NCBI GenBank assembly: GCA_902541825.1
Contig: CACBRY010000008.1
Span: 1 to 40,014 of the forward strand
Length of the DNA stretch: 40,014 bases
From: an uncultured Pelagibacteraceae bacterium
Lineage (GTDB): Bacteria; Pseudomonadota; Alphaproteobacteria; Pelagibacterales; Pelagibacteraceae
Direction of reading: 5' to 3'
Part shown: piece after piece, positions 1 through 40,014 of the stretch
How positions within the stretch are numbered: the stretch's first letter is position 1
How the letters are laid out: every line of letters starts with the position of its first letter
Program-made: the position numbers and the translations under genes
The notes under the pieces: generated by a model
The model's database searches: none
Told to the model about the DNA's origin: nothing
The model's input: only the letters and a program-made list of their open reading frames with translations

Positions 1-1181
1 ATTTTTTCAACTAATTCGTCTGAAATTTCTGATTTAGATTTATATTTAAGTTTGTCTATTTTCTTATCTTTATAATGAATTGAAACTTCATTAAAATCTG
101 AGTCAAAACCAATGGATGCTTTTGATACATCATTTGCAACTATCCAGTCACAGTTTTTTTCACCTAGTTTTTTATTAGCATAGTCTTCTAAATTATTTGT
201 TTCAGCCGCAAAGCCCACCACTAGTTTTGGTCTTAAGGAATTATGATTGGAGACATAATCAAGAATATCTACATTTTTTTCTAATTTTAAACTAATTTCA
301 TTTTGTTTTTTTATCTTTATTTCAGAGGTTTCTTTCACTTTGTAATCACATACTGCTGCTGAAAATATTGCAACATCCGCCGGCAAACTTTTAAGTGTAG
401 ATTGAAACATTTCTTCGGCAGTTTCAACCTTGATCAAATTAATATCATTATTTATTTTTAAATTTGTTGGTCCTGAAATTAAGGTTGTTTCAAAACCTTT
501 TTTGGATAATGATTTCGCAATTTCATAGCCTTGTTTACCACTGGATTTATTAGATATATATCTTACTGGATCAATGTACTCTTTGGTTGGTCCTGCAGTT
601 ACAATTGCCTTTAATTTATTTTTTTGTTTTAAATTTTTGAAATAAATTTTAAGCTCATTTATTATCTCTTTTGGATCTGACATTTTACCTTCACCATATT
701 CTCCACATGCCATATCTCCAATTTCTGGACCAATTAATCCATAGTTAAAGGTTTTAAGTTTTGTTATATTTTGTCTAGTAGCCTCATGTTCCCACATTCT
801 TACATTCATTGCAGGAGTAATAAAAATTTTTTTATTTGACGCAAGAGCAACGGTTGAAGCTAAATCATCAGAATTTCCATTAGCAAGTTTAGATATTGTA
901 TTAGCTGTTGCGGGTGCAATTAAAATAATATCTGCCCACCTTGAAAGACTAATATGATCCATTTCTACCTCATTTTCTATGCTAAAAAGATCTTGATAAA
1001 CTTTGGATTGAGATAACGAAGTAATTGAAAGAGGCGTTACAAATTCAGCACCACTCTTAGTGAGAATTGTTTTTATACTTACGCCATCTTTTTTTAAAAG
1101 TCTTATTAATTCAAGGCTTTTATATGCAGCTATACCTCCACAAATTATTAATAAGATCTTTTTATTATTCAAGTCATTCAT
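1..1181 (-). CDS. coaBC: Bifunctional phosphopantothenoylcysteine decarboxylase / phosphopantothenate-cysteine ligase (C-terminus beyond the window)
   Basis: Catalyses two successive steps of coenzyme A synthesis: ligation of cysteine to 4'-phosphopantothenate, then decarboxylation to 4'-phosphopantetheine. Reading the minus strand from an ATG at 1181 gives a Rossmann-like start (IICGGIAAYKS), the flavoprotein motif PATANT and the substrate-clamp motif ACGEYGEGKM, which mark the CoaC domain. The CoaB domain follows with TAGPTKEYIDPVRYISN and a KNVDIL stretch. The frame is open to base 1, so the last residues of CoaB lie outside the window. It starts 8 nt after the ubiB stop, suggesting an ubiE-ubiB-coaBC operon. 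An alternative ATG two codons downstream-like (1177) is out of frame, so 1181 is preferred. Confidence 0.95.
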   Translation of the reverse strand, partial: MNDLNNKKILLIICGGIAAYKSLELIRLLKKDGVSIKTILTKSGAEFVTPLSITSLSQSKVYQDLFSIENEVEMDHISLSRWADIILIAPATANTISKLANGNSDDLASTVALASNKKIFITPAMNVRMWEHEATRQNITKLKTFNYGLIGPEIGDMACGEYGEGKMSDPKEIINELKIYFKNLKQKNKLKAIVTAGPTKEYIDPVRYISNKSSGKQGYEIAKSLSKKGFETTLISGPTNLKINNDINLIKVETAEEMFQSTLKSLPADVAIFSAAVCDYKVKETSEIKIKKQNEISLKLEKNVDILDYVSNHNSLRPKLVVGFAAETNNLEDYANKKLGEKNCDWIVANDVSKASIGFDSDFNEVSIHYKDKKIDKLKYKSKSEISDELVEK

Positions 1182-1189
1182 GAAGTGAA

Positions 1190-2755
1190 TTAAAATACTA
1201 ATAGACCAAAAATTACAAGAACTAAAAAGCCAATAATAGATTGATTTCTAAAAGCGGTCATTTCTGATTTTTTTGTATTTAAAGCAGTATAAGAGTTTGA
1301 ATTTTGTGGAATTTGACCACTAGCTAAATACGTTAGAGCTTGATTAGCTTTATCCATTATTTCTGGGAATTCTGGTAATCTCTTAATCACTTCAGAAGTG
1401 CTTTGAATTGTTTCATTAATTGTGGTCATAGGATCTTTTGTTTCTCTTAACCAATTTTCTAGAACAGGTTTAGATGTAGTCCAAATATTTGTATTTGGAT
1501 TTAATTTTCTGGCTACCCCCTCCACAACAACCATTGTTTTTTGGAGCATGAGAAGTTGAGGTTGTGTTTGCATGTTAAATTTTTCTGTAACATCAAATAA
1601 TTGTTTTAATAATTTTCCACCAGAAATATCTTTAACTTTTTGGCCAAAAATTGGTTCACCAATTGATCTTAGGGCTTGAGCGAGGTCATCAATTGGAACT
1701 TCTTTAGGAACCAGTCCAGCAACCAAATGCACCTCTGCTACTTTACGATAATCTCTCTGGATAAAACCAAATAATATTTCTGCCAAAAATCTTTTACTCA
1801 TTTTGTCAAGTCTACCCATTATTCCAAAATCGATTGGAACTATATGACCATTATTATCTATAAATATATTTCCTTGATGCATATCAGCATGAAAAAAACC
1901 ATCTCTCACCGCATGTCTTAGAAAATTTTGAATAATGTCGTTTGCAATTTTTTCAGTATTTAAATTTCTTTTTTTTAATTCCTCAGTTTCTCTAATAGAA
2001 ATTCCATCAACCCAATCTAATGTCATTACATTTTCACTTGTAAAATTCCAATAAATCTCAGGAACTCTAAACCCAACATCATTTTTTGTATTTTCCGCAT
2101 ATTCATTAGCTGCAGCTGCTTCAAATCTTAAATCCATTTCTAAATTTGTTATTTCTTTAAGTAAAAAAACTACCTCAACCAATTTTAATCTTTTCGTCTT
2201 TTTAATAAATGACTCCACTAAAAAAGCAAAAAGCATAATTGCATCAATTTCATCATTAAAAATCTTTTTTATGTCTGGACGTAAAATCTTTATTGCAACA
2301 TCCTTGATAGTACCGTTATCGTTAATTTGAGCTTTATGAACTTGGGCTATAGAGGCTGCAGCAACTGGGTCACTTAAATTTATAATTGAGTCATATGTTT
2401 CCTGTCCTAAATCATTTTTTACGATTTCTTTAGCTTGTATAAGTGAAAATGGTGGCAACTTATCTTGAAGATTTTCAAGTTGTTTTGAGAGATTCTCCCC
2501 AATTATATCTGGTCGTGTAGCTAAGAATTGTCCAAGTTTTATAAAAGTTGTACCCATAGACTCCAAAGAATCTGATAATCGTTCACCCTCACTTTTTATT
2601 GAGTTCCTTTTTTTTGGTGAAAAAGATATTGCTAAAAATTTAAATAGTAAAGTGATTGCCAATGGTGGCTTTTGAAATTTTGAGATTATCTCTAATACAT
2701 CTGAATGAGCTATTTTTCGTCCAAGTTTAAATAAAGTTATAATTTTCTTTATCAT
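1190..2755 (-). CDS. ubiB: Ubiquinone biosynthesis protein UbiB, ABC1/ADCK atypical kinase
   Basis: Membrane-associated atypical kinase/ATPase needed for ubiquinone synthesis, probably for handling lipid intermediates rather than for a chemical step. The family marks are visible: the KxGQ motif (KLGQFLATRPD), SIAQVH, VAIKILRP, the HADMHQGN catalytic loop and the metal-binding DFG in PIDFGIMG. The C-terminus ends in a hydrophobic segment (IIGFLVLVIFGLLVF) suited to membrane anchoring. I place the start at 2755 because ATG then overlaps the ubiE stop as TAATG, a classic coupling arrangement. A start four codons upstream at 2767 is also open and would overlap ubiE by 13 bp. Confidence 0.95.
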   Translation of the reverse strand: MIKKIITLFKLGRKIAHSDVLEIISKFQKPPLAITLLFKFLAISFSPKKRNSIKSEGERLSDSLESMGTTFIKLGQFLATRPDIIGENLSKQLENLQDKLPPFSLIQAKEIVKNDLGQETYDSIINLSDPVAAASIAQVHKAQINDNGTIKDVAIKILRPDIKKIFNDEIDAIMLFAFLVESFIKKTKRLKLVEVVFLLKEITNLEMDLRFEAAAANEYAENTKNDVGFRVPEIYWNFTSENVMTLDWVDGISIRETEELKKRNLNTEKIANDIIQNFLRHAVRDGFFHADMHQGNIFIDNNGHIVPIDFGIMGRLDKMSKRFLAEILFGFIQRDYRKVAEVHLVAGLVPKEVPIDDLAQALRSIGEPIFGQKVKDISGGKLLKQLFDVTEKFNMQTQPQLLMLQKTMVVVEGVARKLNPNTNIWTTSKPVLENWLRETKDPMTTINETIQSTSEVIKRLPEFPEIMDKANQALTYLASGQIPQNSNSYTALNTKKSEMTAFRNQSIIGFLVLVIFGLLVF

Positions 2756-3459
2756 TAAACTTTCCAACCACTATGTATAGATACTATTCCATTAGAGAAA
2801 TTCCTATAATTGCATTTTTGAAATCTATTAATTTTCATATATTCTAAAAGTTCATCTTGATTTATAAAATTATCAATACTTTCAATAAGATAATCATAGG
2901 GTTCTCTTTGTCCGACAACGTATTTACCAATCAAAGGAATTAATTTTGAATATTTTTTATAGATAATTTCCAAGTTTTCATTTTGTATCTTAGAAAATTC
3001 TAAACAAAAAAATCTTCCACCTTTTTTTAAAACTCTATATGCTTCTGACAAGGATTTATCTAAATCTTTTGTGTTTCTTAAACCAAAACTAATAGTATAA
3101 AAATCAAACGTATTACTCTTAATAGGAAGTTTTTCTGCACTAGAAATTATCCATTTTATATTTTTATAATTTTTAAGCCTTTCTTTTCCTTTGGTTACCA
3201 TTCCTTTATTTGGATCAATACAAGTAATATGATTATTAATATCTGTGTTATCTAAATAAAGTCTTCCAATATCTCCAGTTCCACAAGCAACATCAACCAA
3301 GCTTTTATTTTTTGATGGTCCCATCATATTGATTAAATTTTTTTTCCACAGCCTATGTATTCCGAACGACATAAAATCATTCATTAAATCATATTTGTCA
3401 AAAATTTGATCAAATACTCCTTGAACTAGCCCTTTTTTATTCTGAAGATGTTGTTGCAT
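2755..3459 (-). CDS. ubiE: Ubiquinone/menaquinone biosynthesis C-methyltransferase
   Basis: S-adenosylmethionine-dependent C-methylation of the quinone ring in ubiquinone synthesis. The 234-residue protein has SAM-binding motif I (DVACGTGDIG), the UbiE signature near SFGLRNTKDLDKSL, and the post-motif region RVLKKGGRFFCLEFS. Length is normal for UbiE/Coq5 (about 230-250 residues). It is probably the first gene of the minus-strand operon with ubiB and coaBC and shares one base with ubiB. Only 33 bp separate its ATG from that of mutM on the other strand, so both promoters must overlap in that gap or extend into coding sequence. Confidence 0.96.
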   Translation of the reverse strand: MQQHLQNKKGLVQGVFDQIFDKYDLMNDFMSFGIHRLWKKNLINMMGPSKNKSLVDVACGTGDIGRLYLDNTDINNHITCIDPNKGMVTKGKERLKNYKNIKWIISSAEKLPIKSNTFDFYTISFGLRNTKDLDKSLSEAYRVLKKGGRFFCLEFSKIQNENLEIIYKKYSKLIPLIGKYVVGQREPYDYLIESIDNFINQDELLEYMKINRFQKCNYRNFSNGIVSIHSGWKV

Positions 3460-3481
3460 TTTTAATTAATTATTCATTTAA

Positions 3482-3487
3482 TATAAT
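3482..3487 (+). promoter_or_regulatory. Putative -10 box of mutM, leaderless geometry
   Basis: A perfect TATAAT lies in the 33-bp gap between divergent ubiE and mutM. Only 5 nt separate it from the mutM ATG at 3493, so a transcript starting 6-7 nt after the box would begin at the start codon itself. I see no convincing -35 box at 16-18 bp spacing, so the assignment rests on the -10 match alone in A+T-rich DNA. Confidence 0.45.
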
Positions 3488-3492
3488 AGTAA

Positions 3493-4356
3493 ATGCCAGA
3501 ATTACCAGAAGTAGAAATAGTCCGACAATCACTATTAAAAAATATAAAAGGTAAAAAAATCAATAAAGTTTTGGTTAGAAACAGAAACTTACGATTCAAA
3601 TTAGAAACTTCTTTTGAAAAGAAGCTAAAAAATAAATTTATTTCAAATATTAAAAGATTCTCAAAATATTTAATCATTGAATTAAAGAATAAAGGTTTTT
3701 TTATAGTTCATTTAGGAATGTCAGGAACAATTCATATTATCAAAAATAAAAAAAACAATTTACCTACTAACACTAGTTTTTATAGTTCACCAAATTTACC
3801 TAAAAATCATAACCATGTTGAATTTTTTTTTAAAAATATGAAGTTAATTTATAATGATCCAAGAAGATTTGGTTACTTTCAATTTTTAAAAGATTTTAGC
3901 AGTCTAAAAAAAAAGTTTAAAAATTTTGGTCCGGAACCTTTTAATAAAAAATTCAATTCAAAATATTTGATCAATTACTTTAAAAAAAAGGACAAGAATA
4001 TTAAAAATTTTTTATTAGATCAAAATTTTGTATCTGGAATTGGAAATATTTATGCAAGTGAAATTTTATATTTATCAAAAATTAACCCTTCGTTATCAGC
4101 TAAATATTTGAAAAAAAAACAGTGCAAAAATATAGTTATTAATTCAAGAAAAATTTTACAAAACGCTATTAAGAAAGGTGGATCAACTATAAGAGATTTT
4201 AAAAACACTAAAGGTAATCAAGGTAATTATCAAAAAGAGTTTAAGGTTTATGGTAGGGATAATCAAAACTGTAAAAGATTTAGTTGTTCGGGAACAATTA
4301 ATAAAATAACCCAATCAAATAGATCGACATATTTGTGTGAAATATGTCAAAAATAA
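3493..4356 (+). CDS. mutM: Formamidopyrimidine-DNA glycosylase (Fpg/MutM)
   Basis: Base-excision repair glycosylase/AP lyase that removes 8-oxoguanine and formamidopyrimidines. It begins with the catalytic PELPEVE (Pro2 nucleophile, Glu3), contains HLGMSGT, the YNDPRRFGYF stretch and the helix-two-turn-helix FVSGIGNIYASE. The C-terminal zinc finger is present with four cysteines. Its first pair reads CKRFSC (C-x4-C) instead of the common C-x2-C, while the second pair is the normal C-x2-C (CEIC) after 16 residues. 287 residues is typical or slightly long. The mutM-rpsT-dnaA order is found in several alphaproteobacteria. Confidence 0.96.
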   Translation: MPELPEVEIVRQSLLKNIKGKKINKVLVRNRNLRFKLETSFEKKLKNKFISNIKRFSKYLIIELKNKGFFIVHLGMSGTIHIIKNKKNNLPTNTSFYSSPNLPKNHNHVEFFFKNMKLIYNDPRRFGYFQFLKDFSSLKKKFKNFGPEPFNKKFNSKYLINYFKKKDKNIKNFLLDQNFVSGIGNIYASEILYLSKINPSLSAKYLKKKQCKNIVINSRKILQNAIKKGGSTIRDFKNTKGNQGNYQKEFKVYGRDNQNCKRFSCSGTINKITQSNRSTYLCEICQK

Positions 4357-4367
4357 TAAATATATTA

Positions 4368-4396
4368 TTGACCAGGCCTATTTAAGCGGTTATACC
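4368..4396 (+). promoter_or_regulatory. Sigma-70 type promoter of rpsT
   Basis: TTGACC (4368-4373), a 17-bp spacer and TATACC (4391-4396) form one of the best promoter matches in the window. The ATG of rpsT follows 11 nt after the -10 box, so the 5' leader would be only about 4-5 nt. The leader bases GCAAAATT directly before the ATG recur in front of rpmI. Confidence 0.75.
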
Positions 4397-4407
4397 CCTG
4401 CAAAATT

Positions 4408-4668
4408 ATGGCTAATACGAAATCAGCAATTAAAAGAATTAGAAGAATATCTAAACAGACTGCGGTTAACAAGGCGAGAAAAAGTAGATACAAAATTGCA
4501 TTAAAAAAGATGAACGTTCTGATTGAAAATAAAAAAAAGTCAGAGGCTTTAAAGTTCTTACCTAAGTTGAATTCTGAGTTAATGAAGATTGCAAAAACTG
4601 GAATTATAAAAAAACGAAATGCATCTAGGAATGTATCGAGAATTACAAAAAAAATAAGTTCCTTATAA
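4408..4668 (+). CDS. rpsT: 30S ribosomal protein S20
   Basis: Primary 16S rRNA-binding protein of the small subunit. The 86-residue sequence opens with MANTKSAIKRIRRISKQ, the hallmark of S20, and is rich in Lys and Arg throughout. Length matches the family (about 85-90 residues). It sits 51 bp after mutM with its own strong promoter and ends 272 bp before dnaA. No Shine-Dalgarno sequence is visible, consistent with a very short or absent leader. A 105-residue open frame on the opposite strand here is a shadow. Confidence 0.97.
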   Translation: MANTKSAIKRIRRISKQTAVNKARKSRYKIALKKMNVLIENKKKSEALKFLPKLNSELMKIAKTGIIKKRNASRNVSRITKKISSL

Positions 4669-4940
4669 TTTCTATACCTCAAGTTGATTCAACTTAAAGA
4701 ATACGCTTCATCTATGATGTATTAATCTTAAATTACAATATTTAGAATTAGTAAAAAAATATTATATTTAATTCAATCATAAATTTTATTTATTTTTTTG
4801 ATACATAAAAAAAAAGATTGTCAAAGAAATTTTTTAAAAAAATTTTTTACACAATCCCAGATTTTATTTATTTTTGGTTTAGTAAAATAATTTGTTGCAA
4901 TAACCATCATTATTGATGTAACTGGAGTCTCTCCATAAAA
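4669..4940. other. rpsT-dnaA intergenic region with dyads and A/T tracts
   Basis: The longest gap around the replication genes (272 bp) has no credible gene. It holds a 15-nt palindrome AAGTTGA-T-TCAACTT (4681-4695), a long imperfect inverted repeat closed by GATTGT (4816-4821) and ACAATC (4851-4856) around A/T tracts, and a small hairpin CATCA-TTAT-TGATG (4905-4918). A GGAG (4924-4927) before dnaA could pair with CTCC seven bases on. No exact DnaA box (TTATNCACA) was found; TTTTACACA (from about 4845) differs at two positions. I treat it as the dnaA promoter region, not as a proven origin. Confidence 0.4.
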
Positions 4941-6341
4941 ATGAACAACACGCGTACAAATAAAAGTTTTGAAAAAATTAATCTTGATTGGAAACTGGTT
5001 CAGTCTGAGTTAAAACTTAAATTGGGAATAGAAGTTTACGAAAGCTGGATAAAAAAGATTGATTTACATGAAGAGTTTAACAATTATATCTTATTGTCTG
5101 TACCCACAAGGTTTATTCGTGACTGGATTACATCACGATATTTAGATCAAATTTTACAAACCATCAGAAAACATAAAAAACAAATTATAAGAATAGAATT
5201 TAAGATTTTAGAAAAAAATAATCAGAAAAGCGAAAAATTTAATGATCTTAATCAAAAAAACGAAATTGAAAATGTCTCATTTATAAAAGACTCTCATCTA
5301 CAATATAGTCGGATCGATCCCAATAAAAGATTTGAAAACTTTTTAATTGGCTCAAGTAATAAAATAGCTTTTGAAGCTTCTTTAAAGGTATCTGAGAACA
5401 TTTCCCACTATAATCCGTTATATATATATGGTGGCGTAGGTCTGGGCAAAACTCATCTTTTGAATTCTATAGGCCATGAAATGAGTAAAAATAAAAAAGT
5501 AATGTTCATTTCTGCTGAACGTTTTATGTATCAATTTGTAAAGTCAATAAAGTCTAACGAAATGGTTAAATTTAAGGAGAATTTTAGAAATACAGATGTC
5601 TTATTAATAGATGATATACAATTTATGAATGGCAAAGAAGCTATGCAGGAGGAATTTTTTCATACCTTTAATGCTCTTTTAGATAAAGAGTCAAAAATAA
5701 TTGTTTCGGCTGACAGACCACCTAATAAGCTATCTAGAATTCAAGAAAGAATTAAATCAAGATTTTCTGGAGGACTAGTTGTGGATATTCAAAAACCTGA
5801 GTATGACTTAAGAAGAAAAATCGTAAATTACAAAATAAATGAATTAACTAATTTATATGCTGACAAAGTGAACGTTACAGATGAAATTCAAGATTTTATA
5901 AGTAATAAAGTTACTACCAATGTGCGGGAATTAGTTGGAGCAATAAATCGTATAGTTTCGTTTTCAAGGATTTATAACAAATTACCAAGCTTATCAGAGA
6001 CTAAAATTATTTTGAAAGATTTATTAAACCTGACAGAAAATAATGTTACAATAGATTCAATACAAACTATTGTTTGTAAGTTTTTCAAAATTAGCAAAAA
6101 CGAAATGTTGTCTTCTAGAAGATCAAGATATTTAGTTAGACCAAGACAGACTGCTATATATCTAACTAAAATATTAACAACAAAATCTTTACCAGAAATT
6201 GGAAGAGAGTTTTCAAATCGAGACCATACAACCATAATTCATTCTGTGAAAACAATTGAAAAATTAAAAGAAAAAAATCCAGATATGAACAATAATATAA
6301 ATAAATTAAAAAATATTATTTTATATAATAAAGAGGGATGA
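4941..6341 (+). CDS. dnaA: Chromosomal replication initiator protein DnaA
   Basis: AAA+ ATPase that binds DnaA boxes and opens the replication origin. Domain I spans roughly residues 10-90 (with ESWIKKI), followed by a short variable linker. The AAA+ core starts near 135, with Walker A GGVGLGKT (164-171) and Walker B LLIDDIQF. The C-terminal DNA-binding domain carries the DnaA signature RDHTTIIHSVKTIE. The 466-residue length is normal. Its stop overlaps the dnaN start as ATGA, so the two are co-translated. A possible weak Shine-Dalgarno (GGAG) lies 13 nt before the ATG. Confidence 0.98.
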   Translation: MNNTRTNKSFEKINLDWKLVQSELKLKLGIEVYESWIKKIDLHEEFNNYILLSVPTRFIRDWITSRYLDQILQTIRKHKKQIIRIEFKILEKNNQKSEKFNDLNQKNEIENVSFIKDSHLQYSRIDPNKRFENFLIGSSNKIAFEASLKVSENISHYNPLYIYGGVGLGKTHLLNSIGHEMSKNKKVMFISAERFMYQFVKSIKSNEMVKFKENFRNTDVLLIDDIQFMNGKEAMQEEFFHTFNALLDKESKIIVSADRPPNKLSRIQERIKSRFSGGLVVDIQKPEYDLRRKIVNYKINELTNLYADKVNVTDEIQDFISNKVTTNVRELVGAINRIVSFSRIYNKLPSLSETKIILKDLLNLTENNVTIDSIQTIVCKFFKISKNEMLSSRRSRYLVRPRQTAIYLTKILTTKSLPEIGREFSNRDHTTIIHSVKTIEKLKEKNPDMNNNINKLKNIILYNKEG

Positions 6342-7450
6342 AACTTAATATTAATCAAAAAGAACTCCAGGAAGCTTTAAGTTACTGTCAAGGCGTTATT
6401 GAAAAAAGGAGTACATTACAAATACTTTCTAACGTTTTACTTGATGCCAGTAATTCAAAATTAACTATCACAGCAACTGATCTTGATTTAATATTTATTC
6501 ATCAAATAAAAAATGTTGAAATTTTAGAGGAGGGTAAAACAACTACAACCTCTTCAATTATGTTTGATATTGTTAGAAAATTTTCTTCAGATAAAAAATT
6601 GAATTTATCTATGAAAAATGGAAATAAACTTCAATTGGAGTCAGAAAAGTCCTTATTTAATTTAAATTGTATAAATTCTTCAGAGTTTCCTCTTACTGAC
6701 GAAAATTTCAATGAAAACGTGTTTATGATAGAATCTAAAAAGTTTTTAAAACTCTTGAATAAATGTAAATTTTCAATTTCAAATGATGAAACTCGTCATT
6801 ATTTAAGCGGAATATATTTGCACCAAACTGAGGTCGAGGATAAGGTTTATTTGACTGCTGTCGCAACTGATAGTCATAGAATGTCAATTTCAAAAATAAG
6901 ATTAAGTGAAAAAATAAATTTTGAACCAATTATTCTTCCAAAGAAGACTATTTTTCAACTTTGTTCTTTATTAGATAATTATGATGGTGATCTTAAAATA
7001 TCTAACTTAAAATCAAAAATTAAGTTTGAATTAACTAATAGTATTTTGATCTCTAAATTAATTGATGGAAAATTTCCAAATTATGTACAAGTGATTCCTA
7101 AAAATAATCAAAAAAAATTAGAAACAAATCTTAAATCATTTTTGGGATCTATTGATAGAGTTGCATCAGTATCACTTGATAAAAAAGATGGAGTTAAGTT
7201 TAAATTGTCTAAGGATACATTAAATCTTTCAGTTAACAATACTACCAGTGGTGATGGTAATGAGATTTTAGGAGTTAAATTTGATCATGATTTAGAAATT
7301 AGTTTCAATTCGAGATATTTGATAGATGTTGCCTCACAGCTTAATGGGGAAAAAATAGAGTTATTTTTAAATGATACAGGTTCTCCAGCTTTAATAAAAG
7401 ATCCGAGTGATTTTGATAGTATCTATGTGGTGATGCCCATGAAAGGCTAA
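6338..7450 (+). CDS. dnaN: DNA polymerase III beta subunit (sliding clamp)
   Basis: Ring-shaped processivity clamp of the replicative polymerase. The 370-residue protein starts MKLNINQKELQEALSYCQGVIEKRST, typical of alphaproteobacterial beta clamps, and has TAVATDSHRMS in the middle domain and the C-terminal VVMPMKG (family VMPMR/K ending). Length agrees with the usual 365-375 residues. It overlaps dnaA by 4 bp (ATGA). Its TAA stop overlaps the stop of the convergent acyltransferase gene, leaving no space for a dedicated terminator. Confidence 0.97.
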   Translation: MKLNINQKELQEALSYCQGVIEKRSTLQILSNVLLDASNSKLTITATDLDLIFIHQIKNVEILEEGKTTTTSSIMFDIVRKFSSDKKLNLSMKNGNKLQLESEKSLFNLNCINSSEFPLTDENFNENVFMIESKKFLKLLNKCKFSISNDETRHYLSGIYLHQTEVEDKVYLTAVATDSHRMSISKIRLSEKINFEPIILPKKTIFQLCSLLDNYDGDLKISNLKSKIKFELTNSILISKLIDGKFPNYVQVIPKNNQKKLETNLKSFLGSIDRVASVSLDKKDGVKFKLSKDTLNLSVNNTTSGDGNEILGVKFDHDLEISFNSRYLIDVASQLNGEKIELFLNDTGSPALIKDPSDFDSIYVVMPMKG

Positions 7451-8148
7451 TCTATAAGATTTAATTCTGAATAAATTTTATTCTCTAAAGTTTTAATAAA
7501 TACCTCTTTTTCCAAATCATTATTTATTCTTTGCATTATAGATATAGTAATAGTTCTATTGCTAATTTTTCTTCCTGATTTAGGCCAGACATATCCAGAA
7601 TTAATTGCAACTGGTTGACAAGCAATTTTAAGTTTTTCATAAATTCTAGAGGCTCCTTTTTTAAAAGGTGGTCTTTCATTAGGTAAAACTCTAGTTCCTT
7701 GAGGGAAAATTATCAAAGGTCTATCTGAATTAGTAACTACACTGGAAATTTCATCATAAAAACTGAGATTATCTTTTGTAATTTGACCTCTTTTAATTGA
7801 TATGGATCCAATTTTTTTCAGATACCATCCAAATATGGGTATTAATAATAATTCTTTCTTAAGAATAAATACTGGTGAGTTAAATAAAGTTTGAAGAAAG
7901 AAAGTTTCAAACATTGATTGATGTGATGCTGCTATAAAAAATTTTTCATCTCTAATAATATTTTCAATCCCTTTGATTATTATTTTTGTTGAAAGAAAAA
8001 ATTTTACGCAAAAACTCGTCCAGTGACCCATTAACTTACCACCTAATAACACTACTTGTTTAGGTAAGAAAAATGAGGGCAAAAAAATTATTGAAATAAT
8101 AATAATTCCAGTAAAAAAAAATAATGAAAATATAAAGTTTCTTAACAT
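7447..8148 (-). CDS. plsC: 1-acyl-sn-glycerol-3-phosphate acyltransferase
   Basis: Transfers an acyl chain to lysophosphatidate, making phosphatidate for membrane lipids. The 233-residue protein begins with a hydrophobic segment (about residues 4-30). It contains the acyltransferase motif I as HQSMFE (H-x4-E, as in the proteobacterial KHQSxWET subgroup) and motif III FPQGTR, followed by a basic PPFKKGA stretch. It is the last gene of the argH-lptM-lysA-plsC minus-strand run, 11 nt after lysA. Its TAG stop shares bases with the dnaN TAA. An acyltransferase acting on another lysolipid cannot be excluded. Confidence 0.88.
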   Translation of the reverse strand: MLRNFIFSLFFFTGIIIISIIFLPSFFLPKQVVLLGGKLMGHWTSFCVKFFLSTKIIIKGIENIIRDEKFFIAASHQSMFETFFLQTLFNSPVFILKKELLLIPIFGWYLKKIGSISIKRGQITKDNLSFYDEISSVVTNSDRPLIIFPQGTRVLPNERPPFKKGASRIYEKLKIACQPVAINSGYVWPKSGRKISNRTITISIMQRINNDLEKEVFIKTLENKIYSELNLID

Positions 8149-8159
8149 TGTGTTAAAAG

Positions 8160-9374
8160 CTAGATTATTTCCGTGTGCTTTTGTCTTTTTCTAATTACAT
8201 TAATCTTTGACCCTTTAATTAATAATTCTATTGGTTTAGGTCTTAAATTATAATTTGAGCTTAAAGACATACCGTATGCACCAACATCGCATATAGCTAT
8301 TAAATCTTTTTCCCTTAATTTTTGGAATTTTTTTAAAGTTATAAATTTATCAGTGCTTTCGCAAATTGGACCAACGAATTCATAAGGTTTATCTGATATT
8401 TTATTCGATCTTGTTACTGGCAATGTCCTATGAAATGCTCCATATAATGCGGGTCTCATAAGATCATTCATAGCAGCATCTAAAATTATAAATTTTTTCC
8501 TACCACTGTCCTTAATATAAATGACTTTACTAATTAACACACCAGTATTGCCAATTATAGATCTACCAGGTTCAAAAATAATTTTTACCTTATGCCTTTT
8601 AAGAAAATTATTAATTGCAGTGTTATACTTTTTATAATTAAGTGTTTTATTTTTATCAGAATAATTGATTCCCATACCTCCACCTAAATCAATAAATTCG
8701 AATTGATGATTAGTCTTGGCTAAGATACGGCTGACAGCTTTAAGCATTTTTTCATAGGGCTTGTGATCTAAAATTTGGCTACCTATATGAACACTCAAGC
8801 ATTTTAAGTCTATATTTTTTGAACTTTTACAAAAATTAACAATTTTATGAAATGTATTTTTATTTACTCCAAATTTATTCTCTTTTTTCCCTGTAGAAAT
8901 TTGATTTAGTGTTTTTGCATCTGTATTAGGATTAAGTCTAACCCCAATTCTAACTTTTTTGTTTCTTAATTTTGCAAGTCTATTTATTTCCATTATTTCA
9001 CTCAATGACTCAGCATTAATGAGAAGTATTTGCTTATTTATTGCAAAATTCAGTTCATTAGAAGTTTTTCCAACTCCAGAAAATACTATTTTATTTGGTT
9101 TTATTCCTGCTTTTAATGCTATCAAAAGTTCACCTAAAGAAACTACATCAGCTCCTAAACCAAATTTTTTAATTTCTCTGATTAAATTAACATTCGTGTT
9201 AGATTTTACTGCAAAACAAATTAATGGTGAAAAAGATTTAAAATTTTTTTTAAATTTGTTTACATTTTCTTTTAATTTTGAATACGAATAACAATAAAAA
9301 GGTGTTCCAAATTTTTTAGCTATTCTCTGGAAATTGACTTTTTCCACTGTTAGTCTTTTATTAATATATTTCAT
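8160..9374 (-). CDS. lysA: Diaminopimelate decarboxylase
   Basis: PLP enzyme converting meso-diaminopimelate to L-lysine, the last lysine-pathway step. The 404-residue protein shows the PLP-lysine segment CFAVKSNTN (Lys57), the GGGMGINY phosphate-binding glycines, FEPGRSIIGNTG, and the C-terminal CDVGAYGMSLSSNYN containing the residues contributed across the dimer. Length is close to the usual 410-420. The ATG overlaps the stop of the small lipoprotein gene upstream as ATGA. This lptM-lysA adjacency is widespread in proteobacteria. Confidence 0.96.
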   Translation of the reverse strand: MKYINKRLTVEKVNFQRIAKKFGTPFYCYSYSKLKENVNKFKKNFKSFSPLICFAVKSNTNVNLIREIKKFGLGADVVSLGELLIALKAGIKPNKIVFSGVGKTSNELNFAINKQILLINAESLSEIMEINRLAKLRNKKVRIGVRLNPNTDAKTLNQISTGKKENKFGVNKNTFHKIVNFCKSSKNIDLKCLSVHIGSQILDHKPYEKMLKAVSRILAKTNHQFEFIDLGGGMGINYSDKNKTLNYKKYNTAINNFLKRHKVKIIFEPGRSIIGNTGVLISKVIYIKDSGRKKFIILDAAMNDLMRPALYGAFHRTLPVTRSNKISDKPYEFVGPICESTDKFITLKKFQKLREKDLIAICDVGAYGMSLSSNYNLRPKPIELLIKGSKINVIRKRQKHTEII

Positions 9375-9505
9375 GAAATTTTGTTAATTATAATCGTTGG
9401 TATTTTAATTTCTTTATTTAAAGCTTTATATTCAGGATCACCTTTCTTTCCACAAGAAACTAAAATACAACAAACTAAAATAACAAATGTAATTTTTTTA
9501 ATCAT
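9371..9505 (-). CDS. lptM: Small LptM/YifL-like lipoprotein
   Basis: A 44-residue protein not normally picked up because of its size. Reading from the ATG at 9505 gives two lysines, a hydrophobic stretch (about residues 5-16) and a lipobox LVSC with Cys18, followed by GKKGDPEY. This matches the plan of LptM/YifL-type lipoproteins (lipobox Cys, then G-x-K-G-P-x-Y), which in enterobacteria assist LPS transporter LptDE maturation and lie next to lysA/dapF. It overlaps argH by ATGA at its start and lysA by ATGA at its end, so it is almost certainly translated. Assignment to LptM rests on the motif and the neighbour lysA; function in this organism is inferred. Confidence 0.8.
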   Translation of the reverse strand: MIKKITFVILVCCILVSCGKKGDPEYKALNKEIKIPTIIINKIS

Positions 9506-10893
9506 CTTAATTTTCTATATTTCCTTATCATCTTTTTGATATTATCAAAAGATGTTCCACCATAAGATTTTTTGGAATTGACAGAATTCTTTAAATCAAA
9601 CACTTTTAGCACATCTTTTGTTAATTTTGGTTCTACTTTTTTTAAGTCTTCCAAGGATAGTTCATTTAGTTTTTTCTTTTTCTTTTCAGCTAAATTAACT
9701 ATCAAAGCTGTTTTTTGGTAAGCTTTTCTAAAAGACATCGAATTATTCTTGACTAGATAATCTGCTAAATCTGTTGCAGTGATATAACCAGAGTACGCTA
9801 ATTCAAGCATTCTTTTTTTATTAGGATTTACATTCTTAAGAATTTCATTAAATATTTTTAAACTTTGAATAAGAACATCATATGATTTAAAAATAATTTC
9901 TTTATCATCTTGAAGATCTTTAAAGTATGAAAGAGGCAATCCTTTTAATATAGTAAACATTGAAAATAAATTACCAAAAGTAATTCCAGATTTACCTCTT
10001 AAGTGCTCTAAAAGATCAGGATTTTTTTTTTGCGGCATTATTGATGAACCAGTTACTACTTTATCTGAGAGATTAATCAGATTAAAACCATCAGAATTCC
10101 AGATAATTAGTTCCTCAGAAATTCTTGATAAATGCATCGAACAAACAGAAACACTGTAAAGAAAATCTAAAACGAAATCTCTATCCGCTACGGTGTCAAT
10201 TGAATTATTTGTAGGCTTTTCAAAACCAAGTTTTTTTGTCGTATAGTTCCTGTCAATGTTAAATGAAGTTCCAGTTAATGCAGCAACACCTAATGGGTTT
10301 TCATTTAAACTGTCTAAGTTATTCTTAAATCTGTCTTTGTCTCTTTTAAACATCTCTACGTATGCCATTAAATAGTGTGCAAATGAAACTGCTTGTGCAT
10401 TTTTCAAATGAGTAAAACCTGGCATAATAGTATCTACATTTTTTTCAGCTAAATTAATTGAATTTTTAATTACATCATTTAACATCGCACTAATTTTTTT
10501 ATTTGCAAATTTAATCCAGATCTTAAAGTCGGTTATTACTTGGTCGTTTCTAGATCTTGCTGTGTGAACATATCCCGCTTCTTCACCAATTATTTGAAAC
10601 AGTCGCTTTTCAATATTAATATGAATGTCCTCGTATTTTTTATTAAATTCAAATTTTTTATTAGATATTTCTTTTTCAATTTTATTTAGTCCATAGATAA
10701 TTTTATTTTTTGTTCTAAAAGAAATTATTTTTTGTTTAAATAACATTTCTACATGAGCAATAGAGCCATTTATATCCTCTTTATACAGTCTTTTATCTAC
10801 ATCAATAGAGCTACCTATTTGTTGTGAGAGATTAGAAGAATTATTTTTAATTCTTGTATTCCATATTGTCTGGTTGTTTTTATTTTTTACCAT
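9502..10893 (-). CDS. argH: Argininosuccinate lyase
   Basis: Cleaves argininosuccinate to arginine and fumarate, the last step of arginine synthesis. The 463-residue sequence shows HTARSRNDQV, TGFTHLKNAQAVSFAHYL, the NPLGVAALTGT stretch and the fumarase/lyase signature GSSIMPQKKNPD, all in the right order. Length is standard. It is probably the promoter-proximal gene of argH-lptM-lysA-plsC, coupling arginine and lysine synthesis to envelope genes. Its ATG is only 24 bp from the divergent tlpA ATG. Confidence 0.97.
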   Translation of the reverse strand: MVKNKNNQTIWNTRIKNNSSNLSQQIGSSIDVDKRLYKEDINGSIAHVEMLFKQKIISFRTKNKIIYGLNKIEKEISNKKFEFNKKYEDIHINIEKRLFQIIGEEAGYVHTARSRNDQVITDFKIWIKFANKKISAMLNDVIKNSINLAEKNVDTIMPGFTHLKNAQAVSFAHYLMAYVEMFKRDKDRFKNNLDSLNENPLGVAALTGTSFNIDRNYTTKKLGFEKPTNNSIDTVADRDFVLDFLYSVSVCSMHLSRISEELIIWNSDGFNLINLSDKVVTGSSIMPQKKNPDLLEHLRGKSGITFGNLFSMFTILKGLPLSYFKDLQDDKEIIFKSYDVLIQSLKIFNEILKNVNPNKKRMLELAYSGYITATDLADYLVKNNSMSFRKAYQKTALIVNLAEKKKKKLNELSLEDLKKVEPKLTKDVLKVFDLKNSVNSKKSYGGTSFDNIKKMIRKYRKLR

Positions 10894-10901
10894 GATAATT
10901 A

Positions 10902-10909
10902 ATTATACC
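10902..10909. promoter_or_regulatory. Overlapping divergent -10 boxes for argH and tlpA
   Basis: In the 24-bp gap between the two start codons, the minus strand reads TATAAT (10907-10902) and the plus strand reads TATACC (10904-10909); four base pairs are shared. Each box is exactly 8 nt from its own ATG, so both mRNAs would have 1-2 nt leaders or none. Clear -35 boxes are not evident. The two promoters could not be occupied at the same time. Confidence 0.5.
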
Positions 10910-10917
10910 TATTTAAC

Positions 10918-11427
10918 ATGAGATTATTAATAATATTTATTTTAATGTTTTCAAATTCTTTTGCTAGTGAAGCTTCCGATATAAAAAACTTAGTCATTAA
11001 TAAAGAGTTAAAAAATTACAGTGATATAACGTTTTTAAACATTAAAAATAAAGAATTAAACTTAAATGACCATAAAGGAAATCTAGTTTTATTGAATTTT
11101 TGGGCAACTTGGTGTGCTCCATGTAAAGATGAAATGCCATCTTTAGATTTGTTAGCTGAAAATCCAAATTTAGATAATCTAAAAATATTTCCTATAAATA
11201 TTGGTAAGGATACTAGTCAAAAATCCTTAACTTTCTTTAAAGATTTGAAGATAAAAAATTTAGAAATATTTTTTGACTCACCCAATACATTGGCAAAGAA
11301 ATTTAAACTAAGAGGTCTTCCTACAACTATACTTTTTAACAAAGATGGACTTGAGTTTGCGAGAATAATTGGATCAATCGACTTTGTTGATGAAAAATTT
11401 ATTGAGTGGTTAAGTAATTTTAATTAA
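10918..11427 (+). CDS. TlpA-like periplasmic thiol:disulfide oxidoreductase
   Basis: Thioredoxin-fold protein of the TlpA/ResA/AhpC-TSA type, likely acting in the periplasm. Residues 1-17 form a signal peptide (LLIIFILMFSNSFA, cleavage plausible after SFA). The active site reads NFWATWCAPC with Cys66 and Cys69, and the cis-proline loop is RGLPTTILF. At 169 residues it is a single soluble domain with an N-terminal export signal. Such proteins commonly reduce apocytochrome c or CuA-site cysteines; which target applies here is not visible. Its stop shares the TTAA tetranucleotide with the convergent gene. Confidence 0.88.
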   Translation: MRLLIIFILMFSNSFASEASDIKNLVINKELKNYSDITFLNIKNKELNLNDHKGNLVLLNFWATWCAPCKDEMPSLDLLAENPNLDNLKIFPINIGKDTSQKSLTFFKDLKIKNLEIFFDSPNTLAKKFKLRGLPTTILFNKDGLEFARIIGSIDFVDEKFIEWLSNFN

Positions 11428-11627
11428 TTCTTAAAAAAATATGCAAAAGCAACTAAGGCTATAATTGCTATAAATTGTAGCAAGACTCTTAACTGCATTA
11501 ATTTATTTGAGTATTTCTTACTTGTTTCTCCACCTTTAAATAAAGTTCCAATTCCAAGAATTAGAACTAAACCAACAGCCACTAGTAAGATTATAGATAA
11601 AATTTTTACTAATATTCCAGAAATCAT
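11424..11627 (-). CDS. Small twin-transmembrane protein, HIG1/DUF2909-like
   Basis: 67 residues with two hydrophobic segments (about 4-27 and 48-64) joined by a short polar, Gly/Lys-rich loop (FKGGETSKKYSNKLMQLR). This plan, with the loop followed by QLR and the second helix, resembles the bacterial HIG1-like twin-transmembrane family, whose relatives are associated with respiratory cytochrome oxidase complexes. The frame is open further upstream to 11816, but the hydrophobic two-helix protein begins at the ATG at 11627; the upstream part overlaps the esterase gene antisense and looks spurious. Its stop overlaps that of tlpA. Confidence 0.72.
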   Translation of the reverse strand: MISGILVKILSIILLVAVGLVLILGIGTLFKGGETSKKYSNKLMQLRVLLQFIAIIALVAFAYFFKN

Positions 11628-11676
11628 AAAATTATAGTAGGCTGTTTTATAGATAAAAAAACATAAATCAATTACT

Positions 11677-12339
11677 ATGACATTTTGCCTTGATACAACC
11701 ATTATAAAACCAGAAAAAGATGTAAAAATTGAAAACGCAGTCATTTTACTACATGGGTACGGAGGTGATGGTAAAGATATAAGTATCCTATCATTAAATT
11801 GGAAAAGACACCTCACAAATACAATTTTTCTCTGCCCGAATGGTCATGAACCTTGTCCAATAAATCCATCTGGGTATCAATGGTTTGATCTTACAAAAGA
11901 TGATCCAAGATACATTTTAAACGAGACAATCAAGGCTGAAAAAAAACTCAATCAATTCATAGATGAAGTAAAAATTAGATATAATTTAGAAAACGATAAA
12001 ATTTGTTTGTCTGGTTTTAGTCAAGGATGTATGATGTCAATTAATTTAGGGCTTACATCTAAAAATAAATTTAGTTGTGTTGTGGGTTTTTCTGGTAAGA
12101 TTATTAATCAAGAGGATCTCAAGCGAAGAAAGAGAACATCAACAAATATTCTTTTAATTCATGGCGATTCTGATCAAGTTGTCTCACCCAATTATATGTT
12201 AGAGGCAAAAGATTTCTTTATTAGATCTAATATTGAAATAGAGACCCATTTAATTAAGAATTGCGACCATCATATTCCCATCGAAGCGTCCAGCATAGCA
12301 TTAAATTATATTTTAAAAAAAAATAAAATGAGTTCTTAA
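11677..12339 (+). CDS. Phospholipase/carboxylesterase family alpha/beta hydrolase
   Basis: Serine hydrolase of the acyl-protein thioesterase / carboxylesterase family (Abhydrolase_2). The oxyanion-hole region is LLHGYGGDG, the nucleophile elbow is GFSQG (Ser115), the acid lies in IHGDSDQVVSP and the histidine in NCDHHIP. 220 residues is the usual size, and there is no signal peptide, so it should be cytoplasmic. The SGYQWFDL segment is typical of the alphaproteobacterial members. The natural substrate cannot be read from sequence. Its ATG faces that of the HIG1-like gene across 49 bp. Confidence 0.87.
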   Translation: MTFCLDTTIIKPEKDVKIENAVILLHGYGGDGKDISILSLNWKRHLTNTIFLCPNGHEPCPINPSGYQWFDLTKDDPRYILNETIKAEKKLNQFIDEVKIRYNLENDKICLSGFSQGCMMSINLGLTSKNKFSCVVGFSGKIINQEDLKRRKRTSTNILLIHGDSDQVVSPNYMLEAKDFFIRSNIEIETHLIKNCDHHIPIEASSIALNYILKKNKMSS

Positions 12340-12376
12340 TATTGAAATCATTTTTTATTTAAGTTAAAATTAATTT

Positions 12377-12946
12377 ATGAACAACTTTATTGAACAAGAT
12401 GTATCATTAGAAAAATGTCCTGCATTAGTTTTAAATGCTGATTATAGACCTTTAAGCTATTACCCTTTATCATTATGGTCTTGGCAAGATACAGTAAAGT
12501 CAGTTTTTTTAGATAGAGTAATTATAGTAAGTAGTTATGATAGAATTGTAAGAAGTCCATCATTCAAAATGCAGCTTCCAAGCGTTATTGCTCTTAAAGA
12601 TTATATAGTTCCACAATCTAAACCAAGTTTTACAAGATTTAATGTTTTTTTAAGGGATAAATTTTCTTGTCAATATTGTGGAAGTGGAGAGGAACTAACT
12701 TTTGATCATTTGTTACCAAGATCAAAAGGTGGAGAAACACACTGGGATAATGTTGTAACAGCATGTTCAGCATGTAATGTTAAAAAAGGTGGAAAATTAT
12801 TAAAATCTTCAGGAATGAAACTCAATCAATATCCTTATCAACCATCAACTGAAGATTTACATAGAAATGGAAAGAATTTCCCCCCTAATTATTTACATAA
12901 AAGTTGGATGGACTATTTATATTGGGATGTTGAGCTAGAAGCTTAA
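12377..12946 (+). CDS. HNH endonuclease-domain protein
   Basis: A 189-residue protein with an N-terminal segment beginning ALVLNADYRPLSYYPLS and a C-terminal HNH domain. The HNH part shows two zinc-knuckle pairs (CQYCG and CSACN), TFDHLLPRSKGG with the catalytic histidine, and HWDNVVTAC. This two-part architecture is a conserved family in alphaproteobacteria and cyanobacteria whose biological role is not established; it is not flanked by a methylase or mobile element. A TAAAAT 6 nt before the ATG could be a -10 box of a leaderless mRNA. The stop is 2 bp from the convergent coq7 stop. Confidence 0.85.
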   Translation: MNNFIEQDVSLEKCPALVLNADYRPLSYYPLSLWSWQDTVKSVFLDRVIIVSSYDRIVRSPSFKMQLPSVIALKDYIVPQSKPSFTRFNVFLRDKFSCQYCGSGEELTFDHLLPRSKGGETHWDNVVTACSACNVKKGGKLLKSSGMKLNQYPYQPSTEDLHRNGKNFPPNYLHKSWMDYLYWDVELEA

Positions 12947-12948
12947 AA

Positions 12949-13479
12949 TTAAATTTTCTCAGAAATATTTATTGCTAATTTAGATCCAGTTTTGATAATT
13001 CTATCTATTATAGCGTAAAAGCCTTTTTTTGTTGCACCCTCTTCATAAGCAATATCTTTATGATCTAATTCATCTTGTCTAAATTTTGTAATTTTCTTTT
13101 TTAATTCTTCCTCTTCAGGACCAAGCTGATTAATTTGATCTAAATAATGTTTATCAATAACTTCTTCAACGGATGCCGTACATAGCATCGCAGCTTTTTT
13201 GCCTAATAATGTAGAGCCAAATCCCAATCCAACACCTAATAAATCCCATAATGGTAAAAATTTTGTTGGTTCTATATTTCTTTTTTTTATTTCTTTTTCA
13301 AAAAATTGACAATGTTCTATTTCGTGTTCTTTCATATCTTCTATTGTTTTTTTTAAACTTTCATTTTTTACAATAGTGTTTAAAGCTAACAATTGACCTT
13401 CATAGATTTTGACAGCACCTCTCTCACCAGCATGATCAACTCTAATAAATTCCTGTACTCTTTTACTTGTTTTTTTCAT
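12949..13479 (-). CDS. coq7: Demethoxyubiquinone hydroxylase (Coq7 family)
   Basis: Di-iron monooxygenase that hydroxylates the demethoxyubiquinone ring, a late ubiquinone step. The 176-residue protein has the duplicated ferritin-like iron ligands: RVDHAGERGAVKIYEGQ, EHEIEHCQFF, VEEVIDKHY and DELDHKDIAYEEG. It belongs to the short alphaproteobacterial/mitochondrial Coq7 type rather than the FAD-type UbiF. It is the last gene of the YqaA-dsbB-coq7 minus-strand run and overlaps dsbB by 17 bp. Together with ubiE and ubiB it is the third ubiquinone gene in the window. Confidence 0.95.
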   Translation of the reverse strand: MKKTSKRVQEFIRVDHAGERGAVKIYEGQLLALNTIVKNESLKKTIEDMKEHEIEHCQFFEKEIKKRNIEPTKFLPLWDLLGVGLGFGSTLLGKKAAMLCTASVEEVIDKHYLDQINQLGPEEEELKKKITKFRQDELDHKDIAYEEGATKKGFYAIIDRIIKTGSKLAINISEKI

Positions 13480-13948
13480 ATTTTTTAAAAATTTTTAGAA
13501 GTGTTATAATAAACAATAAACTAATTACAATATTAATACTTGTGAGTGATAATCCAAAAATCCTAAATGTCACATCTTTACAGCTTATTGTTTTTTCACT
13601 TAATTGTTTAAGCAAATCTTCTTTGGTGACACTATCAGTCAAACTTTTTACTCCACAAACAGATGACTCCTGAAAAAAACCTTGTTCAATTCCAAAATGA
13701 TAAAATGAAATTGCAAAAGAGAAAATAAAATTAAGAATTAATAATAAAACTAAGAATTTTTGATTTTTCTTACTTAAGAAAATCGCCATTATTATCATGA
13801 TACTTAATATGTAAGGAATTCTCTCAATTAAACATAAATTACAAGGCTGATGTCCAAGAATATATTCTATAAAAAAAGCGGAAATTAAAGCAATAAAGCT
13901 AAATAGAAAAATTATTTTTAAATAAAATTTAGCTTTTAAATTAAACAT
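13463..13948 (-). CDS. dsbB: Disulfide bond formation protein B (DsbB family)
   Basis: Inner-membrane quinone reductase that reoxidises a periplasmic DsbA-type partner. The 161-residue protein has four hydrophobic segments (about 9-28, 43-58, 65-86 and 133-153). The first periplasmic loop holds CNLC in HQPCNLCLIERIPY, and the second contains the other redox cysteines (SSVCGVK and TISCKD). This is the complete DsbB complement. It overlaps the YqaA-like gene by 8 bp and coq7 by 17 bp. No dsbA is present in the window. Confidence 0.9.
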   Translation of the reverse strand: MFNLKAKFYLKIIFLFSFIALISAFFIEYILGHQPCNLCLIERIPYILSIMIIMAIFLSKKNQKFLVLLLILNFIFSFAISFYHFGIEQGFFQESSVCGVKSLTDSVTKEDLLKQLSEKTISCKDVTFRIFGLSLTSINIVISLLFIITLLKIFKKYEKNK

Positions 13949-14546
13949 TAGATTTAAAAATTAGGTAAATTATTATTCCAACAATAACAATTAATATTCC
14001 AATTATTGTAAACCATTTTGACCCATGTTTATCCATAAATTCATTAAACAAATCTCCAAACTTATAAGACAAATATGACACTAAAAAAAATCTTAACCCT
14101 CTAGAAATTAAACTTATTAAAACAAATACTAAAAAATTAAATCCTATTAGACCACTTGCAATTGTAAAAACTTTATAAGGAAGAGGAGTAAAACCTGCTA
14201 AAAAAAGAATCCCTAGCCAAGCATAAAAACCATCATTTTTTATTAAGCTTTCTTTAAAATTATTTAGTTTATCCTCATAACCATAAAAATTCATAATGTT
14301 TGCTCCAAACTCGAAAAAGAATGCTCCAATTACATAACCAAAAATACCACCTAAAACTGAAAATATTGTTGCTACAAGAAAAATTTTTTTAAAATCAGTT
14401 TTTTTGGATATTACCATTGGAATAACCATTACGTCAGGAGGAATAGGAAAAAATGAACTTTCAACAAATGACACAACTGCTAAGTAATATTTAGAACTTT
14501 TGTGACCCGCCAAATCTAAACATTTTTTGTAAAGATCTTTAAACAT
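13941..14546 (-). CDS. YqaA/DedA-type VTT-domain membrane protein
   Basis: 201 residues with several hydrophobic segments and the motif VESSFFPIPPDVMVIPM, characteristic of the YqaA branch of the DedA/VTT superfamily; a second half carries GFTPLPYKVFTIASG. Members of the superfamily are polytopic inner-membrane proteins, some linked to lipid scrambling or flipping, but the role of the YqaA branch is not settled. It is the first gene of the operon with dsbB and coq7. Its start faces the tRNA-Leu gene across 58 bp. Confidence 0.85.
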   Translation of the reverse strand: MFKDLYKKCLDLAGHKSSKYYLAVVSFVESSFFPIPPDVMVIPMVISKKTDFKKIFLVATIFSVLGGIFGYVIGAFFFEFGANIMNFYGYEDKLNNFKESLIKNDGFYAWLGILFLAGFTPLPYKVFTIASGLIGFNFLVFVLISLISRGLRFFLVSYLSYKFGDLFNEFMDKHGSKWFTIIGILIVIVGIIIYLIFKSNV

Positions 14547-14604
14547 TTTTTGGTTTTAATATAATTTTAGTTCTTATACTATTTAATAAATTATTAAACA
14601 ATTA

Positions 14605-14689
14605 GGGCGAATGGCGGAACTGGTAGACGCGCACGACTCAAAATCGTGTTTCGCAAGAAGTGAGAGTTCGATTCTCTCTTCGCCCACCA
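14605..14689 (+). tRNA. tRNA-Leu(CAA)
   Basis: Acceptor arm GGGCGAA pairs with TTCGCCC, with encoded CCA at 14687-14689. The anticodon arm CACGA-CTCAAAA-TCGTG gives anticodon CAA (reads UUG). A long variable arm between anticodon and T arms (class II tRNA), and the T loop GTTCGATT, fit leucine. Total 85 nt. The CCA is followed after 4 nt by the ATG of the acyl-CoA synthetase, so the two are probably on one transcript. Confidence 0.97.
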
Positions 14690-14693
14690 AACT

Positions 14694-16394
14694 ATGCAAT
14701 TAAGTAGAATAAACAGTTTAGTAGAACTTTTTTTTACAAAGTATAAAGAAATTAACTCAGTTGCTGAAAAACCATTTTTAAAATGGTTAAAAGAAAATGA
14801 AAAAGATTTTTTGACTTGGGAACAAGTTGCTTTAAAAATTCAAATTTTATCTGAGTACTTAAGAGCAAACTTAGCTGATGGAGACCGATGCATCCTATTA
14901 TCTGAAAATCGACCAGAGTGGCTTATCTCTGACATATCAATTATGAATGCAGGTGGTGTCACGGTGCCATTATTCACAACTTATTCAGAGAAAGATTATG
15001 GATACATCATTAATGATTGTAAACCAAAAATTTGTATCGTCTCTAATGAAATCCAATTAAAAAAAGTTAAAAAATTTATATCAGAAAAGATAAAAGTTTT
15101 ATCTATTGAAAACATAAATGAAAGAGTTGAGAATATAGAAAATATATTCGATGCATATTTTAAAAAAAAGAAATCAAATCCTCGGATAAGTTTTAATCAA
15201 AATCTTGTAAGGAAAGATCTTGCTTGTATAATTTATACATCTGGAACAACTGGTAATCCTAAAGGAGTAATGCTTAGTCATGGAGGAATTTTATCAAATT
15301 GTGAGGGAGCTCAAGAAATATTAAATCAATTAGTTCAGGATAATGAACCCACTTTTTTAACATGGTTACCATTATCTCATTCATATGAGCATGCAGTTCA
15401 ATTTGTTCAAATTTCACTTGGTGCAAAAATTTATTATGCCGAAAGTCTAGAGAAGTTATTATCCAATATGTCTATTGCAAAACCTACGATTATGACAGCT
15501 GTCCCAAGATTTTATCAAAATTTGTACAGTAAAATTTCAATGAATTTTTCAAAACAAAAAGGATTTAAGAAAAAACTGATATTATCCACTATCTCACTTG
15601 GTACCAAAAAACTAAATAATGAGAATTTAACATTGAGCGAAAAATTAATTAATTTTTTTTGTGAAAAACTAGTAAGAAAAAAGATTAAAAATCAGTTTGG
15701 TGGAAAACTAACGGCTTTTGTATCTGGGGGTGGTGCTTTAGACCAAAAAATTGGAGAATTTTTAAACGCAATAGGATTGCCTACCCTCCAAGGCTACGGT
15801 CTTACAGAGGCCTCACCTGTTGTAAGTTGTAATATTCCTGGAAAAATCAAAATCGACACAGTAGGACCTCCTTTTAAAACAAACCAGGTAAATATAGCTG
15901 CCGATGGTGAAATTTTAGTTAAAGGTGAAAATGTCATGCTTGGTTATTGGAACATGAAAAAGGAAACAACTGATGTAATAAGAAATGGCTGGTTGCATAC
16001 TGGTGATATTGGAGAGATCACAGAAGATGGAAATTTAAAAATTACTGATAGAAAGAAAGAAATAATAGTTAATCTTGGTGGTGACAACATTTCACCATCT
16101 AAAATTGAAAATTTATTATGTTTAAATGAAAAAATTAAACAAAGTTTTGTTTATGGAGACAAAAAAACTTATTTAGTTGCATTAATTGTCTCTGAAAGTA
16201 CTGAAAATAGAAAAGAAATTGAAATTTTTTTAGAAAATATAAATAAAACTTTATCTTTAGTTGAAAAAGTTAAAAAATTTAAATTAATTAAGGAAGAATT
16301 TTCAATTGAAAATGGAATGTTAACACCAACATTAAAATTAAAAAGAAAAAAAATTTTAGATAAATATAAAGATGATTTAGAAAAACTTTATTAA
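14694..16394 (+). CDS. Long-chain fatty-acid-CoA ligase (AMP-forming)
   Basis: Activates fatty acids to acyl-CoA through an acyl-adenylate. The 566-residue ANL-family protein has P-loop motif YTSGTTGNPKGVMLSH, the A5 motif QGYGLTEASPVVS, the A7/A8 region GWLHTGDIGEI and DRKKEIIVNLGGDNISP, and a C-terminal catalytic lysine in LKLKRKK. It is closest in plan to the long-chain acyl-CoA synthetases (AMP-binding with a long linker). The ATG comes 4 nt after the tRNA-Leu CCA end with no ribosome-binding site, so cleavage of the tRNA would leave an almost leaderless mRNA. Confidence 0.92.
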   Translation: MQLSRINSLVELFFTKYKEINSVAEKPFLKWLKENEKDFLTWEQVALKIQILSEYLRANLADGDRCILLSENRPEWLISDISIMNAGGVTVPLFTTYSEKDYGYIINDCKPKICIVSNEIQLKKVKKFISEKIKVLSIENINERVENIENIFDAYFKKKKSNPRISFNQNLVRKDLACIIYTSGTTGNPKGVMLSHGGILSNCEGAQEILNQLVQDNEPTFLTWLPLSHSYEHAVQFVQISLGAKIYYAESLEKLLSNMSIAKPTIMTAVPRFYQNLYSKISMNFSKQKGFKKKLILSTISLGTKKLNNENLTLSEKLINFFCEKLVRKKIKNQFGGKLTAFVSGGGALDQKIGEFLNAIGLPTLQGYGLTEASPVVSCNIPGKIKIDTVGPPFKTNQVNIAADGEILVKGENVMLGYWNMKKETTDVIRNGWLHTGDIGEITEDGNLKITDRKKEIIVNLGGDNISPSKIENLLCLNEKIKQSFVYGDKKTYLVALIVSESTENRKEIEIFLENINKTLSLVEKVKKFKLIKEEFSIENGMLTPTLKLKRKKILDKYKDDLEKLY

Positions 16395-16443
16395 TTTATT
16401 AAAAATATTTGATTATTAAGCGCATAAACACTAACTTTTTTAC

Positions 16444-16491
16444 ACTTTTAAAAATTTTAAATTATATTTTTATAAAAATTTTTTTAAAAGT
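16444..16491. terminator. A/T-only inverted repeat, possible transcript end of the acyl-CoA synthetase
   Basis: Arms ACTTTTAAAAATTTT (16444-16458) and AAAATTTTTTTAAAAGT (16475-16491) can pair with one 2-nt bulge around a 16-nt loop. The stem has a single G-C pair, so it would be weak as a rho-independent terminator. It lies 50 bp after the stop and just before the micro-gene promoter. Confidence 0.35.
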
Positions 16492-16511
16492 TTTATACTT
16501 CAATTAAAGAA

Positions 16512-16540
16512 TTGACATAACGTGTATAAAAAAATAAAAA
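16512..16540 (+). promoter_or_regulatory. Promoter of the poly-basic micro-gene
   Basis: A perfect -35 TTGACA (16512-16517), 17-bp spacer and TAAAAA (16535-16540) as -10. It is the only consensus -35 box I noticed before a gene in this window. Transcription from it would give a leader of roughly 45 nt, long for this genome, and containing an inverted repeat. Confidence 0.6.
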
Positions 16541-16543
16541 TAA

Positions 16544-16574
16544 GTTAATCGCGAATCAATTTGATTCGTTTAAC
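16544..16574 (+). promoter_or_regulatory. Structured 5' leader of the micro-gene
   Basis: CGAATCA (16552-16558) and TGATTCG (16562-16568) form a perfect 7-bp stem with a 3-nt loop, flanked by GTTAA (16544-16548) and TTAAC (16570-16574), which extend the pairing across a small asymmetric internal loop. It ends 6 nt before the Shine-Dalgarno AGGGAG (16581-16586). It may be an mRNA-stabilising hairpin, a translational switch or a protein-binding dyad in DNA. Confidence 0.5.
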
Positions 16575-16592
16575 TAAAAAAGGGAGCTAAAG

Positions 16593-16670
16593 ATGCCTAA
16601 GAGAAGAAAAAAAGCAAAGAAGGCTAAGAAAAAAGCTAAGAAAAAAGCTAAAAAAAGAAGAAGAAGATAA
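16593..16670 (+). CDS. 25-residue Lys/Arg/Ala poly-basic micro-protein
   Basis: An ATG at 16593 opens a 25-codon frame: MPKRR, then three KKA-type repeats (lysine pairs or triplets separated by Ala), ending in RRRR and TAA. Apart from Met, Pro and four Ala, every residue is Lys or Arg. A strong Shine-Dalgarno AGGGAG sits 6 nt before the ATG. A consensus promoter, a hairpin leader and a strong terminator bracket it, so it looks like a dedicated monocistronic gene. The repeat resembles the C-terminal tails of histone H1-like and AlgP-like bacterial proteins, suggesting nucleic acid binding, but I know no named family. A 12-nt repeat (GCTAAGAAAAAA) underlies the peptide repeat. Confidence 0.7.
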   Translation: MPKRRKKAKKAKKKAKKKAKKRRRR

Positions 16671-16691
16671 TAACTTAGTATTCTTTATAAA

Positions 16692-16732
16692 AAACGCTTC
16701 TCATAACTTTATGTGTGAGAGGCGTTTTTTTT
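16692..16732. terminator. Strong bidirectional rho-independent terminator
   Basis: Arms AAACGCTTCTCATA (16692-16705) and TGTGAGAGGCGTTT (16714-16727) give a 14-bp stem with three G-U pairs and an 8-nt loop, followed on the plus strand by eight T and on the minus strand by six T. It ends the micro-gene transcript on one side and the helicase-terB-fdxA-carD operon on the other; its T tract touches the carD stop codon. Confidence 0.9.
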
Positions 16733-17594
16733 ACTCATCTATTTGTTCCTCAACATCTGAAATTGGCTCTTCAACGGTTAATTCACTTGTGCTAGTAGTT
16801 GAACTTGATGATTTAGTATCTTTTTCTTCTTCCTTTACTTCCTTATTAAGATTTCTTTTTAGAGCTTTATCAAGTTTTTTTTGTGTATCTTCTCTTGAAA
16901 CATTTAAAACAATTTGGAATTCTGAAAGAATTCGATCATAAGCTTTCTCAAATAGTTGTCTTTCACTATAAGATTGATCAATCATAAGATCATCACCTTT
17001 ATTAAGATCTCTTACTACCTCAGCTAATTCATAAATTTTACCAGAAGAAATTTTAGCCTCATATTCTTGAGCTCTTCTACTCCACATAGACCTTTTAATT
17101 TTTGGTTTACTTTTTAAAATTGAAATACTTTTATTAACTTGATTTATTGTTGAAAGTGGACGTAAATGAGATTGTTTATTGACTGGCACCATACCGTTAG
17201 CTTTGTCTTTTTCAAATTTTATAATATAGGTTTCAACATCTATCCCACCAATGTTAATTTTCTTAAATTCTGTAATTTGACCTACACCGTGTTTTGGATA
17301 CACAACATAATCTTTAATTTTATATTCCCTCTTTTCAGTATTTTGTTTTTTTACTTTTTTGATTTCGGGTTTAATTTCATTACTCTTAGGAATTCTTAAA
17401 TTTTCATTTTGAATTTCAGTTTTTTGTTTGCTCTTTTTTTCAACTTTCTTTGGAATTTTTGTAATTTTCTTAGTTTTTTTTACCTTGATAATTTTTGTTT
17501 TTTTATTTTTTTTGATTGGTTTTTTTTTGACTTTTGGTTTGGTTTTTTTTTTAAAGGTTTTCTTTAAAATATTTTTCAAACTTATTTTGCTCAT
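16731..17594 (-). CDS. carD: CarD/CdnL-family RNA polymerase-binding regulator with Lys-rich N-terminal tail
   Basis: The core CarD_TRCF domain begins near residue 92 ([16 protein letters not shown]) and includes the RNA polymerase-interaction fold through [13 protein letters not shown]. The following helical region, with [14 protein letters not shown] and the basic/aromatic DNA-contact residues, runs to about 235. CdnL-type proteins stabilise the sigma-70 open complex, especially at rRNA and housekeeping promoters. Odd is the 90-residue N-terminal extension, with 25 lysines in the first 50 residues, and a Ser/Thr/acidic C-terminal tail after 255. Usual CdnL proteins are about 160-190 residues; this is 287. 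The start overlaps fdxA by 44 bp; no internal Met exists before the core, so an ATG start nearer the core is not possible. Confidence 0.9.
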
Positions 17595-17877
17595 TTTTAT
17601 ATTTTTCGTGATCCGATGGTGGATCTTTTTTTTTGCTTATGTTTGGCCAGATCTCAGAATATTGTTTATTGACTTCTAACCATTTCTCACTGCCTGGCTC
17701 TATATCAGCTTTAATAGCATCAACAGGACATTCAGGTTCACAAACGCCACAATCTATACACTCATCAGGTTTAATTACAAGCATATTTTTTCCCTCGTAA
17801 AAACAATCTACAGGACAGACTTCAACACAGTCCATTAATTTACACTTTATACATTTATCATTTACTATGTATGTCAT
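17551..17877 (-). CDS. fdxA: 7Fe-8S ferredoxin (FdxA / ferredoxin II)
   Basis: 108 residues with the N-terminal pattern [17 protein letters not shown] and the second cluster motif [15 protein letters not shown]. This is the [3Fe-4S][4Fe-4S] ferredoxin II type, with the family's C-terminal extension ([19 protein letters not shown]). It carries electrons in the cytoplasm; its partner is not evident here. The gene starts 2 bp before the end of the terB-like gene and overlaps carD by 44 bp. The fdxA-carD neighbourhood is common among alphaproteobacteria. Confidence 0.95.
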
Positions 17878-17879
17878 AA

Positions 17880-18284
17880 TCAGATTTTATTTTTAATTCT
17901 CTCCTTAATATCGCCCATTAATTTACTGTCAATATATAACAACCCACCTAATCTTCTCATTAAACTTGTCTCATAAATATCTGCTTCATTATTTGAGTAA
18001 ATTATTCTCCAAAGTGTCTCAACTATTTTTATTTTATCATTTTCTTCCATGTTTTTTACTTCTTTTGTAAATTCTAAAATTTGATTTGAATTTTCTTCAA
18101 TTTTTTTTCCATCTAAAAATATTTTTTCTAAATTTTCATCATTCGCACCTATTCGTAAAAGAGCTTGTTTTATAATTGTTTCTTCACTTTTCGAAAAGTT
18201 TTCATCAATTTTAGCTGCGTGAATTAAAAGTGCAGCTACTTTAGATAAATCATTATTTTCATTACTATCTTTTTTAAAAAACAT
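17880..18284 (-). CDS. TerB-like (tellurite-resistance TerB fold) protein
   Basis: 134 residues, predominantly helical, with the TerB-type pattern [24 protein letters not shown] near the start and a second repeat-like stretch, [19 protein letters not shown]. The acidic residues after the helix (ID.NFS..E and NNEADIYE) resemble the metal-binding sites of TerB. It has no signal or membrane segment. It lies between the helicase (4 nt gap) and fdxA (2 nt gap), where other alphaproteobacteria often have an S4-domain RNA-binding protein. Function unknown; the fold call is by motif only. Confidence 0.7.
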
Positions 18285-18288
18285 ACTT

Positions 18289-20766
18289 TTAACTTAGATT
18301 TAAATTTTTTAGAACACCAAAGGGATTTTCTTTAATATTCTCTTTATTTCGAAACTTTACCTTCTTTTTTGGAGTATATTTAAAGAAAACTTCATTATCT
18401 TTTTCCGAAATTTTATAACTCATAGCTTTAAGTAGTTGTTTAAAGTCATCTTTATTGCATCCTAATAAATTTAACATCTCTGGTATCATCTTTATTTCCT
18501 TCATATCTTTTTTATCTGAATTAATTATTTGTACAAATAATCTCTCTAAGATATCTATTCTAATATAGAAATTATCAAATTTTTCAAATCCACAAAGTAA
18601 CATAAAATTTTTGTTTTGAATTTTGTTATCATTTAAAAAATTTAAACCAAAAGTTGGAGGTTCTAGATTAAAATATTTTTGATTAAAATTTTTCCATAAA
18701 AGAGTTCTTAACGAAACTGGTTCTGGTTTGATTAATTTGAATAAGAAGACATGGTATCTACCAAATTTTACACCCAGATCTCTTAAAATTTTTCTATCAT
18801 TTTGGTCTAATTTCTTTAAATACTCAGTTACTATATCTCTCTTAATAACACCATTATTTTCATAAAGTTGATAAGCTAAGGCTTTTATCGATGAATTCTT
18901 ATCCTTTAAATCTTTTAAATCATAGAGACTTTTTAAAACTGTTGAAATTTTATTCTTTAACCATTTTTCTAAAAAAGTAATTAATTTACCTTTTTGATTT
19001 TGCTCCAACATGTCGTCCACTAATAATTCTATATTAGGGCTCAAATAATCTTTACCAGGAATTAATTTGCCAATTGTTGCATTGTTCCAATATATTTTAG
19101 AGTCATTTTTTAACTCAACAAGACCTGTATCAATCACAATTTGAATTCTCTTTTCAAGTTCCGGTCCTATTGTCTTTCTTGCAGCTTTTTTTAAAGATTT
19201 AATATCAGTCTCCAAAGCTCCTTTCTTGAGATCTAGTTCTAATTTAAGTCCATTAATTTTACCTATAAATTGACCATCGATCATAACATTATTATTTTCT
19301 AAAATTTTAGTATCAAATTCCATGTCTTGTTTTAAACCTCTGGCAAGTACACTTGCTCTTTTATCAATAAATGTTTTTGTAAGCTCTTCATGAAGTCTAT
19401 CTGAAAGTTTATCCTCTAAGAATTTAGTTTTTTCAATCCAGTAATTTTGGTTTTCAACCCAATTATTTTTATTTGAAACATATGACCAAGTTCTCACATT
19501 TGCAATTCTATTTGCTAAAGAATCTACATTTCCGTCCAATTTATCTAGCTTCATTAGCTGTAAATGCATAAAATTATCAGGTATTTCCCCTTTATCACTG
19601 TTTAAAAAATTGAATACTTTTTCAACGACATCGATGTGATTTCCGTAGGTTTTCTTCACAAAGTCAGGAATTTGACAGCATTCCCATAGTAACATCAGCG
19701 TTTTTTTTGTATCTGAAAAATTATATAAATCCAACTTCTTTAAGAAATACTTTAAAACCTTCTCATCCTCACACTCATGAATCTTTCTAAGCCAGTCTTT
19801 ATCTGGCTTTTCTTCAAGTGATTTTAATAACGAGGTGGGATTGTTAAAATTTAAATCTGAATTTCTCCAAAATAATGTTCTGATATTTTCAAACTTATGA
19901 TTTTCTAATAGTTCAACTTCTTCAGCTGTAATTTCTTTACAATCACCTGTGATACCAAAATTACCATCGTTGAGATATCTGCCTGCTCTTCCAGCAATTT
20001 GGCCTATCTCGGATAGATTTAGTTTTCTTAATTTTTTTCCATCAAACTTTTTTAAATTTGAAAAATACACTTGATCTAAATCCATATTTATACCCATTCC
20101 TATAGCATCAGTTGCCACTAAAAAATCAACATCGCCCGATTGGTATAAGTCTACTTGCGCATTCCTTGTTTTTGGACTTAAAGATCCCATAACAATTGCA
20201 GCCCCACCTTTTTGTCTTCTTATTAATTCTGCTATTGCATAAACTTCTTCTGTGGAAAAAGCTATAATTGCTGTTTTTCTATTTATACGTGAAATTTTTT
20301 TGTGACCTGAGTAAGTGAGTTTAGATAATCTTTTTCTATCTATGAATTCTATATCACCATTTAATTTTGAAACTATTCCTTTGATTGTATTGGAACCCAT
20401 AAACATTGTAAGTTTACTTCCTCTCATATTAAGCAACCTATCTGTAAAAATATGGCCTCGTTCATGATCTGCACACATTTGAATCTCATCAACACCTACA
20501 AATTCTAAATCTTTATCTATTGGCATTGATTCTACTGTGCACAAAAAATATTTTGCATTCGAAGGGATAATTTTTTCTTCACCGGTTATTAAAGCAACCT
20601 CATCATATCTAGTTTTTTTAATAACTTTGTCATAGACTTCTCTAGCTAAAAGTCTTAATGGAAAACCGATCATTCCAGTATCAAAAGAAAGCATTGTTTC
20701 TATTGCCAAATGGGTTTTGCCAGTATTTGTTGGACCTAGCACTGCCGTGATTTTATTTTTATTCAT
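18289..20766 (-). CDS. Suv3-type superfamily 2 RNA/DNA helicase
   Basis: 825-residue helicase of the mitochondrial Suv3 family found across alphaproteobacteria. Walker A is GPTNTGKT (residues 11-18), the Walker B box is VDEIQMCAD (DEIQ rather than DEAD), and motif VI is QIAGRAGRY. The second RecA-like domain contains TDAIGMGINMDL. A long C-terminal region (after about residue 330) is helical, and the tail is basic. In mitochondria Suv3 works with the exoribonuclease PNPase in RNA turnover; no nuclease gene is adjacent here. It heads the operon with terB, fdxA and carD. The translated start MNKNKITAVLGPT places Walker A at the extreme N-terminus, typical of the family. Confidence 0.93.
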   Translation of the reverse strand: MNKNKITAVLGPTNTGKTHLAIETMLSFDTGMIGFPLRLLAREVYDKVIKKTRYDEVALITGEEKIIPSNAKYFLCTVESMPIDKDLEFVGVDEIQMCADHERGHIFTDRLLNMRGSKLTMFMGSNTIKGIVSKLNGDIEFIDRKRLSKLTYSGHKKISRINRKTAIIAFSTEEVYAIAELIRRQKGGAAIVMGSLSPKTRNAQVDLYQSGDVDFLVATDAIGMGINMDLDQVYFSNLKKFDGKKLRKLNLSEIGQIAGRAGRYLNDGNFGITGDCKEITAEEVELLENHKFENIRTLFWRNSDLNFNNPTSLLKSLEEKPDKDWLRKIHECEDEKVLKYFLKKLDLYNFSDTKKTLMLLWECCQIPDFVKKTYGNHIDVVEKVFNFLNSDKGEIPDNFMHLQLMKLDKLDGNVDSLANRIANVRTWSYVSNKNNWVENQNYWIEKTKFLEDKLSDRLHEELTKTFIDKRASVLARGLKQDMEFDTKILENNNVMIDGQFIGKINGLKLELDLKKGALETDIKSLKKAARKTIGPELEKRIQIVIDTGLVELKNDSKIYWNNATIGKLIPGKDYLSPNIELLVDDMLEQNQKGKLITFLEKWLKNKISTVLKSLYDLKDLKDKNSSIKALAYQLYENNGVIKRDIVTEYLKKLDQNDRKILRDLGVKFGRYHVFLFKLIKPEPVSLRTLLWKNFNQKYFNLEPPTFGLNFLNDNKIQNKNFMLLCGFEKFDNFYIRIDILERLFVQIINSDKKDMKEIKMIPEMLNLLGCNKDDFKQLLKAMSYKISEKDNEVFFKYTPKKKVKFRNKENIKENPFGVLKNLNLS

Positions 20767-20940
20767 TTCTATCTTTGGTATGTTTAATATTTTACCTACA
20801 AGATGTAGTAACTCGTAAAGAACAAAAATAGACTAAAACATGACCGAATCGTTCCATTAAAAGTTCTCATTTCAAATTCTTAAAAGATACAGTTTAACAT
20901 AATATGATTTATTGTCCAAATTACTATTAAATACAAAGTC
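20767..20940. other. Upstream region of the helicase operon
   Basis: 174 bp without a credible gene, presumably carrying the helicase promoter. A hairpin TTACCTACA (20792-20800) / TGTAGTAA (20804-20811) with a 3-nt loop and one bulge lies about 26 nt upstream of the helicase start. Only a 20-codon minus-strand frame is present, which I do not call. Confidence 0.3.
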
Positions 20941-21345
20941 TTAAGATTTTATCTTAAGAATTTTCCAAACTCCAGAAGCAGATGTGATTATTTTATCGTT
21001 ACATTTTAATTCACAAAATAAAAATACTAAAGTTTTTGTTTTTTTTAAAATTTTTACATGCCCTATAATCTCATCACCAATTTTAGAAGCACCGATATAT
21101 TTCAGATCTAATGAAATTGTTACACATGGTGCATTTTGAGCACTACGGTGTGCTGCTGTTCCCGCTCCAGCATCTATCAAAGCTGCTAAATATCCTCCAT
21201 GAGTTATACCTGCTGCATTCAAATGGTTTTCATTAATTACTGATTTGAATTCATATTCGTTTTCAGAGATATTTCTAAACATAACACCACCATTATGTTT
21301 CATAAACCCATGTTTTAAACTTATTTGTTCAAATGAATTAGACAT
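20941..21345 (-). CDS. Hotdog-fold thioesterase (PaaI family)
   Basis: 134 residues with the hotdog signature ITHGGYLAALIDAGAGTAAH, where the conserved H-G-G and the following acidic residue mark PaaI/4HBT-type acyl-CoA thioesterases. The strand order and the C-terminal TASGVWKIL are typical. Cytoplasmic. It probably hydrolyses phenylacetyl- or medium/short acyl-CoA esters, but the substrate is not readable. It is preceded after 6 nt by a 32-residue membrane micro-ORF and then by tRNA-Arg on the same strand, so the three may be co-transcribed. Confidence 0.88.
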   Translation of the reverse strand: MSNSFEQISLKHGFMKHNGGVMFRNISENEYEFKSVINENHLNAAGITHGGYLAALIDAGAGTAAHRSAQNAPCVTISLDLKYIGASKIGDEIIGHVKILKKTKTLVFLFCELKCNDKIITSASGVWKILKIKS

Positions 21346-21351
21346 AATTTT

Positions 21352-21450
21352 TTAAAGTATAAAAGTTAAAATAATTAAAACTATAAAAATAATTATGAAA
21401 AAATAAATAACAGACATTTGTAGAGAAGATTTTATCAGCCATTTCAACAT
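21352..21450 (-). CDS. 32-residue single-membrane-helix micro-ORF
   Basis: From an ATG at 21450 the minus strand encodes MLKWLIKSSLQMSVIY followed by an Ile/Phe-rich helix ending in LTFIL. It has a short basic N-terminus and one long hydrophobic span, suitable for a membrane peptide. It begins 15 nt after the tRNA-Arg CCA and ends 6 nt before the thioesterase ATG, filling the gap in the same direction. In A+T-rich DNA, Ile/Phe-rich frames arise by chance, so this is tentative. Confidence 0.4.
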   Translation of the reverse strand: MLKWLIKSSLQMSVIYFFIIIFIVLIILTFIL

Positions 21451-21465
21451 AATTTATCTTATTAA

Positions 21466-21542
21466 TGGTGCGCCTGCTAGGAGTCGAACCCAGAACCTCC
21501 TGGTCCGTAGCCAAGCGCTCTATCCAGTTGAGCTACAGGCGC
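21466..21542 (-). tRNA. tRNA-Arg(ACG)
   Basis: On the minus strand GCGCCTG pairs with CAGGCGC, followed by A and encoded CCA (21468-21466). The anticodon arm CTTGG-CTACGGA-CCAGG gives anticodon ACG, which after A-to-I editing reads CGN codons. D loop (AGCTCAACTGGATAGAGC) and T arm (GTTCGACTC) are regular. 77 nt. Confidence 0.97.
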
Positions 21543-21614
21543 ATTTTTAAATTTTATTTATTATTGTATATCATTTTTTAGTGTATTTTAATGGTAAGAC
21601 AAATTTAAATTATT

Positions 21615-22790
21615 ATGAATAATTCAATGAATGAAGTTGTAATTGTAGAAGCTATCAGAACTCCAATTGGAGCTTATAATGGGTCTCTTAAAGGATTAAG
21701 TGCTGATAAGTTGGGATCAATAGTTATTAGGGAAATTTTAAGAAAAAGTAAATTAGGTAAAAATGATATTGATGAGGTAATTATGGGCCAAGTACTCACA
21801 GCTGGTGGAGGCCAAAATCCTGCAAGACAGGCTGCGATAAATGCAGGCATAGATATTTCTAAACCAGCCCACATAGTTAATCAAGTTTGCGGCTCTGGAC
21901 TTAGAGCTGTAATCTCAGGTTATCAATCAATTAAATTAGGAGAGGTAAAAAATGTAATTTCTGGTGGGCAAGAAAACATGTCATTAGCCCCACATTCAAT
22001 TTTTTACCGGGATAGTAAAAAAATTTTAGAAGAACACTTGATAGATACAATGATAAATGACGGATTGATAGATGCATTTAATAATTATCATATGGGTGTA
22101 ACTGCTGAAAATGTTGCAAAGAAATTTAATATTTCACGAGTTGAACAAGATGACTTTGCATTAAATTCTCAAAAAAAAACAGAAACTGCAATTAATACTA
22201 ATAGATTTAAGGAAGAACTAATTAAAATAAATCAATCTGGTATCAATCTTGAGAAAGATGAACATCCAAGAAAACATCTTAATAAATCAGATTTAGGCAA
22301 GCTAAAAGCAGTATTTTTAAAAGATGGGACCGTTACACCTGGAAACTCATCAGGTATTAATGATGGTGCTGCTGCTTTATTATTAACAACTTTTGAAGAG
22401 GCAAAAAAAAGATCAATTCAACCTTTAGTAAAAATAATCTCATGGGCCTCAGTTGGAGTTGACCCAACTCTTATGGGTCTTGGACCAATTGAGGCTGTGC
22501 GTGAAGCAGTTAAAAAAGCAAAATGGAATTTAAATGATATTGATCTTTTTGAAATTAATGAAGCTTTTGCCGCTCAAAGCATTGCAGTAATACGTGAGTT
22601 AAATATTGATGAGAATAAAGTTAATGTTAATGGAGGAGCTATAGCTTTAGGTCATCCTATAGGAGCATCAGGGGCCAGAATATTAGTCACTCTTATTCAC
22701 GAAATGATAAAACAGAAAAAGAATAAAGGTTGCGCCACACTATGCATAGGTGGTGGAATGGGCATAGCTATATGTGTTGAGAGAATTTAA
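21615..22790 (+). CDS. Acetyl-CoA C-acetyltransferase (thiolase)
   Basis: Biosynthetic/degradative thiolase joining or cleaving acetoacetyl-CoA. The 391-residue protein has the nucleophilic Cys92 in NQVCGSGLRA, NEAFAAQ, the GHPIGASGAR histidine loop and the C-terminal CIGGGMGIA with the second catalytic Cys. Length and motifs match AtoB/PhaA/ThlA. No phaB or phaC follows, so polyhydroxybutyrate synthesis is not supported by context. A second ATG four codons in (21627) is equally plausible and gives the more usual N-terminus (MNEVVIVEA). Confidence 0.95.
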   Translation: MNNSMNEVVIVEAIRTPIGAYNGSLKGLSADKLGSIVIREILRKSKLGKNDIDEVIMGQVLTAGGGQNPARQAAINAGIDISKPAHIVNQVCGSGLRAVISGYQSIKLGEVKNVISGGQENMSLAPHSIFYRDSKKILEEHLIDTMINDGLIDAFNNYHMGVTAENVAKKFNISRVEQDDFALNSQKKTETAINTNRFKEELIKINQSGINLEKDEHPRKHLNKSDLGKLKAVFLKDGTVTPGNSSGINDGAAALLLTTFEEAKKRSIQPLVKIISWASVGVDPTLMGLGPIEAVREAVKKAKWNLNDIDLFEINEAFAAQSIAVIRELNIDENKVNVNGGAIALGHPIGASGARILVTLIHEMIKQKKNKGCATLCIGGGMGIAICVERI

Positions 22791-22903
22791 GAATTAATTT
22801 TTTTAAATTTCTCTTCAAGTAGAATTTTTTGTATCCAAATTTTAGCATCAATGTAAGTGCTTTCTTTTGGTTGCAAGAGTGTATTTAATAACTTTTTAAT
22901 CAT
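22787..22903 (-). CDS. Possible 38-residue micro-ORF
   Basis: From an ATG at 22903, the minus strand reads MIKKLLNTLLQPKESTYIDAK and continues to a Lys-rich end. The frame is open upstream to a TTG near 22960, which could make it about 57 residues. It ends in the same TTAA that terminates the convergent thiolase, the same arrangement seen at tlpA/HIG1. It matches no family I recognise. It may be a real micro-gene, the remnant of a longer one, or a chance frame. Confidence 0.3.
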   Translation of the reverse strand: MIKKLLNTLLQPKESTYIDAKIWIQKILLEEKFKKINS

Positions 22904-23002
22904 TTTTAAAGGATACTTCAGAAGAGTGTCAAAAAATTGAGCAGAATGTGTTAAAATTAGCAATTAAGTAAAATTATATAGTGTATAAGATCTAGTTATT
23001 AA

Positions 23003-26000
23003 ATGAGCGAAAAACTATTAGTTCCTGATATAGGTGACTTTGAAAATGTAGAGGTAATTGAATTGCTTGTCAAAGAAGGCCAAAAAATTGCCGAAAACGA
23101 TCCAGTAGTCACTATTGAAAGTGATAAATCGAGTGTTGAAATACCTTCAACGTTATCAGGTATAATTGAGACAATAAAAGTTAAAGTAGGTGATAAAGTT
23201 TCAAAAGGTGATTTAATTCTTAATATTTTAGGGTCAAATGAAGAGCACTCTACAAAAAAAACTATTCCAAAAGACACTGAAAATTTAATTAAAGAAGCAG
23301 AAAAATCATTAGAAAAAAAACAAGAGCAAATTATTCATACACATAAAATTGAGAGAAAAAAACCAGAAATAATTCAAGTAGTTAATAAAAGCGATATTGA
23401 TCCATTAGAAACTAATGAATGGTTAGAATCACTCACTGCTGTAATTGAAAAAGATGGAAATCAAAGAGCCCATTATTTAATTAAGGAATTAATTAATAAA
23501 GCTTATATGGAGGGTGCAAATATTCCCTACACACAAAACACACCTTATATAAATACAATTCCAGTAAATGAAGAGAAAAAATCAAATGGTGATCAAAATA
23601 TTGAGAGAAGAATTCGGTCATTGATAAGATGGAATTCTGCAGCAATGGTAGTTCGTGCAAATAAAAAATTTCCTGAACTTGGAGGACATATTGGAACATT
23701 TGCATCTGCGGCTACGCTTTATGATGTAGGAATGAATCATTTTTGGAGAGCAAAAAATAATAAATTTGGAGGAGACTTAATTTATTTTCAAGGACATAGC
23801 GCTCCAGGTATGTACGCAAGAGCATTTCTTGAGGGAAGACTTAATGAAAAACAATTAGATAGTTTTAGACAAGAAGTTAATCCAGGAGGTTTATCATCTT
23901 ATCCACATCCTTGGCTGATGCCAAACTTTTGGCAATTTCCTACAGTTTCAATGGGTTTAGGACCAATGTTGGCTATTTATCAAGCAAGATATATGAAATA
24001 TTTGATTAACAGGGGTCTTATTAAAGATGAAGGACGAAAAGTGTGGGCTTTCTTAGGAGACGGGGAAATGGATGAACCAGAGTCTTTAGGAGCAATTGGT
24101 TTAGCAGCTAGAGAAAAATTAGATAACCTAATATTTGTGATCAATTGTAACCTTCAAAGGTTGGACGGACCTGTGAGGGGTAATGGAAAAATCATACAAG
24201 AATTAGAGGGTATTTTTAGAGGAGCTGGATGGAATGTTATCAAAGTAATTTGGGGTTCTTATTGGGATCCGCTATTGGCTAACGATAAAACTGGTCATTT
24301 AATTAAAGTTATGAATGAAACTGTTGATGGTGAATATCAAGCAATGAAAGCAAGAGATGGAGCTTATGTGCGAGAAAAGTTTTTTGGTAAGTATCCTGAA
24401 ACTAAAGAGTTAATCTCAAGCCTATCAGACAAAGATATATGGAGATTAAATAGAGGTGGACATGATCCTCACAAAGTTTTTGCAGCTTATGATAAAGCCT
24501 CAAAAAATATTGGAAGCCCAACAGTTGTAATTGCTAAAACTATAAAGGGTTATGGAATGGGCAAAAGTGGTGAGAGCGTAAATACAACACATCAAACTAA
24601 AAAATTAGATATAGACGATTTGATGTATTACAGAGACAGGTTTGATGTTCCTCTAACTGATAAACAGGTACAAAATATTGAGTATTATAAGCCAGACCAA
24701 AACTCACCTGAAATAAAATATATTAAAGAAAGAAGACTTCAATTGGGAGGATTTATCCCAGAGAGAACTACGTATGCAAAACCTATTAAAGCTCCCCCAA
24801 AAACCATTTTTGACAATATGAAAGAGTCAACAGGTAAAAAAGAAATGTCTACTACGATGGCATTAGTAAGAATGCTTACCAATCTTCTTAGAGATAAAAA
24901 TGTTGCTTCAAGATTAGTACCAATCATTCCTGATGAGGCGAGAACATTTGGTATGGAGGGTTTTTTTCAAAAAATCGGTATTTATGCTCATGAAGGACAA
25001 AAATATGAACCTGAGGACTCGGCGCAATTAAGTTCATATAGAGAAGAAAAAAGTGGACAAGTTTTAGAGGAAGGAATTAATGAGGCAGGGGCAATGTCTT
25101 CATGGATTGCTGCAGGTACTTCTTACACAAATCATGATATTGAAATGATCCCTATCTATCTTTTTTACTCAATGTTTGGTTTTCAGAGGATAGGCGACTT
25201 TGCTTGGGCAGGAGCAGACAGTCAATCAAGAGGGTTTTTAATTGGTGCTACTGCTGGGAGAACGACACTAGCGGGAGAAGGTTTACAGCACCAAGATGGA
25301 CATAGTCATTTAATGGCATCAACTATTCCAAACTGCAAGTCTTATGATCCAACATTTCATTATGAACTAGCAACAATCTTTAGAGAAGGATTGAAAAGAA
25401 TGCATGAGAAGAAAGAAAATATTTTTTATTACATTACAACAATGAACGAAAATTATCCTCATCCTGCTATGCCAACCGAAAAATCATGTGAAGAAGGCAT
25501 TTTAAAAGGAATGTATAAAATTAAAGAATTTAACAAATATAAAAAAACCAAAATTCAATTTCTAGGATCAGGCACAATTTTAAGAGAAATGATAGCTGGT
25601 GCTGAGATTCTACAAAAGGAATATCAAATTGATAGTGAAATTTGGAGCGTAACTAGTTTTAATGAATTAAGAAGAGATGGCTTAGAGGTTGAAAGGTATA
25701 ATTTATTAAATCCTGAAAAAGAACCAAAAAAATCATATGTTGAAAGCTGTTTAGGTAAAACTGAAGGTCCAATTTTGGCTGCATCAGATTATATGAGGAT
25801 GAATTCAGACCAAATTAGACCTTATATTAACAAGAGTTTTTATTCGTTAGGAACAGATGGATTTGGTCGAAGTGATACCAGAAAAAATTTGAGGAAGTTC
25901 TTTGAGGTTGATAAAGAACATGTCGTTGCATATGGACTAAGTGTTTTAGCTAAAGAACAATTAATTGCATCTAAATATGCTCAAGAGGCAATAAAGAAGT

Positions 26001-26041
26001 ATCAAATTGATAAAGATAAACCAATGCCGACAAAACTATAA
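23003..26041 (+). CDS. aceE: Pyruvate dehydrogenase E1 (homodimeric AceE type) with N-terminal lipoyl domain
   Basis: Thiamine-diphosphate enzyme that decarboxylates pyruvate and reductively acetylates the lipoyl group of the complex. Residues 1-76 form a complete lipoyl domain with the lipoylation site ESDKSSVE (Lys42), followed by a Lys/Glu linker. The AceE body starts near 140 (LESLTAVIEKDGNQRAHYLI), with the TPP motif GDGEMDEPES and HSHLMASTIPN downstream. At 1012 residues it is about 125 longer than the 887-residue E. coli AceE, explained by the added domain. Its stop shares one base with the aceF start (TAATG). No E3 gene is nearby. Confidence 0.94.
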   Translation: MSEKLLVPDIGDFENVEVIELLVKEGQKIAENDPVVTIESDKSSVEIPSTLSGIIETIKVKVGDKVSKGDLILNILGSNEEHSTKKTIPKDTENLIKEAEKSLEKKQEQIIHTHKIERKKPEIIQVVNKSDIDPLETNEWLESLTAVIEKDGNQRAHYLIKELINKAYMEGANIPYTQNTPYINTIPVNEEKKSNGDQNIERRIRSLIRWNSAAMVVRANKKFPELGGHIGTFASAATLYDVGMNHFWRAKNNKFGGDLIYFQGHSAPGMYARAFLEGRLNEKQLDSFRQEVNPGGLSSYPHPWLMPNFWQFPTVSMGLGPMLAIYQARYMKYLINRGLIKDEGRKVWAFLGDGEMDEPESLGAIGLAAREKLDNLIFVINCNLQRLDGPVRGNGKIIQELEGIFRGAGWNVIKVIWGSYWDPLLANDKTGHLIKVMNETVDGEYQAMKARDGAYVREKFFGKYPETKELISSLSDKDIWRLNRGGHDPHKVFAAYDKASKNIGSPTVVIAKTIKGYGMGKSGESVNTTHQTKKLDIDDLMYYRDRFDVPLTDKQVQNIEYYKPDQNSPEIKYIKERRLQLGGFIPERTTYAKPIKAPPKTIFDNMKESTGKKEMSTTMALVRMLTNLLRDKNVASRLVPIIPDEARTFGMEGFFQKIGIYAHEGQKYEPEDSAQLSSYREEKSGQVLEEGINEAGAMSSWIAAGTSYTNHDIEMIPIYLFYSMFGFQRIGDFAWAGADSQSRGFLIGATAGRTTLAGEGLQHQDGHSHLMASTIPNCKSYDPTFHYELATIFREGLKRMHEKKENIFYYITTMNENYPHPAMPTEKSCEEGILKGMYKIKEFNKYKKTKIQFLGSGTILREMIAGAEILQKEYQIDSEIWSVTSFNELRRDGLEVERYNLLNPEKEPKKSYVESCLGKTEGPILAASDYMRMNSDQIRPYINKSFYSLGTDGFGRSDTRKNLRKFFEVDKEHVVAYGLSVLAKEQLIASKYAQEAIKKYQIDKDKPMPTKL

Positions 26042-27306
26042 TGTCAAAGAAAGATATAAAAGTTCCAAATATTGGTGAATTCAAAGATGTGGAAGTCATC
26101 GAAGTTTTAATTAAAAAAGGTCAAAAAATAAAAAAGAATGATCCACTGATAACTATAGAAAGTGATAAATCAAGTGTGGAAATACCATCTTCTGATGATG
26201 GAACCATAATTTCTTTGAATGTTAAAATTGGAGACAAGGTATCGGAAGGTGATAAAATTATTGAAATTGAAAGTGAGAAAGAAATAAAAGAAACAAGTGC
26301 TCAAGAATTACCAAAAAGTCAATTACCAAAAGAAATAAAAAAAAATGATGTAAAAAAAACCAATGAGTCTGAAAATATAATAGTCAAAGATTTTTCTTCA
26401 AAAGCTTCTGCTTCACCAAAAGTTAGAAAATTTGCGAGAGAACTTGGAGTTAATATCAACAAAGTCCCAGGCAGTGAAAGACAAGGTAGGGTTACCGAAA
26501 GTGATGTAAAATTATTTGTTGCAACTAAATCAGATAAAAGTTTCAAAGATCAAAATACAACTGAACAAAAAATTGAACTAGAGTATTCCCATTCAGATTT
26601 TGGAGAAGTAGATATTAAAGACATTCCCAGAGTAAAAAAGTTGTCTTCTAAATATTTAATGAACTCTTGGACAAAAATTCCTCATGTAACCAATCATGAT
26701 GAAGCTGATATAACCGAATTAGAGGAATTTAGAACTTCTCTTACAGACGTATATACTGGTGAAAAAAAAAAAATTACACCATTGGCCTTCATCGTAAAAG
26801 CATTAACAACATCATTAAAAAAATTTCCAAATTTTAATACCTCAATCGATCAAATTGAAGACGGTAAAATGACTGTTAAAAAGTATTATCATGTTGGCAT
26901 AGCAGTGGATACACCACATGGTTTGATGGTTCCTAAATTAAGAAATGCAGATAATAAAAATATTTCTTTAATAAGCACAGAATTAAAAAAAATCAGTCAG
27001 CAATGTAGAGATCTTAAAATTGATAAAAAAGAGTTGTTCGGAGGTTCTATGACGATAACAAGCCTAGGGGGAATCGGGGGATCATTTTTTACCCCAATTA
27101 TAAATTATCCTGAAGTTGCTATTTTAGGAGTAGGAAGAGCAGAAAAAAAACAAATATTCATGGATGGAAAATTTGTAACGCGCACTATGTTGCCACTTTC
27201 ACTATCTTATGATCATAGAATTATTGATGGTGCGGAGGCAGCTCGATTTAATAATGATTTAAAAGAAAATCTTGGTAAAAATTTTGCTTATAAGTTAGCA
27301 GTTTGA
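26041..27306 (+). CDS. aceF: Dihydrolipoamide acetyltransferase (E2) of pyruvate dehydrogenase
   Basis: Transfers the acetyl group from lipoate to CoA and forms the core of the complex. It has a single lipoyl domain (residues 1-77, Lys43 in ESDKSSVE), a charged linker, a peripheral-subunit-binding domain (about 123-158, SPKVRKFARELGVNI...GRVTESDV), and the catalytic domain ending in LSYDHRIIDGAEAARF with the His/Asp pair. At 421 residues it is much shorter than E. coli AceF, which has three lipoyl domains. The missing domain may be supplied by the lipoyl domain on AceE. Confidence 0.95.
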   Translation: MSKKDIKVPNIGEFKDVEVIEVLIKKGQKIKKNDPLITIESDKSSVEIPSSDDGTIISLNVKIGDKVSEGDKIIEIESEKEIKETSAQELPKSQLPKEIKKNDVKKTNESENIIVKDFSSKASASPKVRKFARELGVNINKVPGSERQGRVTESDVKLFVATKSDKSFKDQNTTEQKIELEYSHSDFGEVDIKDIPRVKKLSSKYLMNSWTKIPHVTNHDEADITELEEFRTSLTDVYTGEKKKITPLAFIVKALTTSLKKFPNFNTSIDQIEDGKMTVKKYYHVGIAVDTPHGLMVPKLRNADNKNISLISTELKKISQQCRDLKIDKKELFGGSMTITSLGGIGGSFFTPIINYPEVAILGVGRAEKKQIFMDGKFVTRTMLPLSLSYDHRIIDGAEAARFNNDLKENLGKNFAYKLAV

Positions 27307-27314
27307 TAAAAATT

Positions 27315-28211
27315 ATGTCTAAAAGCGTTTCATTGTTAAGTGCTTTGCTGTGTACATTTATTTGGGGAACTACATTTATTGCTCAAGACACTGGCATGGA
27401 TGATATTGGTCCGTTTACATTTAATGCAGTAAGATTTTTTGTGGGTTTTTTGGCAATTCTTCCTTTAGCATTGTTATTTGAGACTAAAAAATTTAAATTA
27501 GAATTTAAAACTGGTTTTAGATATTTTGTTATTCTATCTTTTTTAATAGGATTATCATTATTTTTAGGATCAGCATTGCAACAAGTAGCTCTGCTTTACA
27601 CAGATGTAGCAAATGCTGCCTTCTTTACGATTTTTTATGTACCGATGGTACCAATTATTATTTTTATATTTAAGAGAGAATCATTACATTGGAGCGTATG
27701 GCCTTCAGTTATTTTATGTTTAATTGGCGGATATCTTTTAACCAATTTTTATGATGCTACAGTTAGACTTGGAGACACGTTGGTTATTCTTGGAGCATTA
27801 TTCTGGAGTACTCACATCATATTTACTGGAATGATTGTTAAAACATATAACTTACCCTTAACATTAGGTGCAATCCAAACTTTATTAGTGGCTTTATTTT
27901 CTATTATTATTGGTTTGATTTATGAAGAATTTGTAATTGAAAATATTCTCAACGAGATAGACTCCATACTCTATGCAGGAATTTTATCAGGTGGTTTTGC
28001 ATTCGTTTTACAAATTTACGCTCAAAAAAACATAACACCTGCACCAGCAGCCATAATTTTTTCATTAGAAGGCGTATTTGCAACTATCGCAGCATGGTTT
28101 TTATTAAGTCAAATTTTAGATTTTAATAATATATTAGGGTGCTTATTCATATTGTGTGGTGTTTTAATTTCTCAATTATTACCCTTGATGAGGAAAATAA
28201 ATTATCAATAA
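27315..28211 (+). CDS. EamA-family (DMT superfamily) transporter
   Basis: 298-residue membrane protein with about ten hydrophobic segments and the two EamA repeats. The first repeat starts LLSALLCTFIWGTTFIAQ and contains FTFNAVRFFVG; the second includes ALFWSTHIIFTG and ends near PAPAAIIFSLEGVFATIAAW. These are drug/metabolite transporter features; substrates vary widely (amino acids, sugars, nucleotides). I choose the ATG at 27315; a TTG at 27303 overlapping aceF is also open. It lies 8 bp after aceF and overlaps the convergent uppP by 33 bp. Whether its expression is linked to aceEF is unknown. Confidence 0.88.
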   Translation: MSKSVSLLSALLCTFIWGTTFIAQDTGMDDIGPFTFNAVRFFVGFLAILPLALLFETKKFKLEFKTGFRYFVILSFLIGLSLFLGSALQQVALLYTDVANAAFFTIFYVPMVPIIIFIFKRESLHWSVWPSVILCLIGGYLLTNFYDATVRLGDTLVILGALFWSTHIIFTGMIVKTYNLPLTLGAIQTLLVALFSIIIGLIYEEFVIENILNEIDSILYAGILSGGFAFVLQIYAQKNITPAPAAIIFSLEGVFATIAAWFLLSQILDFNNILGCLFILCGVLISQLLPLMRKINYQ

Positions 28212-28958
28212 TAAAAATAAAGCAATAATAATTCTATAAATTACGAACACGGTTAAAGAGAAATTCCTTACATATCTTATAAAATACTTGACTGTGATAA
28301 ATGAGAAGATAAAAGAAAGAGTAACTGCAATTAATAATAAATAATTAAATTCAGTAGACTGTTGTACAGCATCTTGAAGACCTAAAAAACTTGCCCCTGC
28401 TAACGCGGGTATAGATAATAAAAAGGCAATTTTACTTGAGTCAACTCTATTAAATTTTAAGAATCGAGCTGCTGTTAAAGTTATTCCAGCTCTACTCACA
28501 CCAGGTATGAGTGCTAAAATTTGAAATAAACCTATGAATAATATTGATTTTATATTTAAGTTGGTTGATATATTTTGATCAGTATCTCTTTTATCTGATA
28601 AAAATAGGACTAAACCAAAAAATAGAGTTGTCCATGCAATAATTTCTATATTTCTTAAAAGATTAATTATTTCGATCGAATATATTATATATCCAAAAAT
28701 TATAAGAGGTATTGATCCAACTAAAATCAAAACCAATAATTTTTGATTGTTTCTTAAATTTAGTAAATCTTTTTTAAAGTAATAGATTATTGCAAATAAA
28801 GAACCCAAGTGCAGACCAATATCAATGAATAAAGAGCTTGAGCTAAAATCATAAAAATTTGATATTAAGATCAGATGGGCTGAAGAGCTAATAGGTAAAA
28901 ATTCAGAAATTCCCTGGACTGCAGAAAGAATTAGTATTTCTATAAAATCTTGAAGCAT
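28179..28958 (-). CDS. uppP: Undecaprenyl-diphosphatase (UppP/BacA)
   Basis: Dephosphorylates undecaprenyl pyrophosphate, recycling the lipid carrier for peptidoglycan and other envelope polymers. The 259-residue protein has the two BacA motifs: GISEFLPISSSAHL near residue 16-29 and GVSRAGITLTAARFL in the second half. Several hydrophobic spans fit an inner-membrane protein of eight or so helices. Length is slightly below the usual 265-275. Its last 11 codons overlap the end of the EamA gene. Confidence 0.95.
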   Translation of the reverse strand: MLQDFIEILILSAVQGISEFLPISSSAHLILISNFYDFSSSSLFIDIGLHLGSLFAIIYYFKKDLLNLRNNQKLLVLILVGSIPLIIFGYIIYSIEIINLLRNIEIIAWTTLFFGLVLFLSDKRDTDQNISTNLNIKSILFIGLFQILALIPGVSRAGITLTAARFLKFNRVDSSKIAFLLSIPALAGASFLGLQDAVQQSTEFNYLLLIAVTLSFIFSFITVKYFIRYVRNFSLTVFVIYRIIIALFLLLIIYFPHQG

Positions 28959-29064
28959 AAAGATGTCGTAACTTAAAAAATATTCATTTTAAACAATTCG
29001 ATTTAATCATAATAGGTATGCAAAAAATAAATTTCTCACATTTTATGCTAAATAAAGTTAATTA

Positions 29065-29085
29065 TAGGTCATGATTATTGACCTA
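29065..29085. promoter_or_regulatory. Inverted repeat upstream of gltDB, candidate operator
   Basis: TAGGTCA (29065-29071), a 7-nt spacer and TGACCTA (29079-29085) form a perfect dyad. It is centred about 51 nt before the start predicted from the -10 box TATAAT (29114-29119), the usual place for an activator site. No obvious -35 box accompanies that -10, which also fits activator dependence. The factor cannot be named from sequence. Confidence 0.5.
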
Positions 29086-29113
29086 AATAATACTTTTATT
29101 GCTAAAAACAATG

Positions 29114-29119
29114 TATAAT
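29114..29119 (+). promoter_or_regulatory. Putative -10 box of gltDB
   Basis: TATAAT 22 nt before the gltD ATG. This leaves about 15 nt of leader. No good -35 box lies 16-18 bp upstream. Confidence 0.5.
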
Positions 29120-29141
29120 TTGCCAAAAATTTAAAGATTCT

Positions 29142-30581
29142 ATGACTGATAAAATGTTAAAATTTGTGAAAATAGGTCAACAAACTCCACCTAAAAGAAA
29201 GATCGGCACAAGAAAAGAGGATTTTAATGAGATCTATGACGAGTTTTTAACTAAAAAAGCTGAAGAGCAATCAAGCAGATGTTCTCAATGCGGAGTTCCA
29301 TTTTGCCAAGTGCATTGTCCATTAAGCAACAATATTCCAGATTGGTTAAAACTTACAGCTGAGGGAAGATTAAAAGAGGCCTACGAATTATCTCAAAGCA
29401 CTAACAATATGCCAGAAGTGTGTGGAAGAATTTGTCCTCAGGACAGATTGTGTGAAGGTAACTGCGTTATTGAACAATCAGGACACGGAACAGTTACTAT
29501 TGGTTCAGTTGAGAAATATATTAATGATAAAGCGTGGGAACAAGGCTGGGTTAAACCAATTTCTCTAAAACATGAAAAAGACCAAAGCGTTGGAATAATT
29601 GGCGCCGGTCCCGCAGGATTGGCAGCCGCTGAACAGCTAAGGAAAAATGGATATAAAATTACTGTTTATGATCGATATGATCGCGCAGGTGGATTATTAA
29701 TTTATGGAATTCCAAATTTTAAACTTGAAAAACATGTAGTTGAGCGAAGAACAAAGTTGTTAAAGGATGGTGGGATAAAATTTATTCAAAATTTTGAAGT
29801 TGGTAAAGATGCAACTTTAGAACAGTTGCGAAAAAAACATGATGCAATTTTAATAGCGACGGGTGTATATAAACCAAGAGAAGTTGAATTACCTGGTAAT
29901 GATTTAGGTAATATTTTTCCTGCAATGGAGTTTTTGACAGCATCAAATAAAAAAGGCTTAGGAGATAAAGTAGAGTTATTTGATAAAGGAATTTTAAACG
30001 CTGAAGGAAAAGATGTTGTTGTGATAGGTGGCGGTGACACAGCAATGGATTGTGTAAGAACTTCAGTAAGACAAAAAGCAAAGTCGGTAAAATGTTTATA
30101 TAGAAGAGATAAAGAAAATATGCCTGGATCTGCTAGAGAAGTTGCAAATGCTGAGGAAGAGGGTGTAGAATTTGTTTGGCTTTCTAGTCCAAAAGAATTT
30201 AAGGGAAAAAATAAAATCGAAAATTTAGTTGTTAATCAAATTGAATTAGGTGAACCAGATGAATCAGGAAGACGAAAACCAGAAATTAAAGAAGGCTCAG
30301 AATTTATGGTGAAAGCCGATATGGTAATCAAAGCTCTTGGATTTGATCCAGAAAATTTACCATTATTATTTGATGCGCAAGAGTTACAAGTAACAAAATG
30401 GGGAACAATTAAAACTGATTTCAATACGATGGAAACAAATCTAGAAGGTGTTTTTGCTGCAGGAGATATTGTAAGAGGAGCGTCGTTAGTAGTATGGGCA
30501 ATCAAAGATGGGAGAGATGCAGCTTCTTCTATGAAAACATATTTAGAAAATATGCAACTAAAAAAAACAAAAGTAGCATAA
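29142..30581 (+). CDS. gltD: Glutamate synthase small (beta) subunit
   Basis: NADPH-oxidising subunit of GOGAT that passes electrons to the large subunit. The N-terminal iron-sulfur region has CSQCGVPFCQVHCPL and CGRICPQDRLC. The FAD-binding motif is GIIGAGPAGLAAAEQL and the NADPH motif VVIGGGDTAMDC; the C-terminal GVFAAGDIVRGASLVVWAI closes the FAD site. 479 residues is normal. It precedes gltB, the reverse of the E. coli gltBD order, with one shared base (TAATG). Confidence 0.97.
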   Translation: MTDKMLKFVKIGQQTPPKRKIGTRKEDFNEIYDEFLTKKAEEQSSRCSQCGVPFCQVHCPLSNNIPDWLKLTAEGRLKEAYELSQSTNNMPEVCGRICPQDRLCEGNCVIEQSGHGTVTIGSVEKYINDKAWEQGWVKPISLKHEKDQSVGIIGAGPAGLAAAEQLRKNGYKITVYDRYDRAGGLLIYGIPNFKLEKHVVERRTKLLKDGGIKFIQNFEVGKDATLEQLRKKHDAILIATGVYKPREVELPGNDLGNIFPAMEFLTASNKKGLGDKVELFDKGILNAEGKDVVVIGGGDTAMDCVRTSVRQKAKSVKCLYRRDKENMPGSAREVANAEEEGVEFVWLSSPKEFKGKNKIENLVVNQIELGEPDESGRRKPEIKEGSEFMVKADMVIKALGFDPENLPLLFDAQELQVTKWGTIKTDFNTMETNLEGVFAAGDIVRGASLVVWAIKDGRDAASSMKTYLENMQLKKTKVA

Positions 30582-33500
30582 TGGAAAATTATAAAAAAAA
30601 TTTAGAGTTACTAACAAAAAATCATGTTTATTCAAAAGAGATGGAACACGATGCTTGTGGAGTTGGTTTAATCGCATCTACAGAAGGAAAAAAATCTAGG
30701 GCAATAGTTGAGTATGGAATTGAAGCTTTAAAAGCAGTTTGGCACAGAGGTGCTGTTGATGCAGATGGTAAAACGGGTGATGGAGCCGGAATACATGTTG
30801 AAATTCCGAAAGACTTTTTTATAGAAAAAATACAAGTTACCGGACACGATTATGATAATTCTGAAATCTGTGTAGGAATGATTTTTTTACCTAGAAATGA
30901 TTATTCAGCGCAAGAGAGTTGCAAAACAATAGTTGAGAGCGAACTAACTAAAAATAATTTTAGTATATATGGTTGGCGACAAGTACCAGTAAATTCAAAA
31001 GTTTTAGGAGAAAAAGCTCTTCAAACCATGCCAGAGATTATACAAGTTCTTTTTAAACCCAATGATCCAAATTTATTAGATAAAAACTTAGAGAGAAAAA
31101 TTTATGAAACAAGAAAGAGAATTGAAAATAAAGCTTTTGATGCCTCATTAAATAATTTTTATATTTGTTCAATTAGTTCAAAATCTATAATTTATAAAGG
31201 GCTATATTTGGCAGAAGCATTATCTGACTTCTATTTAGATCTTAGAGACCCAAGGTTTATTTCAAGATATGCAATTTTTCATCAAAGATTTTCAACAAAC
31301 ACTGCACCGAGCTGGAGCTTAGCTCAACCATTTAGGGCTATAGCACACAATGGTGAGATAAATACTTATAAAGGAAATAAAAACTGGATGAAAGTTCATG
31401 AGCAAGAGATGAGTAGCCCACTTTTCGAAGACATAGAAAATTTAAAACCTGTTATCCAAAAGGGTGTCTCTGACTCTGCAGCTTTAGACAATGTATTTGA
31501 ATTATTAAATAAATCGGGCCAATCTGCACCATTAGCTAAATTAATGCTAGTACCTGATGCATGGTCGAAAAAAAATAAGACATTATCAAAAAGTCATCAG
31601 CAATTATTCAATTTTTTAAATAGTACAATGGAGCCATGGGATGGACCTGCTGCAATTGCAGCTACAGATAATGAATGGGTTATAGCTGCGAATGATAGAA
31701 ATGGTCTTAGACCTTTGAGATATGCCATTACAAAAGACAAAATGATTTTTGCAGGTTCAGAGACAGGAATGATTAATTTAAATGAAAAAAAGATTTTAAC
31801 CAAGGGAAGACTTGGTCCTGGTGAAATTATCGGGGTCAGAATTGAAAAAGGTAAGGTTTTTTCTAATAGTCAAATAAAAGATTATTTGGCTAAAGAATTT
31901 AAACATTTTAATTCTCAAATAATTGATCTGGATGAAAAATTATCAATCTCCAATGAAAAACATAATTTTGATGGCGAAAGTCTAAGGAGAAGACAATATA
32001 CTTTCGGAATAAGTTTAGAGGATCTAGAACTTATATTACATCCAATGGCAGAAGATTCAAAAGAGGCAACAGGTTCAATGGGTGATGATACCCCTCTAGC
32101 AGTGTTATCTGACAAGTATAGACCGCTTTACCATTTTTTTAGGCAAAATTTTAGCCAAGTAACTAATCCACCAATTGATTCTTTAAGAGAAAATAAAGTG
32201 ATGAGTTTAAAAACTAGATTTGGAAATTTAGGTAATATTCTTGATTTTGATACTTTAACCAAAGAGAATATTTATGTTTTAAATAGTCCTATTTTATCAA
32301 ATTCACAATTTAACAAGTTCACTAATTTTTTTGGTAAAAGTTCAGTGACCATTGATTGCTCATTTTCACAAAATGATAATTTAGAAAATTCTATTAACAG
32401 GATTCAAAAAGAATCTGAAATTGCAGTAAGACAAGGTATTACCCAACTGATTTTAAGTGACAAAAATCTCTCATCTGAAAGATTGCCTATGCCTATGTTA
32501 TTATGTGTCGGAGCCATAAACACATTTTTGATACAAAAAAAACTAAGAGGTTATGTTTCTATAAATGTTCAGTCTGGAGAGGCTATAGATACTCATTCGT
32601 TTGCAACATTAATTGGAGTTGGAGCAACTACAGTAAATCCATATCTTGCTTTCGATAGTTTATATCAGAGATATGAAAAAAAACTTTTTGGTCAATTTAG
32701 TTTTGATGAATGTGTACAACGCTACATTAATTCAGTTAATGCAGGTTTATTGAAGATAATGTCAAAAATGGGGATTTCGGTTTTAAGTTCTTACAGAGGT
32801 GGATGTAATTTTGAGACAGTAGGATTGAGCAGAACAGTTGTAAATGAATACTTTCCTGGAGTTACCTCGAAAATTTCAGGCATTGGTTTAGTTGGAATTG
32901 AAAAAAAAATAAGAGAAATTCACAAAGAAGCATTTGAAAGCACAGAAACTATATTGCCAATTGGAGGTATTTATCGATACAGGAAAAACGGTGAAACACA
33001 TCAATATCAAGGAAAGCTAATTCATTTATTACAAAGCGCTGTAGGCTCAAATTCATATGAGGCATATAAGAAATATGCTAAAGGTATATATAATTTACCA
33101 CCAATAAATTTGAGGGATCTAATTGATTTTAGAAAAAAAAAATTGGGTTCATCAATAGATTTATCTGAAGTTGAACCAATAGAAAAAATACTGAAAAGAT
33201 TTGGTAGTGGAAGCATGTCCCACGGTGCTTTATCTAAAGAAGCGCATGAAACACTTGCTATTGGAATGAATAGAATTAAAGGAGCTTCTTGTAGTGGTGA
33301 AGGTGGAGAAGATGCAGAAAGATTTAAGGTGATGGATAGTGGTGATAGTGCAAATTCTAGAGTTAAACAAATTGCATCTGCTAGATTTGGTGTGACTGTA
33401 AATTACTTGAATAATTGTAATGAAATAGAAATTAAAATGGCACAAGGCGCTAAACCAGGGGAAGGCGGTCAGTTACCTGGCTTCAAAGTAACAAAGGAGA

Positions 33501-35086
33501 TTGCAAGACTACGTCATTCCACACCAGGAGTAACATTAATTTCTCCACCTCCACATCACGATATTTATTCCATAGAAGATTTGGCACAACTGATTTATGA
33601 TTTGAAACAAACAAATCCAAAAGCACGAGTTGGTGTCAAGCTAGTTGCATCATCTGGAATTGGAACTATTGCTGCAGGTGTAGCTAAAGCAAAAGCAGAT
33701 ATTATTTTAATTTCAGGTCATAATGGAGGAACAGGCGCAACTCCTCAAACAAGTGTCAAATACGTTGGAATACCTTGGGAGATGGGTCTCACTGAGGCAA
33801 ATCAGGTTTTAACGTTAAACAATTTAAGACACAAAGTTACGTTAAGAACTGATGGTGGTATTAAAACTGGAAGAGATGTTGTTATTGCTGCAATGATGGG
33901 AGCAGAGGAGTATGGAGTTGCAACAACAGCTCTAGTGGCAATGGGATGTATAATGGTAAGACAGTGCCACTCAAATACTTGTCCAGTAGGTGTTTGTACA
34001 CAAGATGAAAAATTAAGAGAAAAATTTACTGGTACCCCAGACAAGGTTGTAAATTTATTCACTTTCATTGCATCTGAAGTAAGAGAAATTTTAGCTGAAT
34101 TAGGTTTTAAATCATTAAATGATATAATTGGAAGAACTGATTTATTAATGCAAGTTAATAAAGCTTCACCAAATTTAGATGATTTGGATTTAAATCCATT
34201 ATTTGTTCAGGCAGACCCAGGAAACAATAAAAGATACTGCGAGTCATTGGAGATCAATAAAGTACCAGAAACATTAGACCAGGAAATTTGGCCAGAAATA
34301 GAAAAATCTTTAGATAATTTAGAAAAAGTTGAGAAAGAATTTATTATCAAAAATACAAACAGGGCAGTTGGTACAAGAATTTCACATCATCTTTACAAAA
34401 AGTATGGTTACGAAAAACTTGAGGAAAATTTTCTTACAATAAATTTCAAAGGCTCTGCGGGTCAGTCATTTGGTGCTTTTTCATCAAAAGGACTAAAATT
34501 AAATCTTAAAGGTGATGCAAATGATTATGTCGGCAAGGGATTGTCAGGCGCTACAATCTCAATAAAACTTTCGGATGAAAGTAATTTAATCTCTAATGAA
34601 AATACAATCATCGGAAATACAGTTCTGTATGGAGCTACTTCAGGTAAACTTTTTGCTGCGGGTCAAGCAGGTGATAGATTTGCTGTAAGAAATTCTGGTG
34701 CAACTACAGTTATTGAGGGTTGTGACTCAAATGGTTGTGAGTATATGACTGGAGGAACAGTTGTTATTTTAGGAAATGTCGGTGACAACTTTGCAGCTGG
34801 CATGACCGGAGGTATGGCATTTATCTATGATAAATCTAAAGAGTTTGAAAAAAAAGTAAATCCAGATTCAGTTGTTTGGCAAAATGTTGAGACAGATTAT
34901 TGGACAAGTTATTTAAAAGAATTAATTTTAGAACATTCAAAGGAGACAGGATCGTTGATATCAAAAAATATTTTTGAAAATTTTGAAGTTGAAATTAAAA
35001 ATTTTGTTCAGGTTTGTCCAAAAGAGATGATTAATAAACTTAAAAATCCAATTACTTTTAAGTCTAAGATTAAAGAAGTTAGTTAA
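30581..35086 (+). CDS. gltB: Glutamate synthase large (alpha) subunit
   Basis: Makes glutamate from glutamine and 2-oxoglutarate, the main assimilation route with glutamine synthetase. The class II amidotransferase nucleophile is Cys26 in MEHDACGVG after a propeptide that must be cleaved. Further motifs are the FHQRFSTNTAPSW glutaminase segment, the FMN barrel SGHNGGTGATPQTS, and the [3Fe-4S] cysteines in CHSNTCPVGVC. The C-terminal GXGXG domain has repeated Gly motifs (GQAGDRFAVRNSG). 1501 residues is typical. I start it at the ATG coupled to the gltD stop; the frame is open upstream but only inside gltD. Its end overlaps the convergent hydrolase by 8 bp. Confidence 0.97.
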   Translation: MENYKKNLELLTKNHVYSKEMEHDACGVGLIASTEGKKSRAIVEYGIEALKAVWHRGAVDADGKTGDGAGIHVEIPKDFFIEKIQVTGHDYDNSEICVGMIFLPRNDYSAQESCKTIVESELTKNNFSIYGWRQVPVNSKVLGEKALQTMPEIIQVLFKPNDPNLLDKNLERKIYETRKRIENKAFDASLNNFYICSISSKSIIYKGLYLAEALSDFYLDLRDPRFISRYAIFHQRFSTNTAPSWSLAQPFRAIAHNGEINTYKGNKNWMKVHEQEMSSPLFEDIENLKPVIQKGVSDSAALDNVFELLNKSGQSAPLAKLMLVPDAWSKKNKTLSKSHQQLFNFLNSTMEPWDGPAAIAATDNEWVIAANDRNGLRPLRYAITKDKMIFAGSETGMINLNEKKILTKGRLGPGEIIGVRIEKGKVFSNSQIKDYLAKEFKHFNSQIIDLDEKLSISNEKHNFDGESLRRRQYTFGISLEDLELILHPMAEDSKEATGSMGDDTPLAVLSDKYRPLYHFFRQNFSQVTNPPIDSLRENKVMSLKTRFGNLGNILDFDTLTKENIYVLNSPILSNSQFNKFTNFFGKSSVTIDCSFSQNDNLENSINRIQKESEIAVRQGITQLILSDKNLSSERLPMPMLLCVGAINTFLIQKKLRGYVSINVQSGEAIDTHSFATLIGVGATTVNPYLAFDSLYQRYEKKLFGQFSFDECVQRYINSVNAGLLKIMSKMGISVLSSYRGGCNFETVGLSRTVVNEYFPGVTSKISGIGLVGIEKKIREIHKEAFESTETILPIGGIYRYRKNGETHQYQGKLIHLLQSAVGSNSYEAYKKYAKGIYNLPPINLRDLIDFRKKKLGSSIDLSEVEPIEKILKRFGSGSMSHGALSKEAHETLAIGMNRIKGASCSGEGGEDAERFKVMDSGDSANSRVKQIASARFGVTVNYLNNCNEIEIKMAQGAKPGEGGQLPGFKVTKEIARLRHSTPGVTLISPPPHHDIYSIEDLAQLIYDLKQTNPKARVGVKLVASSGIGTIAAGVAKAKADIILISGHNGGTGATPQTSVKYVGIPWEMGLTEANQVLTLNNLRHKVTLRTDGGIKTGRDVVIAAMMGAEEYGVATTALVAMGCIMVRQCHSNTCPVGVCTQDEKLREKFTGTPDKVVNLFTFIASEVREILAELGFKSLNDIIGRTDLLMQVNKASPNLDDLDLNPLFVQADPGNNKRYCESLEINKVPETLDQEIWPEIEKSLDNLEKVEKEFIIKNTNRAVGTRISHHLYKKYGYEKLEENFLTINFKGSAGQSFGAFSSKGLKLNLKGDANDYVGKGLSGATISIKLSDESNLISNENTIIGNTVLYGATSGKLFAAGQAGDRFAVRNSGATTVIEGCDSNGCEYMTGGTVVILGNVGDNFAAGMTGGMAFIYDKSKEFEKKVNPDSVVWQNVETDYWTSYLKELILEHSKETGSLISKNIFENFEVEIKNFVQVCPKEMINKLKNPITFKSKIKEVS

Positions 35087-35825
35087 TCATAATTTTTAAC
35101 TCTTTTTTTAATATGCCTAACCATTTAGGTGAAGATAAGCTGTGATCACCCTTTTTAATGATAACTAATTTTTTTTTTGAATTTATAAAAATTTTTAAAA
35201 CTTTTTTGGAATAACTGACAGGGACAGATTCATCCTTTTGTCCATGAACCATAGTAATCTTTAATTTGTCGTAAATTTTTTTATGAAATACTTTATTTTT
35301 CCGGCCATCTTTAATTAGTTGTAAAGAGATTGGATATTCATAATTTCCATGCTTTAAGTTGATAATCCCATTTATTGTTATTTCTTTTTTCATTTTTTTT
35401 GAAAATTTGTTCCACATTAAACCCTCTAAAAATTGAGGTGCAGAACCAATTCCTAAAAAACCTACAATTTGTTTTTTAAAAAATTTAAATTGATTTAAAG
35501 CGATCCAAGACCCCATACTTGAGCCAACTAAGATGATTCTATTTTTTTTGACAATTTTTTTAATTAATAAAGTTGTCTCTTTAGTCCATTTTGAGATATT
35601 CCCATTGATAAATTTACCAGATGATTTTCCATGACCAGAATATTCTAGTGCAAGAAAACCAAGTTTATTTTTTTTTGCAAAATTTAAAAATGCTTTAGGT
35701 TTTTTTCCCTCTAAATCAGACATAAACCCGTGTAAAAAAACTATGTAAGCTTTATTTTTTTGGTTGTAATTTAAGTATCTGATTTTTTTTGATTTATTTA
35801 TTTTAAAGTAATTGAATTTGCTCAT
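35079..35825 (-). CDS. Alpha/beta hydrolase, ABHD10-like
   Basis: 248 residues with the alpha/beta hydrolase layout: FLHGFMSDLEGKK at the oxyanion hole, LEYSGHGKSSGKF, a GSSMGSW nucleophile elbow, HGQKDESVP with the acid, and the catalytic histidine in KKGDHSLS. The SGHGKSSGKF and ISKWTKE segments recall the mitochondrial ABHD10 family (a depalmitoylase/glucuronidase) and its alphaproteobacterial relatives. No signal peptide. Its promoter must lie in the 42-bp gap to the glycosyltransferase. Substrate not assignable. Confidence 0.85.
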   Translation of the reverse strand: MSKFNYFKINKSKKIRYLNYNQKNKAYIVFLHGFMSDLEGKKPKAFLNFAKKNKLGFLALEYSGHGKSSGKFINGNISKWTKETTLLIKKIVKKNRIILVGSSMGSWIALNQFKFFKKQIVGFLGIGSAPQFLEGLMWNKFSKKMKKEITINGIINLKHGNYEYPISLQLIKDGRKNKVFHKKIYDKLKITMVHGQKDESVPVSYSKKVLKIFINSKKKLVIIKKGDHSLSSPKWLGILKKELKIMIN

Positions 35826-35853
35826 AAAAGTTTATTAGTTATCTCTATTATTA

Positions 35854-35859
35854 TATAAT
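35854..35859 (+). promoter_or_regulatory. Putative -10 box of the glycosyltransferase operon
   Basis: TATAAT, with 8 nt (CTAACTGT after the last T, minus none) to the ATG at 35868: the same 8-nt spacing seen at argH and tlpA. The upstream -35 match (TTTATT, 17 bp away) is poor. Confidence 0.45.
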
Positions 35860-35867
35860 CTAACTGT

Positions 35868-37022
35868 ATGTCGTCTAATATAAAAGTCCTGCAAGTAATA
35901 CCAAAACTAGGTTATGGAGGAGCAGAAACAGGATGTTTTGATATTGCTCATTATTTACCAGAAAATGGGTGTGAGTCTTTTATAGTAACTAGCGGAGGGG
36001 AATTAACAAAATTCGTTGATAAAAAAAAAGTAAAACTAATTAAACTTCCAGTTCATAGTAAAAACCCATTATTGATTCTAATAAATACAATTTTATTAAT
36101 TGGGATAATTTTATTTTTTAAGATCTCAATTGTTCATGCAAGGAGTAGAGCACCAGCTTGGTCTTGTTTGTTTGCAACAAAGTTAACTAATAGAAAGTTT
36201 GTAACTACATTTCATGGAACTTACAATTTTAGTGGCAAGTTTAAAAAATTTTATAATTCTGTGATGGTAAGATCTGATTTGATTATTGCAGGATCAAATT
36301 TTATTTTTTCTCACATTAAAGAAAATTATTCTGAATTTTTAACAAGTCAAAAAAAATTTTTAGTTATTTTTAGGGGAATAAATGTTGACTATTTTGACTC
36401 TTCCACAAAATTAGAAAATGATGAAAAAAATTTACTTCAAAAATGGAACATCCATGATGAAAAAAAAATAATTTTAATGCCAGGAAGGCTTACTTCGTGG
36501 AAAGGACAAGAATTATTTATTGAGGCAATTAATCTTGTTAAAATTGAATTAGGTTATGAAGCTTTCCATGCAGTTATACTTGGAAACGATCAAGGAAGAG
36601 ACCTTTATAAAAAAAAATTAATACGTCTTACTGAGCAATATCATTTAACAAATCAAATTAAATTTATAGATCATTGTGAGGATATGGCATTAGCTTATAA
36701 AGTTTCTGATATAATTGTATCAGCCTCAATTGAACCAGAGGCTTTTGGAAGAGTTGCTGTGGAAGCACAATCTATGGAAAAATTAATTATAGCTAGTAAT
36801 ATTGGAGGATCCAATGAGACAATTATTGATGAAAAAACAGGCTTTTTATTTAAATCGGGGGATGCAGAGTCTTTAAGTAAAAAAATAGTTCATGGATTAA
36901 CTATGGACGAAACATCTATAAATCTTATGGGTAAAGAAGGAAGAAACAATATAATAAAAAAATTTAATGTTGAAAAAATGTGTTTTTCTACATATTCAGA
37001 GTATAAAAGACTATTAAACTAA
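35868..37022 (+). CDS. Glycosyltransferase family 4 (GT-B fold)
   Basis: 384-residue retaining glycosyltransferase. The N-terminal Rossmann-like domain begins VLQVIPKLGYGGAETGCFD (the GGAE motif), and the C-terminal nucleotide-sugar domain contains LMPGRLTSWKGQELFIEA and the E-x7-E motif SIEPEAFGRVAVEAQSM. A hydrophobic stretch near residues 66-86 may associate it with the membrane. It probably contributes to lipopolysaccharide core or another surface glycan; donor and acceptor are not visible. It abuts thrS (stop 37022, next base is the thrS ATG) and would be transcribed with the translation genes. Confidence 0.9.
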   Translation: MSSNIKVLQVIPKLGYGGAETGCFDIAHYLPENGCESFIVTSGGELTKFVDKKKVKLIKLPVHSKNPLLILINTILLIGIILFFKISIVHARSRAPAWSCLFATKLTNRKFVTTFHGTYNFSGKFKKFYNSVMVRSDLIIAGSNFIFSHIKENYSEFLTSQKKFLVIFRGINVDYFDSSTKLENDEKNLLQKWNIHDEKKIILMPGRLTSWKGQELFIEAINLVKIELGYEAFHAVILGNDQGRDLYKKKLIRLTEQYHLTNQIKFIDHCEDMALAYKVSDIIVSASIEPEAFGRVAVEAQSMEKLIIASNIGGSNETIIDEKTGFLFKSGDAESLSKKIVHGLTMDETSINLMGKEGRNNIIKKFNVEKMCFSTYSEYKRLLN

Positions 37023-38936
37023 ATGCCTACAATTACATTACCAGATGGAAAAAATATTGAATTTCCAAAAGAAGTTACAGGTTTAGATGTTGCAGAAAAA
37101 ATAAGCAAGTCTTTATTAAAACAAGCATTGATAATGAGTGTCGACGGTGAGTTAAAAGATTTGTATTTTTCAATTAAAAAAGATTGTTCAGTAAAAATCT
37201 TTACTGCAAAAGACTCCGAGGGTCTTGAGGTTATAAGACATGATACCGCTCATATTATGGCGATGGCCGTTCAAGAATTATACCCGGGTACACAGGTAAC
37301 TATAGGACCTGTAATAGAAAATGGTTTTTACTATGATTTTGCTCGAAAAGAACCTTTTACAGAAGATGATCTAGATAAAATTGAAAAAAAAATGTCAGAA
37401 ATAATTGATAAAGATGTAAAAACAAGAAGAGAAGTTTGGAAAAGAGATAAAGCGATAAGCCACTTCAAAAAGATTGGTGAAAACTATAAAGCAGAAATAA
37501 TAGAGAGTATTCCAGAGAGTGAAGAGCTAACTGTTTATCATCATGGTGATACTTGGCATGATTTATGTAGAGGGCCACACCTAGTTTCTTCTGGAAAAAT
37601 TGGCAAGGCTTTTAAGCTTACAAAAGTTGCAGGAGCATATTGGCGGGGAGACTCGAAAAATGAAATGTTACAAAGAATTTATGGAACTAGTTGGGCATCT
37701 CAAAAAGATCTAGATAATTATTTAAAAAGAATTGAAGAAGCAGAAAAAAGAGATCATAGGAAACTTGGTAAAGAGATGGATCTATTTCATTTTAGAGAAG
37801 AGAGCCCAGGATCTGTCTTTTGGCATGAAAAGGGTTGGGCACTGTTTCAAAAATTAATTAATTATATGAAAATGAAACAAGATATTGCTGGATATAAAGA
37901 GATAAATACTCCAGAGGTATTAGATAGAAGTCTGTGGGAAAAATCTGGCCATTGGGAAAAATTTGGAGCAAATATGTATACATCAACTACTCCAGATGAA
38001 AAGATATTTGCTATTAAACCTATGAATTGTCCAGGTTGTGTAGAGGTCTTTAATCAAGGTCTCAAAAGCTATAAAGATTTGCCATTAAAAATGTCTGAGT
38101 TTGGAAAGGTACATCGTTATGAGCCTTCAGGCGCGCTTCATGGTCTATTGAGAGTAAGAGCGTTTACACAAGATGATGCTCATATATTTTGTACTGAAGA
38201 TCAAATAACAAAAGAATGTTTAATAGTAACTAATCTTATCTTAGAAATTTATAAAGATCTCGGTTTTGAAGATGTTGTTCTCAAATATTCTGATAGACCA
38301 GAGCTGAGAGTCGGAGATGATAGTGTGTGGGATAAAGCAGAGGCAGCTTTATTAGAGGCAGTCAAAGCGACTAAATTAGAATATACCATTAATAAGGGTG
38401 AGGGTGCATTTTATGGACCTAAAATTGAATTTGTTTTAAGGGATGCTATTGGAAGAGATTGGCAATGTGGAACCCTACAAGTTGATTTTAATTTACCTGG
38501 AAGGTTAGGTGCTTCTTATGTAGACAAAGATGGAACAAAAAAAGTTCCAGTGATGTTACACAGAGCTTTGTTTGGATCTCTTGAAAGATTTATTGGAATT
38601 TTAATAGAAAATTATGCTGGCAAGTTTCCATTTTGGATATCTCCACTGCAAACAGTGGTAATTCCGATTTCAGAGGACTTTGAGGAATATGCAAGTAAAG
38701 TTTCCAAAAAAATAAAAGAAGCTGGGATGAGCTCAATAGTTGATTTAAAAAATCATAATTTGAACTATAAAATAAGAGAACATTCTCTCGCAAAAGTCCC
38801 TATTTTATTAATTTGTGGTAAAAAAGAAGTTGACAGTAACTCCGTAACTATTAGAAGATTGGATTCTAATAAACAAGAAAATATGGAACTAAATAAATTT
38901 TTAAAAACATTTTCTGCTTTAAATAAAGTATCTTAA
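37023..38936 (+). CDS. thrS: Threonyl-tRNA synthetase
   Basis: Class II aminoacyl-tRNA synthetase. Residues 1-62 are the TGS domain (MPTITLPDGKNIEF). The editing domain follows with HDTAHIMAMAVQELYPG and DLCRGPH (zinc-site-like residues). The class II core contains KPMNCPGCVEVF with the zinc cysteine, RYEPSGALHGLLRVRAFTQDD (motif 2) and LHRALFGSLERFIGIL (motif 3). The C-terminal anticodon-binding domain runs from about 540. 637 residues is normal. It is followed after 6 nt by infC, the usual thrS-infC-rpmI-rplT order. Confidence 0.98.
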   Translation: MPTITLPDGKNIEFPKEVTGLDVAEKISKSLLKQALIMSVDGELKDLYFSIKKDCSVKIFTAKDSEGLEVIRHDTAHIMAMAVQELYPGTQVTIGPVIENGFYYDFARKEPFTEDDLDKIEKKMSEIIDKDVKTRREVWKRDKAISHFKKIGENYKAEIIESIPESEELTVYHHGDTWHDLCRGPHLVSSGKIGKAFKLTKVAGAYWRGDSKNEMLQRIYGTSWASQKDLDNYLKRIEEAEKRDHRKLGKEMDLFHFREESPGSVFWHEKGWALFQKLINYMKMKQDIAGYKEINTPEVLDRSLWEKSGHWEKFGANMYTSTTPDEKIFAIKPMNCPGCVEVFNQGLKSYKDLPLKMSEFGKVHRYEPSGALHGLLRVRAFTQDDAHIFCTEDQITKECLIVTNLILEIYKDLGFEDVVLKYSDRPELRVGDDSVWDKAEAALLEAVKATKLEYTINKGEGAFYGPKIEFVLRDAIGRDWQCGTLQVDFNLPGRLGASYVDKDGTKKVPVMLHRALFGSLERFIGILIENYAGKFPFWISPLQTVVIPISEDFEEYASKVSKKIKEAGMSSIVDLKNHNLNYKIREHSLAKVPILLICGKKEVDSNSVTIRRLDSNKQENMELNKFLKTFSALNKVS

Positions 38937-38942
38937 ATTTAA

Positions 38943-39488
38943 GTGGCAGATTTTAAGCAAAATTATTTTCAGAGAAGAACTAAAGATCGAGGTCCAAGAT
39001 CTAATAATAGAATTTCATCTCCAGAAGTTCAAGTTATAGGAAGTGACGGAGAAAATTTAGGTGTCATTAGCACAAACGAAGCAATATCGATGGCGAGGAA
39101 TCAAGGTTTAGATTTAATAGAAATAGCTCCAAATGCAAATCCACCAGTTTGTAAAATCATGGACATGGGTAAATATAAATATGATGCACAAAAAAAAGCA
39201 AACCTTGCCAAAAAAAAACAAAAAATAATTGCATTAAAAGAAATAAAAATGAGACCTGTAACTGAAACACATGATTACGAGTTCAAAGTAAAAAATGCCA
39301 AAAAATTTATTGCTAAAGGCGATAAAGTAAAATTTACAATAAGATTTAAAGGTAGAGAACTTCAGCACTCGCATTTAGGCAATGAGTTAATGACAAAGAT
39401 CAAAGAGGATATGAAGGAAATTGGTAAGGTAGAATTACATCCGAAGTTCGATGGAAAGCAAATGATAATGGTAATTCAGCCTTTATAA
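38943..39488 (+). CDS. infC: Translation initiation factor IF-3
   Basis: Binds the 30S subunit, keeps ribosomal subunits apart and checks start-codon selection. The 181-residue protein has the N-domain (PEVQVIGSDGENLGVIST), the lysine-rich linker (PPVCKIMDMGKYKYDAQ...AKKKQ) and the C-domain ending FDGKQMIMVIQP. The start codon is GTG at 38943, chosen because it gives the standard N-terminal extension and lies 6 nt after the thrS stop. It is a non-AUG start, milder than the AUU of E. coli infC. Confidence 0.97.
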   Translation: MADFKQNYFQRRTKDRGPRSNNRISSPEVQVIGSDGENLGVISTNEAISMARNQGLDLIEIAPNANPPVCKIMDMGKYKYDAQKKANLAKKKQKIIALKEIKMRPVTETHDYEFKVKNAKKFIAKGDKVKFTIRFKGRELQHSHLGNELMTKIKEDMKEIGKVELHPKFDGKQMIMVIQPL

Positions 39489-39501
39489 GCTTTAATAGTA
39501 G

Positions 39502-39530
39502 TTGTAAATTAATAACATTCTTTGTATAAA
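39502..39530 (+). promoter_or_regulatory. Promoter in front of rpmI
   Basis: TTGTAA (39502-39507), 17-bp spacer, TATAAA (39525-39530). The rpmI ATG follows 11 nt later, the same distance as at rpsT. The bases GCAAAATT just before the ATG are identical to those before rpsT. The transcript would have a 4-5 nt leader. Confidence 0.65.
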
Positions 39531-39541
39531 CTCGCAAAATT

Positions 39542-39748
39542 ATGCCAAAACTAAAAACAAAAAGCTCTGCAAAAAAAAGGTTCAAAATATCTGCAAAAGG
39601 TAAAGTGATTATGGCCCAAGCTGGTAAAAGACATGGCATGATAAAAAGAACTAATTCTCAAATAAGAAAATTAAGAGGCACCACAACTATGTCGAAACAA
39701 GACGGTAAAATTGTTAAGTCATATATGCCTTACAGTCTAAGGGGTTAA
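39542..39748 (+). CDS. rpmI: 50S ribosomal protein L35
   Basis: 68 residues beginning [21 protein letters not shown], the L35 hallmark, and ending near [19 protein letters not shown]. Small and strongly basic, standard length (about 64-68). It lies 53 bp after infC with its own promoter candidate and 1 bp before rplT. In enterobacteria rpmI and rplT are controlled through an L20-binding mRNA structure; I see no room for one on a transcript starting at the local promoter. Confidence 0.97.
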
Positions 39749-39749
39749 T

Positions 39750-40014
39750 ATGGCAAGAGTTAAAAGAGGTGTAACTAGTAGAGCAAAACATAAAAAAGTT
39801 TTAAAAGCTGTTAAAGGTCAATGGGGCAGAAGAAAAAATACTATCAGAGTTGCAAAGCAAGCTATGGAAAAAGCTATGCAATATGCTTACAGAGATCGAA
39901 GAAATAAAAAAAGAGATTTTAAATCACTTTGGATACAAAGAATAAATGCTGGGGTTAGAGCAGAAGGTTTGACATATTCTAAGTTTATTAATGGATTAAA
40001 TAAATGTGGAATAA
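39750..40014 (+). CDS. rplT: 50S ribosomal protein L20 (C-terminus beyond the window)
   Basis: Starts [19 protein letters not shown] and continues through AKGQ-type rRNA-binding sequence ([21 protein letters not shown]), [12 protein letters not shown] and [19 protein letters not shown], all diagnostic of L20. About 88 of the usual 115-120 codons are visible; the frame is open to the last base. It is separated from rpmI by one base, so the two are co-translated. Confidence 0.97.

Follow-up and report, generated by a model that had tools for sequence, protein, structure and literature searches.

Protamines are very short, extremely basic proteins that have no globular part, and they are Arg-rich and eukaryotic. 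Chlamydial Hc1 is a Lys-rich histone-like protein that binds DNA. The chlamydial DNA-binding protein Hc2 varies in size by whole Lys-rich repeats and is 165-237 residues long (PMC2848022). In mycobacterial HupB, a histone H1-like tail with KAAK/PAKK-type Lys/Ala(/Pro) repeats is fused to HU and is reported to be needed for stable DNA binding (PMC5676037). Pseudomonas AlgP, of about 352 residues, has an N-terminal helical domain and a low-complexity Lys/Ala/Pro tail of KPAA repeats that has been compared to histone H1; according to the same report, it is thought to link DNA and polyphosphate, and it spaces polyphosphate granules (PMC9239181).

Here we describe a 25-codon gene from an uncultured member of the Pelagibacterales (SAR11), found in a window of 40,014 nucleotides (the whole stretch of DNA that was analysed). 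By analogy with the above systems, the SAR11 gene may be an H1-like tail made as a free peptide. The AAPKKK and KKAKKKA repeats of its long relatives are similar to those of HupB; however, the SAR11 tail is a gene of its own, mostly of 21-35 residues, and the one HU that was read has no tail. The likeness to AlgP is one of composition, with KKKA rather than KPAA repeats. Unlike Hc2, the SAR11 forms have no Pfam match, and to protamines there is a resemblance only. The ribosomal proteins bL34, bL36, bTHX and bS22 are alike in length and basicity, but the SAR11 peptide has no family match and its length drifts freely.

SAR11 cells are among the smallest free-living ones, and the chromosome of a complete relative is about 1.3 Mb. 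With 25 codons the gene lies below the usual length cut-off of gene callers, and its tryptic fragments (MPK, AK) would not exceed three residues; it would thus be overlooked twice, in annotation and in proteomics. It is not described among the matches listed for SAR11 or Pelagibacter literature on lysine-rich, H1-like, nucleoid or small-ORF subjects, a search that leaves most subscription papers outside its coverage. The letters of the peptide gave no match in the full-text literature, and the matches listed for SAR11 nucleoids and histones include no account of chromosome packing. The table of the SAR11 mdRNA-Seq paper consists of annotated genes. The main text of a 2009 survey of structured RNAs in Pelagibacter does not mention carD; intergenic regions with unannotated coding sequence were excluded from that survey and listed in its supplement, and an earlier sighting of the gene there is possible (PMC2704228).

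The gene and its expression signals in the window

The original prediction was of a self-contained micro-gene for a 25-residue peptide with 19 Lys/Arg residues, the rest being Met, Pro and four Ala, bracketed by TTGACA-N17-TAAAAA, a hairpin leader, an AGGGAG Shine-Dalgarno sequence at 6-nt spacing and a 14-bp terminator stem. Translation of the ORF gives MPKRRKKAKKAKKKAKKKAKKRRRR, in agreement with this (19 K/R, 4 A, M and P, with K/R/A repeats and the lone P at position 2). Both promoter elements and the Shine-Dalgarno sequence can be read directly, and minimum free energy (MFE) folding returned the leader hairpin and the terminator stem, the latter with 17 pairs instead of 14. The parts of the locus are as follows.

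14694-16394, + strand: acyl-CoA synthetase-like gene, upstream neighbour outside the unit (name from the original prediction)
16512-16517, + strand: -35 element TTGACA (direct reading and promoter scan)
16535-16540, + strand: -10-like TAAAAA, N17 after TTGACA (direct reading)
16543-16575, + strand: 5' leader hairpin (MFE fold), expected near the mRNA 5' end
16552-16568, unstranded: palindrome CGAATCAATTTGATTCG, with two inverted GANTC (CcrM) sites at 16553-16557 and 16563-16567
16581-16586, + strand: Shine-Dalgarno AGGGAG inside the near-invariant AGGGAGCTAAAG, 6 nt before the ATG
16593-16670, + strand: ORF for the 25-residue Lys/Arg/Ala peptide (translation and comparison)
16689-16730, unstranded: terminator stem (MFE, 17 pairs), probably two-way and common to the peptide gene (+) and carD (-)
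16731-17594, - strand: carD, convergent neighbour and synteny anchor (Pfam domains)

The promoter scan paired TTGACA with AAAAAT at 18 nt instead. TTGACAT was present in 95/95 distinct upstream regions of sufficient length, and the A/T-rich block at TAAAAA was strongly conserved among the aligned loci. The RNA from 16542 to 16735 had an MFE of -46.1 kcal/mol vs a shuffle mean of -29.85 (sd 3.63; z = -4.48), and none of 200 shuffles was equally good. In the single sequence, the scan gave 6 promoter-like sites against 6.0 expected, and a strict-rule terminator scan found none. These scans do not go beyond chance, and the case for the unit therefore rests on comparison.

The terminator stem is flanked by an A-run and, on the opposite side, by a T-run, and can thus serve both the peptide gene and the convergent carD. 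This arrangement bears on whether the peptide is a cis-acting leader peptide that controls a neighbour through ribosome stalling. Polybasic stretches slow ribosomes, as such control would need; however, the ORF is followed by the terminator and then by convergent carD, with no same-strand downstream gene in the unit. We rejected a leader peptide or attenuator for this lack of a co-transcribed downstream gene, and find the reading hardly credible.

In the CarD of the window, an N-terminal stretch of some 90 residues, rich in Lys, precedes the RID domain; Pfam places domains at 91-147 and 157-242, and the C-terminal tail is rich in Ser, Glu and Asp. That a CarD with additional charged tails adjoins a gene for a polycation is curious. 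In a relative, an HU gene has a ribosome-binding context (L226, 1491-1503; CGGAGCTAAA-ATG) much like the AGGGAGCTAAAG-ATG of the peptide gene.

Conservation of the ORF next to carD

The window's genome is a draft of 873 kb in 41 contigs and is 73.6% complete. We used carD, chosen independently of the peptide, as the anchor for comparison, and a search for it matched 81 of the 101 relatives, counting the window's genome. The carD regions of all 48 other matches in the window's genus were taken, as were 20 of the 32 from the sister family (f2), together with 56 named SAR11 carD loci from the 80 matches listed. A further 30 genomes, mostly of other genera (labelled g below), added carD loci from 24. 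Including the window, the comparison covered 149 Pelagibacterales loci, of which 148 were reached via carD. A first set of 105 loci comprised the window, the 48 same-genus genomes and the 56 named records, without f2. Some genomes are present in both collections, so that the loci are not all independent.

Exactly one ORF beginning ATG-Pro/Ala, with more than 60% K/R, was found in 102 of the 105 first-set loci. The three misses are contig ends, two of which start within the same ORF and one of which stops within carD. The 102 copies represent 98 distinct regions and 38 distinct proteins of 21-35 residues. Conservation of the frame in relatives had been proposed as a test of the gene, and the gene passed it. 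Further, the ORF occupies the same place beside carD in the other genera (24 carD-bearing genomes). A uniform filter recovered it in 143 of all 149 loci. Four of the six others (L040, L054, L059, L129) are cut at contig ends, and L060 fell below the composition cut, yet the ORF is present. In the remaining one (L192, the only g12 genome), the length of an A-run shifts the frame, so that the C-terminal Arg codons are no longer read; this is the sole broken copy among those that cover the ORF, and reflects a genuine mutation or a mistake in assembly. On these comparative grounds we conclude that the 25-codon ORF is a real, conserved protein-coding gene of Pelagibacterales.

No comparable Lys-rich ORF was seen beside carD in 24 named non-SAR11 alphaproteobacterial loci, judged by eye from composition-filter output, several of these loci being cut short. 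A class-wide profile search gave matches in 2 of 240 genomes and none in two that hold the gene, G101 and that of the window; the profile is therefore uninformative about other Alphaproteobacteria. One exact pattern gave no match in viral contigs.

Besides the gene itself, the only place in the window's genome that matches the peptide-gene DNA at E 0.001 or better is a Lys-rich stretch on another contig (C2; L002, 325-1584). It lies in a 419-residue FecR-like protein (named by eye) whose final ~150 residues are Lys-rich repeats. We rejected paralogy with this stretch, which is the tail of a larger protein. In five sister-family loci (L055, L056, L060, L070, L073), unlike in the window, a CsaA-like gene lies near the long basic gene, and an RpoH-like sigma factor gene lies on the opposite strand (both named by eye).

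Composition of the peptide and selection on it

The 2678 residues of the 102 first-set copies are K (1461), R (532), A (472), M (102), T (59) and P (52), and nothing else; copies in other genera have some G and S as well. Among single-base changes to the codons used, 49% leave this set of six residues, 8% create a stop and 18% are silent. In 193 equal-length pairs, pS was 0.316 and pN 0.107, a ratio of 0.34; by length class, the ratio was 0.05 for the 25-residue class and 0.29-0.53 for the others. The replacements were K/R, K/A, K/T and A/P, plus one A/R and one A/T. The original expectation of a self-contained gene under selection is borne out by this ratio together with the presence of the ORF.

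These results bear on whether the locus encodes a small regulatory RNA with an incidental ORF, or a dual-function RNA. A short stand-alone transcript is expected, and the 5' hairpin and the terminator are conserved, as they would be for such an RNA. However, the frame is kept in every covered copy but one under the constraint just given, length shifts by whole residues, and the ribosome-binding site and ATG are near-invariant. The alternative named at the outset, a conserved RNA structure with frameshifts in the ORF, failed as well, because structure is conserved together with the frame and not in its place. A small RNA only was rejected on account of the conserved frame, and we consider this class of readings very improbable.

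Arg lies mostly towards both ends of the peptide, with Lys and Ala central. The gaps between residues other than K/R were 3 or 4 in 116 of 146 cases. Gaps of 1, 3 or 4 made up 96%, vs a mean of 51% and a maximum of 62% in 1000 shuffles. Such spacing would place Ala and Thr on one side of a helix, the helix itself being predicted.

Lys is encoded by AAG in 29% of cases vs 14% in 30 ORFs of the window, and the longest A-run is 7.1 vs 9.4 expected. Further, the usage of AGA (99%) and GCT (81%) exceeds that of this genome's ribosomal block (87% and 45%). This codon choice and the short A-runs would fit slippage avoidance and strong expression; repeat duplication could be another source of the codon spread.

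Searches of Pfam and NCBIfam with three short and four long forms gave just three chance matches (E 0.76-6.8), far under the cut-off, and no form, short or long, matched a PDB family; low-complexity filters weaken the former test, and HMMER filters handle such sequences badly. The signatures of bL34, bL36, bTHX and bS22 were likewise not reported by Pfam or NCBIfam for the three short forms, under the same filters. This accords with the early statement that the peptide is not L34, L36 or Thx, and a known ribosomal protein was rejected as far as family searches reach.

The promoter region and the leader hairpin

CGAATC was present within 85 nt upstream of the ORF in 140/140 loci with enough upstream DNA (3 of 143 were too short). 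TTGAC stood 30-38 nt ahead of it in 138 of the 140, and the other two (L033, L191) lie at the end of the available DNA. The measured distance was 33-36 nt, about 34, so that CGAATC begins at approximately +6 if TTGACA is taken to begin at -35. The leader collection that gave these distances required CGAATC, and its invariance rests on the separate count of 140/140.

The pattern CGAATC-N1-9-GATTCG had one match in the 873-kb genome, which is not evidence alone because the reversed control also matched once. The promoter-plus-palindrome pattern was found in 268 of 397 genomes of the order, apparently once each, vs about 7 for the reversed control. Many of the misses are genera g5-g9, whose 3' arms differ; of five same-genus misses, L190 and L191 carry the gene at the edge of a contig, and the other three are without a carD match.

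A hairpin was predicted at this place in 31/31 folded leaders from 11 groups, with z from -0.8 to -6.9 vs mononucleotide shuffles. CGAATC..GATT(C/T)G fits 99 of the 102 first-set leaders, a count in which the CGAATC/GATTCG stem was imposed by the search expression. One further outer pair was kept (A-U, G-U or G-C) in 61 of 63 distinct leaders and the innermost pair in 49; pairs still further out were not conserved, being present in 34 and then 8-13 of the 63. In g8, g9 and g10, the 3' arm is mostly GATTTG, which gives a G-U pair, and in g5, g6, g7 and g11 the 3' arm has moved, with pairing mostly to TCACTTA.. or TCACATA... One pair in f2 is A-U in three and C-G in five of the eight distinct leaders that are long enough, and the close loci L050 and L051 have the arm GCGAA/TTCGC. 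Pairing is thus maintained across genera, which supports a real RNA hairpin, though some leaders are weak alone.

In the 10 loci of g5, g6, g7 and g11, CGAATC is kept throughout, and its first 3-4 letters are unpaired in nine (L212 pairs). Since they are retained although mostly unpaired in the predicted folds, the letters of CGAATC would themselves matter.

GANTC methylation

The GAATC within CGAATC is a GANTC, the target of CcrM, just behind the expected transcription start. Neither this site nor the size series given below formed part of the original prediction. At least one GANTC was present within 85 nt upstream in 140/140 loci and two or more in 126; the second was lost in several genera, so a paired-site switch is not general. 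The RAMA domain is typical of CcrM, and RAMA domains of this type were found in 34 of 41 genomes, including 16/16 of the most complete, and in 1 of 14 controls, which was Caulobacter. The window's genome, itself 73.6% complete, gave no CcrM in this search. Of 61 genomes searched for GcrA, 54 gave a match, among them that of the window, as did 2 of 14 controls, one of them Caulobacter.

SAR11 is reported to have a CcrM homologue; in Caulobacter without CcrM, the misregulated genes are enriched in those whose promoters have conserved GANTC sites (PMC3973325). GANTC sites of Pelagibacter are methylated in culture and at sea, where the unmethylated sites are mostly intergenic; in culture, 99.86% are given as fully methylated (PMC9516812), so that a static switch would have little scope. 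A methylation role for the invariant GANTC is plausible from the comparison. The near-complete methylation in culture (PMC9516812) and the hairpin that g8, g9 and g10 keep via G-U despite the lost second GANTC would suit another explanation, in which CGAATC is mere initial-transcribed or hairpin sequence, or the operator of some repressor, with no CcrM role. The retention of largely unpaired CGAATC in g5, g6, g7 and g11 argues against it. We consider this explanation about as probable as its opposite, and it bears on the timing of expression only.

Size series and leader length

Counted from the MAK start, the product has 21-24 residues in g8, g9 and g10, 31 in g6, 32 in g11 and 36-38 in g5, and in g7 it has 34-58 residues with APAKKRK-type repeats. 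Forms of 40-99 residues occur in sister family f2, genus g13 included, and start with MEELKVIFAKA or MEDLKIIFAAA followed by KKKAKKKAAPKKK repeats. These long forms are Lys/Ala/Pro proteins like histone H1 tails, with the low complexity and short K, A and P repeats that characterise such tails, and they share their site and the start of their leader with the short forms. The resemblance to H1- and AlgP-like tails that had been noted for the window peptide thus holds for the longer syntenic relatives, and does not extend to a family match in Pfam, NCBIfam or the PDB.

A leader was obtained for 144 of the 149 loci; in this count, g1 takes in the 56 named records. From CGAATC to ATG, leaders measured 53-63 nt in f2, g13, g5, g7 and g11, whose proteins have 32-99 residues, and 21/21 distinct leaders of these groups carry a CCTC/CTCC that could pair with the Shine-Dalgarno sequence, as it does in several of the predicted folds. 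In g1, g8, g9 and g12, leaders measured 36-42 nt, with CCTC/CTCC in 0/66. Leaders of g6 (49-51 nt) and g10 (49 nt) are intermediate and without anti-Shine-Dalgarno. The loci with CCUC/CUCC in long leaders are those of f2 among L055-L074 and, besides these, L195, L197, L203-L205, L207, L209, L210 and L213. This anti-Shine-Dalgarno-like element may be a translational switch. Because longer proteins go with longer, anti-Shine-Dalgarno-bearing leaders, the series suggests that the short peptide, with its open ribosome-binding site, is the trimmed descendant of an H1-like gene whose translation was limited, the direction of this change being taken from an unrooted comparison.

The main rival to a role on the chromosome is that the peptide binds RNA or the ribosome, as a tiny accessory ribosomal protein or an rRNA/mRNA chaperone, perhaps limiting its own synthesis through the anti-Shine-Dalgarno element in the lineages with longer forms. 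Several ribosomal proteins are tiny, Lys/Arg-rich and stand-alone, as this peptide is. The element in all 21 long leaders suits autoregulation, and the AGA and GCT usage beyond that of the ribosomal block fits strong expression. However, the element is absent in g1, g6, g8, g9, g10 and g12, length varies from 21 to 99 residues, the gene adjoins carD outside any ribosomal operon, and no ribosomal family was matched, with the weakening by low-complexity filters already mentioned. We regard this reading as rather unlikely.

Discussion

The best explanation, in which we place middling confidence, is that the gene encodes a free-standing, minimal polycation like a histone H1 tail, which would neutralise nucleic acid, most likely the chromosome. 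A single promoter would give a small stable mRNA protected by its 5' hairpin. The peptide would turn helical on a polyanion, with Ala or Thr every 3-4 residues along one side and Arg clustered at its two termini, and would neutralise and condense nucleic acid, most likely the AT-rich chromosome. Genes of the HU/IHF fold were present in 31/31 genomes, and the one HU that was read, in the relative L226, stops one residue past the HU domain and has no basic tail; the peptide might supply in trans the tail that this HU lacks. The weaker part of the explanation is that the GANTC behind the transcription start may tie expression to CcrM methylation and hence to replication, possibly with GcrA.

H1-like composition is no proof of a DNA role, because AlgP also serves polyphosphate granules. 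A partner of polyphosphate or other granules would have AlgP as its model, with its H1-like tail and its part in granule spacing (PMC9239181). AlgP, however, has an N-terminal domain of 124 residues besides its repeats, and most SAR11 copies consist of a tail of 21-35 residues only. No polyphosphate gene caught the eye at the locus. A granule partner is improbable.

A stronger version of the chromosomal role would be a protamine-like bacterial peptide, shrunk stepwise from about 100 to 21-25 residues under a single promoter, with the GANTC read as a replication mark, that neutralises the charge of each new round of DNA. We advance this version with considerable doubt. The size series from 99 to 21 residues bears on the extent to which genome streamlining can cut a protein under a fixed promoter, and the invariant GANTC makes CcrM timing of a chromatin component in SAR11 directly testable. 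If the stronger version is true, one of the ocean's most abundant bacterial groups would have a protamine-like peptide.
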